Shown here piece after piece: positions 1 to 64,000 of a stretch of 64,000 nucleotides of DNA (position 1 is its first letter; every line of letters starts with the position of its first letter). This DNA is from Nitrospira sp. (lineage in GTDB: Bacteria > Nitrospirota > Nitrospiria > Nitrospirales > Nitrospiraceae). A program made the translations under genes and the position numbers. The stretch covers positions 310,001 through 374,000 of the forward strand of contig CP054184.1 in NCBI GenBank assembly GCA_015709715.1, read 5' to 3'. The notes under the pieces are model-generated. The model was not told where the DNA came from. It searched no databases and saw only the letters and a list, made by a program, of their open reading frames with translations.

Positions 1-277
1 AGATGGACTGCCCGGGCTTCTTGTCCTCGATTACCTTGGCGACCTTCACCCCTTCGACGGCATGGCGTGCGGGTCCCGTGGTGACCTGACGAAAGGCCCG
101 CTGGAACGGCGCACCGATCGGCGCCGACTCGAACACGACGTCCCGGCGCTTGTAGGGGCCGCCATGGTTGGTTCGCGTCGATTGGGCGTTCGCGAGGTTG
201 CTGGCGATGACGTTCAAGCGATGCCGTTGGGCATCCAGCGCGGAAACCGACACAGCCAGACTATCCGTTAAATCCAT
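1..277 (-). CDS. flgC: Flagellar basal-body rod protein FlgC (C-terminus off the left edge)
   Basis: Proximal rod protein of the flagellar basal body, assembled in the periplasm with FlgB and FlgF. The reverse strand from ATG at 277 opens with MDLTDSLAVSVSALDAQR and then ASNLANAQSTRTNHGGPY, the N-terminal rod signature shared by FlgB/FlgC/FlgG (heptad coil plus the ANxxT-type segment). The frame stays open to base 1, so about 92 residues are present and the rest lies outside the window. It follows flgB by about 60 bp in the same direction, the usual flgB-flgC order. Start choice is supported by a purine-rich AGAGAGG stretch upstream of the ATG. Family assignment is secure; only completeness is unknown. 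Confidence 0.93.
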   Translation of the reverse strand, partial: MDLTDSLAVSVSALDAQRHRLNVIASNLANAQSTRTNHGGPYKRRDVVFESAPIGAPFQRAFRQVTTGPARHAVEGVKVAKVIEDKKPGQSI

Positions 278-338
278 CACACACCTCTCTGTGGAATGAT
301 CATGGTTGGCGCAGGTGACAGGGCGTTACGCCTCGGCA

Positions 339-746
339 TCAACGCCCCTCGCGAACGGCACTCAGCAACCCACGGAACTTCATGCTCAAGATGGCCGCCG
401 CCGTGTTGTATTGCTGCGCGTTGTCCGACATCTTGGCCATTTCCAGCTCGATGTTGACCGTGTTGGCATCCAGCGGCAGGTCCCCGGCCGGTACCTCTTC
501 GATTCGGGCGGTCACCTGCTGATACCCCCTGCCCTTCGGTCCGATGTGTCGTGGATCCGTCGATGCCAGCGTGACGGGCAATTTTCCCCGTTGCGCATCG
601 GCCAAGGCTTGCCCGAAATTTAGATCCTTAGCCCGATACTTGGGTGTTTCTTCATTGGCAATGTTGGCTTGAATGATTTGCTGCCTCGCTCCACGAAGGT
701 CGAGCGATCGCCCAAGCAGCTGGATCGTCCTGTCGAAAATGGTCAT
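339..746 (-). CDS. flgB: Flagellar basal-body rod protein FlgB
   Basis: Proximal rod protein that forms the base of the flagellar rod just above the MS ring. The 135-residue product starts MTIFDRTIQLLGRSLDLR and carries the rod motif QIIQANIANEETPKYRAKDL, and ends in the helical segment NAQQYNTAAAILSMKFRGLL typical of FlgB. An upstream in-frame extension to 857 exists, but AAAGGAG sits about 9 bases before the ATG at 746, so 746 is the likely start; family length (about 135 aa) agrees. flgC follows directly. The roughly 160 bp upstream (747-906) separates it from the sigma-54 activator gene and should hold its promoter, but I found no correctly spaced -24/-12 element there. Confidence 0.95.
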   Translation of the reverse strand: MTIFDRTIQLLGRSLDLRGARQQIIQANIANEETPKYRAKDLNFGQALADAQRGKLPVTLASTDPRHIGPKGRGYQQVTARIEEVPAGDLPLDANTVNIELEMAKMSDNAQQYNTAAAILSMKFRGLLSAVREGR

Positions 747-906
747 GGCGTGACGCTCCTTTTTCCTGGCTCGGCGAAAAATGCAAACGGTGTACCGAAC
801 AACCCCCTGCCGAGCGCCGGTCCCCCGAGGTTCCTGTTTCACAGGGTCAGCGCACACCAGGCAACTCCGGCAACGCTAGGCAAAATGTGCCGGCACCCTG
901 TGCGCT

Positions 907-2328
907 TTATGCCTTCTCTGTCGCGACCGGATACCCCATCTCGCGATACTCGCGTAACTTGTTCCGCAGCGTCCTGATGCTGATGCCCAATTCCTTCGCC
1001 GCATGGGTTCGGTTGTCTTTGACGCGAGCCAGCGTCTTGAAAATCAGCTCTCGCTCCATCTCCCACAAGGATCCATGGGTGGAGGGTATCGCCGCGGCAG
1101 GCAGAGGCGGCTCCCCTTCCCGCACCGGAACCGCCCCATCCCCAAGCATCAGGTGATCAACATCGATCGCTCCACCGCCAGCCACCAACACGGCGCGTTC
1201 GATGACGTTCTCCAATTCCCGAACGTTCCCCTTCCAAGTTCGACTCTGCAGGTCCGCGACGGCGCGGTCGGTCAAGGTCGGTGAGGTAATCCCATTCCGC
1301 TGCGCCGAAGCCCGAAGGAAATGTCTTGCCAGAAGCGGAATATCGCCCGACCGCTCACGCAACGGCGGGACGCTGACCGGAAACACGTTCAGGCGATAGA
1401 ACAAGTCCTCGCGAAAACGGCCTTGCGTCACTTCGTGATAGAGCGACCGATTCGTGGTCGCAATCACTCGAATGTTGACCGGCACCGGCTCGCGGCCGCC
1501 CACGCGATCCACCTCACGCTCCTGCAAAACTCGTAACAGCTTCGCCTGCAAGCCCAGATTCATTTCGCTGATTTCGTCGAGGAAGAGCGTGCCGGTATGG
1601 GCCATTTCAAACTTCCCCAGTTTCTTGTTCAGCGCGCCGGTGAAGGCGCCGCGCTCATGGCCGAACAACTCGCTCTCCAGCAAGCTGTCCGGCAAGGCGG
1701 CGCAATTGAGCGCCACGAACGGACGATGGGCGCGAGGACTGCGGGCGTGGATGTAGCGAGCCAGCAGTTCCTTTCCTGTCCCACTTTCACCGCTGATCAA
1801 CACGGTGGCTTGACTGGACGCCACCCCTTCCAACGTCGTCAACAGCCGGATCATCCCGGGGTCCTGGGTCAAGATCGCACGAGCCTCGGTGGTCGCCGGC
1901 GCATCCTGTTCGTCCGTGGCCGTCGTGGCCTGCAGATTGAGGATCACCCGCTCGAGCAGATCGGTCGAAAACGGCTTCAGGATATAATCGTTCGCCCCGC
2001 ACTTCATGGCTTCCACCGCCGTCTCCACCGTGCCGTAGGCGGTCATCAGGACGATGTAGGTGTGGGGCGCCTTCTGCTTGATCGCCTTGACCAAGTCCAG
2101 CCCGTTGAGCCTGGGCATCTTCAGGTCCGTCACCACCAACCACGGTTTCATACGTTCGACCTGTTCGATGGCGTCGGCCCCGTCCACCGCGCCCTTCACC
2201 TGGTACCCCAGACGGCGCACCGTCTCCGACAACGCCGTCCGCATGGAGGGCTCGTCATCAACAATCAACACGACCCGCGGCTCTTCGGTCGACGCGGATG
2301 CTCCCTCCACCGCTTGCTGCACGCTCAT
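907..2328 (-). CDS. Sigma-54-dependent response regulator, FlrC/FleR-like (NtrC family)
   Basis: Cytoplasmic transcription activator that opens sigma-54 promoters when phosphorylated; next to flgBC it is probably the class III flagellar activator. 473 aa: receiver domain (about 18-135) with VDDE acidic pair, phospho-acceptor Asp68 in VVTDLKMP and Lys118 in ILKPF; AAA+ domain with Walker A GESGTGKE (180-187), sigma-54-contacting GAFTGA loop (227-232) and Walker B FLDE; C-terminal Fis-type HTH ending TLRNKLREYREMG. Its start codon overlaps the stop of the upstream histidine kinase by 4 bp (ATGA), so the two are translationally coupled and surely cognate. Gene-level naming (FlrC/FleR) is inference from context; the family is certain. 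Confidence 0.93.
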   Translation of the reverse strand: MSVQQAVEGASASTEEPRVVLIVDDEPSMRTALSETVRRLGYQVKGAVDGADAIEQVERMKPWLVVTDLKMPRLNGLDLVKAIKQKAPHTYIVLMTAYGTVETAVEAMKCGANDYILKPFSTDLLERVILNLQATTATDEQDAPATTEARAILTQDPGMIRLLTTLEGVASSQATVLISGESGTGKELLARYIHARSPRAHRPFVALNCAALPDSLLESELFGHERGAFTGALNKKLGKFEMAHTGTLFLDEISEMNLGLQAKLLRVLQEREVDRVGGREPVPVNIRVIATTNRSLYHEVTQGRFREDLFYRLNVFPVSVPPLRERSGDIPLLARHFLRASAQRNGITSPTLTDRAVADLQSRTWKGNVRELENVIERAVLVAGGGAIDVDHLMLGDGAVPVREGEPPLPAAAIPSTHGSLWEMERELIFKTLARVKDNRTHAAKELGISIRTLRNKLREYREMGYPVATEKA

Positions 2329-3620
2329 GCCTCGTTCTCCTTTTCAATAACTTCCCAGCGCTCTCCGCTCTTCTCGAATCGTTTGAACGGAACGAGCGCC
2401 CCCTCTGAGTGAGAGGCTTCCGAACGGGGTCCATGCGGCAAGGTCATCAAGAACGACGTCCCCTGCCCCGGACGGCTCTCCACGTCGATGCGTCCCTGGT
2501 GGGCCTCCACCAAGGCATGGACGATGGCCAGACCGAGCCCCGTCCCATGGTCTTTGGTCGTGAAGAAGGGGTCGAAAATTCTGCCCTGCAGGTCCTGCGG
2601 AATCCCCACGCCGGTATCACTCACGGTGATGGAAACCGCCGGAGTTTCATCCCAGCGGACGTGCGGAAGGTCGACCGCCACCGTCAGCACCCCGCCGCTG
2701 GGCATGGCCTGAACGGCATTCAGGACCAGGTTGAGCAAGACCTGCTTCATCTTGCCCTCATCACACCAGATATGGGTCACATTCGGATGGAGGATGCGGC
2801 GGACTTCCACCGAACCGGGAGCGATGGCATGGGCCGCCATCGTCAGCACCTCGTCGAGCAGGGCCTCTACGCCATGCCAGTCGACTTTGGAACAATCGGG
2901 TTTCGTGTAACTCAACAGGTTCGCCAACAATCGGTCCATCGATTGCACGGCGACCGAGATATGTTCGGCATAGACCCGCAGATGAGGTTGCTCACGGAGA
3001 TCGCGCCGGAGCAGCGACGCAAACAGCTCCACGCTCCCGAGCGGATTTCTGATCTCGTGCGCGATGCTGCCGACCATTTGCCCCATGGCTTCCAGTCGGT
3101 TCCGCCGCTGCAGACGGCTCTCCAACTGACGGACGCGGGTGACGTCATGTATCAGCACCAACCTCCCGATCAAGGCCCCCGCCTCATCGGTCATATCGGT
3201 TTGCGTCAACACGATGGCGCGGCCGTTCGGCAGCAGGACGGGATAGTCGCCGTGATCCCGTCGCAGCTCCCGCAGAATGTCGGCGGCGCGCCGCCCTTGC
3301 AACGACGCCTGAGCAACCCCGAGCAGCCGTTCGGCCGAATGGTTGCAGCGTTCCACCATGTCCTGCTGGTCGGCCACGATGACGCCCGTGTCCAGCGACT
3401 CGAGGACCGCCGTCACATGGGCGCGCATCGCCTCGGTCTGGCGAAGAGTCTCGCGAAGGCTCTCATTGGTCTGCGCGAGTTCGAGGTCCATCTGTTGAAG
3501 GCGCGCGGTCAAGGCCTCGTAGGACTGTTGCAGAATGGTGGCCGCTTGGTCGAAATCCTGGAAGGCTCTGGTTAACAGGTCGTTCTTCGATTGATTGGCA
3601 TCACACGACTTGACCGTCAC
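2325..3620 (-). CDS. PAS-domain sensor histidine kinase, FlrB/FleS-like
   Basis: Soluble two-component kinase that phosphorylates the overlapping response regulator. 431 aa with no transmembrane segment: N-terminal coiled coil (about 15-70), PAS domain (about 68-165), HisKA dimerisation helix with His188 in SIAHEIRNPLG, then HATPase with N box LNLVLNAVQAMP, G1 DTGVGI and G2 GTGLGLAIV. Cytoplasmic location and PAS plus HisKA layout match the flagellar kinases FlrB/FleS. It overlaps the downstream regulator by 4 bp and the upstream TPR gene by 4 bp, so TPR protein, kinase and regulator form one operon. The signal sensed is not evident; the TPR neighbour may be involved, which is a guess. Confidence 0.92.
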   Translation of the reverse strand: MTVKSCDANQSKNDLLTRAFQDFDQAATILQQSYEALTARLQQMDLELAQTNESLRETLRQTEAMRAHVTAVLESLDTGVIVADQQDMVERCNHSAERLLGVAQASLQGRRAADILRELRRDHGDYPVLLPNGRAIVLTQTDMTDEAGALIGRLVLIHDVTRVRQLESRLQRRNRLEAMGQMVGSIAHEIRNPLGSVELFASLLRRDLREQPHLRVYAEHISVAVQSMDRLLANLLSYTKPDCSKVDWHGVEALLDEVLTMAAHAIAPGSVEVRRILHPNVTHIWCDEGKMKQVLLNLVLNAVQAMPSGGVLTVAVDLPHVRWDETPAVSITVSDTGVGIPQDLQGRIFDPFFTTKDHGTGLGLAIVHALVEAHQGRIDVESRPGQGTSFLMTLPHGPRSEASHSEGALVPFKRFEKSGERWEVIEKENEA

Positions 3621-5788
3621 CGGCGCCCTCCCTGCCCGACCTGCACCTGCGGGACATCGGCTTGCAACACGCCCGCCATGCGTTGGACCAGGCTATCGGT
3701 ATGTTCCCCCAACACTCGAAGGCCGCCGCGCGCCAGATCTTGCCGCTTGGTCTCCTTCGCCAAGCGGACGATTTGAAATTGGATCCAAATCGTCTGGTCG
3801 GCGCTCGGCCCTGCGATCAACGCCTGTTTGTAAAGGGCCAGGGCCGGCTCAGATCGTTTGGCATAGGCCAAGGCATCTCCATAATGCATGAGTTCCGTCG
3901 CCGTCATCTTGGCCCCTTCCTTGGCTGCGGCATCGAACAGGAGGGCGGCTTCGGTGTATTGCTTCGTGGCACTGAGGGCATCGGCCAGCTTCAGTTGCAC
4001 GATCGCCCGATCTCGATGGCGCGGATGATGCTGCAGCCACTGACGCCCGATCCGAATCAGGCCGGCGACGTTGCCTTCCCGCCGAAGAGCGGTGAACAAT
4101 CCCATCAGGGCCTCCCCGGTAAACTTGCCCGTCGGATACTGGAGCCGGTAACGTTCGAAGACCGATTTGGCCGCATGAGGATCCTTTTGCTCGAGGTAGC
4201 TCTGTCCCAGCCCGATGAGCGCCTCCTCGTGGAAGGACTCTGCTTTCTGATCACGGATCAGGTTCTGGTACAACTTGGCCGCCTTGACGGGAAACCCGAC
4301 TCGTTGGTGCGCGTCGGCGACTTCAAGCAGGAGTTTTGTACCGGCATACAATCGGTCGGCCTTGGGGCCGTGGCGGTGGAACAGATTCACCAGTTCGAAG
4401 TCATCCCCCGCATTCCAAGCTGTTTCCATCCGCGGCTGCAAAAAGATCTTCAACCGAGCCCCGCACTTGGCCGGCCAGGGATCGTCGTCAAATCGCCCTG
4501 TTCGCATGACGCCCTGTTCGTAGGCCGCTAACGCCTCATCCTGCTTGCCGATCCGTTCGAAGGCCTCGCCCAAGTGGAACAGGGCTTCGCTCCCCACGGA
4601 TGAATCTTCATATTGCTTCACACTCTCCTGAAACAGGCGCCGAGGGCTGACCGTCTCACCGGGCTCCAGTTGAAGATTCGAAAGGTGCGCCGTCACGGTC
4701 TGACGAAGATTGACGATTCCGTCCTCGGGATCACGATGCTCTTGCACATCGGCATACCGAATACGGGCGGTTGCGGCCACAGGAGCATCGGGATACTGAG
4801 TGAGCAGGGCTGAATAAAAGAGCTTGGCTTCCTCCCAATCGCCGGTCTCCCGATAACTGTCGGCAATCCGTCCGAGCACCGTCGGGTTTTCCGGTCTCAC
4901 GGGATACAAATTGTAAAAATGCAGGAGTTGCTCCCGCATCACCGAAAGACGGTGCGCGTCCCCTGCCGTATCCGCATAACGCAGCAAGGCGTAGGGATCC
5001 TTTCGCAGCTCGGCCGGCCATCGAGCGGCAATCATATCGAACACCGCATCCGCATCCTTCATCCGACCCTGCCGATACAGGCTATGGGCCTGCCCGAGCG
5101 AAGCGGCCACGGCCAGGCTTGCATCGGTGGTACGCTTGAGGACCGTCTCAAACGTTCGTTCGCTGTCCTTCCATTGACCGGCGCCTTGGAACGCGTAACC
5201 TAGCCCCAACATCGCTCTCCCGGCGTCGTAGGAGTCACTCTCGACTTGGCTGAGAGCATGTTGGTAGGCCACCTGCGACTCCTGGTACCAGCCTTCCATG
5301 CGGTAAATATCCCCGACTCTCCAGCCCGCACGCTTGGCGTTGAGTGACCTCGACTCTTCCCGCATCAGGGCCTTGTATTGCTCCACAATTTCCATCGGAC
5401 GGACGTCGGATTGCCCGCTGGCCAATGCGATTTCCCCGAGAAACACCCGAACGGCGGTCAGCAGTTTCGAACGGGGATACTCACGGAGAAGAGGTTGAAA
5501 GGCGAGGCGCGCTTCGACCGGTTGCCCTTGGCCATAGAGCTGAACCGCTCGTTCGAACCGTCCCCACTCGGGCAGATCCTGGAGCCGCTCATACCGAGGC
5601 CCTGGATCCGGCAAACGCCGCTGAACCAAGTCGGACGGCTCCGGAAGGGTGGAAAGCAGAGTCTGCCGATTCGTGGGCGCGCTCTCGGCTGCGCTACTCT
5701 TTGTGCAGACGACAGAGAGCAGGCAGAGGGCGAAGATCGTCGGGAGAAGGACAGAGGCATGCGAAGCAGTAGCGGCTGAGACCTGCAT
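3617..5788 (-). CDS. Large exported TPR-repeat protein
   Basis: 723-residue protein of unknown specific function. An N-terminal hydrophobic stretch (about residues 13-30, VLLPTIFALCLLSVVC) looks like a signal peptide, possibly with a lipoprotein-like Cys, so a periplasmic or membrane-tethered location is likely. The rest is tandem TPR helices; for example AEARLAFQPLLREYPRSKL-type units, AMLGLGYAFQGAGQWKD, EALFHLGEAFERIGKQDEA and EEALIGLGQSYLEQKDPH recur, which suggests a protein-binding solenoid. It is the first gene of the operon with the FlrB/FlrC-like pair (4-bp overlap at 3617-3620), so it may scaffold flagellar or envelope assembly, an inference. No Shine-Dalgarno is visible before the ATG at 5788, yet no other in-frame ATG precedes the signal peptide. 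Confidence 0.8.
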   Translation of the reverse strand: MQVSAATASHASVLLPTIFALCLLSVVCTKSSAAESAPTNRQTLLSTLPEPSDLVQRRLPDPGPRYERLQDLPEWGRFERAVQLYGQGQPVEARLAFQPLLREYPRSKLLTAVRVFLGEIALASGQSDVRPMEIVEQYKALMREESRSLNAKRAGWRVGDIYRMEGWYQESQVAYQHALSQVESDSYDAGRAMLGLGYAFQGAGQWKDSERTFETVLKRTTDASLAVAASLGQAHSLYRQGRMKDADAVFDMIAARWPAELRKDPYALLRYADTAGDAHRLSVMREQLLHFYNLYPVRPENPTVLGRIADSYRETGDWEEAKLFYSALLTQYPDAPVAATARIRYADVQEHRDPEDGIVNLRQTVTAHLSNLQLEPGETVSPRRLFQESVKQYEDSSVGSEALFHLGEAFERIGKQDEALAAYEQGVMRTGRFDDDPWPAKCGARLKIFLQPRMETAWNAGDDFELVNLFHRHGPKADRLYAGTKLLLEVADAHQRVGFPVKAAKLYQNLIRDQKAESFHEEALIGLGQSYLEQKDPHAAKSVFERYRLQYPTGKFTGEALMGLFTALRREGNVAGLIRIGRQWLQHHPRHRDRAIVQLKLADALSATKQYTEAALLFDAAAKEGAKMTATELMHYGDALAYAKRSEPALALYKQALIAGPSADQTIWIQFQIVRLAKETKRQDLARGGLRVLGEHTDSLVQRMAGVLQADVPQVQVGQGGRR

Positions 5789-5803
5789 GGTGAGCGGAAT
5801 TCA

Positions 5804-5817
5804 GCAAGTCCCATGCC
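5804..5817 (-). promoter_or_regulatory. Possible sigma-54 (-24/-12) promoter of the TPR-kinase-regulator operon
   Basis: Read on the minus strand this is GGCATGGGACTTGC, i.e. GG-N10-GC with GGCA and TTGC cores that fit the TGGCAC-N5-TTGC consensus. It lies only about 15 bp before the ATG at 5788, which would leave almost no leader, so it may be fortuitous. Low confidence. Confidence 0.28.
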
Positions 5818-5961
5818 CTCTGGAATGCCGCAGAAACCGGTCATCTGCTTATGAAAGAGCGAGGAGGGAGTTTTTTGCCTGGTACCGCTGTCAGGAAACC
5901 CAACAGGTCTGAATCAGGCCGGGTCAAGGAATTGACAGGCGAGAGGCAACGCGGAGCTCCC

Positions 5962-7377
5962 CTAGTTTTGAATGGAGTAGCCGTGACTCTTGGGGTCAAA
6001 CCCCTTGCGTTTCAGTTTCTCCACCAAGGTCGTGCGATTGACCTGCAACAGTTGCGCGGCTCGGCTCGTGATTCCGTTGGCTTTTCGGAGGGCTTCTCCG
6101 ATCAGTTGATTTTCGTACTGTTCCAATTCCTTGGTCAGATTGATGCCATCTTCGGAAAACCGGATGAAATGTTCAGGCATATCGGCCCCCTTCCCGGCGG
6201 CCGGTTTGGCCGGACGTTCGGGAAGATCGGCAAGCGTAATCCAGCCCTTCCGCTTCAGGACGGTGAGGCGTTCGATCATATTTTCCAATTCGCGGATATT
6301 GCCCGGCCACTCTTCCTCCATCAACCGAGCCAGCGCGTCCGGTTCGATACCCAGGATTTCAGTCCTCCGCAACTGGTTGAACTGCGCAATAAAATGGTTC
6401 ACCAGTAGTGGAATGTCGCTGCGACGCTCTCGGAGCGGAGGAATGTGGATAGGAATGACGTGGAGCCGGTAATACAGATCTTGCCGGAAGCGGCGGTCCT
6501 GAACCGCTTGGGCCAGGTCTTGATTCGTCGCGGCAATAATCCGCACATCGACGTTAATCGTCCTGGTCCCACCAACCCGCTCGAAACAGCGTTCCTGTAA
6601 GACACGCAGGAGTTTGACCTGCAAGGGCAGACTCATTTCCCCCACTTCGTCGAGAAAGATCGTCCCGCCATGAGCCAATTCGAACCTTCCCAGTCTCGTG
6701 TGAGCCGCCCCCGTGAAGGCCCCCTTTTCATGACCAAAGAGCTCTGACTCCAGAAGATTCTCAGGGATCGCTCCACAATTCACCGGCACGAGCGGACGGT
6801 CCCGTCGCATGCTGTTGAAGTGGAGCATCTTCGCGATCAGTTCCTTGCCTGTTCCACTCTCGCCTTGAATCAACACCGTGCTGTCGCTGTCGGCAACCTT
6901 CTCCACGAAGTCCAGCACCGTCCGCATCGGCGCGCTGGTTCCCACCAGATGTTCCAGCCGGTATTGGTCGCGCACGGCTTTGCGGAGCAGATGATTCTCT
7001 TGTTTCAACTTGTAGACGTCGAGCGCCTTCTTCACCACCACCGCGACGGTATCCGGTTCAAACGGTTTCGTAATGAAGTCGAACGCGCCGGCCTTCATGG
7101 CACGAACGGCGTAATCGACCGTGCCGTAACCGGTCATCACGATTGCAATGATCTTGGAATCAACCTTGGAGATACGATCGATGGTTTCCAGCCCGTCGAT
7201 GCCGGGCATTTGCAGGTCGGTCACCACGACGTGAACCGGCTGGTCCTTGACGGCCTCGACCCCTTCCAAGCCATTGGACACGACGGTCACCTGATGCCCT
7301 TCCGCCATCAGCGTTTCCGCCAAGAGCCCCCGCACCGCAGGGTCATCATCGATCACCAGGATGTGAGATTGACTCAT
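5962..7377 (-). CDS. Sigma-54-dependent response regulator (NtrC/AtoC family, FleQ-like HTH)
   Basis: Cytoplasmic sigma-54 activator of 471 aa. Receiver domain with DDDP acidic cluster, Asp54 in VVTDLQMPGIDG and Lys in FITKPF; AAA+ module with GESGTGKE Walker A, GAFTGA loop and FLDE Walker B; C-terminal Fis-type HTH ending NRTTLVEKLKRKGF, which resembles the FleQ/FlrA HTH. An in-frame extension to 7446 exists, but GGAGAGG lies just upstream of the ATG at 7377 and the MSQSHILVIDDDP start is standard for receiver domains. No partner kinase is adjacent on this side; a role as flagellar master regulator is possible from location, but a general NtrC-type role is equally open. Confidence 0.92.
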   Translation of the reverse strand: MSQSHILVIDDDPAVRGLLAETLMAEGHQVTVVSNGLEGVEAVKDQPVHVVVTDLQMPGIDGLETIDRISKVDSKIIAIVMTGYGTVDYAVRAMKAGAFDFITKPFEPDTVAVVVKKALDVYKLKQENHLLRKAVRDQYRLEHLVGTSAPMRTVLDFVEKVADSDSTVLIQGESGTGKELIAKMLHFNSMRRDRPLVPVNCGAIPENLLESELFGHEKGAFTGAAHTRLGRFELAHGGTIFLDEVGEMSLPLQVKLLRVLQERCFERVGGTRTINVDVRIIAATNQDLAQAVQDRRFRQDLYYRLHVIPIHIPPLRERRSDIPLLVNHFIAQFNQLRRTEILGIEPDALARLMEEEWPGNIRELENMIERLTVLKRKGWITLADLPERPAKPAAGKGADMPEHFIRFSEDGINLTKELEQYENQLIGEALRKANGITSRAAQLLQVNRTTLVEKLKRKGFDPKSHGYSIQN

Positions 7378-7560
7378 AACGCACCCCTCTCCGCTCCAGC
7401 AGGAACGCCACGGATGACCGAACCCAGCAACGACGGCATATTGCATCGATGCCGATGGATTTGCGCTTCTATCACAGGCAGGGTCAGCTTATTGGGAATT
7501 TGTACTTTATTCAAGTAAAACCAGGACGCAGCAGCAAGGCACTCACACTGATGGACAAGC

Positions 7561-7589
7561 TTGACACCTTGAACCAAGCACGGTAGGTT
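7561..7589 (+). promoter_or_regulatory. Sigma-70 promoter of tRNA-Thr
   Basis: TTGACA (7561-7566), 17-bp spacer, TAGGTT (7584-7589); predicted transcription start near 7596, about 18 bp before the tRNA. The -35 is perfect, the -10 matches at 4 of 6. Confidence 0.65.
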
Positions 7590-7613
7590 TCCCTCGGTCA
7601 CAACCCCTCGCAC

Positions 7614-7689
7614 GCTGGCGTAGCTCAATCGGCAGAGCAGCGGTTTTGTAAACCGCCGGTTGGAGGTTCGATTCCTCTCGCCAGCTCCA
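7614..7689 (+). tRNA. tRNA-Thr (anticodon TGT)
   Basis: Complete cloverleaf: acceptor GCTGGCG pairs with CGCCAGC; D arm GCTC/GAGC; anticodon stem GCGGT/ACCGC with loop TTTGTAA (anticodon TGT, reads ACA); T arm GGAGG-TTCGATT-CCTCT; CCA is encoded at 7687-7689. Total 76 nt. It stands alone between two sigma-54 regulator genes, with its own promoter. Confidence 0.97.
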
Positions 7690-7885
7690 CTTTCACCATA
7701 TCCCGTCGTTTACACACTTCCGCGCCGACGATGACGGAGTGATGCCTTAGGGCTCAGCCCAATCTCCAGCCTCACTTCTTGAATCGATACTTCCAGGGGA
7801 TAGGCTCATCCCACCTGTGGAAGTACAGTTCGTGGCAGGGACGCGTGACCGTAGCCCGGCGCATCATCACTGATAAGGAGGCACC

Positions 7886-8251
7886 ATGCAGGCTCGATAT
7901 AGTGGACGGGTTCCCATCAACTGTGGGGTCGTGTTCGCCGGAGAACAGGCGGTGGGTGAAGGCAGGGTTCTCAATCTTTCCCTTCCGGGCTGCCTGATAG
8001 AAAGTTCAAAACCGCTGGCCGCCTGTGAATACTTGCGGCTGCGCCTCTTCCTGCCGAAGTCACTCCGTCCCTTGAATGTTCCACTTGCTGCGGTGAGATG
8101 GTCTCAAGGCGGAAGGGCCGGCGTGGAATTCATTCAGACTGCGCGAGAGGAGCAGGCTCAGCTCACACGGTTCTTTCGGCAACAGTCAAGCCGCGCGGAT
8201 GAAGATGAACGAGATATCTGGCAATCCGAGCGGACGGTTAATCATCGGTGA
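7886..8251 (+). CDS. PilZ-domain protein
   Basis: 121-residue cytoplasmic protein with a single PilZ domain, a fold that commonly binds cyclic di-GMP to control motility or exopolysaccharide. Seen: an early RYSGRVPINC segment (RxxxR-type switch region), then VLNLSLPGCLIES (matching the D/NxSxxG motif, with N-x-S-x-x-G) and the closing VRWSQGGRAGVEFIQ strand. AAGGAGG precedes the ATG at 7886 by 8 bp. Its 3' end overlaps the convergent GlrR-like gene by 14 bp. Location beside flagellar regulators fits a motility-linked role, but no target is visible. Confidence 0.85.
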   Translation: MQARYSGRVPINCGVVFAGEQAVGEGRVLNLSLPGCLIESSKPLAACEYLRLRLFLPKSLRPLNVPLAAVRWSQGGRAGVEFIQTAREEQAQLTRFFRQQSSRADEDERDIWQSERTVNHR

Positions 8252-9650
8252 GCGCTTCTGTTTCCGTGAGTTCCGGAACACTCTTCTCGACGCGGTTTTT
8301 CACCATAGAGGGATGCAGCCCATACTTCTTCAACATCTTGTAAAAATCCGCGCGGTACCGACCGGCAAATTGCGCGGCCCTGGAAATATTCCCTCCGGTC
8401 AACTGAAGTACATTTTGCAGGTAGGAACGCTCGAAGTCCTCTTTGGCTTCGGTCAAGGGCTTCAAAGTCATGTCTGATGACACCCCGATCGCAGGCAGAA
8501 GATCCGGCGACACCATGTCCTGCGTGGACATCACCACCGCCTTCTCTACGGCATTCTCGAGTTCACGAACGTTCCCCGGCCAGGGATAGACCATCAGGCG
8601 ATGCATCGCCGACGGCATAAACCCCCGGACGTCCTTGCCGGCAAGTTTGGCGCTGTGGCGCAGAAAGTGTTGGGCCAACAGCGGGATGTCGTCCTTCCGA
8701 TCTCGCAAGGGCGGAATGCACAACGGCACGACGGAAATCCTGTAGTAGAGATCGTGGCGGAATGATCCCCCCTTCACCGCTTCATTCAAGTCTCTATTTG
8801 TGGCCGCAAGAATGCGCACATCTACCTTCGTGGCATAATCCGCCCCCACCTCGCGCACCTCCCGTTCTTGGACGGCCCGCAACAATTTCACCTGCATCGG
8901 CAATGGCATTTCGGCGATCTCGTCGAGAAAGAGCGTGCCGCCGTTCGCGCTTTGAAAGAGTCCGCGTTTTGTTGCGACGGCACTGGTAAAGGCGCCGCGC
9001 ACATGACCGAACAGTTCGCTTTCGAAGAGCGTCTCGCTGATCGCAGCGCAATTCACCGCCACAAACGGCCCCTTGGCTCGCCGACTGTTCGCATGGAGCA
9101 CGCGAGCAAGCACCTCCTTGCCGGTTCCGGTCTCGCCGGTCAACAGAACAGTGGCGTCGGAATCGGCTACCTGCGCAATTTGCTGAAACAGTCGCTGCAT
9201 CGCCGCGCTTCTCGCCACGACGTTTTCCAAACCGTACAACTCCCTGACCAGCGATTTCAGTCGTTGGATCTCACGCGTCATCCGATGTTGGATCAAGGCC
9301 TTGTCGATGGTCGCCTTGAGTTCCCTATCATCGAAGGGTTTGGTAAGGTACCCGAACGCTCCGCGCTGCATGGCTTCAACGGCGTTGGGAATACTCCCAT
9401 GAGCCGTTAGAATAATGACCGGCAAACCCGGTTGTACGCGCAACAACTCCTCCGTCAGCACAAGCCCGTCCTCGCCCCGTAGGCGCAGATCCGTAATCGC
9501 CAAATCGTATGTTTCTCGACGGGCCGCCACGAGGGCATCCGAACCGGCCGCGCAGAGGGTCACGGTAAAACCTAGCGAGGATAAGCGCATCCTCAACAGA
9601 TGCAGCAAACCCTCATCATCGTCTATCACAAGAATCCGCTCTTGCTCCAT
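8238..9650 (-). CDS. glrR: Sigma-54-dependent response regulator, GlrR/QseF-like
   Basis: Last gene of a three-gene kinase-lipoprotein-regulator operon matching glrK-qseG-glrR of enterobacteria, where GlrR activates sigma-54 promoters for envelope-stress genes. 470 aa: receiver with Asp54 in AITDLRLRGEDG and Lys in YLTKPFDD; AAA+ with GETGTGKE, the variant loop GAFTSA in place of GAFTGA, and FLDE; short Fis-type HTH FAGRYRADFYKMLKKYGL. The loop keeps the Phe and Thr that contact sigma-54. An ATG at 9656 is also in frame, but AAGGA is better spaced for the ATG at 9650. QseG-like gene ends 2-8 bp upstream. Family certain; orthology rests on gene order and sequence style. Confidence 0.88.
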   Translation of the reverse strand: MEQERILVIDDDEGLLHLLRMRLSSLGFTVTLCAAGSDALVAARRETYDLAITDLRLRGEDGLVLTEELLRVQPGLPVIILTAHGSIPNAVEAMQRGAFGYLTKPFDDRELKATIDKALIQHRMTREIQRLKSLVRELYGLENVVARSAAMQRLFQQIAQVADSDATVLLTGETGTGKEVLARVLHANSRRAKGPFVAVNCAAISETLFESELFGHVRGAFTSAVATKRGLFQSANGGTLFLDEIAEMPLPMQVKLLRAVQEREVREVGADYATKVDVRILAATNRDLNEAVKGGSFRHDLYYRISVVPLCIPPLRDRKDDIPLLAQHFLRHSAKLAGKDVRGFMPSAMHRLMVYPWPGNVRELENAVEKAVVMSTQDMVSPDLLPAIGVSSDMTLKPLTEAKEDFERSYLQNVLQLTGGNISRAAQFAGRYRADFYKMLKKYGLHPSMVKNRVEKSVPELTETEALTDD

Positions 9651-9658
9651 CGACATCC

Positions 9659-10429
9659 TTAGGGTTTGGGGGACTCGGAAGGGTGTGGGGACAAGACATT
9701 GGATGGCAGTTTGATCGGCCGGGTTTTCTCGCGCATTTCCTGATCGATGCGCTTCAGCGCCTCCAGCTGGCCGGCCAGCTCTTCGATTTTCTTATCGCGC
9801 TCTGCGAGCTGTCGTTGTAGCTGTTGAACCATGCCTGGATCGGCGGACATCCGGGAGGTCTCCCGGCGCGCACTTAACGATTCGGCTTTTCGCTCTTGCT
9901 CCAGAAGTTCTCGCTGCAAGGTCTCGACCGATTGCGCCTCGATATCCTGTAAGGCGCGTAACTGTTGGATGGTCAACTCACGGTCCAGCAGATCGCGCAC
10001 GGCTCGCTCGACGGTCTGAGAGAGCACGAAATGACGCTGTGCGATGGCCGGTCCAGACAGCACGGACCGCACCCACGACGGCTCCGGCGACACCTCGCCG
10101 CTCTGCAGCAATTGCAGCCACAACCGGCTCGATGCAGCGAGCTGCCCTTTGGGAGCCACGGCGATGACTTTCTCGAAGTAGTGGGCGGCCGCTTCGCGAC
10201 TTTCATACAGGGCGGCCAACGCGCGCGTGAAGAATACATGATCGCACGTATTCTTACTAGCACATTTCCCTGCCAGGACAGTTTCTTTTCTCTGGAAGGC
10301 CGCCAGCATCTTGCTGTCGCCGGCCTCCATCGTCAAATAGGGAGCCCGTATGGCAGGTGGGGGCAACGTGCCACAGGCCGCAACCAGCAGCCCGATCATC
10401 GCTCCCCAAACCGCTCGAACGGACCTCAT
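9659..10429 (-). CDS. qseG: QseG-like lipoprotein of the GlrK/GlrR system
   Basis: 256-residue predicted outer-membrane lipoprotein: MRSVRAVWGAMIGLLVAACG ends in a lipobox with Cys at about residue 19. A TPR-like helical middle (FFTRALAALYES, AAHYFEKVIAVAPKG) is followed by a coiled coil (about 150-230, rich in Q, E, L, ending QLAERDKKIEELAGQLEAL). QseG in enterobacteria sits between the kinase and regulator genes and activates the kinase at the envelope; this gene has the same position. Start 10429 overlaps the kinase stop by 4 bp (ATGA); the alternative ATG at 10459 would overlap more and extend the n-region. Sequence similarity to QseG proper is weak by eye, so naming leans on context. Confidence 0.72.
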   Translation of the reverse strand: MRSVRAVWGAMIGLLVAACGTLPPPAIRAPYLTMEAGDSKMLAAFQRKETVLAGKCASKNTCDHVFFTRALAALYESREAAAHYFEKVIAVAPKGQLAASSRLWLQLLQSGEVSPEPSWVRSVLSGPAIAQRHFVLSQTVERAVRDLLDRELTIQQLRALQDIEAQSVETLQRELLEQERKAESLSARRETSRMSADPGMVQQLQRQLAERDKKIEELAGQLEALKRIDQEMREKTRPIKLPSNVLSPHPSESPKP

Positions 10430-11901
10430 GCCGCGAGCGCCCCGACGTTGGTCAGACACAAGATAAACCGCACAGTCGTTCCCTTTCCGACGACGCTTTC
10501 CACCCAGATACGCCCGCCGTGTGCCTCGACCACCTTTTTCGCCAACGCCAGCCCCAGACCGCTTCCCACCGCCGCATTCCGTGCCGTCGTCCGCCCCTGG
10601 TAAAAACGTTCGAAGATACGGGGGAGATCCTCGGGCGGAATGCCGGGTCCTCGGTCCGTCACCGACACGAACAGCAAGCCCTCATCAGGATCCGGCTCGA
10701 TGCGCAGCAGGACCCCTTCACCTTCGGGGCTGAACTTCAATGCATTCGATAACAGATTGTCCAGCACTTGCTCGACCCGTGCGCTGTCGGCCTTGGCCCA
10801 GTACCGCTCAATAGGCGCCTCCACCGACAGTCGCACCTGTTTGGCATCTGCAAGCAGCCGAAGCTTGTTGATCGAGATCTCTGCCACGCGCCGGAGATCG
10901 GTGGGCCCGAACCGGTAGTCCATCATCCCCGCTTCCATCTTCGACAGGTCCAAGATAGTGGAGATCAGCGACATCAGCCGCCTGCCGCTGTCCGACATGA
11001 TCCGGAGGGTCGTCCGTTGATCCTCCGTCAACGGACCGGGAATTTCATCGAGCAACAGGTGCGTCCCTTCTTGAATGGAGGCCATCGGCGTGCGGAGTTC
11101 GTGCGACACGTGCGCCAGGAATTCCCTCTTGATATCGTCGAGCTGCTGCAGCTTCGCCCCCATCGACTTGACCGTATCGCCCAGTTCTCGTAGCTCACGG
11201 GGGGCGCGGCCGTCCAAGGAAGCTCGGAAGTTGCCCTGCCCCATCTCCTGAATCACGCCCTGCAGCCGCCGTAACGGACGCAGTATATTGTAACTGGCGA
11301 CCGCCGCCAAGCCGAGTCCGAACAGAAGGGCAAGGAGGATGAGGTGGCGCGTCACCGTTTCCGCCTGCAGCAGGCTTTCCCGCGACTCATCCACCCCCAC
11401 TGCAATCCGCGCTTCGTGCAACCCGATATACTCCCGTAGCGCGGCGTCCATTTCAGCGGCCAGAGCGTTGCGCCGACCTTCAGACACGACGAGCGTATCC
11501 GTCGAGGGATTCCCGGTTCTCGCCCGTTCAGTCTGAAAGAGCGTGAGATGAGACTGTTGGATTCGATCGATCTCTTTCAACAGCCGCGCCTCTGCTTCCG
11601 TGGCATCCCCGGTCCGCAGCTCCTGCAGAATCGCCTGGAACGTCCTGCGCTCCTCCTCGAAATGCTCCAGAAACGTCGTCGCCTGCACTGCTAAGTACTT
11701 CTTCTCGCTTTGGACTTGATCGTAGAAGGAAGCGAGGAGACGTTTAGCGGCGTCGATCTCCGGATGATGGTGAGATCCGACCTCCGTATTCAGCCCTGCA
11801 AGTGTTCGAATCTGAAACAGGGCGTAGAGATTGACGGCCGTCATCACCCCGATGATCACGAGGTAGGTCAGGACCAGCCGCCAGAAGATCGAGAGGCGCA
11901 T
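10426..11901 (-). CDS. glrK: Membrane sensor histidine kinase, GlrK/QseE-like
   Basis: 491-residue inner-membrane kinase, first gene of the glrK-qseG-glrR-like operon. TM1 about residues 8-28, a mainly helical periplasmic domain (about 35-180), TM2 about 185-205, HAMP linker (LRPLRRLQGVIQEMGQGN), HisKA with His267 in LAHVSHELRTPM, HATPase with N box LDNLLSNALKFSPEG, G1 DRGPGI, F box FERFYQG and G2 GSGLGLALAKKVVEAHGG. The frame stays open upstream to 12192, but that stretch is low-complexity and lacks domain features; AAGGACG before the ATG at 11901 and the immediate TM1 favour this start. Signal unknown; envelope stress is the inference from family. Confidence 0.88.
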   Translation of the reverse strand: MRLSIFWRLVLTYLVIIGVMTAVNLYALFQIRTLAGLNTEVGSHHHPEIDAAKRLLASFYDQVQSEKKYLAVQATTFLEHFEEERRTFQAILQELRTGDATEAEARLLKEIDRIQQSHLTLFQTERARTGNPSTDTLVVSEGRRNALAAEMDAALREYIGLHEARIAVGVDESRESLLQAETVTRHLILLALLFGLGLAAVASYNILRPLRRLQGVIQEMGQGNFRASLDGRAPRELRELGDTVKSMGAKLQQLDDIKREFLAHVSHELRTPMASIQEGTHLLLDEIPGPLTEDQRTTLRIMSDSGRRLMSLISTILDLSKMEAGMMDYRFGPTDLRRVAEISINKLRLLADAKQVRLSVEAPIERYWAKADSARVEQVLDNLLSNALKFSPEGEGVLLRIEPDPDEGLLFVSVTDRGPGIPPEDLPRIFERFYQGRTTARNAAVGSGLGLALAKKVVEAHGGRIWVESVVGKGTTVRFILCLTNVGALAA

Positions 11902-12017
11902 GGTGTTACGTCCTTGGGCAGTGTAGGTCCAGGCATACACCACCTGAGGTCTCCCCTCAACAAGTTCTCCGTTTTGCGCGACGAGCTGAATCGGGCCATG
12001 GGGCCCTACCGAGAGGG

Positions 12018-12935
12018 TTATGGGGAGGGGTCTCGAAATTTGGACTGGTAGAGGCGCTGTCGCCGCGACGTGGCGGTGAGGGCCACGAACAGATGCCCCC
12101 GGAAAAGGAGCATGGCAACCGTGAGGGGTGGCGTGAGCAGCAATGCCATCGTCCCCGTGAGTTCGGACGAAATGCCCAAGTCGGTCAGCCACGCCGTCAA
12201 GATCGTGAACGGAACCAGCAACAGCTGCAGGAAGTCGAGCCCGGCTCCCCGCCCCAGGCGGCTCGAAAGCTTAAAGAAGAGCGAGAGTCCCAACGGAGCC
12301 AGGATCAGCGCCATGGGCAGAAACCATTCGATCCAGTTCTCGATCACAAAATCATAACTGCGTCTGATCACGTCCAGGGCCGAGTCATGCCGAGTCAGGT
12401 AGATCACCTCCGGCGCGGGATTCAGCAGGATAAACACCAACAGGAGACAGGCGGCGACCAAAAACTGGCTGTCCGGGTTGGCGCGGAGGCTCGTATCCAA
12501 GAGCATGGTGGGAATCCACAGCACAAACCCCACTCCAATCACGTCCCAGAAATACTGGCCCATGCTCTCGAACACATCCTGCACGGTGATCCCTCGGAGC
12601 CCCTTGATGGCCTGCTCGATCAAGGCGAGCGTCGTGCCGATCAAGAGCGCATTCACCACGCCCATCAGCAGGCCTCCGACCATACCCATGGGTCGGGCCA
12701 CCATCCCGGCCCCCCACATCAGAAGCGTGAACGCGACGACGGCAAGGATGACGACCCAGCCGCGGACCATAGAGCGGCCGGTCGCCTGTAAGGCATCACG
12801 GTACAGATGCAATGTGGACAAGAGCAGCGTCGACACCGGGAAGCTCGAATGATCACACGACGATTTTGCAAGATGGCAACCGGGTGCCAACCCGCTCGGT
12901 GGCGGACAATAATCCGTCTGAGCCAAAGAGGTCAA
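12018..12935 (-). CDS. Integral membrane protein of unknown function
   Basis: Up to 305 residues with about six hydrophobic segments: VILAVVAFTLLMWGAGMVA, MVGGLLMGVVNALLIGTTLAL, FVLWIPTMLL, FLVAACLLLVFILLN, LPMALILAPLGLSLF and a C-terminal LLLTPPLTVAMLLFRG. This layout resembles inner-membrane proteins of the DUF4013/YciC kind, but I cannot name it. The frame opens with TTG at 12935; a GTG at 12836 is a plausible later start because the first TM helix only begins after it. It ends 116 bp before the GlrK-like kinase in the same direction and may be cotranscribed. It is divergent from clpB. Confidence 0.65.
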   Translation of the reverse strand: MTSLAQTDYCPPPSGLAPGCHLAKSSCDHSSFPVSTLLLSTLHLYRDALQATGRSMVRGWVVILAVVAFTLLMWGAGMVARPMGMVGGLLMGVVNALLIGTTLALIEQAIKGLRGITVQDVFESMGQYFWDVIGVGFVLWIPTMLLDTSLRANPDSQFLVAACLLLVFILLNPAPEVIYLTRHDSALDVIRRSYDFVIENWIEWFLPMALILAPLGLSLFFKLSSRLGRGAGLDFLQLLLVPFTILTAWLTDLGISSELTGTMALLLTPPLTVAMLLFRGHLFVALTATSRRQRLYQSKFRDPSP

Positions 12936-12965
12936 GTCGCCCAGCCCCTCTCTCTACCCCCGCCC

Positions 12966-12993
12966 TTGACTTGGCCTGCCCTATGATTATGAT
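12966..12993 (+). promoter_or_regulatory. Sigma-70-type promoter of clpB
   Basis: TTGACT (12966-12971), 16-bp spacer, TATGAT (12988-12993). Overlapping CCCTTGAC also resembles a heat-shock -35. No CIRCE inverted repeat is visible. GAGGAG at 13015-13020 is the ribosome-binding site for the ATG at 13029. Confidence 0.6.
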
Positions 12994-13028
12994 CTTTCGA
13001 TAGAAACTCTTACTGAGGAGTCACCCTT

Positions 13029-15623
<2,595 letters not shown>

Positions 15624-15671
15624 AAGAATGTCAGGAAGGGATTGGTCAGGAGGGCGGTTTCTCGGCGTCGA

Positions 15672-16097
15672 TCAGCCGATAGAGACCGCCCCACCCTTCA
15701 CGTCGGTTTCTTTGCCGCTCTGCCGTTTCTTTTCCACCCGCCAATCCGTGCTCGACACATCCAACTTGTGTCCCTTGATCGTGTGGAACGATCCGTTGTT
15801 GAAGACCACGCGATCCCCCTCACGCAGTTCCATGGCGAAGACGACCGTCCCCGACTCTTCGTGCTTCAAGGACACACTGGTGGGATTTTTAGCCAAGTGG
15901 TAGGCGCGCCGTTCATTGAAGGTCAGATTGCTGTCGACGACCTTGGCCATCATGCGTCCGGCTCCGTCGAACAGGGCAAAATTGACCAACAACGCCCGGC
16001 TCGGCTGTTTGATCGACAGCTCAAACTGCGGCACGCCCTCGATATCGATGATGCCGTTGGTGTTTTTGTAGAGATTCGACCCGATTTCAATATCCAT
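15672..16097 (-). CDS. Conserved-looking hypothetical protein, beta-rich
   Basis: 141 residues, no signal peptide, no membrane segment. Alternating strands (EGVPQFELSIKQPSRALLVN, AKVVDSNLTFNERRAYHLA, GTVVFAMELREGDRVVFNNG) suggest an all-beta fold such as a small endonuclease-like or tail-like sandwich, but I recognise no family. It starts with ATG at 16097 preceded by AGGATGG-type sequence, ends 48 bp from clpB tail to tail, and lies downstream of the comM pair on the same strand, with a 46-bp gap to the 76-aa membrane gene. No function assigned. Confidence 0.7.
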   Translation of the reverse strand: MDIEIGSNLYKNTNGIIDIEGVPQFELSIKQPSRALLVNFALFDGAGRMMAKVVDSNLTFNERRAYHLAKNPTSVSLKHEESGTVVFAMELREGDRVVFNNGSFHTIKGHKLDVSSTDWRVEKKRQSGKETDVKGGAVSIG

Positions 16098-16143
16098 CCT
16101 GCTCCGCTCCCTGCTATGGCGACGGTCGACCCGTCGGGTCTCG

Positions 16144-16374
16144 TCACGCCTTCTTGATACGATCCAAAATCAACGCGATGCAGCCTCCGAGCAATCCCCC
16201 GCCCAGAATGGTCGTCAGCAACTCCACCAGCTTCAATTCCCAAACCGAACCCTGGGCCTGAATGGCTTCACGGATTCCGCCCTGCAGTAGAATCACGGCG
16301 AGCGCCATCGTGGCGCCCACGACGAACCACCAGATGAAGACGCGGACCGTATGGTACAAGGGGGAATCCTTCAT
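16144..16374 (-). CDS. Small two-TM membrane protein
   Basis: 76 residues with two membrane helices (about 12-30, FIWWFVVGATMALAVILLQ, and about 52-70, TTILGGGLLGGCIALIL) joined by a short loop and ending RIKKA, which positions the C-terminus in the cytoplasm. Its ATG overlaps the stop of the comM gene by 4 bp (ATGA at 16371-16374), so it is translated with comM. Function unknown; such coupled micro-genes are often lineage-specific. The overlap and clean hydrophobic pattern make it a credible gene despite the size. Confidence 0.75.
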   Translation of the reverse strand: MKDSPLYHTVRVFIWWFVVGATMALAVILLQGGIREAIQAQGSVWELKLVELLTTILGGGLLGGCIALILDRIKKA

Positions 16375-17900
16375 GCTTCGACTCGACGATCGAAACTTCT
16401 GTACTGAATGGCCTCGGCCAAGTGGGCCGGGCCGATACTAGCAGAGTCGGCCAAGTCGGCAATAGTCCTCGCCACCCGCAAAATTCGGCCGTGCGCTCTG
16501 GCCGAAAATCCCAGCCGCGCCATCGCCTGTTCCAGCAACGTGCGGCCGGTCACATCCAATGCACAATACTGCTTCACGTGGCGCGGTTTCAATTGGGCAT
16601 TGGTGGAAATGCCGTCGCGCCGGTAGCGATAGGCCTGCCTCTCCCGGGCCGCGAGGACCCGCGCGCGAATGGTGGCGGAAGAGTCGGTAGCCGGACCATC
16701 GTCGCCCAACGCCTGGATCGGCACGGCCGGCACCTCGATTTGGAGATCGAGTCGATCCAACAGCGGGCCGGAGAGCCGACTGCGATACCGTCGCACTTGC
16801 GCGCCGCTGCATAGGCAGGGCCTCGTCCGGTCGCCATAATATCCGCAGGGACAGGGATTCATCGCCGCCACCAGCATGAACCGTGCAGGAAACCGCAAGG
16901 ACCAGGCGGCGCGCGTCACCGTCACGTGGCCGTCTTCCAACGGCTGTCGCAGTCCATCGAGCGTCGCGCGCCCGAATTCACCGGCCTCATCCAGGAACAA
17001 GACACCATTGTGCGAGAGCGATACTTCGCCGGGTTTGGGCGTGGCCCCACCACCGATGAGACCTGCTTCGGAAATACTGTGGTGCGGGGCGCGAAAGGGA
17101 CGACGGCGGATCAGGGGATGGGCAGGCGGGAGTTGGCCGACCACGCTGTGGACACGACTCGTCTCCAGCGCTTCATCGTGATTCAGAAGTGGAAGAATCC
17201 CCGGCAACCGTCGAGCCAACATGGTCTTGCCGGACCCCGGAGGCCCCATCATGAGCAGGTTATGACCGCCGGCGGCAGCCACTTCGAGCGCCCGCTTCGC
17301 GTGAGCCTGTCCCTTCACGTCGGCAAAGTCGTCTTCGTCCGCCGCATCGAGGCCGACATCCCCCTCACGCATGGGAATCAACGGTGCGATCGGCTGGGTG
17401 CCACGCAGAAATTCCACCGCCTCCGGCAGGGTATGGAGGGGATAGACCTTGGTCCCCTCGACCAGCGCCGCCTCCCGCCCATTGTCAGCCGGCAATAGGA
17501 GCCCCTGATGATGGCGACAAACCACTCCGATGGACAGGGCCCCGGGGATCGACTTCAAACGTCCGTCCAGCGAGAGTTCCCCAACCAGGACCCGCTCGGC
17601 CACGGCGGCATGGGGAATGAGATCTTCCGCGACCAGGATGCCGACGGCGATGGCCAGGTCCAGCCCGGCACCCTCCTTTTTGATGTTGGCGGGAGCCAGG
17701 TTGACCGTGATCTTTTTGACCGGAAACTGGAAGCCGCTGTTCTTGAGGGCGGCGCGCACGCGATCACGGCTCTCGCGCACCGTCGCATCCGGCAACCCGA
17801 CGATGGAAAATTGCGGTAACCCGGACGAGAGATCGACTTCCACTTCAACCAGATGGGCATCGATGCCCACGATCGCGGCACTCAACACCTTGGCCAGCAC
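16371..17900 (-). CDS. comM: YifB/ComM family Mg-chelatase-like AAA+ ATPase
   Basis: 509-aa hexameric helicase homologue; ComM promotes branch migration of integrating DNA in natural transformation. N-terminal Lon-protease-like domain (VEVEVDLSSGLPQFSIVGLPD ... VKKITVNLAPANIKKEG), AAA+ core with GPPGSGKTMLARRLPGILP near residue 220, Walker B LFLDEAGEF, a zinc-binding stretch NPCPCGYYGD with further CLCS, and C-terminal FSARAHGRILRVARTIADL. Three in-frame GTG codons start the ORF; the one at 17900 is best because GGAGGTGAT lies 5 bp before it and MLAKVLSAA matches family N-termini. Coupled to the downstream two-TM gene. Confidence 0.95.
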   Translation of the reverse strand: MLAKVLSAAIVGIDAHLVEVEVDLSSGLPQFSIVGLPDATVRESRDRVRAALKNSGFQFPVKKITVNLAPANIKKEGAGLDLAIAVGILVAEDLIPHAAVAERVLVGELSLDGRLKSIPGALSIGVVCRHHQGLLLPADNGREAALVEGTKVYPLHTLPEAVEFLRGTQPIAPLIPMREGDVGLDAADEDDFADVKGQAHAKRALEVAAAGGHNLLMMGPPGSGKTMLARRLPGILPLLNHDEALETSRVHSVVGQLPPAHPLIRRRPFRAPHHSISEAGLIGGGATPKPGEVSLSHNGVLFLDEAGEFGRATLDGLRQPLEDGHVTVTRAAWSLRFPARFMLVAAMNPCPCGYYGDRTRPCLCSGAQVRRYRSRLSGPLLDRLDLQIEVPAVPIQALGDDGPATDSSATIRARVLAARERQAYRYRRDGISTNAQLKPRHVKQYCALDVTGRTLLEQAMARLGFSARAHGRILRVARTIADLADSASIGPAHLAEAIQYRSFDRRVEA

Positions 17901-17966
17901 AATCACCTCCACCGATCAGGCCCACCGCTCGTCGGACCGAGAGTAGCGTGCCTCCCCGCCCTTCTG

Positions 17967-17972
17967 TATAAT
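17967..17972 (+). promoter_or_regulatory. Perfect -10 hexamer next to the start of the secreted protein gene
   Basis: TATAAT at 17967-17972, 8 bp before the ATG at 17980, with no Shine-Dalgarno between. No good -35 is seen at the right spacing. If functional, the transcript would begin at or next to the ATG (leaderless). Confidence 0.4.
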
Positions 17973-17979
17973 GCCGCCC

Positions 17980-18570
17980 ATGCCAGCAGGCACCACCAAC
18001 CGGGATCGCGGCAGGCGGTGGCTCCCACCGATCTTCTTTTTAACGTTGAACCTCCTGTTCGGCTTACAGGCCCAGGCCGCGAACGGACTACCGCTCGGTC
18101 GTACCGCCTCTCCCTATATCGGCTCGGTCATGGCCCTCTTAGCCACCTTCGAAGACGCCGGAGTCTTGCCCCCCGAAGGCACGCCCGACGCCAACCGCAT
18201 CATCAAGGCGACGATTCAATTTCAATCAGCCTTTCTCAAGAGCCGCCACCCGGCGGTCCAGCAGTTTTTCTCTACGGCGCAGCGCAACAAATTCGGCGCG
18301 CGCGCGGAGGAGGTCGAAGCGTCCTTTCGCCAGGCAGGCTGGTCGGGTGATTCCTTCATGGCCGTCATCGAAGCCGGGCAGGCCCCCGAAGCCTGGACCG
18401 GTAACGACCTGGCGGATGGATTTCATGAATTCAACATCGGCAAGGCGGATTTCGAGGTGTTGGCCGGGCTCTATCGCAACAGCGTCGCCGTCTTCACCGC
18501 GAAGGGGAGCACCTTTCAAGACGTCTATGCGCAGCGGCGCCGGGAAATGCCTGGCGTCAAGTCAGAATGA
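17980..18570 (+). CDS. Secreted hypothetical protein
   Basis: 196 residues with a textbook Sec signal peptide: charged NRDRGRRW, hydrophobic IFFLTLNLLFGL and an AQA cleavage site near residue 32. The mature part is helical and slightly basic (ANRIIKATIQFQSAFLKSRH, FQDVYAQRRREMPG); I recognise no domain. An ATG at 17971 overlaps a TATAAT hexamer, so I prefer the ATG at 17980. The gene is divergent from comM and is followed 33 bp later by the RAM-domain gene, which has its own Shine-Dalgarno, so the two may be cotranscribed. Probable periplasmic protein of unknown role. Confidence 0.72.
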   Translation: MPAGTTNRDRGRRWLPPIFFLTLNLLFGLQAQAANGLPLGRTASPYIGSVMALLATFEDAGVLPPEGTPDANRIIKATIQFQSAFLKSRHPAVQQFFSTAQRNKFGARAEEVEASFRQAGWSGDSFMAVIEAGQAPEAWTGNDLADGFHEFNIGKADFEVLAGLYRNSVAVFTAKGSTFQDVYAQRRREMPGVKSE

Positions 18571-18603
18571 GAATCTCGAGCGGTCGTCGTCAAAGGAGGC
18601 AAG

Positions 18604-18840
18604 ATGGCAACGAAAGCGTACATCCTGATCAAGGTCAAGGCAGGCAAGGGCAAATCCGTGCTCACTGCGCTCAAGGGCATTGCAGGTGTGGAACAGCTCC
18701 ACGCCTGCTTCGGGCAACCGGACATTTTCGTTTTCATCAACGTCCCCGATGAGCGGGCGCTCTCGGACGTCGTGATCACGCGAATCCACGCGATCGAGGG
18801 CGTGGAAGAAACCGATACCCATATCGTCGCGGAAACCTGA
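18604..18840 (+). CDS. Lrp/AsnC-type RAM ligand-binding domain protein (stand-alone)
   Basis: 78 residues forming only the RAM (regulation of amino-acid metabolism) domain of the Lrp/AsnC family, without an HTH. Seen: AYILIKVKAGKGKSVLTAL, GVEQLHACFGQPDIFVFINV and VVITRIHAIEGVEETDTHIV, i.e. the beta-alpha-beta-beta-alpha-beta order with the characteristic GxxD region. Stand-alone RAM proteins assemble into rings and bind small ligands such as amino acids; the ligand here is unknown. AAAGGAGG lies about 8 bp before the ATG. It ends 1 bp before the convergent oxidoreductase gene. Confidence 0.9.
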   Translation: MATKAYILIKVKAGKGKSVLTALKGIAGVEQLHACFGQPDIFVFINVPDERALSDVVITRIHAIEGVEETDTHIVAET

Positions 18841-18841
18841 C

Positions 18842-19825
18842 TCAGGCGTACTCGACCCGCACGACCCTCCCTCCGTCCCGCGCCGAGAGGTAGCAGGCTT
18901 CCGCCGCCTCCACGGCCCTGGCTCCATCTTCGACCGTCACGGGTGGAGGCACGCCCTCACGCACGGATCGGCAGAACGCCCGCAACACGCTCAGGATGGT
19001 CGGCTCCGGCTGAATCGACCACTCGCGGGCTCCCGTCTGCGCAGACAGCTGCACGAGCCGTCGCGCGCACCAATCCGCGGACAGCTGCCCTTCCTGTCCG
19101 ACCAGCTCCACACGCCCGATACGGCCGGACGAGACCCGCGAGACATCCACGAGGCAACGCAGCCCACGGCGAGTCGTGAGGCGCGCGAGCACCAGCTGTT
19201 CCGGGCTCAGGGGCGGCACCACGTCCATGTCGCAGGAGACCTGTTCCACCTCGTCGCCCGTGACGACCCGAATGAGATCCAGCAGGTGAATGCCGATTTC
19301 CAGCAAACAACCCCGCCCGCCGAACCCCCGCTCCTGCTGCGGATGGCCCTGCGGCTCCATACGGCTGGCGAGGCTCAGCGAGCACAAGGTCCCGACCTCC
19401 GGCCGACGCGCGCGCAGCGCCAATACGGTGGGATCGAATCGCAACGTGTGCGCTACCATGAGCAGGTGTTCGGAACGGCCGGCCGCCGCCGCGATAGCTC
19501 GGGCATCGTCCACCGTGGCTGCTAAGGGCTTCTCCACCAACAGCGGCTTTCCCGCCTGAATCGCCGCGAGGCAGATGTCGCGGTTGAGCACCGGCGGCGT
19601 CACCGCGACCACCACGTCCACGCGTGGATCGTTGATCAATCGATGATAGTCGGCATGACAGGGCACGGACGGCGCATCCGGCACACCTTGATCGGCCTGC
19701 CGTCGACTCACAGCCGCCAGGCGCGCCTCAGGCAGGTCGGCGAGAAGGTGCCGGGCATAGCGGCTGCCATGCCGCCCCAGCCCGATCAACCCGACTCCTA
19801 AGGGCTTTGAAGCGTCGCGATCCAT
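18842..19825 (-). CDS. Gfo/Idh/MocA family NAD(P)-dependent oxidoreductase
   Basis: 327-aa cytoplasmic dehydrogenase of sugars, inositols or related compounds. N-terminal Rossmann fold with VGLIGLGRHGSRYARHLL (GxGxxG) and the EKP catalytic motif in PLLVEKPLAATVDDA near residue 95; C-terminal alpha/beta domain with GGRGCLLEIGIHLLDLI, the equivalent of the family's D/GxGxHxxD substrate motif. Length is normal. Substrate cannot be told from sequence and neighbours give no pathway. It is convergent with the RAM gene (1-bp gap) and divergent from the dienelactone-hydrolase-like gene, with about 125 bp of shared promoter region. Confidence 0.88.
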   Translation of the reverse strand: MDRDASKPLGVGLIGLGRHGSRYARHLLADLPEARLAAVSRRQADQGVPDAPSVPCHADYHRLINDPRVDVVVAVTPPVLNRDICLAAIQAGKPLLVEKPLAATVDDARAIAAAAGRSEHLLMVAHTLRFDPTVLALRARRPEVGTLCSLSLASRMEPQGHPQQERGFGGRGCLLEIGIHLLDLIRVVTGDEVEQVSCDMDVVPPLSPEQLVLARLTTRRGLRCLVDVSRVSSGRIGRVELVGQEGQLSADWCARRLVQLSAQTGAREWSIQPEPTILSVLRAFCRSVREGVPPPVTVEDGARAVEAAEACYLSARDGGRVVRVEYA

Positions 19826-19865
19826 AATCTTGCGGCACTGTACCGACCCAGGCGCCTGGGGTCAA

Positions 19866-19895
19866 TTGACAATGCCCGAACCCGCTCCCTATAGT
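19866..19895 (+). promoter_or_regulatory. Sigma-70 promoter of the dienelactone-hydrolase-like gene
   Basis: TTGACA (19866-19871), 18-bp spacer, TATAGT (19890-19895); predicted start near 19902, leader about 50 nt, then AGAAAGGA before the ATG at 19951. Confidence 0.7.
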
Positions 19896-19950
19896 ACCCG
19901 ACGATATTCTCAAACCGCCCGCGGTTGATTCAGAAAGGACTCCATCGGCT

Positions 19951-20742
19951 ATGACCACGCAGGCACCGCTCTTTTCCCTCGATCAGATCGGAACCGGAAC
20001 CGCGCGCTTCACCAGCGGCGCTGCCCTCCCCACCCCGACGGACGTCATGGTCGATCCCTACGCCCGCACGAAAGTCAGTAAGGAAGTGCAGGTGGAATGT
20101 ATCCAGTTCTGGCCTCAGGAAAAGGGGACCTATCCCGGCATCGTCCTTCTGCACGAGTGGTGGGGCCTGAATTCCCAGATCACCGACCTCGGGGCCAAGC
20201 TGGCCTGTGAAGGCTATGGCGTCATCATTCCCAAGCTCTACGGCCGCCTCGGAGGCATGGTCACGGCCAACCTCGAAGTGGCGCAGGCCTTGATGGCCAA
20301 GTGCAACGAGCCACTCCTGTTGCAGGACATCAATACCTGCTGTGAGTATCTGAACACCCGGGAGCACATCAAACGCAACATCCACGGCGTGGTGGGATTC
20401 GGCATGGGCGGGAGCCTCGCGATTCGATTCGCCTGCCAACGCAAACGGTTGCGGGCTGCCGTTGCCTATTATGGAAAGGTCACGGCGCCCGATCAGCTGC
20501 AGAACATGTTTGCTCCCCTGCTGTACCATCGAGCCGAACAGGACACCTGGGCCACCCAGCAAGACGTGGATCTCCTGCAACAGGCTGCCGCGCAGGGCAA
20601 ACGCATCGAGGTGAAGACCTACCCAGCAACAGCCCACGCGTTCTCCGATGAAACCCGCCCGGACAGCTACCAAGCGACCGCTGCAACCCAGGCCTGGGAA
20701 CACACCGTCGCCTTCCTCAAGGCTTCGTTTCAGGGAACTTGA
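19951..20742 (+). CDS. Dienelactone hydrolase family protein lacking the catalytic cysteine
   Basis: 263 residues of alpha/beta-hydrolase fold of the DLH family: GIVLLHEWWGLNSQITDLGAK (oxyanion segment), the nucleophile elbow region, and the His loop TYPATAHAFSDE near residue 230 with RAEQDTWA as the Asp loop. The elbow, normally GxCxGG in DLH, reads GFGMGG here, so the nucleophile position is Gly. That argues against the usual hydrolysis of dienelactones, unless another residue acts; it may be a binding or accessory protein. Strong promoter and Shine-Dalgarno. The next gene starts 19 bp downstream in the same direction. Confidence 0.85.
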   Translation: MTTQAPLFSLDQIGTGTARFTSGAALPTPTDVMVDPYARTKVSKEVQVECIQFWPQEKGTYPGIVLLHEWWGLNSQITDLGAKLACEGYGVIIPKLYGRLGGMVTANLEVAQALMAKCNEPLLLQDINTCCEYLNTREHIKRNIHGVVGFGMGGSLAIRFACQRKRLRAAVAYYGKVTAPDQLQNMFAPLLYHRAEQDTWATQQDVDLLQQAAAQGKRIEVKTYPATAHAFSDETRPDSYQATAATQAWEHTVAFLKASFQGT

Positions 20743-20761
20743 CCGAGGAGCCTCCTGCGAG

Positions 20762-21742
20762 ATGCCAAGCCGAACCACCGCGATCGCCCTGCTCTTGTAC
20801 CTGTTCTCGCTCCCCATCCTGCCGGCGGATGTGTACACAGTCCAGGCAGAGGACGCGCCGCCGGCCCCGAAACCAGGCTTACCCAACCGCTTGCCGGCAT
20901 TCCAGGACGTCGCGATGGAAGTGGCGCCGCAACTCTCGACACTCCCCGGCCAAGGAGACGCGTTGGCGCTGTTCAAAGAAGTCATCGGGCCACGCCTCGG
21001 CCTGATCGACCCGGCCATGACGCTCGGAGCCAAGACACTGCCCCCGTCCATGGCGAAAGAGCTTCTGCTCGACGACCTAAAACAATCCGCCGCCGAGCTC
21101 GTACGGGGGTTGGCCGCCTGGCAATTGGCCGTGGCTGTCCGAACGCTTCCCGACTCGGCCACCCCGGAGCAGCTGTCAGCGCTGCAGAAGCAAGTGGAAG
21201 CGCAAACCCCCTGGTTCACCGCCGGAACGCCTCCGGTGGAGGAGCCGCTGAAACAGCTCCTGTCGCTCACGAAAGACACGGCGCCGCAGCCCCCTTCCCT
21301 CCTAGGCGGCCACGCGGCGCAACTGGAGACGTGGGCGATCCAAACGGTGCATCGGGAGTGGTATCGTCTGGCAGGTTGGAAAGACACCGTGCGCCAGCAG
21401 CGAGGATTGGCGCGGTTGTGCGGCACGTGGCAGTGGTCGATCCACAACCACCAGAATCATCGTGAAGAGAAGACGGCGGTCATCTTTGCCCCGAACGGCG
21501 CGACCTCATCGACCACGCCCGCGGAAATCTCAGTGCTCGGCGACAACGTGTATCTGCGCTGGGAAACCAGAGCCGGCGTGCAAGAAGACAGTTTACTGTT
21601 TTCCGGAGAAGGTCAACGGCTGGAAGGCACGTTCGTCAACACCGCGGGCGGCTGGGGTTCCATCACCGGGAAACGCACGGCGACGTGCACCGGCGAAGGG
21701 GGCGACAAGCCCGCTAGCGCACCGCGTCGGCATCACCACTAG
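20762..21742 (+). CDS. Secreted hypothetical protein
   Basis: 326 residues. N-terminal signal peptide (AIALLLYLFSLPILPADVYT, cleavage probably after the ADV/VQA region), then a helical domain (about 45-200) and a C-terminal beta-rich part (LCGTWQWSIHNHQNHREE, AEISVLGDNVYLRWETRAG, LEGTFVNTAGGWGSITGKR) that resembles a small lipocalin-like or DUF-type beta sheet. I recognise no family. GAGGAG at 20745-20750 is the likely ribosome site. It probably shares a transcript with the DLH-like gene upstream. The last 29 bp overlap the convergent DUF423 gene. Likely periplasmic; role unknown. Confidence 0.68.
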   Translation: MPSRTTAIALLLYLFSLPILPADVYTVQAEDAPPAPKPGLPNRLPAFQDVAMEVAPQLSTLPGQGDALALFKEVIGPRLGLIDPAMTLGAKTLPPSMAKELLLDDLKQSAAELVRGLAAWQLAVAVRTLPDSATPEQLSALQKQVEAQTPWFTAGTPPVEEPLKQLLSLTKDTAPQPPSLLGGHAAQLETWAIQTVHREWYRLAGWKDTVRQQRGLARLCGTWQWSIHNHQNHREEKTAVIFAPNGATSSTTPAEISVLGDNVYLRWETRAGVQEDSLLFSGEGQRLEGTFVNTAGGWGSITGKRTATCTGEGGDKPASAPRRHHH

Positions 21743-22130
21743 CCGTGTCGTTCCGCCATACGCTCCACCCCAGGCAGAGCCACCCGGTGATGAACGACAG
21801 GCCGCCGAGCGGCGTCACCGCCCCCAGCCATTTGATTCCGGCCAACGACACAAGGTAGAGGCTGCCGCTGAACAGCAGGATCCCCATACAGAGCAGCCAC
21901 CCGGCTGTCGCCACCAATCGATGGCCGGTTTCGCGGAAGGCCCAGGCTACGACAAACAGGCCGAGGGCATGGTACATTTGGTACCGCGCCGCCGTTTCAA
22001 ACACCGCGAGCATCGGCGGATCCAAGATCGCTTTCAAGGCATGGGCGCCGAACGCCCCGGCTGCAACGGACGTCGCGGCCAACAGCGCTCCCAACCCCGC
22101 AAACTGAGATGACCGAATCGCGCGAGCCAT
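21714..22130 (-). CDS. DUF423 family membrane protein
   Basis: 138-residue inner-membrane protein with four helices. The family signature is visible: GALLAATSVAAGAFGAHALK near the N-terminus (FGAHxL motif), AARYQMYHALGLFVVAW in the middle and WLGAVTPLGGLSFITGWLCL (TPxGG) at the end. DUF423 proteins (YgdD type) are widespread and of unknown function. An ORF extension to 22334 exists but the first TM region begins right after MARAIRSSQFAGLG, and GGGGGAAG precedes the ATG at 22130. Its 3' end overlaps the convergent secreted protein gene by 29 bp. Confidence 0.92.
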   Translation of the reverse strand: MARAIRSSQFAGLGALLAATSVAAGAFGAHALKAILDPPMLAVFETAARYQMYHALGLFVVAWAFRETGHRLVATAGWLLCMGILLFSGSLYLVSLAGIKWLGAVTPLGGLSFITGWLCLGWSVWRNDTASGDADAVR

Positions 22131-22214
22131 TGCTTCCCCCCAGTCGAGATCACCACACCGGACGCATGCAAGCGCGCGATTGTAGCACGAGTCCTCGGCA
22201 GAAATGGGAGTCCC

Positions 22215-22772
22215 ATGCCGCTTGAATGCCCCCGCTGCCTCATGAGCAATCCGGACGCGGTCCAGTTCTGCGAATGCGGCTACGACTTCACGCCCCACTT
22301 CCAAGGGCTGCCGTTCAAAAGCGCCGCCGCGCAAAAGCCGAAACGCAAACGTCTGTTCTCAGATGAGATGAGCCGCGGCAGCTTTCTGCTCGGTATCATC
22401 TTGATTTGGCTCGCGCTCTCCGTCGGGGAGCTGTATCGCATCCGTCTGGAGCTCCCACGGCACCCTAAAGCCGATCTCGGGGTCAGCAGTCTGTTGGTGG
22501 GCTTGACGGACTTGGCTGCGGCCTTGGTCGTGGGAGCGTTGGGATGGGCGTTCGGGTGGATCGTCCTCGCGGCGCAGAGCAAACGCGACGGAAGCCTCTG
22601 TCCCAAACGCACCACGTTCTTGGTCACGTTGGTCGCAGCCGCAGTCCTCTTCGCCACCCGCACCATCGAACCATCGGTCCTGGTGCAGCACGTCATGCAG
22701 ACGCTGTTTGTGCTGGCAATCGCGATCGTGTCGTACTACGCGGGCTGTCGGGGATGGCTGGGAAAATGGTAG
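22215..22772 (+). CDS. Zinc-ribbon membrane protein
   Basis: 185 residues. The N-terminus has a CPRC ... CECG pair (MPLECPRCLMSNPDAVQFCE), a compact zinc ribbon facing the cytoplasm, then a basic linker (AQKPKRKRLF) and four hydrophobic helices (about 55-75, 92-118, 135-150, 160-180). Zinc-ribbon plus TM proteins of this kind are common and mostly uncharacterised. Starts with ATG 84 bp from the divergent DUF423 gene. Function unknown; the zinc ribbon may bind a partner protein or nucleic acid. Confidence 0.78.
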   Translation: MPLECPRCLMSNPDAVQFCECGYDFTPHFQGLPFKSAAAQKPKRKRLFSDEMSRGSFLLGIILIWLALSVGELYRIRLELPRHPKADLGVSSLLVGLTDLAAALVVGALGWAFGWIVLAAQSKRDGSLCPKRTTFLVTLVAAAVLFATRTIEPSVLVQHVMQTLFVLAIAIVSYYAGCRGWLGKW

Positions 22773-22783
22773 GGCGGAGGTCG

Positions 22784-23239
22784 TTACGCTCTACAGAAGT
22801 ACAGGTAGCAGTCTGCAAAGTCAGGCTCCGAAATCCTGAGCCGAACTCGTTGCGACGGACGGCCGCATACCAAACCCCACTCCGCAGCCATCTTCGCCAA
22901 CCGATCGGCCGACACTCCGTGCGTACTCCACAGATTGACCGCCGCTGAACTCAAGGCGACCGTGATCGTCTTCACGGACGGGCCGTAACTGAACTGGTAG
23001 TCGGAGCCGCAGCGAAAGAGTAGCAGGACGCCTTCGCGCGACTTGAACCCACGGTGCCCGCAGCTGGGGCAAACCACCGTATCTAATCCCGTGCGAGCAT
23101 CGTAGGCCCGCGCATCCACCGTCAACCGCCCCTCACACGAACGGACGGGACAGCGGTCGACGGAGGCTCTCCCCTCCATGGCCTCCGCTTCCACGGAATC
23201 TTTGGCTCGCGACACGATACCGGCGATGTGATGGCCCAT
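22784..23239 (-). CDS. Hypothetical zinc-ribbon protein
   Basis: 151 residues, soluble. Cysteines are paired as CPVRSCEG (about residues 30-37) and CPSCGHRGF (about 58-66), consistent with one zinc ribbon; another Cys lies in RCGSDYQFSYG. The C-terminal half is helical with strands (AAVNLWSTHGVSADRLAKMA). No known family recognised. It is convergent with the zinc-ribbon membrane gene 11 bp away. Start is the ATG at 23239; an internal ATG at about 23180 is also possible. It borders the decayed accessory segment, so it could be part of it. Confidence 0.6.
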   Translation of the reverse strand: MGHHIAGIVSRAKDSVEAEAMEGRASVDRCPVRSCEGRLTVDARAYDARTGLDTVVCPSCGHRGFKSREGVLLLFRCGSDYQFSYGPSVKTITVALSSAAVNLWSTHGVSADRLAKMAAEWGLVCGRPSQRVRLRISEPDFADCYLYFCRA

Positions 23240-23441
23240 CCCGTCTCTCCCTGCTCAGCTGCTGCAAGTATATCAGACGGCTAACTATAGTCAGGCGGAA
23301 GGGAGAAGGGAGAGGAACTGTGAAGCCCCCTTTACACCTTGATCAAACCGGGTACGTGAACATGTGCTGGTCCTGGAAACGCTCCCTCGGCTTTCCCCCC
23401 GGTGGGTCAGCCGGAATGTCTACCGCCGGATCAGGGGACGG

Positions 23442-23531
23442 TTGAGTCCCGCGCATGCGCGGGAACGTCTGAATGCGTGACCCATAAGGCCTGAATTGGG
23501 GCTTGAGTCCCGCGCATGCGCGGGAACGTCT
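23442..23531. CRISPR. Two-repeat, type I-E-like CRISPR fragment (or paired palindromic REP)
   Basis: Two identical 29-bp direct repeats (23442-23470 and 23503-23531) around a 32-bp unique spacer (23471-23502). The repeat core is the palindrome CCCGCGCATGCGCGGG. Read on the minus strand each repeat has GTTCCCGCGC ... GCGCGGGACTCAA, close to the type I-E form, and the copy at 23442 continues into CCG. The 29+32 geometry is that of type I-E. No third copy, leader or cas gene is visible in the window. Alternative: a pair of REP elements. Confidence 0.42.
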
Positions 23532-23678
23532 CTGTGAGTTCTGTCAGGCGGAACGGACCTGGGCAAGGTGCTGTGTCGTCGATGACGACGTACTCTGTGA
23601 AGTATGGCTCTGTGCGGATTGTGCCGGGCTCACCTGGCGGGAGTGAAAACTCCTCACAGCATGGTTCTCAAATAAACA

Positions 23679-23706
23679 AGCCAAGGGGAGGTTTCTCCCC
23701 TTGGCT
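23679..23706 (-). terminator. Rho-independent terminator (minus strand)
   Basis: Perfect 12-bp stem AGCCAAGGGGAG / CTCCCCTTGGCT with a 4-nt loop; on the minus strand it is followed by T-rich TTGTTTATTTGAG. It lies about 55 bp past the stop of the split lipoprotein gene, its likely original transcript. Confidence 0.75.
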
Positions 23707-24014
23707 CGCTCGTTCTCGTTCGTAGCTCAGGATCGCACAATGGGCGACACCACCATGCCAACTAATCCCTTCCCCTCCCGCGTCCGTTCCCTCGCCCTGG
23801 TTTGCCGGAACGACCATTCCCCTTGTATTTGACCTTGTGCTCTTCGTAGTAGAGATAGGGTCTATCGGTCTCCAACTCCAGGCTCACGTAGTTGCTCTGA
23901 TCAAGCGCCAAGGACGAAGGCAACGTCATGCCCACCTGCCAACTTCCGCCTGAGATGGCTCCGCTTCTTTGGACAGAATCTTTCAGTTCCTAAGTGGTGC
24001 CGGGCGGTGTACGC

Positions 24015-24845
24015 CTACGCGGCCGTAGGCCGTGCAGGCACGCTCTCCCAGTACACGCGATCGGGCGTGCGTCCGTCAAGCGCGCGATGCGGCCTGAGCT
24101 GATTATAGAAGGTCAGATACCGTACCATCCCGTCCTGGGCGTCTCGGACGGTCTCGTACGCGTGCAGATAGACCTCTTCGTATTTGAGGCTCCGCCACAG
24201 CCGTTCGACAAACACATTGTCCCGCCACCGTCCCGTCCCATCCATACTGATCTGGATACCCTGGTCTTTGAGAAACCCGGTGAATTCCTGGCTGGTGAAC
24301 TGGCAGCCTTGATCCGTGTTGAAGATCTCGGGTGTGCCATACCGGGTGACTGCCTCCCGTACCGCCTCCACGCAGAAGTCTGTGGTCAACGTGTTGGACA
24401 GCCGCCACGCCAACACCCGGCGACTGGCCCAATCGAGAATCGCGCATAAATACACGAAGCCACGCCGCATCGGAATGTACGTGATATCAGACGCCCACAC
24501 ATGATTCGGCCGCGTGATCGTCAGCTGACGCAGCAGATAGGGATAAATCCGATGGGCAGGATGCCGCTGGCTGGTCCTCGGCTTCCGATAGATCGCCGCG
24601 ATGCCCATCCGTCGCATCAGCGTCGCGACCTGTCGTCTCCCAATGGCATGGCCCTCCTGCCGTAACAAATCCCGCAGCATGCGAGCGCCAGCAAACGGAT
24701 ACTGCAGATGGAGCTCGTCGATCCGGCGCATGAGTGCCAGCGTCGCGGCGGAGACAGGCTTCGATTGGTAGTACGCGGTCGACCGGGCCAGCTGCAGCAC
24801 CTGGCATTGTCGCCCGATCGGTAATGGATGGGTGCGATCACTCAT
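24015..24845 (-). CDS. IS3-family transposase OrfB (DDE integrase domain)
   Basis: 276 aa. N-terminal HTH_21-like region (FAGARMLRDLLRQEGHAIGR) followed by the rve integrase core: first Asp in VWASDITYIPM, second Asp in IFNTDQGCQFTS, Glu in VFVERLWRSLKYEEVYL, with the family's conserved WRDN before it and FYNQLRPHRALDG after it. All catalytic residues are present and no frameshift is seen, so the element may be active. The ATG overlaps the orfA stop by 4 bp (ATGA at 24842-24845), which suggests coupled translation; no A-rich slippery heptamer is visible at this junction. Confidence 0.95.
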   Translation of the reverse strand: MSDRTHPLPIGRQCQVLQLARSTAYYQSKPVSAATLALMRRIDELHLQYPFAGARMLRDLLRQEGHAIGRRQVATLMRRMGIAAIYRKPRTSQRHPAHRIYPYLLRQLTITRPNHVWASDITYIPMRRGFVYLCAILDWASRRVLAWRLSNTLTTDFCVEAVREAVTRYGTPEIFNTDQGCQFTSQEFTGFLKDQGIQISMDGTGRWRDNVFVERLWRSLKYEEVYLHAYETVRDAQDGMVRYLTFYNQLRPHRALDGRTPDRVYWESVPARPTAA

Positions 24846-25141
24846 CGCTTTGCGCTCAGCAAGCCCGCCTTGGTGAGCGCGCCTTCTAAAAAATCATTCT
24901 CGAGGGTCAGTTGCCCGATCTTGGCATGCAGGGTCTTGAGATCCGGCGCCTCCGACGGCGGTTTTGAGCCGCCAAACACATCCGCCGCCCGAGCCAGCAG
25001 CTGTTGCTTCCATTCGGTGATCTGGGTGGGATGGACCCTGAACTGCTCGGCCAACTCGGCCACCGTCTTGTCACCTTTGACTGCGGCCAAGGCCACCTGG
25101 GCCTTAAAGGTCGCTCCGTGGTTCCGTCTCGTCCTCTTCAT
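24842..25141 (-). CDS. IS3-family transposase OrfA (HTH)
   Basis: 99 aa DNA-binding subunit starting MKRTRRNHGATFKAQVALAA. The HTH_Tnp_1 motif is clear (TVAELAEQFRVHPTQITEWK), followed by a leucine-rich coiled coil (LKTLHAKIGQLTLENDFLEG) used for multimerisation. An in-frame extension to 25198 runs into the left IS end and is not likely used; GAGGT precedes the ATG at 25141. OrfA binds the terminal repeats and, as a fusion or complex with OrfB, directs transposition. Confidence 0.93.
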   Translation of the reverse strand: MKRTRRNHGATFKAQVALAAVKGDKTVAELAEQFRVHPTQITEWKQQLLARAADVFGGSKPPSEAPDLKTLHAKIGQLTLENDFLEGALTKAGLLSAKR

Positions 25142-25499
25142 TACCTCGCTCCTTTGTGTCGCCACCTCGCGGTGGCTTTGCTGAAGCCAGGCTACCACTG
25201 ATCACACTGTCCGAATTTCCGGAGCCCCCTCTGCCATTCATGTAAAAATAGCTGCCGGTGCTGACATTCACATACACGCCACTCGCCGGATAATACTGAT
25301 ACCGGTAGCGTACCTCCTTCGCTCGCCGCCCATGAGCTGGCGCCCAAGACGGAGGGCCGCCTTTCGGAGTCGCCACAATCACCGGTTCCGGGGCAGGATT
25401 TCCGACTGATACGCCCACACCAACCCGTGGATTCCTTCCGTCCATGGTACAGCCCGTCAGCAACAGCGCTCCCATGCCGATCAGCAGCAGCTTCTTCAT

Positions 25500-26371
25500 G
25501 CCAAGCCCCCCTTGCCCCATATGGGTCCATACACCGCGATACTCTGTTCTGCCAGCAGCTCTCCACCGAAGGTCCTGGCCGAACACTCGTGCGCGCTCTA
25601 GAGCAAGGCCAATGCCCTCATCCATGCCCGGAAATCACGGACCGTCTGGGAAGACCCATCTTCACAATTAGTTGATAAGACAATCTGTTTCCAGATCGAG
25701 GCAGGGGCAGTTCGCTCAAGACAAGGTGGGCTTGCCCTCGTACAGGGTTCTGCCCTAGGCAAGAATTTGCCCTCCGCAGACAAACCTGCGCAGAGCACTC
25801 GACACCGTTCGTCAACAACTTGTATCAGATGGAAGAGGTATTAGTGGTCGTTGCTGCCGGATAATGTCGGCCGCTGATTTCAACGAGGATTCAAAAGATG
25901 ATGGGGCACCATGGAATCAGGGGCCGACTAGAGAGCGAAACAAGGCGTCCATTCACTCTCTGAAAAGGCGGTGATGCGCCAGCTCGGCCGTCCTCTATGC
26001 CCGTTCTTTCGCCGAAACCAAGGAAAAGGGAAAGGATACGAGACTGTGAAAACGACCAACGATGCGAAACCTCTACCCACTGCAGCCCGCTGGCCGGCCG
26101 CTCCGGGTCCACGGACCGGACGGCCGAGGGGATCGGGGCGCAGCCCCCGCTTCACTTGATCTATATGGTCAAAGTAGGAGCGTACTTCTTGTTGGTTTAA
26201 CCGGAACCGACAACTTCCACTGGTGGTCGCAAGCTGGCGTTCGAAAGAAATCGTTGCTTCTTTAAGCCTAGAGATTCATGCCAAGAAAGCCTCGAAATTG
26301 GTGCCTAGGAGCACTATAGTCCGATCTCGATAGTCTCGAAAGTGAAAAGACTTCCTTGAGATTCGATTGTG
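25500..26371. other. Gene-poor 870-bp stretch of the accessory segment
   Basis: No convincing ORF, RNA gene or promoter. Composition falls from the GC-rich norm to mixed or AT-richer sequence after about 25650. It contains the first copy of a 9-bp repeat (26297-26305) also found at the tRNA-Leu edge. Short ORFs at 25891-26265 on both strands lack family features and ribosome sites. Confidence 0.6.
26297..26305 (+). repeat. Possible att-like copy of the tRNA-Leu 3' edge
   Basis: ATTGGTGCC here equals 30342-30350, which contains the TGG (CCA complement) and 3' end of tRNA-Leu. With flanks, 14 of 17 bases agree. It lies 67 bp before the start of the RelA/SpoT-domain pseudogene, so it could mark the left border of a former integrated element. 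Short, so it may be chance. Confidence 0.35.
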
Positions 26372-26814
26372 ATGAACGACGACTACGAACAGCAGTATTT
26401 TTCGACCTATCAAGCGTTCGCTAAAACGGTCAGCTTCATCTTAGAGAAGGCGTTGATAGCTGCCGAACATCTTCCTCGTCCTCAGTCAATCCAGTACCGC
26501 GCTAAAGGGATGGAAAGCTTGCGGCGCCGCTTGGCCGAATCGGACAAATTAGACACACAGACGCTGGAGCATGACCGGCGGGATCTCGCTGGCGCCCGAC
26601 TCATCTTCTACACCAATAACCACGTTAATCGTTTCCTTAATTCGCCACTGATCCACGAAAATTTCGAGATCGAGCCGAACTCGACTAAGATCCATCACCC
26701 CACCCCGGAGAACCAAGAAGCGCGATATCGCGCAGTTCACTATACGGTTCGGCTTCGTGAGGATCGCCTACACCTTCCAGAATATGCGAGGTTCGCTTGA
26801 CCTTCCCCCGTTTA

Positions 26815-27668
26815 TTACACCACGGCCAAGGTTGTTGAGTCCTGTGCCCGATAGGCCCCGGCTTGATGGTTACGAATGAACTCCTGGGGTGTCACATCTC
26901 CGATCGCACTATGGGTCCGTTCTTCGTTGTATTCTCACCGCCACGCTTCAATCACGAGCTGGGCTTCCTGCAGGGTCAGAAACCAATGCTCGTTGAGACA
27001 TTCATCGCGAAACTTGCCGTTGAAGCTCTCGACAAAGGCGTTTTGCACCTCCCGGGTGAATAAAGCGGAGCTGCACGCCGTGCTGTGCCGCCCAGGCATC
27101 CAGCGCGGTCCCTGCGAATTCGGGGCCGTTATCCAGGGCGTTTCGGGCAGCGGGCGAGTCAGAAACAGCCGATCGAAAATCCGACACACCCGTGCCCCAC
27201 CGATCGACACATCGACCTCAATCACGGGGACCTCTTTGGAGCAGAGATCGGTCATCGTCAAACACTTGTACCGCCGGCCCGTCACCAACCGGTCATGCAC
27301 AAAATCCAAGGCGTAACAGCGCCCTGGCTGCGTGGGCCGCGGGAGCGCGACGCGGGGGACGGCCGTGAGCTTCTTCCGCCGGCGTCGCCGTAACGACAGC
27401 CCTTCGTCGCGATAATAGATCCGTTCCACTTTCTTATGGTTCACGCGCCAGCCCTCCCGCCGTAAGCGCACGTAGATCCGGGGACAGCCATACCGCCGTT
27501 TATGCTCGGCAATCTCCCGGACCCGGGTTCGCAACGCCTCATCCTCATGGCGTCGATGGCGATACCGGAGCGTCTGGCGATCGAGGGCTAGGAGCCGGCA
27601 CACCCGTCGCTGACTGAGCCCAAAGCGCTCGGTGCTCCACTGAGCTGCCGCTCGCTTCGCCTTGGGCC
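26815..27668 (-). pseudogene. IS407-type transposase OrfB, inactivated
   Basis: In the -1 frame after orfA the product reads KLVGPKAKRAAAQWSTERFG, then VCRLLALDRQTLRYR and the integrase core with first Asp in YALDFVHDRL. Around 27145 the frame is lost: LDNGPEFAGTALDAWAAQHG with the second Asp lies in a different frame, and the original frame returns before VQNAFVESFNGKFRDECLN (third acidic residue). A TGA at 26935-26937 then replaces an Arg-type codon, after which EYNEERTHSAIGDVTPQEFI continues in frame to TAA at 26815. Two compensating indels and one nonsense change make it non-functional. Confidence 0.88.
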
Positions 27669-27935
27669 CTACCAGTTTTTTGCGGTGATCGCTTTCAACG
27701 CTTGGATGTCCAGCGCTTGGTCCGCCACCATCTGTTTGAGCCGCCGGTTTTCGTCTTCCAGTTGGCGGAGCCTCTGCACATCACTCACTTCGAGCCCGGC
27801 ATATTTCGCCCGCCACTTATAAAAGGTGGCATCCGAGATCCCGTGTTTGCGGCAGAGCTCTGGGACCCCAATGCCCGCCTGGGCGTCTTTGAGTACCGCA
27901 ATGATCTGTTCTTCCGTGTGCCGTTTCCGTGTCAT
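27669..27935 (-). CDS. IS407-type transposase OrfA (HTH), with -1 slippery site
   Basis: 88 aa, MTRKRHTEEQIIAVLKDAQA, with HTH GIGVPELCRKHGISDATFYK and leucine-zipper-like LRQLEDENRRLKQMVADQAL, typical of the IS407 subgroup. The end reads GCAAAAAACTGG (A6 at 27676-27681 on the complementary strand), where a -1 slip before the TAG would fuse OrfA to OrfB, the usual expression route for this subgroup. OrfA itself looks undamaged, but without a working OrfB the element cannot move by itself. Confidence 0.9.
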   Translation of the reverse strand: MTRKRHTEEQIIAVLKDAQAGIGVPELCRKHGISDATFYKWRAKYAGLEVSDVQRLRQLEDENRRLKQMVADQALDIQALKAITAKNW

Positions 27936-29822
27936 GGCCCCCTCCTGTAGGGCCCATCTCAACACAGGGCAACTTCCAAACCAATGGTCTAGTTTTCGGG
28001 GGGAAGGTCAGGATTACCTGATCCAGGCTGGTTATGAGTTTCAGAAAGTCCAGCAGGATCATGAACGGCTTCTCCAGGGCAAGGAACTCTTCGACAAGAA
28101 CATCGCTAACTTGCTGGATAATGCGCAGAACAACAACAGGCGTTACGAGATTCTGTCTGGACTGAAAGATTACGCTATTCCTAATTACGACGACCTGCCG
28201 GCTGCCTACGAGGGATTGAAAGGTCCTTTGTTGAAGGCAGTCGAAGCCGCACGCACCACGGATCCCGTTCCGATAGAAACATCCTACGGAAATATGGAGG
28301 GCTACAAAGCCGATGCGGTAACCAAGCTTGTCGTCGAGATCGTTGGGAGTCTACGCTACGCCGACATTGTTGGAACTCTGCAATTGCTTATCGATATCTA
28401 TCGGGGCGAGCTAAGTGAAGATATTCGCCAGCAAATTGTGAACGCCGTCAAGAAACTGGCCGAGTACAACATCGACGCCTACAATCGGGTAGGCCCTATA
28501 CTCCAGATGGCACTGGTGGATCACCTGGCCGGCATGAACGATGCGGAGTTGGACAATATTCGGCCCATCGCTCTTACAGTCTGGGCTGAAGTAGTTAAAT
28601 CAGATATTGCCGGCACGAATTGGAATGCAGACTCCGTAGTCTTGAGCAGGGGAGCTGTGCCCGTATCCGATCAGCTCATGGAGGTGCGCGACAAGGCGAT
28701 CAAAGCTCTTTTTGCAGCCTATGATCGATCGACCGACGATGCGCAGAAGCGCGCAGTTCTTTCAGCTCTGGACGCCGCTACACGGACCCCCAATCACGCG
28801 CACTACTCCAACCCACTTCAGGTCACTACGCTCAGGGATGCAACACGCATTGTCGACTTCGTGACAGAACGCATTAAGACTGCGAGTTACGAGATCCTGC
28901 AGCACTTAGAGCACCGATTCTTCTACGACTTTATGCGGGCGAAGGAGCTTACCGTCGACCCGGAAAATCGGTTCGGTTGTCAGGCTGAAGCAGAGGCGCT
29001 CGCTTGCGCCATCGTTAAGTTTCGCGACGCAATCAACGCTGATGAGCAGCTTGTTCGATACAAGGCTCTGGTAGGGTTTGAGTCTGTCTACCCCGGTCAC
29101 TGGACAGGCGAGAAGTTCGACTACAACGGGAGCGACGAATATCGGCGCAGGGAAACCGAGCGCTACATTGACGAGATCAATGCGGCGAACGAGAGCGATT
29201 GGTTCGACCTGCTTGCGCGTTGCGCGGAAACCAGGTCGAATGACCTTGCTACCTTCCCGGTTTTTGGAGAATTCATCCGCAAGTTGGGTGAGCGCAAGCC
29301 CGAAATAGCCAGCCGGTTCCTGACAGAGGCTTCGGACAACCTCCGCAACTTCCTTCCCAGCTTTCTCAACGGTCTGGCCCTGAGCGGCCGGTCCGATATC
29401 TATGACCGGATCTTAGAGACGGAGCTTGGGTCCCACCGGCGTGGTCACTGGCGAATGGGGCCTTGCGGAAGCCTATCGTGCAAGGAAGCAAGCACTGAAG
29501 GAATGGCTGACCGACGAACGGGAACCGGTCAAAGCGTTCGCGGAAGACGAAATCGCCCGGCTCGACCGCGTGATAGCGGCAGAACTGCGCCGTGCTGAGA
29601 CCCGAAAGGAAATGCGAATTAGGGATTATGACGATGACAACGGGAAGTCAGACGACGATCTGGGGAAGGAAGGCGAACCGGTAGTCCGATAATTTCCTGA
29701 GCCATCGCGGTCCCTAAATTCGGGAATGCTCCCTTCCCAGAAGCACCAAGATGCCGTGGCCCTGCCGCCGTGTCTTTCAGCTGGCCGAACGGAGCGGGAA
29801 GGCCGTCTGGCCACCCATCCCA

Positions 29823-30340
29823 ACCGTGCCGGTGAACAATGTTCGGACGGGGTTTTTGGAAGAAGATGAGTTCCGGCTCCTGCTCTAGCCTCTTCCTGAG
29901 GACCTCAAACCATCGTCATCTTCGCCTACCACACGGGCTGGCGCATCCGAAGCGAAGTCATACCCCTGACATGGCGGCAAGTGGACCTGCATTCTGGAAT
30001 CGTCCGCTTGGAACCCGGCACGACCAAGAACGATGAAGGTCGTCAGGTCCCGTTCGGGCACCTCGAAGAACTGGACCCAATAATGTGGCAGCAACGCCAA
30101 TAAAGGCCTGGAGAATCACCTGTAAGGCGGGCGGCAGGCATCGTGGGACGAATCCCGCATGAGTTCCGGCGCACCGCCGTGAGGAATCTGAAGCGGGCCG
30201 GAGTCTCCCGCTCAGCGGCGATGAAGCTCACCGGTCATAAAACGGAAAGCGTCTATCGCCGCTACGCTATCGTGTCCGAAGCCGATTTGTCAGAAGGAGT
30301 GCTCAAACTCGCGAGGTTTAGGAGGCGCGTAAGTTGTTGA
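29823..30340 (+). pseudogene. Tyrosine recombinase (phage-type integrase) remnant
   Basis: Fragments of one integrase catalytic domain in several frames: NNVRTGFLEEDEFRLLL then a TAG; after a shift IVIFAYHTGWRIRSEVIPLT (first catalytic Arg) through LEPGTTKNDEGRQVPF and a TAA near 30103; then GRIPHEFRRTAVRNLKRAG (HxxR) and MKLTGHKTESVYRRYAIVSE (second His and the Tyr). Part of the middle is deleted. The end lies directly against the 3' end of tRNA-Leu, the classical arrangement for an element integrated at a tRNA gene. Non-functional. Confidence 0.85.
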
Positions 30341-30341
30341 T

Positions 30342-30350
30342 ATTGGTGCC
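30342..30350 (+). repeat. tRNA-Leu side of the att-like direct repeat
   Basis: ATTGGTGCC spanning the CCA end of tRNA-Leu; matches 26297-26305. If real, this is the right attachment edge of the decayed element and the integrase remnant sits just inside it. Confidence 0.35.
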
Positions 30351-30433
30351 CGAGACCGGAATCGAACCGGTACGGGCCTTTTGGGCCCGAGGGATTTTAA
30401 GTCCCTTGCGTCTGCCAATTTCGCCACTCGGGC
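30344..30433 (-). tRNA. tRNA-Leu (anticodon TAA)
   Basis: Class II tRNA on the minus strand: acceptor GCCCGAG pairs with CTCGGGC; anticodon stem GGGAC-TTAAAAT-CCC region gives loop CTTAAAA, anticodon TAA (reads TTA); long variable arm CGGGCC...GGCCCG; T arm CCGGTTCGATTCCGG; discriminator A and encoded CCA at 30344-30346. 90 nt including CCA. Confidence 0.96.
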
Positions 30434-30517
30434 AGCGAACGCACGCGGGGCGAAATCTAACATCGGGGTCCTGGGGGGTCAAGCCGCCGGAACGCCTTGA
30501 CCGTCTCAGAACGCAAA

Positions 30518-30543
30518 CGGCCTGTCCCCCGCGAGACAGGCCG
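30518..30543 (-). terminator. Terminator hairpin downstream of the YtxH gene
   Basis: Nine-bp stem CGGCCTGTC / GACAGGCCG with an 8-nt loop; on the minus strand it is followed by TTTGCGTT. It is 40 bp past the YtxH stop. Confidence 0.6.
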
Positions 30544-30582
30544 ATGCGTCGCACTTCTCCTGAGCCTATTGAGCCGAACGTG

Positions 30583-30843
30583 TTAGGCGGCTTGGCCCAT
30601 CGGTTTCTGCTCATCCTTCTTGACCAAGGCCTTGCTCCGTTCCATCACGTTGGAGACCCCGGTCTTCACCGACCGGCCGAAACGCGTCGCCTGCACCTGG
30701 GCACGTTTGGCATACCGTGCCACATCGCGCCTCGTCTCGGCACCCGTCTTCGGTGCGAACAGCAGGCCCAAGGCCGCCCCCACGACCGCGCCGCCGCCGA
30801 TGATCGCCGCAATCTTCGCTGCCTCACGCCCCTTGGTAGACAT
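30583..30843 (-). CDS. YtxH domain protein
   Basis: 86 residues starting MSTKGREAAKIAAI. The YtxH motif is clear: a glycine-rich membrane helix GGGAVVGAALGLLFAPKTGA (about 15-34) with the conserved FAPKTG, then a basic amphipathic helix (RRDVARYAKRAQVQATR). YtxH proteins are small membrane-associated, stress-linked proteins of unknown biochemical role. The upstream in-frame ATG (30870) is less likely because GGGGAGGAA sits before the ATG at 30843. Monocistronic, with a terminator hairpin downstream. Confidence 0.9.
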   Translation of the reverse strand: MSTKGREAAKIAAIIGGGAVVGAALGLLFAPKTGAETRRDVARYAKRAQVQATRFGRSVKTGVSNVMERSKALVKKDEQKPMGQAA

Positions 30844-31168
30844 CGTGATTCCTCCCCTTTTGTGTAACAAGGTTAACTGTCCACTGTCCTCCGGCGAGAG
30901 CTATTCAGGAAGAGAGCATCAACCATGCCACATCGCGCTCATGAAAATGTGGCCAAAATATTTCGCTTTGCACGGCTGCATTAGTCGGGTCTCATAAACG
31001 GTGCTGTTTTGTGAACATTGTTTAGCGACAACCGTTTCAGAAAAGCGACAGCTGCGGGCTCTTCAACTGGACGCCTCACAGGATCGGCGAGTGCGCATAA
31101 CCCAAGGCACCGCGCCTTGCAATGCCGGCCGCGCTCACATAAGATCGCGAAAATTTGTGGAGTCTCCC

Positions 31169-32005
31169 ATGCTGTCTTGGTTCCGCACCATCCCCTATCC
31201 CGACATCGACCCCGTCTTTCTCCGGCTGGGGCCCCTGCAGTTCCGGTGGTACGGCCTGATGTATTTGATCGGCCTCACGCTGGCCTACTTCATCATCCTT
31301 GCGCGGGCGCGGGCGCAGAAGCTCCCGATGGATAAGGATCAGGTCTACGACATGATCGTCTACGCCGCGGTGGGAGTCTTCGCCGGGGGGCGGCTAGGCT
31401 ACGTGTTGTTCTACAACCTGTCCTATTACCTGGAGAATCCGCTCAAGATCTTTGCGGTGTGGGAAGGCGGCATGTCGTTTCATGGCGGCTTGATCGGGAC
31501 CATCATCGCCCTGGTACTCTTCGCCAGGCGGCAGGGTATCACCATTCTGACCATTGCCGACCTCGCTGCCGGTGTGACCCCGGTTGGTCTCGGGCTGGGG
31601 CGAATCGGCAACTTTATCAACGGCGAACTTTACGGCAGGCCCACCGACGTGGACTGGTGCATGGTCTTTCCCGCAGGCGGGCCGGCTTGCCGCCATCCCT
31701 CGCAACTCTATGAATCGCTCCTGGAAGGACTCCTGCTCTTCACCGTCCTCTGGCTGCTGACGCGTCGGCTGCCGCCGCCGGGCACGATCTTCGGGGCGTT
31801 TTTGGTGGGCTACGGCCTCTGCCGGATCGTAGTCGAGTTTTTCCGCGAGCCGGATGCGCAGATCGGCTTTCTGTTCGGCTCGATCTCGATGGGGCAGCTG
31901 CTGAGCCTGCCCATGATCGTGGCCGGGACGGTCATTCTGGCCGTCGCCTTTCAACGCAAGAAACCGTTCCGCAGCGAGACTGCTACCGGGGAGAGGCGTC
32001 CATGA
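31169..32005 (+). CDS. lgt: Prolipoprotein diacylglyceryl transferase Lgt
   Basis: 278-aa inner-membrane enzyme that transfers diacylglycerol from phosphatidylglycerol to the lipobox Cys, first step of lipoprotein maturation. About seven TM helices; signature GRIGNFINGELYGRPTD (with the essential Arg/Asn/Glu), the H-G-G segment GGMSFHGGLIGT, and RHPSQLYESLLEG near 190. The frame is open from 31001 but ATG at 31169 gives the family N-terminus (FRTIPYPDIDPVFLRLGPL) and GTGGAG precedes it. The many lipoproteins in this window are its substrates. The 3' end overlaps the convergent TPR lipoprotein gene by 23 bp. Confidence 0.97.
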   Translation: MLSWFRTIPYPDIDPVFLRLGPLQFRWYGLMYLIGLTLAYFIILARARAQKLPMDKDQVYDMIVYAAVGVFAGGRLGYVLFYNLSYYLENPLKIFAVWEGGMSFHGGLIGTIIALVLFARRQGITILTIADLAAGVTPVGLGLGRIGNFINGELYGRPTDVDWCMVFPAGGPACRHPSQLYESLLEGLLLFTVLWLLTRRLPPPGTIFGAFLVGYGLCRIVVEFFREPDAQIGFLFGSISMGQLLSLPMIVAGTVILAVAFQRKKPFRSETATGERRP

Positions 32006-32387
32006 AGGACTTCTTCTTGAGTTCGAGGTCTCCGTCATACTTTCGCAGCGGCGGGGCGTTCCAAATCACCTTATTTCCAGGAGCCAGGTTCGCCGCCGCG
32101 ACATAGTGTTTGCGCGCTTCGACCTTGTCGCCCTGACGCTCCAGCACCAAGGCGAGATTGTAATGGGCTTCGGCCAACGCGGGATCGGCCTGAATGGTCG
32201 CCAGGTACACCCGCTTGGCTCCTTCCCAATCCGCTTGCGCGAAGAGTTGGTTGCCTTCCTCCAATTGCTGCCCGATCACCGCCGCGGTGCCCACCGGCGC
32301 ACGCAGTGTCTGCACCTGGGAGGTCCGGCCTCCCGCACAGCCGACCGTCAAGGTCGCCGCAGCCACCATCCACACGAGAGCCTTCAT
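31983..32387 (-). CDS. Small TPR lipoprotein
   Basis: 134 residues: MKALVWMVAAATLTVGCAGG is a typical lipoprotein signal with the Cys near residue 17. The body has two TPR units, AQADWEGAKRVYLATIQADP and AEAHYNLALVLERQGDKVEA, then a third partial unit KHYVAAANLAPGN, so it likely binds a protein partner at the outer or inner membrane. GGAAGGA precedes the ATG at 32387. It lies 33 bp downstream of the AddA-like gene in the same direction and may be cotranscribed, though no functional link is evident. Confidence 0.85.
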   Translation of the reverse strand: MKALVWMVAAATLTVGCAGGRTSQVQTLRAPVGTAAVIGQQLEEGNQLFAQADWEGAKRVYLATIQADPALAEAHYNLALVLERQGDKVEARKHYVAAANLAPGNKVIWNAPPLRKYDGDLELKKKSFMDASPR

Positions 32388-32420
32388 CCTTCCTTCCTCC
32401 TCACGTGACCCATCCTCCCA

Positions 32421-35400
32421 TTACCCCGGCACGATCAAGCCATGTCGCAGGAAGATGAACTCAAACCCTGCCACCGGTTCGCCAAGCGCCGTCTCGACCG
32501 CCCGGCGATAGAGGCGCGCCTGCTCTCGATAGAGCGCCGCCCGTGCCTCGACCTGATCGCGCGGAATCATATCCGTCTTGTAGTCGGCAATCCAGAGCCG
32601 ACCATCGAGGCGGTAGAGGACGTCGATCACCCCCTCCAGGATCTGCCGGCCCTCGTTCCAGGGGATTAGGAACGGCACCTCCCGCCCCACCAGCGTGGCG
32701 CGCTGAAGGCGTTCGTAGGCCGGTGAATCGATGAAGGTGGCGAGGATCGTACGTACCGCTTCCGCCTCCGGCAGGAGCGGAGGCTGATCGAGCTGGGCCA
32801 GCTGCCGGGCAGGATCACCGGCGAAATCCCAATGCTGCAGCAGACGATGGACGAGCGTGCCGACCGCTTTGCCCGACACTGCCTCTTCACGACTGCGTGG
32901 CACCCCCTTCACTGGAACGGTAAGTTTCTCGATGAAGTCGGACGGCGAAACCACCAGCGCTTCCGACCGTCGTTCAGCCCAGACACGATCACGCTCCGCC
33001 CAGCGATCCATGAGAATCTGGTCGACGACTCCCGGCTCCCATTCGGCTGAGCGAGGCCTCTGCCGCGCCGGCGGACCGTCTTCGCCTGGTACCACCACCT
33101 GCCGGAAGGCACCCTGCCCCACCGACAGCGCATCCTGATCAGCCAGCCCCAACTCCGAGCCGACAGCCCGTTCCAGGAGATCGAGCAACGCGCCGCGCAC
33201 CCGCCGCTTGGGCAGCGCCCCGGACAACACGAGGCGTTCACGCGCCCGCGTCATGCCGACATAGAACAGGCGCCGCCGCTCCGCCTGCTCACGCACCCGG
33301 GCCTTTTCGGCCACCAGCACGGCCCCGATGCTGCACCGGTCCCCAAACTCCACCCCCTGCACACCGGTGGACCAATCATGCCAAATCACCGGCCCAGCCG
33401 GCCCTCGCGACGCGCCGTCCCCGTGATGCAGCCCCGCGAGAATCACCACTGGAAACTCCAAACCCTTGGCCTTGTGAATGGTCAAGATTCGCACGGCATC
33501 CAGCGTATCCTCGGCCAGGGCACTCTCCGCCTCTTCAGGCTGCTCTTCCAGCCGAGTGATGAACAGCCCCACGAACTCCGTCAGCGAGAGGCCGGGACGA
33601 TCCGCCAGGTCCTCCGCCATCCGTCGAACCTTGAGCAGGTTCGCGACAGCCTGTTCGCCGTGGAGCGACGCTGCCGCAAGCTCCAGCAGGGGCAGCCGTT
33701 GAAACAGCAGATCGACCGCCTCCGGCAACGGCACCAGCGGAGCCTCGGTGTGCAACTGTGACAGAATCCGGTAGAGTCGCCCAATCGTTTCGGCTTGCGG
33801 ATGGTCCCAGCCGGAGAGCCGGTCGATCCGGCGGTAGTCCAAAGCGCCCCGTTCACGGAGTTCGAGGAGCTGTTGATCGGACAGGCCCCCGAGAGGTGCC
33901 CGCAGTATCCCCAGGAAGGCGACGCCGTCATGGGGATTCGCCACGCTGCGGAGAAGATTGACCAGGTCGATCACTTCCTGCCGGCAGTAGAAATGTTTTT
34001 CTCCATCGATCGTGAAGTCGATCCCCTGCCGGCGCAGAGACTCCAAATACGGTTCCGTCTGGGTCAATTTTCGAAACAGCAAGGCGATGTGGCCGGGCCG
34101 CAGACCGGACTCGGACCCTGCGGCACCCGCGCCTTCCTCAGCTTCCGTGAGCAGACGAGCGATCAGGAGCGCGACCTGCTCCGCCTCCACTCTCGTTGCA
34201 GCGGCGGAATCCAAGTCATCGTCCTGATCCGCCCTGACCAGACGCAATTCGACCCCTGCGTTGCGGAAGGGGCTGGTGCGGTTCGGTTGCACGGCCAAGG
34301 GGACGTTCGGCGGCTGGACCGAGGGCTGCGCCACGAGCAAGGCATCAAACACCCCGTTCACGACCTCCAGCACGGACTGGTGGCTGCGGAAATTCGTCGC
34401 CAACTCACAGCGCAACGCCCCGCCATCTTCCAATCGAGCGACCACATGGTCGAACGCCTCGATATCGGCGCGCCGAAAGGCATAGATCGACTGTTTCGGA
34501 TCCCCCACGATGAATAACTTCCCCTCTTCCAGCCGAGCCTCGCGCCAGGACGTGGCTTGCCGGCCGAGCTGTTCGGCCAGATAGAGCACGATTTCATATT
34601 GCACCGGATCGGTGTCTTGAAACTCATCGACCAAGAGGGCGCGGTATTCGCGTTTCAACTGTTCTCGGATGGACGGATGGTCGCGGAGCAATCCTCGGGC
34701 CTTGGCGAGCAATCCGTCAAAGGTGAGCCAACCTGAATTGCGAAACGACAGGCGTACCGCTTGCACGAAGGGCACGAGCACCTCGAGCACCTCCTCCATT
34801 ACCCCATGGTCGACGCTGAGCAGGCGCAGCGCCACCCGTTGGAGCGCCTTCACCTCGTCGAAGTCGTCGTCCGTCCATCCGGTCGGGGCAGTCCCCAGAT
34901 CCTTCTCCAGCGCCTCCCGGGCCTCCAACGACAGGGCCTCAGGGCCGGTCAATCCGCGATCCAGCAGCAGGCCATAGAGCTGCACGAGCGCGGCCAGCAT
35001 CGATTCGACCTTGCGCCGTTTGGGGCTGTCGTATCGAAGGAGCAGGGCCTCGGCCTGCCGGTGTTTCTGCGCGAACCAGTCCATCAGACCGACGCTGAGT
35101 TCTCCCTCTCTCACCTGCGCTGTCAATCCCTCCAGATCGATCAGGTCGTTGTGGAGGCCATAGGCCAGCTCATACAACTCCTGGAGCCGGAACGATTTGA
35201 GCAGGGTCCGCCAACGGGCATGGTCGCGTCCGGTCGCCCCCAATTCGCAATCCAGCCACAGATCCCACTCCATGGCGAAATGGTCGTCGAAGCGCGACCC
35301 GTCTTCATCGGTCTTGAACGTGGGCGCGACGCCCGCCTCGATGGGATAGAGCCGCAGGAGATGGGCGGCGAAGCTGTGCAGCGTCCCGATCTGCGCCTTG

Positions 35401-35777
35401 TCGAGATCACGCAAGGCCGTCTCGGCGCGCGCAACGATCTCATCGATCGTCCAGCCGTACCGCCGGCGGAGATCGGCAACCGACACCGCCCCTCCCCCCG
35501 CAGCCTCGCCCTCGCGATCCCGCTCGTTCACCAACGCGCGCAGCCGTTCCCGCAGCCGAACTTTCATTTCCGCGGCCGCCTTGTTGGTGAAGGTCAACGC
35601 GACGATCCTGGAGAGAGCCAGCGGATCGGGCCGCCGCATCAGCAAGTAGAGGAGCCGATTGACCAGCAGCGTGGTTTTTCCCGTGCCGGCTCCGGCGATG
35701 ACCACCACGTTCCGGTCGAAGGTCGTGGCCGCCGCCTCCCGCGCCTCTTGATCGGGAATGGAGAGCGGCTCACTCAC
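32421..35777 (-). CDS. addA: UvrD-family helicase/nuclease, AddA-like
   Basis: 1118-aa subunit of an AddAB-type double-strand-break resection enzyme. UvrD helicase motifs: Q/I GAGTGKTTLLVNRLLYLL (residues about 29-46), Ia LTFTNKAAAEMKVRLRERL, II LLVDEFQDTDPVQYE, III FIVGDPKQSIYAFRRADI, IV/V LTIHKAKGLEFPVVILAG and VI FYVGMTRARERLVLSG. The C-terminal PD-(D/E)XK nuclease is visible as LEGVIDVLYRL then IADYKTDMI. Its start overlaps the AddB-like gene by 8 bp. Together they would process broken ends for RecA. RecB is an alternative name, but pairing with an iron-staple nuclease favours AddA. Confidence 0.9.
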   Translation of the reverse strand: MSEPLSIPDQEAREAAATTFDRNVVVIAGAGTGKTTLLVNRLLYLLMRRPDPLALSRIVALTFTNKAAAEMKVRLRERLRALVNERDREGEAAGGGAVSVADLRRRYGWTIDEIVARAETALRDLDKAQIGTLHSFAAHLLRLYPIEAGVAPTFKTDEDGSRFDDHFAMEWDLWLDCELGATGRDHARWRTLLKSFRLQELYELAYGLHNDLIDLEGLTAQVREGELSVGLMDWFAQKHRQAEALLLRYDSPKRRKVESMLAALVQLYGLLLDRGLTGPEALSLEAREALEKDLGTAPTGWTDDDFDEVKALQRVALRLLSVDHGVMEEVLEVLVPFVQAVRLSFRNSGWLTFDGLLAKARGLLRDHPSIREQLKREYRALLVDEFQDTDPVQYEIVLYLAEQLGRQATSWREARLEEGKLFIVGDPKQSIYAFRRADIEAFDHVVARLEDGGALRCELATNFRSHQSVLEVVNGVFDALLVAQPSVQPPNVPLAVQPNRTSPFRNAGVELRLVRADQDDDLDSAAATRVEAEQVALLIARLLTEAEEGAGAAGSESGLRPGHIALLFRKLTQTEPYLESLRRQGIDFTIDGEKHFYCRQEVIDLVNLLRSVANPHDGVAFLGILRAPLGGLSDQQLLELRERGALDYRRIDRLSGWDHPQAETIGRLYRILSQLHTEAPLVPLPEAVDLLFQRLPLLELAAASLHGEQAVANLLKVRRMAEDLADRPGLSLTEFVGLFITRLEEQPEEAESALAEDTLDAVRILTIHKAKGLEFPVVILAGLHHGDGASRGPAGPVIWHDWSTGVQGVEFGDRCSIGAVLVAEKARVREQAERRRLFYVGMTRARERLVLSGALPKRRVRGALLDLLERAVGSELGLADQDALSVGQGAFRQVVVPGEDGPPARQRPRSAEWEPGVVDQILMDRWAERDRVWAERRSEALVVSPSDFIEKLTVPVKGVPRSREEAVSGKAVGTLVHRLLQHWDFAGDPARQLAQLDQPPLLPEAEAVRTILATFIDSPAYERLQRATLVGREVPFLIPWNEGRQILEGVIDVLYRLDGRLWIADYKTDMIPRDQVEARAALYREQARLYRRAVETALGEPVAGFEFIFLRHGLIVPG

Positions 35778-38700
35778 GCGGCACCTTCAACGTTCGGAGA
35801 CTGCGCAGGCCCCCAGCTTCAGCAGATCGATAGGCGCGCCACCAGGTCGGTTGATGCGATCGCCGACAGGCCGCGGCGAACTCACAGTAGCTGCAGTAGG
35901 CGTCCGGCAGAATATGGAACCGACCCTCGCGGATACCAGTCAGGATGACGCGCAGGGTTCCCGTCAATGCCTGCCCTGCCGCTCCCTTCCAGGCCGAAGT
36001 GGGGAAAGACACCCGCTCCACCGGTGGGCTGCCCTCGGGGAGCAGATAGAGAAAGTCCACTTGCTCCGGTTTGGAACCGGATGGCTCCTCCGTCGAGGAC
36101 GCAGCGCCCATCAGGCTGTAGAGGGCCGGTTGCAGGCGAGCGGCTCGCAGGCTGGCTTGCAGCAAGTTGCGATCCTTGGCCTCCACGCGGTTGTTCGCGC
36201 GGTACTTATAATCGATCACGCGCAGAGCACCGGATTCGGGGTGGCGGTCCACCCGGTCCCAACGGCCCTTCACCAGGGTGGGCTCGACACCCTCATTGAT
36301 TGGAAGGGTCCCCTTCGCCTCCACTTCGCAATCGATTGGCTGGAATCCTGATTCACGCGCGGCTTCGTGATCCGCCTCCAACGTCGCCAACACCACTCTG
36401 GTCACCTGCTCCTGAGCGAGCTGCCAGATCAACGCATAGCCTGTACCGTGAGTCGATGCGTAGGTTTGGAAGGCCTGCCCCACCGACCGTTCGACGACCT
36501 CTGCAATCCGCTGTTGGGCCAAGTCGCCGATTGGCTGTCCTTCGCCGATGAATGCCTGGTAACAGAGCCGCAAGGCGTCGTGACAGAGCTGCCCGAGGGC
36601 CGCCGGTTCGAGTTCTCCGGAGGAGCCGGCCTGCCGGGATTCCACGCCGAGCACGCGAGACGCAAAATATTGAAACGGGCAACGGGCATAGGTTTCCAAC
36701 GCGGTGGGTGAAAAGCCGGCCCGGCTACCCTTGGCCCAGAGTTGAACGGGATCGTCCAGCATCCCATCGTGCCCATGAAGCCCAGTCTGGTACCGTTCGA
36801 GAATGCCTTGCGCCGCCAATCCGCGACTGAACAGCGCAGCCTCCCTCCCCGTCGCCTCCAGCAGCGACGACGCATCCTGCCCGCGCAATAGCGCATTCAC
36901 CGTCAACTCCTCTTGGGTCAGCAGCGCGGGTGTGAACAGCGCCTGCCCTCCCCGTTTCGACCATCGGCGCGGCAGCGCCAGGTCGACCGTGAGCCCCACG
37001 CCATGGGGTTGGAGGCCAGCCGTTTCGAGATAGGAGGACGGCGTCAGCGGACGACCCGTGGCATCCGCTCGCTGATAGGACAGATAGAGCCGCTCCTGCG
37101 CGGAGTCGCGGAGCAGTTCGAAGAGCAGCGCCTCTTCGCCGTACCCCTGCAGCTTCTGATCGATCTTGTAGCCCAGCGTCTCGTTCAGCACCTGGCGGTG
37201 ATGATCCCGCAGAAACCCGTCCTCATGGATGTAGCGTGGAAAGAGTTCCTCGTTGAGCCCAATGACGAAGAGGGCGCGAAACCCCACGCCGCGTGCCGCC
37301 ATCGCATCCAATATCTGGACACCGGATTCAGCCGCGTCAGCCTGCGCAGAGGTCGTCCGATCGAGCATCTGTGCCAACACCTCGACCCATTCGCGCCAGC
37401 TGACCGTCACCCCCAATCGATCCAGCGACCGGAGTTGCGCGATGAGGCGTGAGAGGGCTTCGCCGACATCGGCCTGGTCGATGTCTTCAGACAAGACGGC
37501 ATCGGGCGAAACGTTGTCGGGCAGCAGGAGATGCTTCATCGCCAAGGCGAGATAGGCGTCCGTTACCTCGCCGTACCCCCCCTCAGCGGGAAGTTGTTTC
37601 ACGTCATCGATCAACGCAGCCACATGGGTCCACAGGAGCTGGAGTTGCGGCCGGTCGATCGCCAAGGAACCGAGTTCGTCGCGATCGCCCTCGTCGCCTT
37701 CGCCTCGCCCATACCTCACCACCCCTCCGAGCTGTGCCAGCCGTTGCCACTCCTCCTCACCCCGTACGATGCCCAGGGCCTCTAGCGCCAGGCGCCAGAG
37801 ATCGGGACGTGGGTCGGCGCGGTGAGCCAGGGCTGCGAGCGCTCGATTCCAGGGAGAGGTGAGCACATCCAGCATGGACGGTCGATGCAGCCCATTGGCC
37901 TTGAGTTCTGCCAGGTGCAGGAGCGTCTTAACCAACGGTTCTCTCAACAGGGGAACCGTCGCACTGGTCTGGTAGGCAATGCGATGGCGGTCGAAGGCCC
38001 GTGCCAGCGCCACCTGATACGGAGCCAGGGTCCGCCCCACCACCCCAATCTCGTCGAATCGGTAGTTGTGAGTCTCGATCAAGTCGAGGATCTGTTTGCA
38101 GACCAACGCCACCTCATCCTCCACGCCGGCCGCGTTTCGGACTTCAACCGATACCTGTGATTTCTCCTGGATGACGCTCACGGCCATCGGCAGCTCGGTC
38201 TGCTCTCCGACCTCCGCGCCGGCGAGCGGATAAAGGTGCCGTTCCAAGAACTGGCGCGCGAAGTCATAGGAGGGAGTCGATCCGAGCGGGAAATAGACCG
38301 TCACCTCGTACGCAGCCGCCAACCGCTCCAGCAGAGTGAGCTGGGTCTGGGTGAGGTCATAGAAGCCGTAATATGAAATCCGCGTGAGCCCTCGCAAGAA
38401 CGACGAGTCCTGGACGACTTCGCTCATCGCCGCAGCCAAGTCATCCGGCAGCCCGACACCCAACGCCCTCCCCGCTTCCCGGACGGCTGCCTGCAAGGTA
38501 AATAACCCCTTGAGCTTTTCTCCATCCTCCGAGGGGAAGAGTCCATCCTCAACGGCCCGCACCGCCACAGGAGGATCCACCGCCGCATCCTTGAGGTCTC
38601 GCAGACTGGCCCAAAGTGCGGGCCAGGCTCCCGGCGGAAGTCGGTCTAGGCGCAGGGCTTCGGTGTGGGGTACGTCGCGCTGCCCCAGTTGCTCAAGTAA

Positions 38701-38997
38701 TCGTTCAAAGAATATATCCCCCACCAACTCCAGCGACGAGGAACTCCTCCCAACCGCATTCGTCTGCCGCTCACGATCCAAATGCAAGGCCAGTTGGTGG
38801 AAGGAGAGAACATGCACGTTGAGCAGAGGCAAGCGGTGCGTGAGGACGAGCAGCCGCTTGAGCGAGCGGCGCAGCTGATCGGACGGCACGACGAGTGCGA
38901 TGGCAGCCCGAGGATCTCGCTGCTTCAGGAGACGCAGGTCGCGGACGAGCGACGATTCAAGGGTGGGATGGAATGGGCCGGTGACGAGGCGAAGCAT
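35770..38997 (-). CDS. addB: PD-(D/E)XK nuclease with inactive helicase fold, AddB-like
   Basis: 1075 aa partner of the AddA-like helicase. The N-terminal UvrD-like fold lacks a Walker A, as in AddB. The C-terminal nuclease has LGQLCHDALRLCYQ (His), VKGRWDRVD (Asp) and LRVIDYKYRANN (D-x-K). A [4Fe-4S] staple is spelled out by one Cys in YARCPFQYFASRVLG and a C-terminal C-x2-C-x5-C (YCSYCEFAAAC), the AddB arrangement. Four base-pair-scale overlaps join it to addA (8 bp), and a 54-aa zinc-ribbon gene ends 18 bp upstream. Weak Shine-Dalgarno before the ATG at 38997, consistent with translational coupling. Confidence 0.88.
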   Translation of the reverse strand: MLRLVTGPFHPTLESSLVRDLRLLKQRDPRAAIALVVPSDQLRRSLKRLLVLTHRLPLLNVHVLSFHQLALHLDRERQTNAVGRSSSSLELVGDIFFERLLEQLGQRDVPHTEALRLDRLPPGAWPALWASLRDLKDAAVDPPVAVRAVEDGLFPSEDGEKLKGLFTLQAAVREAGRALGVGLPDDLAAAMSEVVQDSSFLRGLTRISYYGFYDLTQTQLTLLERLAAAYEVTVYFPLGSTPSYDFARQFLERHLYPLAGAEVGEQTELPMAVSVIQEKSQVSVEVRNAAGVEDEVALVCKQILDLIETHNYRFDEIGVVGRTLAPYQVALARAFDRHRIAYQTSATVPLLREPLVKTLLHLAELKANGLHRPSMLDVLTSPWNRALAALAHRADPRPDLWRLALEALGIVRGEEEWQRLAQLGGVVRYGRGEGDEGDRDELGSLAIDRPQLQLLWTHVAALIDDVKQLPAEGGYGEVTDAYLALAMKHLLLPDNVSPDAVLSEDIDQADVGEALSRLIAQLRSLDRLGVTVSWREWVEVLAQMLDRTTSAQADAAESGVQILDAMAARGVGFRALFVIGLNEELFPRYIHEDGFLRDHHRQVLNETLGYKIDQKLQGYGEEALLFELLRDSAQERLYLSYQRADATGRPLTPSSYLETAGLQPHGVGLTVDLALPRRWSKRGGQALFTPALLTQEELTVNALLRGQDASSLLEATGREAALFSRGLAAQGILERYQTGLHGHDGMLDDPVQLWAKGSRAGFSPTALETYARCPFQYFASRVLGVESRQAGSSGELEPAALGQLCHDALRLCYQAFIGEGQPIGDLAQQRIAEVVERSVGQAFQTYASTHGTGYALIWQLAQEQVTRVVLATLEADHEAARESGFQPIDCEVEAKGTLPINEGVEPTLVKGRWDRVDRHPESGALRVIDYKYRANNRVEAKDRNLLQASLRAARLQPALYSLMGAASSTEEPSGSKPEQVDFLYLLPEGSPPVERVSFPTSAWKGAAGQALTGTLRVILTGIREGRFHILPDAYCSYCEFAAACRRSHQPTWWRAYRSAEAGGLRSLRTLKVPRE

Positions 38998-39015
38998 GCG
39001 GCGGGTGAAGGCTGC

Positions 39016-39180
39016 CTAGCCGGTTTCCGGTCCGAGGATCTCTCCGTTACAGTCCACGCAGGCCCAGTCTCCATCGATGAACGACATGGGCTCTCCGCAG
39101 ATGCCACAGTCGGGCGGGGGCCCCTTGTCGATCACGGGGAGAACCGGCAATTCGAAATCGTCTTCATCAGGAACGGTCAT
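39016..39180 (-). CDS. 54-residue zinc-ribbon microprotein
   Basis: Short gene starting MTVPDEDDFELPVLPVIDKG. The acidic N-terminus is followed by CGICGEP and CVDCNGE, two C-x2-C knuckles 18 residues apart, giving a complete single zinc ribbon. It ends with TAG at 39016, 18 bp before the AddB-like start, and begins 12 bp after the thioredoxin-like gene, so four genes form one minus-strand unit. Partner or nucleic-acid binding is likely but unproven. Length and spacing make chance unlikely; it would be missed by a 60-aa cutoff. Confidence 0.75.
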   Translation of the reverse strand: MTVPDEDDFELPVLPVIDKGPPPDCGICGEPMSFIDGDWACVDCNGEILGPETG

Positions 39181-39192
39181 GGTATTTCCCTT

Positions 39193-39459
39193 TCACGCCC
39201 CTTGCGGCCTCATCTTCAATTGCAGCGCTTTCTCCGCGCTTTGCCTGGACGGAACCCCCACGAACGTCAGCCGCCCATCGATGATGGTGGCCGGAACCGC
39301 CCGCACGGAATGCCGATTGGCCAACTCTTGGCCATCCGGCGTCGTAATATCCACTTCGCGATAGCTAAAGCTATACTTTACCCTTAATTCCTTCCAGACA
39401 CGTTTGGCCGAGGGGCAGGCGCCACAGGTCGGCGAGTGCAAGAGCGTGATGTTCGGCAT
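39193..39459 (-). CDS. Thioredoxin/glutaredoxin-like protein with CxxC
   Basis: 88 residues: MPNITLLHSPTCGACPSAKR shows a beta strand followed by the redox motif CGAC at residues 12-15, then a helix, REVDITTPDGQELANRHSVR, the cis-Pro motif in RAVPATIIDGRLTFVG, and a final helix. This is the compact thioredoxin fold of glutaredoxin/MJ0307-type proteins, usually cytoplasmic disulfide reductants. An ORF extension to 39747 overlaps pgm and has no support; GAGAGGAC precedes the ATG at 39459. First gene of the unit leading into the zinc-ribbon and AddBA-like genes. Confidence 0.88.
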   Translation of the reverse strand: MPNITLLHSPTCGACPSAKRVWKELRVKYSFSYREVDITTPDGQELANRHSVRAVPATIIDGRLTFVGVPSRQSAEKALQLKMRPQGA

Positions 39460-39528
39460 GGACGTCCTCTCTCTTTCTGATGAGCGGATCTTAGCACCCG
39501 CGCAAAGGCAGCCGCAAGCAAGGCACCC

Positions 39529-39557
39529 CTGACATTCTTTCTCCAGGTCGATATACT
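39529..39557 (+). promoter_or_regulatory. Sigma-70 promoter of pgm
   Basis: CTGACA (39529-39534), 17-bp spacer, TATACT (39552-39557). Predicted start near 39564, 43-nt leader, GGGAGATA before the ATG at 39607. Confidence 0.65.
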
Positions 39558-39606
39558 GGCGCGGTACGCAGGCCCGGTACTCACACCGCTTGAATCGGGA
39601 GATACC

Positions 39607-41259
39607 ATGACGCTTCACCCTCGTGCCGGTCAGCCGGCTCAACTCGATCAATTGGTCGATCTGCAGAGACTGGAATCCGCCTATCATGCCGATGCGCCGG
39701 ATCCCGCCGACCCCCAGCAGCGCGTGAGCTTCGGGACAAGCGGCCATCGCGGCTCTTCACTTCGGCGCACGTTCAATGAAGCTCACATTCTAGCCATCAC
39801 GCAGGCCATCTGCGAATACCGCACGCAGGCCGGTATCACGGGTCCCCTCTTTGTCGGCAAGGATACCCATGCCCTCTCCGCCCCCGCTCACCGCACAGCC
39901 CTCGAAGTGCTGGCCGGTAACCGGGTGCAGATTTTGATTGACCAGGCGGACGGGTACACTCCGACACCGGTCATGTCCCACGCGATCCTCACGCACAATC
40001 GCGGCCGGACTTCCGGCTTGGCGGACGGGATCATCATCACGCCCTCGCACAATCCGCCCGAGGATGGGGGCTTCAAATATAACCCCCCTCATGGCGGCCC
40101 GGCGGATACCGAGGTGACGAAGGCGATCGAGCAGCGCGCCAATGCACTCCTGGCGGCCGGACTCCATGGTGTCACACGTGTTCCCTACGAGCAGGCCCTG
40201 AAGGCTTCCACCACGAGCCGGTATGATTTCGTCGGAACCTACCTCGCGGACCTAATTCACGTGGTCGATCTGGAGCGCATCAAGGCGGCAAAGCTGCGCC
40301 TCGGCGTCGATCCCTTGGGCGGCGCAGCACAGGCCTACTGGCGTCCGCTCGCCGAACGGTACGGGCTGGACCTCGAGATCGTGAACGACCGGGTCGATCC
40401 GACCTTCCGCTTCATGACGCTGGATTGGGACGGCAAGATCCGCATGGACTGTTCGTCGCCCTATGCCATGGCCTCATTGATCAAGCTGAAGGACCGTTTC
40501 GATCTGGCCTTCGGCAACGACACCGACACCGATCGCCACGGCATCGTGACACCAGGGGCCGGATTGATGAATCCCAACCATTACCTGACGGCCTCCATCT
40601 CCTACCTCTTTTCCCACCGCCCAGGCTGGAGCGCCAGGGCCGGCGTCGGCAAAACCATCGTGAGCAGCAGCATGATCGACCGTGTGGCGGCGCAAGCCCG
40701 ACGGCCGCTGGTTGAAGTGCCGGTGGGATTCAAGTGGTTCGTGCCAGGCCTGAAGGACGGGTCGCTGGGATTCGGCGGCGAGGAGAGCGCGGGCGCGGCA
40801 TTTCTGCGGCGGGACGGAACCACTTGGGTGACCGACAAGGACGGCATCATCATGGACCTGCTGGCGGCGGAAATGTTGGCCGTGACGGGGAAGGACCCGG
40901 CTCGGCTGTATCGGGATCTGACCACTACCCTGGGTGATCCGCTGTACGAACGGATCGATGCGCCGGCCACGCGCGCCCAAAAGGCCGTGTTGCAAAAACT
41001 TTCTCCCGCGCAGGTCTCGAGCCGGACTTTGGCAGGGGACCCGATCTCGGCCATGCTCACGGAGGCGCCGGGCAACAAGACGGCGATCGGCGGCCTCAAG
41101 GTGGTCACGGCGAACGGCTGGTTTGCGGCTCGCCCGAGCGGAACGGAAGACGTGTACAAACTCTACGCCGAGAGTTTCAAGGGCCCGACGCATCTCCAGC
41201 AGATCCAGGAAGACGCGCAGGCCCTGATCGGCAAAGTCTTTTCGGAAGCCGGCCTGTAA
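39607..41259 (+). CDS. pgm: Phosphoglucomutase (alpha-D-glucose)
   Basis: 550-aa cytoplasmic enzyme interconverting glucose-1-phosphate and glucose-6-phosphate, feeding glycogen, trehalose and UDP-glucose. Four-domain phosphohexomutase: [20 protein letters not shown] at the N-terminus, catalytic phosphoserine in [19 protein letters not shown] (about residue 146), metal loop [13 protein letters not shown] (D-x-D-x-D), sugar-binding [16 protein letters not shown] and the phosphate-binding [16 protein letters not shown]. Length matches the Pgm (not ManB/GlmM) subfamily. It has its own sigma-70 promoter. Confidence 0.97.
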
Positions 41260-41288
41260 TCTCCGAGAGCGGCTATACTTGGTTTCGT

Positions 41289-41975
41289 ATGTTGCTCTCC
41301 GCCAGATGGTTCCTCGCTCTGAGCCTGCTCACCCTTTTGTCGGCTTGTGCCGGTCCCTCTCCACGAGAGGTCCGTCGGGTGGCTGTCCCTGGTTCAGATT
41401 GTTGCCGCCCTCAATCCGTGGACGGCAAACGGGAGGCAATCGTCCGTACGGCAATGGACCTCATCGGCGCCACTACGATTGAAAGCCACGGCCGCCGCAT
41501 TGCCTATGATTGTGCGGGCGTCACGCGCGCCGTCTACCTGGCGCACGGCATCGATCTCTACGACGACGGCGTGGCGGATGGCAAGGAGAACGGCGTACGC
41601 CTGATCTACAACCACCTCCGTGCGCATGGTCGGCTCCATCGAGGACCGGCCGTCCAGGCAGGCGACCTCGTCTTTTTCGACAACACGTGGGACTACGATG
41701 GGGACGGGCTGGCCAACGATCCCCTGACGCATATCGGAATCGTGGAACGCGCGGAAGCCGACGGCACGGTGGTGTTCATCAGCCGGGTCGCCGGAGCGAT
41801 CGAACGGTATCGCATGAACCTTTCACAACCCCATGTCCATCGATCGGCGGATGGGCGCCTGCTCAACGACTACATGCGCCGGAAGCGTCGGCTGGATCAG
41901 GCTCAGACGGCCTATCTCACGGGAGAGCTGTTTGCGGGGTTCGGCACGCGAGTGATAGAGTATCGTCAACCCTGA
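41289..41975 (+). CDS. Lipoprotein with NlpC/P60-like peptidase domain
   Basis: 228 residues. [20 protein letters not shown] is a lipoprotein signal with Cys near residue 20. The domain (about 50-190) has [17 protein letters not shown] with the candidate nucleophile Cys, [14 protein letters not shown] (the conserved GDLVFF strand) and [16 protein letters not shown] with the candidate His, matching the NlpC/P60 cell-wall peptidase or amidase order. Substrate is probably peptidoglycan stem peptide in the periplasm. A TATACT hexamer lies 10 bp before the ATG and no Shine-Dalgarno is seen, so the start may be leaderless, or the gene is read through from pgm 29 bp upstream. Confidence 0.8.
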
Positions 41976-41986
41976 CGGTACGCCCC

Positions 41987-42193
41987 ATGACGACACCGGA
42001 TCGTCATCCTCCCTCCTCATACTGCCCCGAGTGCCATCACCCGACGACATGGCAAGACAACCCCTGGCGCCCGTTCTGCTCGGAGCGTTGCCAGTTGCTG
42101 GATCTCGGTGCGTGGGCGGGAGGGCAGTATCGAATCAAGGGGTCGAGCCTGACCGTTGGCGGGACAGAGCGGTCCGATCAAGGCGACGAGTGA
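41987..42193 (+). CDS. yacG: DNA gyrase inhibitor YacG-type zinc protein
   Basis: 68 residues with the YacG zinc finger: [11 protein letters not shown] ... [17 protein letters not shown], i.e. C-x2-C then C-x3-C, followed by the conserved RCxxxDLGxW motif. In E. coli YacG binds GyrB and inhibits gyrase. Family length is 60-70 aa. It starts 11 bp after the stop of the P60-like lipoprotein gene, so both are probably on one transcript; the longer ORF in this frame (from 41510) is a shadow of that gene. That this genome also carries topoisomerase VI nearby is noted but no functional link is shown. Confidence 0.92.
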
Positions 42194-42299
42194 CGACCGG
42201 AGGCGCTCGCCCTACTCGCAGGTGTATTCGAGCCCAGGAACGGCCCGCCTAGGAACCCTCCTAGTAGGCAAGAAGGCAGGTGCTCCTGTACCATCGTGC

Positions 42300-42734
42300 A
42301 TGCTTCAACGCCTCTCGTTCTCTTGCCTGTTCCTGGCCATTGCTCTCGGAGCCGGCTGCGCCGGCGCCTCGAAAACGCCCCTCACCGGCGCAGTTCGCTA
42401 TGTGAACATCCGGAATGAAATCACCCCGCGTCAGCTGATCGTCCAAGTCGGAGACGAGGTACGGTGGCAAAATCTCAACCAACACCCCGTCCGCCTACGA
42501 TTGCTCGAGGATAGGGCTATCGAGGTCATTGCCTGTGATAAGGGTTTTTCCAGGCTAGGCATGCTGGACGACACCGTCACGATTCCCCCGCTGCAGCATG
42601 TCAGCCTCTGCTTCTCTCAGCCCACCACCGTTCGTTTCAACGTGTGGCTGGACGCCGATGATCCCCATGGAGCCATGACTCCGACCGGCAGCATCCGCAT
42701 CGATCCCCCTCGACGACCGAACCGCATCTCCTAA
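42300..42734 (+). CDS. Cupredoxin-fold lipoprotein, paralogue of the one at 48266
   Basis: 144 residues: signal LSFSCLFLAIALGAGC with lipobox Cys, then a plastocyanin-like beta sandwich: YVNIRNEITPRQLIVQVGDE, VRWQNLNQHPVRL, then ACDKGFSRLGML and SLCFSQPTTVRFNVW, ending GSIRI. It aligns over its length with the protein at 48266 (same ITPxxLxVxxGDEVRW, CxKGFS and LCFS blocks). The two conserved Cys could form a disulfide or bind a metal, but the His-Cys-His-Met type 1 copper set is not complete. The ATG at 42300 is preferred over upstream starts that lack a signal peptide. Role unknown, likely periplasmic. Confidence 0.75.
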   Translation: MLQRLSFSCLFLAIALGAGCAGASKTPLTGAVRYVNIRNEITPRQLIVQVGDEVRWQNLNQHPVRLRLLEDRAIEVIACDKGFSRLGMLDDTVTIPPLQHVSLCFSQPTTVRFNVWLDADDPHGAMTPTGSIRIDPPRRPNRIS

Positions 42735-42784
42735 CGTCCGCCGGCTGTTTCCTGGTCAGACGGAAGCGGATTCGCCGATCCACG

Positions 42785-43213
42785 CTAACAGGGAATATTG
42801 ATCGAGGGATCGCAGAACAGCGGGGGGATCACTGGGGGCCGCATGTAGCGCGACGCGGGGTCTTGTGCCCCCATCGGGGCCGTCAGCGGCGGCCCGCCGG
42901 ACATGCCTGGCAAGTCCTTGCCGATCGTGCCGAACGATTTGCCTTTGTTAGACGGAGTAGTGACCGGCTGCGGGGCACTGGCTCCGGAAGCGGTGGATGT
43001 GATGGTGGCCGATTGTAGCAAGGGGTTCGGCAGGGGTGCCGTTCCCAAGGGCCCTTGAGCCTGCCCCGGTTGCGTCTGCTGCAACCCGGATGGAGGAACC
43101 GTCTGGGATCGCGACGGAATCGGCGAAACCATGTACCACAGAACAAGGCCGGCTCCGATCCAGGGCCAAGCCCATCGATGTTTCACGCGAGGCTGTTCTC
43201 CGGCTCCGGCCAT
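42785..43213 (-). CDS. Proline-rich membrane-anchored hypothetical protein
   Basis: 142 residues starting MAGAGEQPRVKHRWAW. One membrane segment (about 15-32, PWIGAGLVLWYMVSP) anchors a low-complexity periplasmic tail rich in P, Q, G, S and T (VPPSGLQQTQPGQAQGPLG), ending with a short FCDPSINIPC motif holding two Cys. No domain recognised. It starts 2 bp after the PII-like gene and is clearly cotranscribed with it. It may be a spacer or adaptor at the envelope, which is a guess. Confidence 0.65.
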   Translation of the reverse strand: MAGAGEQPRVKHRWAWPWIGAGLVLWYMVSPIPSRSQTVPPSGLQQTQPGQAQGPLGTAPLPNPLLQSATITSTASGASAPQPVTTPSNKGKSFGTIGKDLPGMSGGPPLTAPMGAQDPASRYMRPPVIPPLFCDPSINIPC

Positions 43214-43215
43214 CG

Positions 43216-43521
43216 TTACACCAACTGCCGGCAAGGCCAGCTAAAGACCCTGATAGCCGGCTTCTGTCCACCCGGTCGCTGCAAGATATCTTCGCACCAG
43301 GCCTTCACGGCCTGGGCGACCTTTTCCATCGTCGGCTCATCCACCGCCACCATGATCACAGTATTGACGCCTGGATAATAGGACACCGCTTCCGCGGGCC
43401 CCGTCTCTCCCGCGCCGATGGTCTCAGGCAGCTCGGTGTAGGCCCGCACGTCGCATTGCTCAAGCAATACATGGACCCGCTCTTTCAACGAGGACCGGAA
43501 TGTGAGCATCAGCATATGCAT
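43216..43521 (-). CDS. PII-like (ferredoxin-fold) small protein
   Basis: 101 residues: MHMLMLTFRSSLKERVHVLL, then CDVRAYTELPETIGAGETGP, GVNTVIMVAVDEPTMEKVAQ and a C-terminal CRQLV. The beta-alpha-beta-beta-alpha-beta order with a loop in the position of the PII T-loop resembles PII-like proteins of the transporter-associated kind. Conserved PII signature residues (T-loop YRGxxY) are absent, so nucleotide binding is uncertain. It lies 20 bp past the topoisomerase VI A subunit gene and 2 bp before the proline-rich gene, on the same strand, so may belong to the same transcript. Confidence 0.65.
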   Translation of the reverse strand: MHMLMLTFRSSLKERVHVLLEQCDVRAYTELPETIGAGETGPAEAVSYYPGVNTVIMVAVDEPTMEKVAQAVKAWCEDILQRPGGQKPAIRVFSWPCRQLV

Positions 43522-43541
43522 GTCATCACCTGAATGCTATC

Positions 43542-44648
43542 TTAGTCCAACCAATCCTTTTCTTTCAGCTTTCGCGGCAGGTATTTCTTCGTCAGATACT
43601 GAAAGTCCTTGTTGGCCAGGGCGTCGAGTTCGTACTTCAACCCGCTGGTGAGCATGCGCTTGATTTCCTGCTGCCAGGCCGGCTTCTGGAACCACTGATA
43701 GTTCAGCAGTTCCTTCGCCCGGCCGATGTCCTTTTCATTCAATTTGATGCCGACATTGCGCGGCAACTCATAGCGCTCGGGATCGGCGCTGGACAGGCCG
43801 ATGAACTTGGCCTTCGGGATCGCCATGCGTTGGCTCTCGAAGGCGAGATTGATCGACCCCTGCTTGACGACGGAGTAGATGTAATAGCCCCAGGGATCGT
43901 TATCCACCAACACATAGACCGGCAGTTTATATTCCTCATGGAGGCGACGGGCCAAGCGGCGCACGCCGCGCGGCGGCTGGCCATTGCCTGTGAGCAACAC
44001 GCAATTGTACCGGCGCCAAAATTTATCTTCGGATAGCCGATTCCACTGGGTGCCCTTTTCGACCAGGAGGACGAAATCGGCCGTGCAGCGCCGGATCTCC
44101 AGATATTCCGGCTCGACGATGGACGGTACGGAATAGCCGCCCTTGCCGAGTTTGGCGCAATCCACGCGATCGCCGTCGTCCCCGAACACCACCGGGCCGA
44201 CGATGCTGCCGCTGTTTTCCGCCCGCACATGGAGTTCTTCGCGAAGGGCGATCAGGGACACTTCCAGATCTTCGATGATCGGGTCGGACTCATCCTGGGT
44301 ATCGAACGTGTTCTCGTGCGAATCGCGGATCGTGTGTTTCGTACGATAGTAAATTTCCCGCAACGAAGTAGTCAGGTTCGCCCGCTGCAGTTCGGACAGG
44401 GCGTCGGCCACGAGCATGGTCTGCATGAACTTCTTGGCCATGCCCACGTTGAAAAACGAGCGGGCCTGCGTCTTGCCGCCCATCTCGATCAGTCCCTTCC
44501 GCGGGTTGAACGAGACGTTCGACAAGGCGCGCATGGGAATCGCAAAGGTCGGGTCTTTGGTGCGCTGCGCCGCCGTAATGACCACGTCGGCCATCCCGAC
44601 CAGTTTCTTTTCCACCGCGCCGTTGGGTTTCACTTTCATCCGTGCCAT
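43542..44648 (-). CDS. top6A: DNA topoisomerase VI subunit A (Spo11-type)
   Basis: 368-aa catalytic subunit of the type IIB enzyme that passes one duplex through another and relaxes supercoils. WHD/CAP domain with the catalytic Tyr in LREIYYRTKHT (Tyr100/101; by Spo11 analogy the second), then the Toprim fold: Glu in VLLVEKGTQW (about 220) and DND in VYVLVDNDPWGYYIYSVVK. C-terminal helices end LPRKLKEKDWLD. Starts at 44648 one base into the subunit B stop (TAATG), so translation is coupled. A-B pairing makes identification secure. An in-frame extension to 44726 overlaps subunit B and is not needed. Confidence 0.95.
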   Translation of the reverse strand: MARMKVKPNGAVEKKLVGMADVVITAAQRTKDPTFAIPMRALSNVSFNPRKGLIEMGGKTQARSFFNVGMAKKFMQTMLVADALSELQRANLTTSLREIYYRTKHTIRDSHENTFDTQDESDPIIEDLEVSLIALREELHVRAENSGSIVGPVVFGDDGDRVDCAKLGKGGYSVPSIVEPEYLEIRRCTADFVLLVEKGTQWNRLSEDKFWRRYNCVLLTGNGQPPRGVRRLARRLHEEYKLPVYVLVDNDPWGYYIYSVVKQGSINLAFESQRMAIPKAKFIGLSSADPERYELPRNVGIKLNEKDIGRAKELLNYQWFQKPAWQQEIKRMLTSGLKYELDALANKDFQYLTKKYLPRKLKEKDWLD

Positions 44649-46645
44649 TATTTCTCCGCCTTGTTCGTGCGCTTCATTGGAGCCGGCTTGGGGGTGCGGC
44701 GCCGAGACGAGGGCTTGCTCGCGCAAGCAGGTACGGCGGGCTCGGCGGAAGCAGTCTGCGCCTCATCTGTCGCTGGCTGCGCCGCCACATCGACCTCTCC
44801 TTCAATCCCCTCCGCCGTCACGATAATCGAATGGGGCAACCCTTCCGGACCGGCTCCCGTCTTGCCCAACGCCTCGTCGGTCTTCGTCCCGCCCGTGCGC
44901 GAAGCGGCGATCTTGTGCAGTTGCTCCTTCAATCTCTCCGTCTGGAGGTTGCCGCCCTTCAGCCGGTTGCAGGCGTCCACGACCTCCTCGATGTAGAGAT
45001 CAAAGATATTGCGACGCCGGAACTCGTTGGCGGCCCGTTCCCGACGCCGCAGGAAGAGTCCCAGCCGCCGCCCAGCCTCACGTAGAGCCAGTGTGATTTC
45101 CTTCTGGATCTCATCGTAATCCGCAATGGCCTCTTTCGATTCGCTGGTGAAAGGCACCCACACCGACGCCATGTGGACGAAGATCACCATCGGACCGCCC
45201 GGCAAGGCCCCACGCGACTGGCTCACGCCATAGTTGCGCCAAGAGGTGGTGAGCACCGCCTTGAACGTGGAACAGGCCGATTGCTGATACAGCAATGGGA
45301 CCCGATTCGCATACCGAATCACACGCGCGAGTTCCGCATCCTGGTCGTCGGCTTCCCCCTCCGCCAGCGGCATGGAGGCCGCCTGCGGCTTTTCGACCTC
45401 ATCCGGACTCTTTCCGTACGCCAACCCCACTTCGATGATGAACGGATTGCCGCGATAGACGGCCGGCGGCCTGCTGACGGCCGTATAGAACTCGCCCTTG
45501 ATCTGTTTATAGAGCCCCGACAGGATCGCTTTTTCGCCGATCGGTGAAATGCAGTTCGTCGGCGGGGCCATGATCTTGGTGCTTTGGAGCGTCTTGTAGA
45601 GGGTCTCCGCCGCCTGGTGTTTCACGTCACGCGGTTTCGTGCCGGGAGACAGCTTGGAGGCTTTGCAGATCTCCTCGGCCAAGGCGGGAGATACGCGACA
45701 GAAATCACTCGCAAGAAACCCGGCCACCGTATGGCTCTTGGCATCCTGCAACATCTTCAGCAGCATCCCGAATTCGATGCCGTACGGGTGGGGCTTGATC
45801 TCTTTGGGTGAGGGCGGCAGTTCATGATAGGTCCGCGGATATTCCTTTGTCTCGCCCTCCGGTGTCCGGTAGAGCAAACGCACGTGAGGATTCGCGATCG
45901 ACGTTTGCTCCAGCCATTCGTCGACTGAGGCGCGCCCTTTCTGGTAGCGCCCTTCGACTTCGAGCGACACCTCGGTGCCCTGCGCCTGCGTCCACTCGAT
46001 CCGCTTATTTTCATGCACCAAGGGCTCGTTCTTCTTCGTGTCGATCTGGACTTCGAAATAGTGTGCGACGGCGCGCGGGCCGGTGCGTGAGATGACCTTC
46101 ACCGGCTTGCCCGTCGTGAGCTGGGCATACATGCCGGCGGCCGAGATACCGATCCCCTGCTGGCCCCGGCTCATCCGCATGCGATGGAACTTGGACCCGT
46201 AGAGCAGCTTGGCAAAGATGCGTGGGATCTGTTGGCGGACGATACCCGGACCGTTGTCGGTCACGGTGATGCGAAAGCGCGTCGCCTGGCTGGGAGCTAC
46301 CGTCGTGTGCCCGTTCTGCACTGGTTCCAAGGCCACGATGACCTCCGGCAGGATCCCCGCCTCTTCACAGGCATCCAGGGCGTTGTCGACCGCTTCCTTC
46401 ACACAGGTCAGCAACGCCTTTCGCGGATTGTCGAAGCCGAGCAGGTGTCGGTTCTTCGTAAAGAACTCGGACACCGAAATCTCACGCTGACGCGCCCCCA
46501 TTTCCACAGCCGTCACGGCGGAGGCAGTCCGCTCCGCGTCTTGAGGCTTCTTGCGGGAGGACGGGGGCGCGGGTGGGGAGATCTGAGAGGGGGATCGTGA
46601 CGCAATGGAAGAGAGATACGCTGTCGATGATGTCTTGGTGGCCAT
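44648..46645 (-). CDS. top6B: DNA topoisomerase VI subunit B (GHKL ATPase)
   Basis: 665-aa ATPase subunit that dimerises on ATP binding and drives strand passage. GHKL motifs: N box EAVDNALDACEEAG (Asn), G1 VTDNGPGIVRQQI, G2 GQQGIGISAAGMYAQ. The H2tH and transducer regions follow, with the switch-lysine region later (VFVHMASVWVPFTSESKEAI). The C-terminal tail is basic and low-complexity (KPSSRRRTPKPAPMKRTNK). The N-terminus carries about 50 disordered residues before the ATPase fold. Stop and subunit A start overlap (TAATG). Mostly archaeal/plant enzyme; rare in bacteria, so this is the most unusual housekeeping gene in the window. Confidence 0.95.
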   Translation of the reverse strand: MATKTSSTAYLSSIASRSPSQISPPAPPSSRKKPQDAERTASAVTAVEMGARQREISVSEFFTKNRHLLGFDNPRKALLTCVKEAVDNALDACEEAGILPEVIVALEPVQNGHTTVAPSQATRFRITVTDNGPGIVRQQIPRIFAKLLYGSKFHRMRMSRGQQGIGISAAGMYAQLTTGKPVKVISRTGPRAVAHYFEVQIDTKKNEPLVHENKRIEWTQAQGTEVSLEVEGRYQKGRASVDEWLEQTSIANPHVRLLYRTPEGETKEYPRTYHELPPSPKEIKPHPYGIEFGMLLKMLQDAKSHTVAGFLASDFCRVSPALAEEICKASKLSPGTKPRDVKHQAAETLYKTLQSTKIMAPPTNCISPIGEKAILSGLYKQIKGEFYTAVSRPPAVYRGNPFIIEVGLAYGKSPDEVEKPQAASMPLAEGEADDQDAELARVIRYANRVPLLYQQSACSTFKAVLTTSWRNYGVSQSRGALPGGPMVIFVHMASVWVPFTSESKEAIADYDEIQKEITLALREAGRRLGLFLRRRERAANEFRRRNIFDLYIEEVVDACNRLKGGNLQTERLKEQLHKIAASRTGGTKTDEALGKTGAGPEGLPHSIIVTAEGIEGEVDVAAQPATDEAQTASAEPAVPACASKPSSRRRTPKPAPMKRTNKAEK

Positions 46646-47219
46646 TCAACCTCTCGTGCAAGTGATCGGAACGAATCGGCTCGGGCCGTGCTGCGTGATA
46701 CGTAATCTCTCGTCGTTTACAGGGAACGATTCATGGAGTCAAGCCTTGATGACATTCCTTTCCCTGAGGCCGGCGCCCAAGAGAAGCGCGACGATAAGAG
46801 AGGGAATGCGGGACGACAGGCAGGAAGGATTTGGGTGGGAGGAGCACGCACCTAACCGAGGAGAGCTAGGTACGGCGGGAATCTCGGGAGGATTTCAGGC
46901 TTCCCGGTACGAGCCGGGCATGCACACCGTCCTCAGCGCTCGATTCCCTTTATGTCCAATATTCCCTCGGGGCGTTAACTCCTCCCACGTGAGTACCTTA
47001 GGCTCGTCTCGCCCGGGGAGTCAAGGGCAGGCTGCCAGGGCATCTCCTAGTGGCGGCGAAGCATGAACGATTCCATCGTACAGTTGGTAGCGCACATTTC
47101 TCCTGTCCGACGGAAATGTCCGCTCTATCGCGGAGGAAAGCGCGTCGGGGATGAGCCCGGCGCCCTTTCCTTCGGATCGATTGACGATGAACCGTCCGAT
47201 TTGTGAAAGGAGGCTGACG
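46646..47219. other. 570-bp intergenic stretch upstream of top6BA
   Basis: No convincing gene. The ORF at 46605-47066 begins inside top6B antisense and lacks features. The part next to 46646 should hold the top6BA promoter; I could not pick a reliable -10/-35 pair. AAAGGAGG near 47207 belongs to the 26-aa gene. Confidence 0.55.
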
Positions 47220-47300
47220 ATGCCGATTCTCTTATGGTTGCTCGGAGTGCCGGTAAGTCTGATTCTGTTATTGTGGCTGTTCGGCGTCATTGGGTTCTGA
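47220..47300 (+). CDS. 26-residue hydrophobic microprotein
   Basis: ATG at 47220 with a strong AAAGGAGG 5-8 bp upstream encodes a one-helix peptide: MPILLWLLGVPVSLI then LLLWLFGVIGF and TGA. Small single-helix membrane proteins with this W/L-rich pattern occur in many bacteria and are usually unannotated. Its perfect ribosome site and position away from other genes make it likely to be translated. The function is unknown. It ends 3 bp before the convergent lipoprotein-like gene. Confidence 0.65.
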   Translation: MPILLWLLGVPVSLILLLWLFGVIGF

Positions 47301-47303
47301 TCG

Positions 47304-48098
47304 TTACCCTTGCGCCAACTTGTGAATCTCATCGATCAGCGCTTGTAGCGAGGCCACCGCCTTGCGGCGCTGCGACAAGGTCAACAGCCGGTCCATTTCC
47401 AAGAGGAGGGTGCCGAGACCGACGCGCAGTTCCTTGAGTCCCGTGAAATAGGCCTCCGGTCCGCTCTGCTCCATGCCGCCGAACAATCGCCGGAGACCGC
47501 TCACTTTGCTCTCTGGCGAAGCCGACTGGCGCAGGAGTGATACCAACTCTTGATGACGTTGTCTCCGATACCGCCACCATTCCCGCTGGATCTCCGACAG
47601 GGCAACGGCATAACGCCGTAGATGTTCCGACTGTGCCGGCGTCAGAGGGCCGATCCATTCTTCGACAAGGTCGAGGATCTTGCGGCTGCGTTCATCCGCT
47701 CGTTCCGCCACAGGACGAGCCAGCGCACGGGCAGCTTTGTTCTCCTCTTTGCTCAAGATCTGTTCCAGGTGCCGGATTTGCGATTCGGTGAGACCCGTAA
47801 GGACGGCGCTTCCGTCGGGGAGCAGCCGTTCTAGGAGGTCTCCGCGAAGGGCATTGTAGGACCGGAACAGCCAATCCAAATCCTCCGGGGTCAACCCTTG
47901 TGCAACGCGCTGCTGAAGATCGTGGAGGAATTGCTCGTATCGGGGCAACGCTTCGAGGCGATGCCGTACCAGGAGCAGCTTCATTCGGGAACTGACGTCC
48001 CGTCGCTGGGCGGTGCTGAGATCGAGGTAATGATCCAGCTGCCACCGAACCATCCAGTCGGCGTGCTTGTAACCGAAACTGAGAGCGCACCCGCTCAT
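47304..48098 (-). CDS. DUF6279-like lipoprotein family member without a visible signal peptide
   Basis: 264 residues, almost all helical: YKHADWMVRWQLDHYLDLST at the start, then repeated amphipathic helices with many Arg/Glu (MKLLLVRHRLEALPRYEQFL, ERADERSRKILDLVEEWIGP). The pattern W..D-Y-x-x-L..Q fits uncharacterised lipoproteins of the DUF6279 kind. Here the product starts MSGCALSFGY: the lipobox-like SGC is present, but the hydrophobic signal part is missing, and the in-frame codons upstream reach TGA within six codons. Either the true start lies in another frame (a shift) or the N-terminus has been lost, so export is doubtful. Confidence 0.6.
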   Translation of the reverse strand: MSGCALSFGYKHADWMVRWQLDHYLDLSTAQRRDVSSRMKLLLVRHRLEALPRYEQFLHDLQQRVAQGLTPEDLDWLFRSYNALRGDLLERLLPDGSAVLTGLTESQIRHLEQILSKEENKAARALARPVAERADERSRKILDLVEEWIGPLTPAQSEHLRRYAVALSEIQREWWRYRRQRHQELVSLLRQSASPESKVSGLRRLFGGMEQSGPEAYFTGLKELRVGLGTLLLEMDRLLTLSQRRKAVASLQALIDEIHKLAQG

Positions 48099-48265
48099 TT
48101 CCGCTCTGTGTTTTCATGAGCCCCGACAACCACTATTCATGAACCAGCGGACGGTGCGATGCCTACTCGGGGTTTCCCGAGTACGGTGGAGCGGTGCGCC
48201 TCAGTACTGTGAAAAAAGCAAACATACTACCTCACACTCATCATATCGTACCAAGGAGGAACTCC

Positions 48266-48703
48266 ATGAAGGTTGTCTTATATTCCCTACTTGCCCTGAC
48301 TCTCATCTCGTTGGCCGCCTGTTCCAGTTCACCGACCGCGTCCAAGACAAGATCCGAAATGGAGGCCGGGACCAAAACCGGGACGGTGAAAAATATCGTG
48401 ATCACCGAGACCATCACCCCGACCAGTTTGACGGTGCGAGCCGGAGATGAGGTCCGATGGATCAATCAACGGCAGGAGCCGGTCACGGTGAACATCGATG
48501 GACCGCTGGAGCACAACGTGTCCTGTCGCAAGGGTTTCTCGAAAGCCATGGGGATGGGCATCGACAACTCCACGACCCTCTCCAGCAACGAAACGGCTGG
48601 ACTCTGCTTCAGCCGCATCGGCACGGTGAACTATTCCGTGCGACCCTCGTCGGATTCGAGCGCCTCGCTCGCGACCACGCAGGGTTCGATCTCGGTGCAA
48701 TAA
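48266..48703 (+). CDS. Cupredoxin-fold lipoprotein, paralogue of the one at 42300
   Basis: 145 residues: MKVVLYSLLALTLISLAACS is a lipoprotein signal, the lipobox Cys near 19. The mature part is a cupredoxin-like sandwich, VKNIVITETITPTSLTVRAG, DEVRWINQRQEPVTVN, then HNVSCRKGFSKAMGMG and LCFSRIGTVNYSVRP, ending GSISV. It matches the paralogue at 42300 block by block. A His and Met near the first Cys recall copper ligands, but the paralogue lacks that His, so copper binding is not supported by conservation. AAGGAGGAA precedes the ATG at 48266; the ORF's earlier ATG (48194) adds no signal features. A hairpin follows the gene. Confidence 0.78.
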   Translation: MKVVLYSLLALTLISLAACSSSPTASKTRSEMEAGTKTGTVKNIVITETITPTSLTVRAGDEVRWINQRQEPVTVNIDGPLEHNVSCRKGFSKAMGMGIDNSTTLSSNETAGLCFSRIGTVNYSVRPSSDSSASLATTQGSISVQ

Positions 48704-48725
48704 GGCACGTAATCGTCAACGAAAA

Positions 48726-48758
48726 AGGCCGCTGTTTCCATTCAGGGAACAGCGGCCT
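48726..48758. terminator. Bidirectional terminator between the cupredoxin-like and hemerythrin genes
   Basis: Stem AGGCCGCTGTT / AACAGCGGCCT (11 bp plus two inner GC pairs) with a small loop. On the minus strand it is followed by TTTTTC, so it terminates the hemerythrin transcript well; on the plus strand the tail is TCGTTCATTC. Confidence 0.8.
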
Positions 48759-48790
48759 CGTTCATTCGTGACGACGGGAAATGACTCCGC

Positions 48791-49288
48791 TCATCGGCTC
48801 GGTTTTCTCGTGCGGCTCCTGCTTCCGCCGCCGTTCGCCTTTGCGAGTAACGTTTCTTTCCGCTTCAGTACCTTCGCCTCCAGCTCTTCCCAGTCGATGT
48901 CGCATCCCTCGGCCTTCGGCAGGAGTTCCTCTTCTTCTTCCTCGATATGGTGTTTCACCAACTCGCTCAGAACGCTGAACTTGGCCTGAAACTTCTCATC
49001 CGACGGCTTGAGCTTCTTCAACTCTGCGATGAGGACATGGACGACGTGATGTTCTTCGACCGCCTCGTTCATCATCGCGTCGTCGTCGATCGTTGCCCGA
49101 ATGGCCGGATAAATGAGCCGCTCCTCGAGATCTGCATGGATGTCCAATTCCTGCATCGCCGTCTTGGCAATCTCCCCTCGCTCACGCCCCTCGGCGGTCT
49201 CGAAGTCTTCAAACAGCCCCTTCACCTTCTGGTGGTCCTCTTTCAGCATGTCGAACACCGTAGACGTAAACCCTGCTGTCTGCGCCAT
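48791..49288 (-). CDS. Hemerythrin HHE cation-binding protein
   Basis: 165 residues: MAQTAGFTSTVFDMLKEDHQ starts a four-helix HHE domain with KEDHQKV, then LDIHADLEERLIYP (HxxxE), EAVEEHHVVHVLI and ELVKHHIEEEEEELLP, which supply the His/Glu ligands for a non-haem di-iron site. The C-terminal tail is basic, KRKETLLAKAN then GGGSRSRTRKPSR. Such proteins bind O2, NO or act in iron/redox stress; which applies is unknown. AAAGGAGAG lies before the ATG at 49288; the upstream ORF extension to 49375 is non-coding-like. A strong terminator follows. Confidence 0.92.
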   Translation of the reverse strand: MAQTAGFTSTVFDMLKEDHQKVKGLFEDFETAEGRERGEIAKTAMQELDIHADLEERLIYPAIRATIDDDAMMNEAVEEHHVVHVLIAELKKLKPSDEKFQAKFSVLSELVKHHIEEEEEELLPKAEGCDIDWEELEAKVLKRKETLLAKANGGGSRSRTRKPSR

Positions 49289-49400
49289 GATTCTCTCCTT
49301 TCGTAAAGGTCGACCGGCGATGTGATACCCGTCGCACGCTATCATGCTTTGCGCGCGCGCCGACCTCGGAGACACCCTAGTTTAGGTCAACATGGCTGGG

Positions 49401-49874
49401 TCAGGGGCTTGGGGAAGGTGGAGATCGTCGCGTAATCGTCATGCGGTGGAGCCACGCCACCTCCACCCGCACATCGCTCCCGATCGGGCAATAGGAGGCG
49501 GCGGAGGTATTATTGCTTTCGACTCGCGCGCGCAGGGTCTGCCCCTCCCCTTCGACGTCCAGCACGCCAAGATGTTCGTGCAGATCGACGATACAGGGGA
49601 TGGCTCGCGCGTCGCGATCTTGAGGAATGGACCGGACCACGATCGGCTCTTGCAGGGTGACCAGATCGTTCGGCTGAAATGTGGGGCCCTCACGGGCCTC
49701 CATCATCGTCAGCCAGACGGCCCCCGCCGTCAACAAGCCCAGGACCGCAAGGATCAGGGGAGCCGAGCGAGGGGATTGGACTTTCACCCAGCGAACGAAG
49801 GTTCGGACACCGATCGCCAAGAGAAGGCCGACGAACGCCACCAGCAGCAGGATCAGCCCGCCACGCACGTTCAT
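49401..49874 (-). CDS. Two-TM membrane protein with a periplasmic/soluble beta domain
   Basis: 157 residues: two hydrophobic segments near the N-terminus (about 5-24, GGLILLLVAFVGLLLAIGV, and about 38-58, APLILAVLGLLTAGAVWL) then a soluble domain, TFQPNDLVTLQEPIVVRSIP, ARAIPCIVDLHEHLGVLDVE, ending VEVAWLHRMTITRRS. I do not recognise a family. It is downstream of the 58-aa gene and dodecin on the minus strand (38-bp gap), so these small genes may share a transcript. No function assigned. Confidence 0.62.
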   Translation of the reverse strand: MNVRGGLILLLVAFVGLLLAIGVRTFVRWVKVQSPRSAPLILAVLGLLTAGAVWLTMMEAREGPTFQPNDLVTLQEPIVVRSIPQDRDARAIPCIVDLHEHLGVLDVEGEGQTLRARVESNNTSAASYCPIGSDVRVEVAWLHRMTITRRSPPSPSP

Positions 49875-49911
49875 GCCGCCCCGTCACCTCGATCGGCCAA
49901 CCCGCTCGACC

Positions 49912-50088
49912 TCACTTCTTGCGGTACACGTTCAGGCCGATCTTTTCCTCGCGGCCGGGGATCGTCACGTTCCCCTCGGTGGAGGCGATGATAGTCGTCT
50001 TGCCGGATGCGGAGGGGCCGAACTCCTTGGCCAAATCCACTCTGATGGTCAAGATGGTGCCGTCGACGGTCAACTCCACATTCTTCAT
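49912..50088 (-). CDS. 58-residue conserved-looking protein
   Basis: ATG at 50088 encodes MKNVELTVDGTILTIRVDLA, then KEFGPSASGKTTIIASTEGN and VTIPGREEKIGLNVYRKK, with TGA at 49912. It is a small beta-rich protein without membrane or signal features. I have seen near-identical small proteins in many environmental bacteria, but no function is attached. It lies 9 bp after the dodecin stop (50098), so dodecin, this gene and the membrane protein are probably one operon. Too short for most ORF finders. Confidence 0.78.
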   Translation of the reverse strand: MKNVELTVDGTILTIRVDLAKEFGPSASGKTTIIASTEGNVTIPGREEKIGLNVYRKK

Positions 50089-50097
50089 GCCATCATC

Positions 50098-50301
50098 CTA
50101 TTCATTGAGCACGAACGTGACCTTGAGCGCGACGCGATACTGGCTGATCTTGCCGTCCTGGATGTCCACCTTTTGGTCTTCGACCCAGGCGCTCTTCACG
50201 TTCTGTAGGGTCTTGTTGGCCCGAGCGATACCGATCTGAATGGCATCCTCGAAACTCTTTGGAGAGGCGGCGATGATCTCGGTCACACGCGCGACAGTCA
50301 T
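50098..50301 (-). CDS. Dodecin (flavin-binding dodecamer)
   Basis: 67 residues, MTVARVTEIIAASPKSFEDA, with the dodecin signature: an N-terminal strand, a helix AIQIGIARANKTLQNVKSAW, and VEDQKVDIQDGKISQYRVAL, where Trp and Gln sandwich the isoalloxazine ring. Dodecins store flavin (riboflavin/FMN in bacteria) in a hollow sphere. GAGGGT precedes the ATG at 50301. First gene of a small minus-strand unit, divergent from the 2OG oxygenase gene, with about 168 bp between them. Confidence 0.95.
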   Translation of the reverse strand: MTVARVTEIIAASPKSFEDAIQIGIARANKTLQNVKSAWVEDQKVDIQDGKISQYRVALKVTFVLNE

Positions 50302-50398
50302 GATACCCTCCCTCGTTGAACGATGGACAGCCGAATGCCACTCCCAGGCTAGGCCGACCTCCCACCTCTGTCAAGCCCGTCCCCGGGAAACACCTAGG

Positions 50399-50427
50399 TT
50401 GACTTCCAGGAGGGCACCGCATAGGCT
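50399..50427 (+). promoter_or_regulatory. Possible sigma-70 promoter of the 2OG oxygenase gene
   Basis: TTGACT (50399-50404), 17-bp spacer, TAGGCT (50422-50427). The -10 matches poorly (TATAAT at 3-4 of 6), so moderate confidence. Start of the gene is at 50470. Confidence 0.45.
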
Positions 50428-50469
50428 ACCGCCCGATCGACGGTCGTACGAGCGGATGGGAGACCTTCC

Positions 50470-51183
50470 ATGCCGACCGAAATCGAGCTCCAGATCAGCC
50501 CCCTGTTCTCCACGCCCCTGCTCGTCTTTACCCCTGCGTCTCATGCGCACATCAACAGCCAACTCTCCAAGCTGATCCTCGAACGTGAAGCCAGCGTACC
50601 GGCTCATCGGGATGCCGAAGTGGTCGGCTGGTCGTCTCCGCACGATTTGTCGATGCTCGACTGGGCCGGCGGACCGCTCAAGGAACTCTTCGCCCCGGTT
50701 CTCGAAGTCGCCAAACAGGTCACGAGCTTTTCGGATCGGTGCGAGCGAGCGGGCTGTCGGCCCGAGTGGGAGGTCGTGGAGGTCTGGGCCAACGTGCAAC
50801 GGCACGGCGGCGCCAATGCAGCCCATTCACATCCGGGCAGTTTCTGGGCCGGCGTCTATTATGTCGATGTCGGCGAGGTCTCAGCGGATCGGAGCCAAGG
50901 AGGAGAACTCCAACTGTACGACCCGCGAGGATGTCTGCCTCGCATGCTGGCTCCGTACCTGCGATACAGCCTGACGGAACTCCATGATGCAGGTACCAGC
51001 ATCTCCTTTACCCCGATCTCGGGGCAATGCCTGCTGTTCCCAGGATGGCTCTTCCATGCCGTCAAGACCTATCGAGGAACGGCTCCTCGCATCAGCGTGG
51101 CGTTCAACCTCGACCCGGTTCTCCAGTCGACCAGGACGGTCGGCGCAGCCCGGCAGGAAGCCGTCAACTCGGTTCACCGTTGA
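50470..51183 (+). CDS. 2OG-Fe(II) oxygenase-like protein (TIGR02466 type)
   Basis: 237-residue cupin-fold oxygenase of unknown substrate. Seen: WEVVEVWANVQRHGGANAAH, then SHPGSFWAGVYYVDVG, the first His with the family's H-x-H-P-G segment, and FTPISGQCLLFPGWLFHAVK, whose FPxWLxHxV motif gives the second His; RISVAFNLDPV contributes the Arg that binds 2-oxoglutarate. This matches the TIGR02466 family of putative hydroxylases. The N-terminus FSTPLLVFTPASHAHINSQL is typical too. Convergent with the lipoprotein operon (36 bp gap). Cytoplasmic, no signal. Confidence 0.9.
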   Translation: MPTEIELQISPLFSTPLLVFTPASHAHINSQLSKLILEREASVPAHRDAEVVGWSSPHDLSMLDWAGGPLKELFAPVLEVAKQVTSFSDRCERAGCRPEWEVVEVWANVQRHGGANAAHSHPGSFWAGVYYVDVGEVSADRSQGGELQLYDPRGCLPRMLAPYLRYSLTELHDAGTSISFTPISGQCLLFPGWLFHAVKTYRGTAPRISVAFNLDPVLQSTRTVGAARQEAVNSVHR

Positions 51184-51218
51184 CCATCTCGGTCGAATAC
51201 CCGGCTCAGGCGGGAACG

Positions 51219-51815
51219 CTACGGCAGGTCGTGGGCTTGGACGAAGAGGGCCTGCTCCAGCGTCCGGAAGAACTGCTGATAGGGCTCGGGGGTTTCAACA
51301 GCCCTGAGATAATACTGTGCACTCGCACGGACGACCAGTTGTCCCTCCCCTCGTGGACGGACCGTCACCGTCAGCCGCACCAAATCGCTCCGGTGATAAA
51401 AGGGGCCCCACGACCGAAAGTGCCGGGTAAGGATCAACAAACCGTCGTCGCGGTACACATAGTAGGAAGGATCATGCAGATTCGGCGCCTCGTAATCGTC
51501 GAACTTCTTGCCCGAAACGATGCCGAGTTCCTCGTCCAAGACCTCCACGACAAATCCCAAGTCCTGGAATGTGGACACGACGGCTCGAATCGTTTTGAGG
51601 CGGTCGGTCGTATCGAACGATCGACTTTGCGCAGCCCGGACCTTGACTTGACTCGATTCGGACAGCCAGATCTGATCCCTCGATTCCCACTGGTTCTCGT
51701 GGCGCCATTCATAGGGCGAACAGGCCGTCACCATCCACAGTCCCACCAGCAAGGCAAGGGGCGGCAGCCGCCCTGTCGCTCCATGACACGCGAGTCTGTG
51801 CGGGATCACATCCAC
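51219..51815 (-). CDS. Lipoprotein, member A of a three-paralogue set
   Basis: 198 residues, GTG start at 51815 placed 4 bp after the preceding gene's stop. Signal LPPLALLVGLWMVTAC ends in a lipobox. The mature protein has VKVRAAQSRSFDTTDRLKTI, RAVVSTFQDLGFVVEVLDEE and a C-terminal YQQFFRTLEQALFVQAHDLP. The same blocks occur in the next two genes, so this is a tandemly duplicated family. An upstream ATG at 51914 adds a basic, non-signal extension and overlaps the previous gene, so I reject it. Last gene of the four-lipoprotein operon. Role unknown; outer-membrane or inner-membrane lipoprotein. Confidence 0.75.
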   Translation of the reverse strand: MDVIPHRLACHGATGRLPPLALLVGLWMVTACSPYEWRHENQWESRDQIWLSESSQVKVRAAQSRSFDTTDRLKTIRAVVSTFQDLGFVVEVLDEELGIVSGKKFDDYEAPNLHDPSYYVYRDDGLLILTRHFRSWGPFYHRSDLVRLTVTVRPRGEGQLVVRASAQYYLRAVETPEPYQQFFRTLEQALFVQAHDLP

Positions 51816-51819
51816 CCGC

Positions 51820-52257
51820 CTACTCCTTCGTGAGGAACAACGACCGCTCCACCGCCGCAAAAAAATTCTGATACACCTTGGGATCGTCGATCGGTTTATT
51901 GTTGTAGATGGCATTGGCGCGCACCATCGTGCGGCTATCCTCTTGCTGACGCACCGTCACCGTGACACCCAGTACATCCAGATAGTTGGGCTCGGCAAAT
52001 CTGGCCGCGGTGACGAGGCCGAGTGGTTCGTTCGCGCGTTCGATGATGAAGCCCAGGTCCTGCAGCGCGGCAATCACTCCCCGCATGGCGACGGTGCGGT
52101 CCTTCACCTCGAAGGTCCTGGTCTGCGCGCTCCGGATTTTCATCTGGGCATCCGTCGGTGTGAACAGTTCCTGGCGAGGCTCCGGTGCCGTGCACCCGTA
52201 GAGAGAGAGCAGCCCCATCCATAACACCAGCGTCCGGAAAGATTGTGATCGAGTCAT
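51820..52257 (-). CDS. Lipoprotein, member B of the three-paralogue set
   Basis: 145 residues: FRTLVLWMGLLSLYGCTAPE gives the lipobox. Then MKIRSAQTRTFEVKDRTVAM, RGVIAALQDLGFIIERANEP and the closing VYQNFFAAVERSLFLTKE. It is the shortest member: the middle variable region is reduced to NYLDVLGVTVTVRQQEDSRT. The family shares R-x-x-Q-[TS]-R-x-F, LQDLGF-x-[IV]-E and YQxFF motifs. Twelve bp separate it from member C upstream. A conserved LQDLGF-type helix suggests a shared fold, not recognised by me. Confidence 0.82.
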   Translation of the reverse strand: MTRSQSFRTLVLWMGLLSLYGCTAPEPRQELFTPTDAQMKIRSAQTRTFEVKDRTVAMRGVIAALQDLGFIIERANEPLGLVTAARFAEPNYLDVLGVTVTVRQQEDSRTMVRANAIYNNKPIDDPKVYQNFFAAVERSLFLTKE

Positions 52258-52269
52258 GCGACCTCACGG

Positions 52270-52884
52270 CTAAATCGTATGGGCTTCCAGAAAAACGGCC
52301 TTCGAAAGTTTGGCAAAAAACTGCTGATAAATTTCCGGGTCACGGATCATTTCCATCGTCTGTTCTCCGGGCGGAATGTAATTACGGTCGGCCTGCCCGT
52401 CTCCCTTCCAGACGACCCGATAGAATATGATCCGAACCTCCTGCCTGGCCCCCTCGTGGTTCAACGGGCGGGCTACGAGGGCGGCGGCGATCTTCTGGTG
52501 CAGATCCACCGGCATCACCACATGGCCCATCGAGAGCAACCAGGTCAACACCCGGCCGATATCCTGTCCGTACTCGCGCGCACTCCGCTCCTTGGCCGCC
52601 CGCAGGAAGCCGACTTCGCGCACGCTTTCTTCGATCTGGAAGCCGAGGTCCTGGAGTGCGGCGGCCGACGCAGACAGCAGTTCTTGTTGGTTCGAGGTCT
52701 CGAAAAAGCGTGTCTGCATCGCTCGATGGGCGCTGCTTTCCGGCGCCAGTTGAAACAGCTCCGCCGGTTGCGTGTGCGGCACGCAGCCGGCAATGGACAG
52801 GGCGAAGGCGAACGATGCCGCCGCCACGAGACCGACAGCGACACGACGACCGAATGCAGAGGGGAGGCTAGAACTGAGTGGCAT
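52270..52884 (-). CDS. Lipoprotein, member C of the three-paralogue set
   Basis: 204 residues, ATG at 52884 inside the BamE-like gene's last codons (17-bp overlap). Signal FGRRVAVGLVAAASFAFALS then IAGC. Mature part: RAMQTRFFETSNQQELLSAS, AAALQDLGFQIEESVREVGF and a longer middle with LLSMGHVVMPVDLHQKIAAA, ending IYQQFFAKLSKAVFLEAHTI. The gene is clearly homologous to members A and B at both ends; the middle has diverged. A TTG at 52893 is an alternative start. Operon with the BamE-like gene upstream. Confidence 0.82.
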   Translation of the reverse strand: MPLSSSLPSAFGRRVAVGLVAAASFAFALSIAGCVPHTQPAELFQLAPESSAHRAMQTRFFETSNQQELLSASAAALQDLGFQIEESVREVGFLRAAKERSAREYGQDIGRVLTWLLSMGHVVMPVDLHQKIAAALVARPLNHEGARQEVRIIFYRVVWKGDGQADRNYIPPGEQTMEMIRDPEIYQQFFAKLSKAVFLEAHTI

Positions 52885-53278
52885 TGTAGGCAAAGTCGCG
52901 GACCTTCTTTTCCTCGTCGTATTTGATGATGATCGTCAGGGTCCGTTGGCGCTGGGAGCTGGACCGATCGCTCGAATTCGTGCCGAGAATGATCAGGCCG
53001 GCGTAGGACGAGCTGGCCGTGTCCACTCGATCGGTCGACACCTTGTCATAGATCCACACCTCCCGACGCTTGTCATCGGTCGTCACGATATTCGGCGATC
53101 CCAGCAGCTCCGCCACTTGCGCGGCGGACATCCCCACCTTCACTTCGCCTTGCACGCGACCGACCGTCAACCGATCTTCCTTGATCTCTGCCTGTTTGCC
53201 GCCGCAGGCGGACAACCCCAGCACCGCACACAAGCCCAACACGACACCAGCCGCAATCCGTTTGTTCGTGGCCTTCAT
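52868..53278 (-). CDS. BamE/SmpA-OmlA-like lipoprotein
   Basis: 136 residues: MKATNKRIAAGVVLGLCAVL then GLSACGG is a lipoprotein signal. The mature part has EVKVGMSAAQVAELLGSPNI and REVWIYDKVS, the SmpA/OmlA (BamE) signature of GMxxxQVxxLLGxP followed by the W-x-Y strand, so it adopts the two-layer alpha/beta BLIP-like fold. BamE stabilises the outer-membrane assembly machine, but these small paralogues often have other partners. AAGGGAGA precedes the ATG at 53278. It heads the four-lipoprotein operon and is divergent from the PPOX gene, with the shared promoter region between. Confidence 0.85.
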   Translation of the reverse strand: MKATNKRIAAGVVLGLCAVLGLSACGGKQAEIKEDRLTVGRVQGEVKVGMSAAQVAELLGSPNIVTTDDKRREVWIYDKVSTDRVDTASSSYAGLIILGTNSSDRSSSQRQRTLTIIIKYDEEKKVRDFAYNATQF

Positions 53279-53384
53279 CTGGTCTCCCTTCTTCTGCTTG
53301 TCCGGTGGAGCGACTCCACCCGCGCCCCATGTTACCCTGTTCGCCCTCAGGGCGCAAAGATTGCCCTCTCCACGCAGGTCATGG

Positions 53385-53413
53385 TTGGACAATTACCTGT
53401 CGACAGTTACAAT
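53385..53413 (+). promoter_or_regulatory. Sigma-70 promoter of the PPOX-like gene
   Basis: TTGGAC (53385-53390), 17-bp spacer, TACAAT (53408-53413). Predicted start near 53420; AGGAGGAG lies before the ATG at 53435. Confidence 0.7.
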
Positions 53414-53434
53414 GCAGGCACCAGGAGGAGACCC

Positions 53435-53947
53435 ATGTCGACAACGGAATCCATGTCAGTGGAAGCAGTTCAAGCAGCCTGGGCCTCGTTGCTAGAGCGC
53501 GTACGCATCGGCGTGTTGTTGACCATGCGACAGGGGCACCCTTTCGGCTCCCATGTCCCTTTTCTGCTCGGGGAGGACTGGTCCCGTGTCTACGTGCACC
53601 TCAGCCGCCTGGCGTTGCACACCCAACACCTGTTGGACGACCCGCGCGTCAGCCTGTTCATTGCGGAGGCGGATGAACCGGGCAGGAATCCCCTGGCCCT
53701 GCAACGCATGAACCTCCGAGGAACAGCGGCGATCCTCTCCAAGAGCGACCCCGCGTACGACGACGTGCAGCAGCGCTATCTCGCCAAGTTTCCCCAATCA
53801 CGGATGCTGTTCGGCTTCGCAGACTTCGCCCTCTGGACATTTCAAATGAGCGAAGCGCATCTCGTCCTTGGTTTCGGCCAAGCCTATCAAGCCTTCGCCG
53901 CCGCACCGGGACAATGGATTCACCAGAAGCCTGCTAAACAATCCTGA
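53435..53947 (+). CDS. Pyridoxamine 5'-phosphate oxidase-fold (FMN-binding) protein
   Basis: 170 residues: WASLLERVRIGVLLTMRQGH, PFGSHVPFLLGEDWSRVYVH, LSRLALHTQHLLDDPRVSLF and LQRMNLRGTAAILSKSDPAY, FGFADFALWTFQMSEAHLVL. This is the split-barrel flavin fold of the HugZ/PPOX-related family, which covers haem-degrading HugZ and flavin reductase-like proteins. The C-terminal haem-binding extension of HugZ is absent, so a specific reaction cannot be assigned. AGGAGGAGA sits before the ATG. It is divergent from the BamE-like lipoprotein gene and 121 bp before the VanZ-like gene. Confidence 0.9.
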   Translation: MSTTESMSVEAVQAAWASLLERVRIGVLLTMRQGHPFGSHVPFLLGEDWSRVYVHLSRLALHTQHLLDDPRVSLFIAEADEPGRNPLALQRMNLRGTAAILSKSDPAYDDVQQRYLAKFPQSRMLFGFADFALWTFQMSEAHLVLGFGQAYQAFAAAPGQWIHQKPAKQS

Positions 53948-54067
53948 GCCGTTCCGGCTCAGCCCCTCGAAAGCAGGAGTGTCTCGACCGAAGGCACGAT
54001 GGTACCGCCGCGACGCAGGCCGTACTCTGCGCGCTGTTGCGCGAGCCCATCGAAAGGGACATTCATC

Positions 54068-54508
54068 ATGGTCGTCGTTTGCATCGTGATCCTTGGATAC
54101 ATGGTTCTGTTGCTCGGTTTGGCAGTCGCTTCGCCAGGCATCGGCCTCACGGGAGCCCTGCTCGCCCTGGTCCCGGACGACTGGCGGGACTGGGCCCATG
54201 TTCCGGCCTATGGAATATTGGCGTGGTTGGTAATGCAGGGATTTCGACTGCGCGGATGGCCGCTCCCCTATGCCCTGTTGAGCGGTCTCGCTGTCACGGT
54301 GACCTTCGGTTTGTGGACGGAAGTGGCCCAGGGGTCCATCCCTGGACGGGAGGCGTCCCTTCCGGATCTCGCGAAGGACGGCGCAGGCGCTCTCCTTGCC
54401 GCAGTCATGATCGGCTGCCAAACGCTGATCGGACGGCCTGCCGAGATAGCGGGATCGCAAGCAATCGAAGAGTTGTCTCAAACCAGGAAAGGATCACGGG
54501 AACGATGA
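54068..54508 (+). CDS. VanZ-like membrane protein
   Basis: 146 residues with four TM helices: MVVVCIVILGYMVLLLGLAV, then WRDWAHVPAYGILAWLVMQG (the D-W-x-H...Y motif of VanZ-like proteins), LPYALLSGLAVTVTFGLWTE, VAQGSIPGREASLPDLAKDG and a final helix. The loop with P-G-R-x-x-S-x-x-D is the VanZ signature. The original VanZ gives teicoplanin resistance; most members have no known function. The upstream ATG at 53999 has no TM support; ATG at 54068 follows GGGACA. Stop overlaps the next gene by 4 bp (ATGA). Confidence 0.88.
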   Translation: MVVVCIVILGYMVLLLGLAVASPGIGLTGALLALVPDDWRDWAHVPAYGILAWLVMQGFRLRGWPLPYALLSGLAVTVTFGLWTEVAQGSIPGREASLPDLAKDGAGALLAAVMIGCQTLIGRPAEIAGSQAIEELSQTRKGSRER

Positions 54509-54846
54509 GCACGGCCTATCGCGAGCGGGGGAGCAAGCGTCTCCCGGTGCAATGTCCGATCTACTACTCCAATGGAAACTTCCAGACCATCGGCCTCACG
54601 GAAGATTTGACTCCCTTCGGAGGGCGCATTCGCGGCCGCGAGGCGGTCAGCGTGGGCATGGAACTGGTCGTCATTGTCATTCAACCCACCTCCGACCAAG
54701 CCATGCTTATACGGCGCGCCACCGTCAGATGGGCCCAGGGCGCCCATTTCGGCCTTACCTTCTCGGCCGTTCCTCCTCAGTCCGAGTCTGAACTCAAAGC
54801 CATGGCCACGCTTATGCTTCCCGGACTCTGGTCCTGCCTGAATTGA
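54505..54846 (+). CDS. PilZ-domain protein
   Basis: 113 residues, MSTAYRERGSKRLPVQCPIY, with the PilZ elements RxxxR-like start (RERGSKR), LTEDLTPFGGRIRG for the D/NxSxxG loop (here D-x-T-x-x-G-G, so the Ser is replaced by Thr), and VRWAQGAHFGLTFSAV as the closing strands. It is coupled to the VanZ-like gene by a 4-bp overlap. Cyclic di-GMP binding is plausible but the loop variant reduces certainty. A second PilZ protein is at 7886, so the genome uses at least two. Confidence 0.82.
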   Translation: MSTAYRERGSKRLPVQCPIYYSNGNFQTIGLTEDLTPFGGRIRGREAVSVGMELVVIVIQPTSDQAMLIRRATVRWAQGAHFGLTFSAVPPQSESELKAMATLMLPGLWSCLN

Positions 54847-54885
54847 GAGCCGGGCGCGGTGGCACGTCTGCGGACCTTCTTCCGG

Positions 54886-55008
54886 CTACTTCCGGTGCGA
54901 ATGGTCCGCAGGATGCCGCCCTTCCCCGAAGAATAGCTCCATCAGCATGAACATCATCATGAGCAGCGCACCGAGCCCGATCGCTACGGCCCAGTTTTCC
55001 CACGACAT
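54886..55008 (-). CDS. 40-residue membrane microprotein
   Basis: ATG at 55008 with GAGGATC upstream encodes MSWENWAVAIGLGALLMMMF, then MLMELFFGEGRHPADHSHRK and TAG at 54886. One very Met/Leu-rich helix is followed by a His-containing tail (HPADHSHRK), which might bind a metal ion. It lies 58 bp past the 315-aa protein gene on the same strand and is probably cotranscribed. Too short for ordinary ORF finding. Function unknown. Confidence 0.62.
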   Translation of the reverse strand: MSWENWAVAIGLGALLMMMFMLMELFFGEGRHPADHSHRK

Positions 55009-55066
55009 GTTCGATCCTCCTCGGCATGACCCTGGGAACCGCAGGTCTGTTCCCAGCCTGTCTCCG

Positions 55067-56014
55067 TTATCTCGCTGAGCGGTGCAGATGCAGGAGCGTC
55101 TCAAGTTTCCACAAGGGAATGCTGTCGACCTCGCCCTTCCTGCTGCTCAAGGCCAATCCTCCGATGAACAAGATGATCAGCCCCATGCAGGCCAGGATCA
55201 GGAAGCCGCGAGGCACATCAGGCGAGGCGGTCGAATGCCGCGCGACCACCATCGCTTCAACCGGCTTGCTCTCCATCGAAGCCATCGCCTCCATCGTGCC
55301 CTCGCTTCGGAGAGCGGCTACCGTGGCGCTGGCGAGCTGCACTTGCTCCGCCGCCTTGGCCGCTTCGTAACGATCCTGCGCCTGAATGACTTGGACGAAC
55401 GCGCGGCCGAGTCGTTCCTGAATCGCCGCCGTCATTCGATCCTCTTCCTGCACGGCTTCCACGATCGACCGTCCTAGTGCGGGCTGCCTCATCGCCTCAA
55501 ACTGGTCATGCATGCGCTGGCCGGTCAGCTCGGCCGTGCGGATCAGATTGGCATTAAAGTCGCTCGCATAATGGTCCGCCGAGAGAATGCCGCTGCCGAT
55601 CCCACGACGCGTGTGGTTGACGATGGTCTTCCCCATGACGTACTGCACGCGCGCGCCATGGTCGACTTCCTGGCCCAGAGCGGTCAACTCCGCCAACACC
55701 AAAGGGCTCATGAGTGTGGTTTCCGACAGTTGGTACTCAGTGATGGCGTGGTTCAGCTCGGCAGCGGCAACCGAAATCGCCTGATGGGCCTCTCGATCCA
55801 CCCTGGCGTCGGCCACGATGGCCCGCCCTAAGGTCGGTTGCAGATACTCCATCCCATTGCCGACCTCCACAGCGGACGGAGCGGCAACGGAAATCGAGAC
55901 CGACGGAGCGTGCCAAAATCCATCGGCGGCGGTCACCAACAGATACCCCCCGAACAGAGTGGCGACCAATCCGATGGCCGCCATGACATCGACGAGATCG
56001 TATTTTCGTCCCAT
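55067..56014 (-). CDS. Two-TM protein with internal LGRxIV repeats
   Basis: 315 residues: TM1 about 11-30 (AAIGLVATLFGGYLLVTAAD) and TM2 about 272-292 (LILACMGLIILFIGGLALSS) enclose a periplasmic helical domain of about 240 residues. Within it a motif recurs: QPTLGRAIVADARVD, VMGKTIVNHTRRGIG, QPALGRSIVEAVQEED and RLGRAFVQVIQAQDR, i.e. a repeated LGRxIV/F helix cap. No family recognised. GGAGGGTG precedes the ATG at 56014. A 40-aa gene lies downstream on the same strand. Possible scaffold or sensor at the inner membrane. Confidence 0.7.
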   Translation of the reverse strand: MGRKYDLVDVMAAIGLVATLFGGYLLVTAADGFWHAPSVSISVAAPSAVEVGNGMEYLQPTLGRAIVADARVDREAHQAISVAAAELNHAITEYQLSETTLMSPLVLAELTALGQEVDHGARVQYVMGKTIVNHTRRGIGSGILSADHYASDFNANLIRTAELTGQRMHDQFEAMRQPALGRSIVEAVQEEDRMTAAIQERLGRAFVQVIQAQDRYEAAKAAEQVQLASATVAALRSEGTMEAMASMESKPVEAMVVARHSTASPDVPRGFLILACMGLIILFIGGLALSSRKGEVDSIPLWKLETLLHLHRSAR

Positions 56015-56422
56015 GGCACCCTCCTTGATGGAGTATGGTTATTCGTCACGAGGGAAACGTGCGAACCGTGCGTTGACACAAGAGACGACATACAGACACC
56101 GAAGTCTTTCCATGGAGCGTCCCTCCTTGGTTGTGTTCGAAACGATCAGTAGACGGCCGGAATGAAGAGTCGAGCGGGAGAAAGGGGCAGACCCGGCTTG
56201 GTCACAGCAGCTGGTCTCTTCATGACACAAGACCATAGCACCACCAAGTGTACGTGGTATGACCTTCTTTGATCAGTGTACGCCGCTCAAAAAATGCGGT
56301 CAATACGGTGAAAAGCGAGGCGGGGCGCGGCCTCGCAGTCGCCCGATCCTACATGGCCCTGGATGAAAGAATGCGCCTTGGCCCTACCACTCTTCACATA
56401 AAAGTTTGTACTATGCGCGCCC
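56015..56422. other. Intergenic region between the repeat protein and P450 genes
   Basis: About 400 bp with no gene. It should contain divergent promoters. A TACTAT hexamer at 56409-56414 lies 8 bp before the P450 ATG and no Shine-Dalgarno is seen, suggesting a leaderless start or one not recognised. Confidence 0.5.
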
Positions 56423-57805
56423 ATGCACGACGTCGGTCTCACCAAGCCCTTCAACCTGACCGATGTTCCGAGAGGCCTGCCCCTCTTCGGCCACCTGTGG
56501 GCGTTCAAGCAGCGGCCGCTGGGGATGATGACGGAATGGTGGCAGCAGCAGGGCGATGCACTCCGCTTTCGGCTTGGGCCCACGTCCCTGTACCTCTTCA
56601 GCCATCCCGACCTGGCCGAGGAGGTGCTCGTCCAGCAATCCGACCGGTTCGTGAAGGTCTACGAGCACGGGCGCCCCACCGGCCTCGCGCTGGTCCTGGG
56701 TAACGGACTGGTGACCAGTTCCGGAGAAGTGTGGAAGCGACACCGACGCATCATTCAGCCTGTTTTTCACCGCCACCGCATGGCGGCGGTGGCCGATCGG
56801 ATGGTGCAGGTCGGGGAGCAGCGGCTCGCCGACTGGGCGGCCCGAGAGGAACAACCGGTCGATATCGCGGTGGAAATGATGCAGCTGGCTCTGGAAGTGA
56901 TTTCACAGACGATGTTTCACACCAGCGTAGCGACCCACACCGACCAAATCAGCCATGCGCTGCGCGTGAGCTTGAAGTATGCATTCGACTCATTCCACAA
57001 CCCGCTCCAACTCCCCCTTTGGCTGCCGACCCCGCGCAATCGTGCATTTCATGCCGCCATCCGATTCCTCGACCAATTGATCTATGGTTTGCTCGCTGAA
57101 CGGCGTCGAAGCGGGGCAACGCATGACGATCTCCTGGACTTACTCCTCCGGGCTCGCGACGAGGAGACCGACGCCAGGCTCAGCGATCGGGAGCTGCGGG
57201 ATGAAGCACTGACGATCTTCGCCGCCGGACACGAGACCACTGCCAATGCGCTCGCCTGGACCTGGTACCTGCTCGCGACTCACCCCGCGGCAAAGGCACG
57301 CTTCCACGAGGAAGTGGACCGCGTGCTGCAAGGGCGACTGCCGACCGCTGACGACCTCCCTTCCCTCGCCTACACCCGCGCCGTCTTCGACGAATCGCTC
57401 CGGCTGTATCCGCCGGTCCCCGCGGTCCAACGCAAGGCGGCGACGGCGACGTCAGTCTGCGGCCTGCCTCTCCCGGCGGGCGCCGTGGTCCTCGTCTGCA
57501 CGTACAACCTCCACCGACATCCGGCCTTTTGGCAGGCCCCCAACCGATTCATGCCGGAACGATGGTTGGATGGCACACGACCGCCTGTCCGCGGCGCCTA
57601 CCTCCCATTCGGTGCCGGGCCGCGGGCCTGCGTGGGAACGCACTTTGCGACGGTGGAAGCGCAACTGTTGTTGGCGCTGATCGGGCGCCGCTACGATCCT
57701 CAACTGGCGCAGGAGCACGTTGAGCCGGACGTCATGGTGACGTTACGGCCGAAAAACGGCATTCGCATGTGGCTCCGACCGAGGCGCGTTGGCCGCCCCG
57801 GTTGA
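56423..57805 (+). CDS. Cytochrome P450 (soluble)
   Basis: 460-aa haem monooxygenase without a membrane anchor, so soluble. Seen: I-helix FAAGHETTANALAWTWYLLA (A-G-x-[DE]-T-T, here AGHETT), ExxR in FDESLRLYPPVPAVQRKA, the PERW region FMPERWLDGTRPP and the haem loop LPFGAGPRACVGTHFATVEA with the cysteine ligand. The N-terminal PRGLPLFGHLWAFKQRPLGM resembles fatty-acid or terpene-type P450s. It needs an external electron donor; no ferredoxin or reductase gene is in the window. It lies 33 bp before lnt in the same direction, an unusual partner. Substrate unknown. Confidence 0.95.
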   Translation: MHDVGLTKPFNLTDVPRGLPLFGHLWAFKQRPLGMMTEWWQQQGDALRFRLGPTSLYLFSHPDLAEEVLVQQSDRFVKVYEHGRPTGLALVLGNGLVTSSGEVWKRHRRIIQPVFHRHRMAAVADRMVQVGEQRLADWAAREEQPVDIAVEMMQLALEVISQTMFHTSVATHTDQISHALRVSLKYAFDSFHNPLQLPLWLPTPRNRAFHAAIRFLDQLIYGLLAERRRSGATHDDLLDLLLRARDEETDARLSDRELRDEALTIFAAGHETTANALAWTWYLLATHPAAKARFHEEVDRVLQGRLPTADDLPSLAYTRAVFDESLRLYPPVPAVQRKAATATSVCGLPLPAGAVVLVCTYNLHRHPAFWQAPNRFMPERWLDGTRPPVRGAYLPFGAGPRACVGTHFATVEAQLLLALIGRRYDPQLAQEHVEPDVMVTLRPKNGIRMWLRPRRVGRPG

Positions 57806-57838
57806 ATCCATTCGGGTCTTTGGTTAAGTTACCGGTTG

Positions 57839-59473
57839 ATGACCATCTCCCGCGCACGCCTCATCCTCCTTGCCTGCGCGAGCGGTTTTCTTTATCCACT
57901 TTCGTTCCCCGCGTTCGATCTCGGCGCGCTCGCCTGGCTGGCCCTGGTTCCCCTTCACCTCGCCGTCGAATATGTCTCGCCCGGCCGCGCCTTTCGGCTG
58001 GGCTGGATCGCCGGAACCCTGGCCTTCACGGGCTCGATGTTCTGGGTCATCACGGCCATGAACCTCTACGGGAAGGTGCCGCTGCCCATCGCCATCCTGG
58101 TCATGTTGTTGCTCACCGTCTACCTGGGCCTCTATCTGGCGATCTATGCAGCGGGACTCTGCTGGATCAGGTCGGCCTTCCCCACGTTGGGATTCCTGCC
58201 CGCCCCGTTCCTGTGGGTCAGCTTGGAACTGATTCGCACCTACGTCCTCACCGGCCTCCCGTGGGTGCTCTTCGGCTATTCGCAATACCAGACGCTCTCC
58301 ATCATTCAGTTGGCGGACCACTTCGGCGTGTACGGGGTCTCGTTCCTCTTGGTCTTGGTGAACGCGGCGCTCGCGGAAACCATTCTGTGGAGCATCAAGG
58401 CCTATCGGGGGTTCCAACGCCATTCGTTTCCCTGGCCGTCCGCCGCCGCCGCCGTCGCAGGCGTCGGCATGGCGCTCTTTTACGGTGTCACCCTGCTCTC
58501 CGCCGCCGACCAGGTGCCGGTGCGCACCCTTTCCGTGGGGGTGGTGCAACCGAACGTCGAGCAGGCCCAGAAGTGGGACGTGGCGTTCCGGCAGGAAACC
58601 ATGGGGCGATTCGCACGCCTGACGGCCGACCTGGGACCCGACGTGGATCTCATCGTCTGGCCTGAGGCCGCCACCCCCTTTGTCTTTGAATTGGAGCCCC
58701 AGTATCGAGCCATCGTAAGCGACATGGCGCAACAGGCCGATGCGCCGCTGCTCTTCGGCAGCCCAGCCCTGCGGCGGTACCCCGATGGTCGACCGTTTCT
58801 GCTGAACAGCGCGTACCTGCTCGCGACGGAGGGCCAAATCCTCGGCCGCTACGACAAACAACACCTCGTGCCCTTCGGCGAATACATCCCCTTTCACAAT
58901 TCCCTCCTCTTCTTTTTGGACAAACTAGTGGAGGGGATCGGGGACTTCGAGGCCGGGCCGGGACCGACTCTTCTGATGTTCAAGCCACGGGAAAAGGTGC
59001 CTCCCATGGCGGCCGCCGCCACCGCGCCGGACTTTCATGTAAAGTTCGGCGTCGTGATCTGTTACGAGGTGATCTTCCCCAACTTGGTGCGGCAATTCGC
59101 GGCGAACGGTGCGGATTTCATGGTCACCGTCACCAACGACGCTTGGTTCGGCCCCTCCTCGGCACCCTACCAACATTTCGGCATGGTGGTGCTGCGCGCG
59201 GTGGAAAATCGCATGGCCTTCGCGCGGGCCGCGAATACCGGCATCTCGGGGTTTATCGATCCCTACGGTCGCGTGACGCAACAATCGTCCATCTTCACGC
59301 AGACGGCGCTCAAGGACACGATCATGCTCAGCCCCCAACGAACCTTTTACGCGCAATACGGTGATCTCTTCGCGTACGGCTGTGTTATACTCACCGCACT
59401 TTTGTACCTGACCGGGTACTTCTCGCAGAACACAGAACCTGCCGGTGGCTCCCCAGCCGGTCGACCAGCCTGA
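57839..59473 (+). CDS. lnt: Apolipoprotein N-acyltransferase Lnt
   Basis: 544-aa inner-membrane enzyme that N-acylates the N-terminal Cys of mature lipoproteins. About six N-terminal TM helices, then the periplasmic nitrilase domain with the catalytic triad: Glu in [11 protein letters not shown], Lys in [14 protein letters not shown] and Cys in [17 protein letters not shown], and [17 protein letters not shown] with [20 protein letters not shown] after it. ATG at 57839 is preferred over the TTG three bases earlier. With Lgt (31169) and the Lol genes (62136 on) it forms the lipoprotein pathway of this genome. Tail is Gly/Ser/Pro-rich and lacks function. Confidence 0.96.
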
Positions 59474-59489
59474 GAGGAAAGGAACAGCC

Positions 59490-60633
59490 ATGTTGGATGA
59501 TGCCCGTGCCCGTGTGCGCGCCCTTGCGGAACAACTCGCCGAACTACGGGGGCATCTTTGACCTGGCTCGGATGACGGCTGAGCTCAACGATCTCGACGC
59601 AAAAACCGCCGAACCGGATTTCTGGAAAAACACACAGGCTGCCGCCAAGGTGAACCGCCGTAAGGCCACGCTCGACCGCGAGTTGACTCGTTGGCGAGAG
59701 ACGGAACGCCGTCAGGTCGACCTCGAAGCGATGTTGGAGCTGGCCCTGGAATCGGCAGACCCCGGCCTCGAACAGGAACTGGCGAGCGAACTCGATCAAT
59801 TCGAAAAGGCCGTCGCCCAGCTGCGCATCGAATTCCTGTTCTCGGGAGAGCTGGACGGTAATAATGCCATCTTTTCCGTCCACCCCGGTGCCGGAGGCAC
59901 GGAATCGCAAGACTGGGCCCAAATGCTGTTGCGCATGTATGTGCGCTGGGCCGAACAAAAGGGCTTCAAGGTCGACACGCTGGATTTCTTGGCCGGTGAC
60001 GAAGCGGGCATCAAGAGCGCCACCCTGTCCGTGACGGGCCCCTACGCCTACGGCTATCTGAAGGCCGAGGCCGGCGTGCATCGTCTCGTCCGGATTTCTC
60101 CCTTCGATGCGAACAAGCGACGCCATACGTCCTTCGCCTCGGTCTTCGTCTACCCCGAGCTCGACGATGACGTGGAAGTGGTGGTGGAGGACAAGGACCT
60201 TCGCGTCGATACCTTCCGTGCCGGCGGCGCAGGGGGACAGAACGTCAACAAGGTGGAGACGGCGATCCGCATCACGCACATTCCCACCGGAATCGTCGTG
60301 CAATGTCAGAATGAACGTTCGCAGCTCCAGAACCGCAACGGCGCCATGAAGATCCTGAAGGCCCGCCTGTTCGAGGTGGAGCAGCGAAAGAAAGAGGCCG
60401 AGTTCAACGCCATCGTCGGTGAAAAAAAGGACATCGCCTGGGGCAGCCAAATCCGGTCCTACGTGTTTCAGCCCTATCAAATGGTGAAGGACCACCGCAC
60501 CGGCTACGAAGTCGGCCAGGTCAACGCGGTGATGGACGGCGAGTTGGACGGCTTCATCGAAGCCTACTTGAAACGCAAACTGACCGGCGGCAAGGCGCCG
60601 GAGGCGGTCGGCGTCAAGGACGACGACCTGTAA
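59490..60633 (+). CDS. prfB: Peptide chain release factor 2 with programmed +1 frameshift
   Basis: RF2 recognises UGA/UAA and triggers peptidyl-tRNA hydrolysis. The ATG at 59490 opens [20 protein letters not shown] then GHL and an in-frame TGA at 59559-59561; a +1 shift at CTT-TGA (59556-59561) joins it to [20 protein letters not shown]. An SD-like GGGGG lies just before the CTTTGA, as in the classical RF2 autoregulation site. SPF (RF2 codon-recognition motif, in [12 protein letters not shown]) and GGQ in [15 protein letters not shown] are present. The product is about 380 aa. The predicted annotation as a shorter ORF from 59497 would miss the first residues. GAGAGGAAAGGA precedes the ATG. 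Confidence 0.96.
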
Positions 60634-60651
60634 CGACGAGAGACCCCTACG

Positions 60652-62133
60652 ATGGATGACGCGAACGATCAACGGCAACAACGTATCAAGAAACTCGATC
60701 AGCTGCGCGAACTCGGTGTCTCTCCCTACGGAACACGTTTCGAGGTGAAAGATCGTGCGGGGCAACTGATCCGCTGGCACAGTGAGAAACCCAAGGAGGT
60801 CCTCGAGCAAGAGCAGGTCGCCTGCACCATTGCGGGCCGCATCGTCGGATTGCGCCGTTTCGGCAAGGCCGCCTTCGCCGTGCTGCAAGATGGTGCGGAT
60901 CGCCTACAGGTCTATCTCAAAAAGGACACGCTCGGGGAGCAGGCCCATCGCGTTGCGGAAGGACTCGACCTTGGCGACTGGATCGGGGTGACCGGGATCC
61001 TCTTCCGGACCAAAACCAATGAGTTTACGGTCGAGGCCAAGACGCTCACCTTCCTCAGCAAGGCCCTTCGGCCCCTGCCGGAGAAGTGGCATGGCCTGAC
61101 GGATGTAGAGACCCGCTACCGGCAACGGTACGTCGACCTCATCGCCAACCCGCAGGTCCACCAGATTTTCGCCTTACGGAGCCGCATCATCGCCGGCATA
61201 CGCGCCTTTCTGATCGAACGCGGGTTCCTCGAGGTGGAAACCCCGATGATGCATCCCATTCCCGGCGGGGCGGCGGCCAAGCCCTTCGTGACCCACCACA
61301 ACGCCCTGAGCACCGACCTCTACCTGCGCATCGCGCCGGAGCTGTATTTGAAACGGCTCATCGTCGGCGGGTTCCCGCGGGTGTTCGAGATCAACCGGAA
61401 TTTCAGGAATGAGGGCATTTCGACGATTCACAATCCCGAGTTTACGATGCTGGAGTTCTATGTCTCCTATGCGGACTATCAGGACCTCATCATCCTCACG
61501 GAAGAACTCTTCGCCACCTTGGCGAACACCGTGCTCGGCACCACCACCGTTGAGTACCAAGGCACACACATCGAGCTGGCGGCGCCCTGGCGACGGTGGT
61601 CTTACCACCAGGCCATCTTGGAGGTAAACGCCCTTCCGCCTTCCGTGTTGAAGAATCGCGATGAAGCCCTGGCGGCCGCCAAACGACTCGGGGTCGAGGT
61701 CGATCCCAAGGCCTCGCTGGTCAACATTCTGAACGAGATTTTCGAGGAAACGGTGGAGCCTCGCCTCCAACAGCCGACCTTCATCACCGACTACCCGATC
61801 GAGATCTCTCCCCTCGCACGCCGGAAGGATTCCGATCCCTCCCTGACCGATCGATTCGAGCTTTATATTGCAGGACGCGAGATCGCCAACGCCTTCTCCG
61901 AGTTGAACGATCCGCTCGATCAGCGAGAACGGTTCGAAGCGCAGGCGGCCCAACATGCCGCCGGTGACGAGGAAGCCCACCGCGTGGATGAGGATTTCCT
62001 GCGGGCGTTGGAATACGGCATGCCGCCGACCGCGGGCGAAGGGATCGGCATCGACCGACTGGTGATGCTCTTCACGAATCAGGCCTCGATCCGCGATGTC
62101 GTGCTCTTTCCCCAGCTGAGGCCTGAAAAATAG
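60652..62133 (+). CDS. lysS: Lysyl-tRNA synthetase (class II)
   Basis: 493 aa. N-terminal OB-fold anticodon domain (VACTIAGRIVGLRRFGKAAF), then class II core: motif 1 in FLEVETPMMHPIPGGAAAKP, motif 2 in FEINRNFRNEGISTIHNPEF and motif 3 GEGIGIDRLVMLFTNQASIR. Length and GGAAAKPFxTxHN are typical of LysS. It catalyses Lys charging of tRNA-Lys in the cytoplasm. It starts 18 bp after prfB and ends 2 bp before the Lol permease gene, so the three are probably one operon. Confidence 0.97.
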   Translation: MDDANDQRQQRIKKLDQLRELGVSPYGTRFEVKDRAGQLIRWHSEKPKEVLEQEQVACTIAGRIVGLRRFGKAAFAVLQDGADRLQVYLKKDTLGEQAHRVAEGLDLGDWIGVTGILFRTKTNEFTVEAKTLTFLSKALRPLPEKWHGLTDVETRYRQRYVDLIANPQVHQIFALRSRIIAGIRAFLIERGFLEVETPMMHPIPGGAAAKPFVTHHNALSTDLYLRIAPELYLKRLIVGGFPRVFEINRNFRNEGISTIHNPEFTMLEFYVSYADYQDLIILTEELFATLANTVLGTTTVEYQGTHIELAAPWRRWSYHQAILEVNALPPSVLKNRDEALAAAKRLGVEVDPKASLVNILNEIFEETVEPRLQQPTFITDYPIEISPLARRKDSDPSLTDRFELYIAGREIANAFSELNDPLDQRERFEAQAAQHAAGDEEAHRVDEDFLRALEYGMPPTAGEGIGIDRLVMLFTNQASIRDVVLFPQLRPEK

Positions 62134-62135
62134 CG

Positions 62136-63413
62136 ATGGCTCTGCCCTACGAAATTTTCATCGGTCTCCGGTACTTGCGGGCCAAGCGGCGCAACCGCAC
62201 CATCTCCTTCAATACGATCGTCTCCATCGTCGGCATCACGCTCGGCGTGGCGGCGCTGATCGGCACGGTCGGCATCATGACCGGCTTCAAGGAGGACATC
62301 CAAGCGAAGATCCTCGGCACCACGGCCCACATCCTCGTCAACGATCGCATGAAGGATTCGATGGTGGAGTACGAGGAGCAGGTCAAGAAGGTCGCAGGAG
62401 TTCCGGAGGTGGTCGCCGCCACGCCCTTTATCTTCCGGCAGGTGCTGCTGACCTCCTCATCCGGCGTACAGGGCATCATCCTGCGTGGCATCGACCCGGC
62501 CAGGGAAGGCCAGGTCACGGAACTGGCCAAGAACCTCGTAACGGGCAATCTCGACGATTTGAAGCAGCCCGTGAAGGTCGCGATTCCCGAGAAGGAGCGC
62601 GAACCGAACGGGCCAGACAGCGCCATGCGGCCCGGCATCATACTCGGCAAGGAACTGTCGATGCGGCTCGGGGTCTTTCCCGGCGACAGCCTGAACGTCG
62701 TCTCCCCCGTCGGTCCGATCACCGGGGCCAGCATGACGCCGAAGATCCGGCCCTTCGTGGTCGTAGGCATCTTTCAATCGGGCATGTATGAATACGACTC
62801 TTCCCTGGCTTATATCGAATTGGGGGAAGCCCAGAAGTTTTTCAACATGGGCACCAGCGTGACCGGTATCGAGGTCAAGGTGACCGATGTCTTCCGCGCC
62901 GGCGATATCGCCCGCTCCATCGAACAGACGCTGGGCTTCTCGTTCTGGGCCAGAGATTGGATGCAGATGAACCGCAACCTGTTCTCCGCCCTCAAGCTGG
63001 AGAAGACCATGATGTTCCTGCTCCTGGTGCTGATCACGATCGTCGCCTCCTTCAATATCGTCAGCACCCTCACGATGATCGTCACGGAAAAGCAGCGGGA
63101 AATTGCGATCCTCAAAGCGATGGGAGCGACCCGCAAGGGCATCATGCGGATCTTCATGTTGAATGGGCTGATCATCGGCTGCTCCGGCGCCGCGATCGGC
63201 GTGCCGCTAGGATACGCGTTTCTCTGGCTCATCCAGACCTTTTGGACCTTCGACCCGACCGTCTATTACATCTCCCGGATCCCGGTCCATGTCTTGGGGT
63301 CGGATGTGGCCTTGGTGGCGGGATCGGCCATCCTGATCAGTTTCGCCGCGACACTCTACCCCTCACTCCAAGCCGCCAAACTCGATCCGGCGGCGGCCTT
63401 GCGGTATGAGTAA
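62136..63413 (+). CDS. lolC: Lipoprotein-releasing ABC transporter permease (LolC/LolE family)
   Basis: 425-aa inner-membrane permease: N-terminal TM helix (about 20-45) preceded by LPYEIFIGLRYLRAKRRNRT, a large periplasmic domain (about 60-265), and three C-terminal TM helices (about 280-305, 335-360, 385-410) with the FtsX-like signature MIVTEKQREIAILKAMGATR and a closing FAATLYPSLQAAKLDPAAAL. This matches LolC/LolE, which extract mature lipoproteins for transfer to LolA. Only one permease is visible in the window; the second may be absent (LolF-like single permease) or lie elsewhere. Followed by lolD with a 12-bp gap. Confidence 0.92.
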   Translation: MALPYEIFIGLRYLRAKRRNRTISFNTIVSIVGITLGVAALIGTVGIMTGFKEDIQAKILGTTAHILVNDRMKDSMVEYEEQVKKVAGVPEVVAATPFIFRQVLLTSSSGVQGIILRGIDPAREGQVTELAKNLVTGNLDDLKQPVKVAIPEKEREPNGPDSAMRPGIILGKELSMRLGVFPGDSLNVVSPVGPITGASMTPKIRPFVVVGIFQSGMYEYDSSLAYIELGEAQKFFNMGTSVTGIEVKVTDVFRAGDIARSIEQTLGFSFWARDWMQMNRNLFSALKLEKTMMFLLLVLITIVASFNIVSTLTMIVTEKQREIAILKAMGATRKGIMRIFMLNGLIIGCSGAAIGVPLGYAFLWLIQTFWTFDPTVYYISRIPVHVLGSDVALVAGSAILISFAATLYPSLQAAKLDPAAALRYE

Positions 63414-63425
63414 TCAAATCCAGCC

Positions 63426-64000
63426 ATGATCGACGTCGTCGGACTCTATAAATCCTTTCCGATGGGGGGGCAGGAGTTGGTGGTGCTCAACAACATCAAC
63501 CTGCGCATCCAACGGGGTGAGATGATCGCCATCGTCGGAGCATCCGGTGCCGGGAAGAGCACCCTGCTCCAGATCCTCGGCACGCTGGACCGGCCGACCA
63601 GCGGCACGGTCACCTTCGACGGCCAGGATCTGTTTCAACTGAATGAGCAACAACAGGCCGATTTTCGGAACCGCCGCGTGGGGTTTGTCTTCCAGTTTCA
63701 CCATCTGCTTCCGGAATTCACGGCGCTGGAGAATGCTTGCCTCCCGGCCATGATTCAGAAACGCGACCTGGCGGATGTCGCCGGTGACGCGACAAAGCTG
63801 CTGCGCGAAGTGGGATTGGGCGAACGCCTCCACCACAAACCTGGTGAACTGTCCGGCGGGGAACAACAGCGGGTGTCGGTCGCCAGAGCCTTGATGCAGC
63901 AACCGGACCTGGTGTTGGCCGACGAACCGACAGGCAACCTCGATACCCATACGGGAGACGCGTTGTTCGCCCTCCTGCGTCAACTGAATCGTTCACGCGG
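63426..64000 (+). CDS. lolD: Lipoprotein-releasing ABC ATPase LolD (C-terminus off the right edge)
   Basis: ATG at 63426 opens MIDVVGLYKSFPMGGQELVV; the product reaches the right edge at about residue 191, so the end is missing. Walker A GASGAGKSTLLQIL, Q-loop VFQFHHLLPEFTALEN, signature LSGGEQQRVSVARALM, Walker B LVLADEPTGNLDTHTG are all present. The VFQFHHLLPEFTAxEN Q-loop is the LolD type within the MacB/LolD/FtsE group. Together with the upstream permease it powers lipoprotein release. No stop codon in the window, so it is partial. Confidence 0.93.
   Translation, partial: MIDVVGLYKSFPMGGQELVVLNNINLRIQRGEMIAIVGASGAGKSTLLQILGTLDRPTSGTVTFDGQDLFQLNEQQQADFRNRRVGFVFQFHHLLPEFTALENACLPAMIQKRDLADVAGDATKLLREVGLGERLHHKPGELSGGEQQRVSVARALMQQPDLVLADEPTGNLDTHTGDALFALLRQLNRSR

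Follow-up and report, generated by a model that had tools for sequence, protein, structure and literature searches.

The broken gene found in the window (the whole 64,000-nucleotide stretch of Nitrospira sp. DNA analyzed here) belongs to a protein family, RelA/SpoT-HEAT, that we consider likely (probability of roughly two in three) to be an uncharacterized one-protein abortive-infection alarm, in which a HEAT arm is the sensor and lock and a RelA/SpoT domain is the effector. We infer a sensor role and autoinhibition for the arm, and an anti-phage function and a product for the protein, as follows. The solenoid would hold the synthetase off until a trigger, probably a phage-made protein, is bound. 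The released enzyme would then make a growth-arresting product, namely, (p)ppGpp, (p)ppApp, or pyrophosphorylated tRNA, and the growth arrest would abort the infection. The domain composition, the catalytic residues conserved in intact members, the predicted fold, the patchy and mobile spread, the defense neighbors, and the solenoid homology of this family were established computationally.

In the window, three pieces of the gene remain, all on the plus strand. These are the N-terminal half of a RelA/SpoT synthetase domain (26372-26797), the first part of a HEAT-repeat arm (28011-29424), and the true C-terminal tail of the arm with its own stop codon in a different frame (29426-29692). Compared as protein with P0009, an intact Nitrospira relative with a 1,019-aa frame that served as the reference for mapping the breaks, they correspond to residues 6-147 (81% identity), 200-669 (75%), and 935-1018 (57%), respectively. 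The initial annotation had recognized a RelA/SpoT synthetase start from DLAGARLIFYTNN and YRAVH, both of which lie inside the open frame 26369/26372-26800. This proposal was borne out by a PDB profile search and by the predicted fold (AlphaFold2/Foldseek). The fragment retains the motifs R-x-K, DLAG-x-R, and YRAVH, and its residues 43-129 match the Pfam RelA_SpoT family (2.2e-5) at 25.2 bits, just below the family cut-off of 27.

Two losses separate these pieces. The IS-containing gap noticed initially does hold an insertion sequence, but approximately 52 catalytic codons present in P0009 are also missing at this junction. Likewise, the helical stretch of about 470 residues is present, but it does not reach the true C-terminus of the protein: the match to relatives ends at 29424, and the C-terminus continues in another frame beyond a second deletion of approximately 265 codons. 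Because the first loss removed the conserved E-x-Q...H-A-W...H...Y-K block, the enzyme encoded in the window cannot be active. The window copy is only a fossil, the inactivated remains of a single-gene protein that cannot work. As noted initially, its composition is less GC-rich than that of its neighbors (0.53 in the two gene-rich kilobases at 26-27 and 28-29 kb vs. approximately 0.57-0.63 around).

The element that interrupts the gene (26798-28010, minus strand) is a decayed insertion sequence of 1,213 bp with two transposase frames, from which it was assigned by eye to the IS3 family. Its ends are TGACCTTCCCC...GGGGAAGGTCA, and these boundaries were confirmed by close relatives with the same ends in other genomes of the genus. 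The orfB is broken by an in-frame TGA, and this is the single full copy in its own genome. No target-site duplication was found at the element (flanks GCT/GGA), as might be expected if it had joined two unrelated genes. The likelihood of such a joining is negligible, since in dozens of genomes a single intact open reading frame (ORF) spans both parts in the same order, and these intact relatives rule out a chance fusion. Another IS3-type element with two frames on the minus strand was found at 23946-25235. Four additional full-length copies in the same genome are 100% identical to it, and this neighbor of the decayed element is recently active.

Downstream of the gene, a tyrosine-recombinase gene remnant with several frame breaks (29826-30340, plus strand; family assigned from sequence motifs only) marks the edge of a mobile segment and adjoins a tRNA-Leu (taa) gene (30344-30433, minus strand), which is the probable integration site. 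No att repeats of this tRNA gene were found within the window. The flanking regions at approximately 21.8-22.8 and 30.4-32.3 kb are separated by about 7.6 kb here and by only about 0.9 kb in other genomes, e.g., G001 and G006. Based on this difference in spacing, which is inferred from coordinates, the segment of roughly 7 kb beside tRNA-Leu is a mobile insertion that looks to be absent from the congeners with compared flanks.

When the two parts were searched separately, as the initial annotation had proposed, the searches converged on one set of full-length proteins with about 1,000 aa. Each half alone matched the same genes on the Rhizobium rhizogenes plasmid pC6.5d and the Sphingobium plasmid pYGP1 (E-values of 6e-59 and 1e-14 for the N-terminal half; 0 and 3e-61 for the C-terminal half). 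These independent matches indicate that the pairing of RelA/SpoT and HEAT parts is not due to chance. The expectation that intact relatives exist also held: in a survey with one genome for each species, 66 loci were found, most of which consist of one ORF of 990-1,040 aa. They are spread over Nitrospirota, the alpha-, beta-, and gammaproteobacteria, and a small number of other phyla. Their identity to the Nitrospira protein ranges from 74% down to 24%. A first attempt at this genome scan with single-protein patterns gave no matches, and a six-row alignment of the arm was too divergent for a pattern search. In the open literature searched, no description of a protein combining RelA/SpoT and HEAT parts was found, which is a weak argument given that subscription papers were mostly outside the scope.

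In the phylogenetic tree, the window piece is grouped with proteins from Nitrospira, Gallionella, Aphanothece, and Desulfomonile. This mixture of phyla fits horizontal transfer, although some of these are metagenome bins that may carry foreign contigs. Among sphingomonads, identical or near-identical RelA/SpoT-HEAT proteins were found in different genera (L111, L112, L131, and the Sphingobium plasmid pYGP1 locus L003), which indicates very recent transfer. Genes that are split or truncated were also observed (L083, L085, L107, L126, L130, L133, L135, and L138), several of them away from contig ends, such that decay is common among these genes, as in the window. In the Rhizobium member (L002:6653-10585), a poly-gamma-glutamate hydrolase domain (PF05908, 8.6e-45) is added at the C-terminus. 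Two close relatives of 1,287-1,290 aa (L079:9869-13732 and L086:9890-13762) have the same additional length and probably carry this domain as well. As for a viral origin of the gene, scans of viral contigs gave no matches, nor did a tblastn search in which the arm from Legionella was compared with annotated phages, and a viral fold library yielded one phage protein of the RelA/SpoT type whose match covers the enzyme part alone; thus, this possibility is unsupported.

The intact relatives pass the Pfam gathering score for RelA/SpoT (PF04607) with 40.5, 40.6, and 46.5 bits. Among the 49 intact proteins aligned, residues R44, K46, D72, G75, R77, E148, Q150, T153, H157, H164, and Y168 are invariant, and the catalytic R-x-K, D-x-x-G-x-R, E-x-Q, and H-x-W block is kept in all of them, whereas the window copy fails in this respect. 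The Y-x-x-x-H motif is more variable, reading Y...H in proteins of the Nitrospira clade but F...N in those of a Sphingomonadales clade, and the latter change counts against the alarm reading. The AlphaFold2 model of an intact relative (mean pLDDT of 89 for the whole protein; pTM of 0.71) consists of a SAS synthetase followed by one long helical solenoid of about 780 residues that begins after residue 196. For the synthetase, Foldseek retrieved Bacillus subtilis SAS1 (TM of 0.73 of target) and RelP. For the arm, the matches were HEAT proteins, namely, CAND1, transportins, importin beta, PP2A-A, and SF3B1, and the helical-repeat tail proposed initially is accordingly a HEAT-type solenoid. The TM values over the whole arm are low, as expected of long flexible solenoids, so these matches show the type of repeat rather than a specific relative.

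The domain order, with an N-terminal SAS-type enzyme and a C-terminal controlling part, is that of CapRel (PMC9712102). Taken together with the mobile location, the plasmid copies, and the frequent decay, it could indicate a toxin and antitoxin fused in one protein, as in CapRel (toxSAS). In this case, tRNA would be pyrophosphorylated by the RelA/SpoT domain, the HEAT arm would be a mere antitoxin, and the main role would be the stabilization of mobile elements. We consider this explanation unlikely. A PDB search with the RelA/SpoT-domain profile matched only GTP pyrophosphokinases of the RelP/RelQ type and no toxSAS structure at E-values up to 0.01. Moreover, the C-terminal part is a HEAT solenoid rather than a small antitoxin domain, and its homology to the arms of STAND NTPases points to sensing.

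This homology is clearest for G1111, a STAND protein with EAD10 and AAA_16 domains that is encoded next to a caspase-family gene. Its arm is collinear with that of RelA/SpoT-HEAT over 697 columns (99.7%, E-value of 2.6e-27), and an Aulosira plasmid protein is a STAND protein of the same kind. As controls, an unrelated HEAT protein and a DSR2-like protein gave only 0.4 and 0.1%, respectively. The former value rules out generic HEAT similarity as the source of the strong match and argues for common descent of these arms. Partial matches in single comparisons were obtained for HTH-Mrr-nSTAND5 proteins (G488 and G1526) and an nSTAND3 protein (G652), with E-values of 3e-8 to 6e-5, and G275, which resembles PD-Lambda-4_A in PADLOC, matches the arm at 1.2e-5. 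These weaker STAND matches are suggestive of a shared arm. The same arm or a related one was observed in STAND NTPases at L178 (5193-8837 and 3879-5123), L073 (5400-9020), L179 (984-5066), L192 (5428-9438), and L181 (4645-8397); one of these proteins is encoded beside a caspase-family gene and two have HTH and Mrr-type domains.

The arm also occurs as a stand-alone gene. In Legionella adelaidensis and Pseudanabaena, it is located directly downstream of a gene with a PIN_12 domain. In other cases, it follows a gene for a 230-residue REase-like protein (ECK motif identified by eye, without a Pfam hit; E-value of 3e-96 for the arm) or for a 268-residue protein near type I restriction genes (hsdM by Pfam). 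Two-gene sets of a small protein and a stand-alone arm were observed at L190:4267-7472 and L191:6092-9401, one with the REase-like motif and the other beside type I restriction genes. That the arm is common to STAND NTPases and to the partners of PIN- and REase-like genes is a more telling fact than the reading given in the initial annotation, and the occurrence of the same arm with other weapons in other systems makes a virus alarm likely. The module is not confined to defense, since its last 200 or so residues are fused behind a PilZ-like N-terminus (recognized by eye) in ordinary Nitrospira chromosomes (L029:7107-8198 and L031:7220-8269; about 24 genomes of a Nitrospira genus). These fusions have 50-64% identity to the Rhizobium RelA/SpoT-HEAT protein and represent an apparent reuse of part of the arm.

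A broader hypothesis, which we hold tentatively and at somewhat less than even odds, is that one HEAT-solenoid family serves as a transferable sensor cassette across otherwise unrelated bacterial immune systems, whether fused to RelA/SpoT, fused to STAND NTPases with Mrr-type or EAD parts, or paired with a PIN- or REase-like protein from a neighboring gene. On this hypothesis, the phage components recognized by all of these systems would be related, and RelA/SpoT-HEAT would constitute a class of alarmone immunity not yet described. Should the arm be such a shared sensor, a single screen for triggers could account for several systems together, and setting the RelA/SpoT, nuclease, and STAND forms side by side would reveal how the same arm is coupled to different weapons. 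With the RelA/SpoT form, the few alarmone-type enzymes known in phage defense would also gain a large conserved family.

The initial annotation had asked whether homologs cluster with defense genes, and the gene neighborhoods support this. The 145 proteins encoded within approximately 2.5 kb of the gene gave matches to 130 PADLOC models at 1e-8, compared to 17 models for 128 proteins taken from ordinary Nitrospira loci, a rough and imperfect control in which only the direction of the difference is meaningful because models rather than proteins were counted (several per protein) and the genomes differ. The models matched by the neighbors include DSR2, PifA, AbiU, type III REase, GajB, and reverse transcriptases. 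On the Rhizobium plasmid, genes of the SIR2, metallophosphoesterase, and caspase families come after the RelA/SpoT-HEAT gene. Genes for error-prone DNA polymerases were also observed a few kb away at independent loci (UmuC-like at L084, L090, and L094; DnaE2/ImuB-like at L096, L100, and L111), which may reflect a shared mobile-element niche. No recurrent operon partner was found among the neighbors compared, and the gene seems to act alone.

This lack of a constant partner, together with the several metal-efflux genes among the neighbors, may also indicate that the protein is an alarmone synthetase of the host stress response, in which the arm senses a cellular condition and the defense neighbors reflect only shared mobile elements. 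The nearest solved enzymes are of the housekeeping RelP/RelQ type, and the PilZ-like fusions in Nitrospira are compatible with such a role. However, the gene has a patchy and apparently transferred distribution, with the arm in any form found in only 4 of the 385 alphaproteobacterial and 6 of the 369 gammaproteobacterial genomes (seed genomes counted in), and many loci are decayed. The sharing of the arm with STAND-Mrr proteins and with the STAND protein beside a caspase-family gene also argues against it. For these reasons, we regard a stress-response role as improbable, slightly more so than the toxin-antitoxin explanation, and favor the abortive-infection alarm.

Among known systems, the free-standing synthetases RelP and RelQ (6fgk and 5dec) share the fold and the catalytic motifs of the N-terminal domain, but they have only about 210 residues, lack the HEAT arm, and differ from RelA/SpoT-HEAT in the E-x-Q-x-(R/Q)-T motif, where the latter has Q instead of R. 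For the PADLOC candidate PDC-S33 (349 positions), the match is confined to the enzyme (5.7e-11). For OloA of Olokun (596 positions), the matches are weak and partial, covering part of the arm only (1.4e-4 in the window; 3.1e-7 and 1.5e-7 in relatives). The homology with the arms of STAND NTPases (NLR-like; nSTAND3, nSTAND5, and AAA_16) is clear for EAD10-AAA_16 and partial for HTH-Mrr-nSTAND5 and nSTAND3. Unlike these proteins, RelA/SpoT-HEAT has its effector fused straight to the arm without an NTPase domain, and no P-loop NTPase family was found by Pfam in the intact members.

The synthetase of CapRel is held inactive by the C-terminal part of the protein and is released on binding of a phage protein (PMC9712102). 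Similar to CapRel-SJ46 and other toxSAS (PMC9712102; PMC11559606), RelA/SpoT-HEAT combines an N-terminal RelA/SpoT-type synthetase and a C-terminal controlling part in one protein, is found on mobile elements, and has abortive infection as the proposed outcome. However, its C-terminal part is a far longer HEAT solenoid, and in the PDB profile search its enzyme is nearer to RelP/RelQ than to toxSAS. DSR2 is a nucleotide-acting enzyme with a HEAT arm that binds the phage tail tube protein (PMC11263360), and RelA/SpoT-HEAT resembles it in the size of about 1,000 aa, the N-terminal nucleotide-acting enzyme, and the long HEAT-containing arm. The effector of DSR2 is a SIR2 NADase and not a synthetase; the intact relatives have no Pfam match to SIR2, and no sequence homology was found between the two arms (0.1% probability). 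By the tests made, RelA/SpoT-HEAT is a member of neither system, while by analogy its architecture matches the logic of both CapRel and DSR2.
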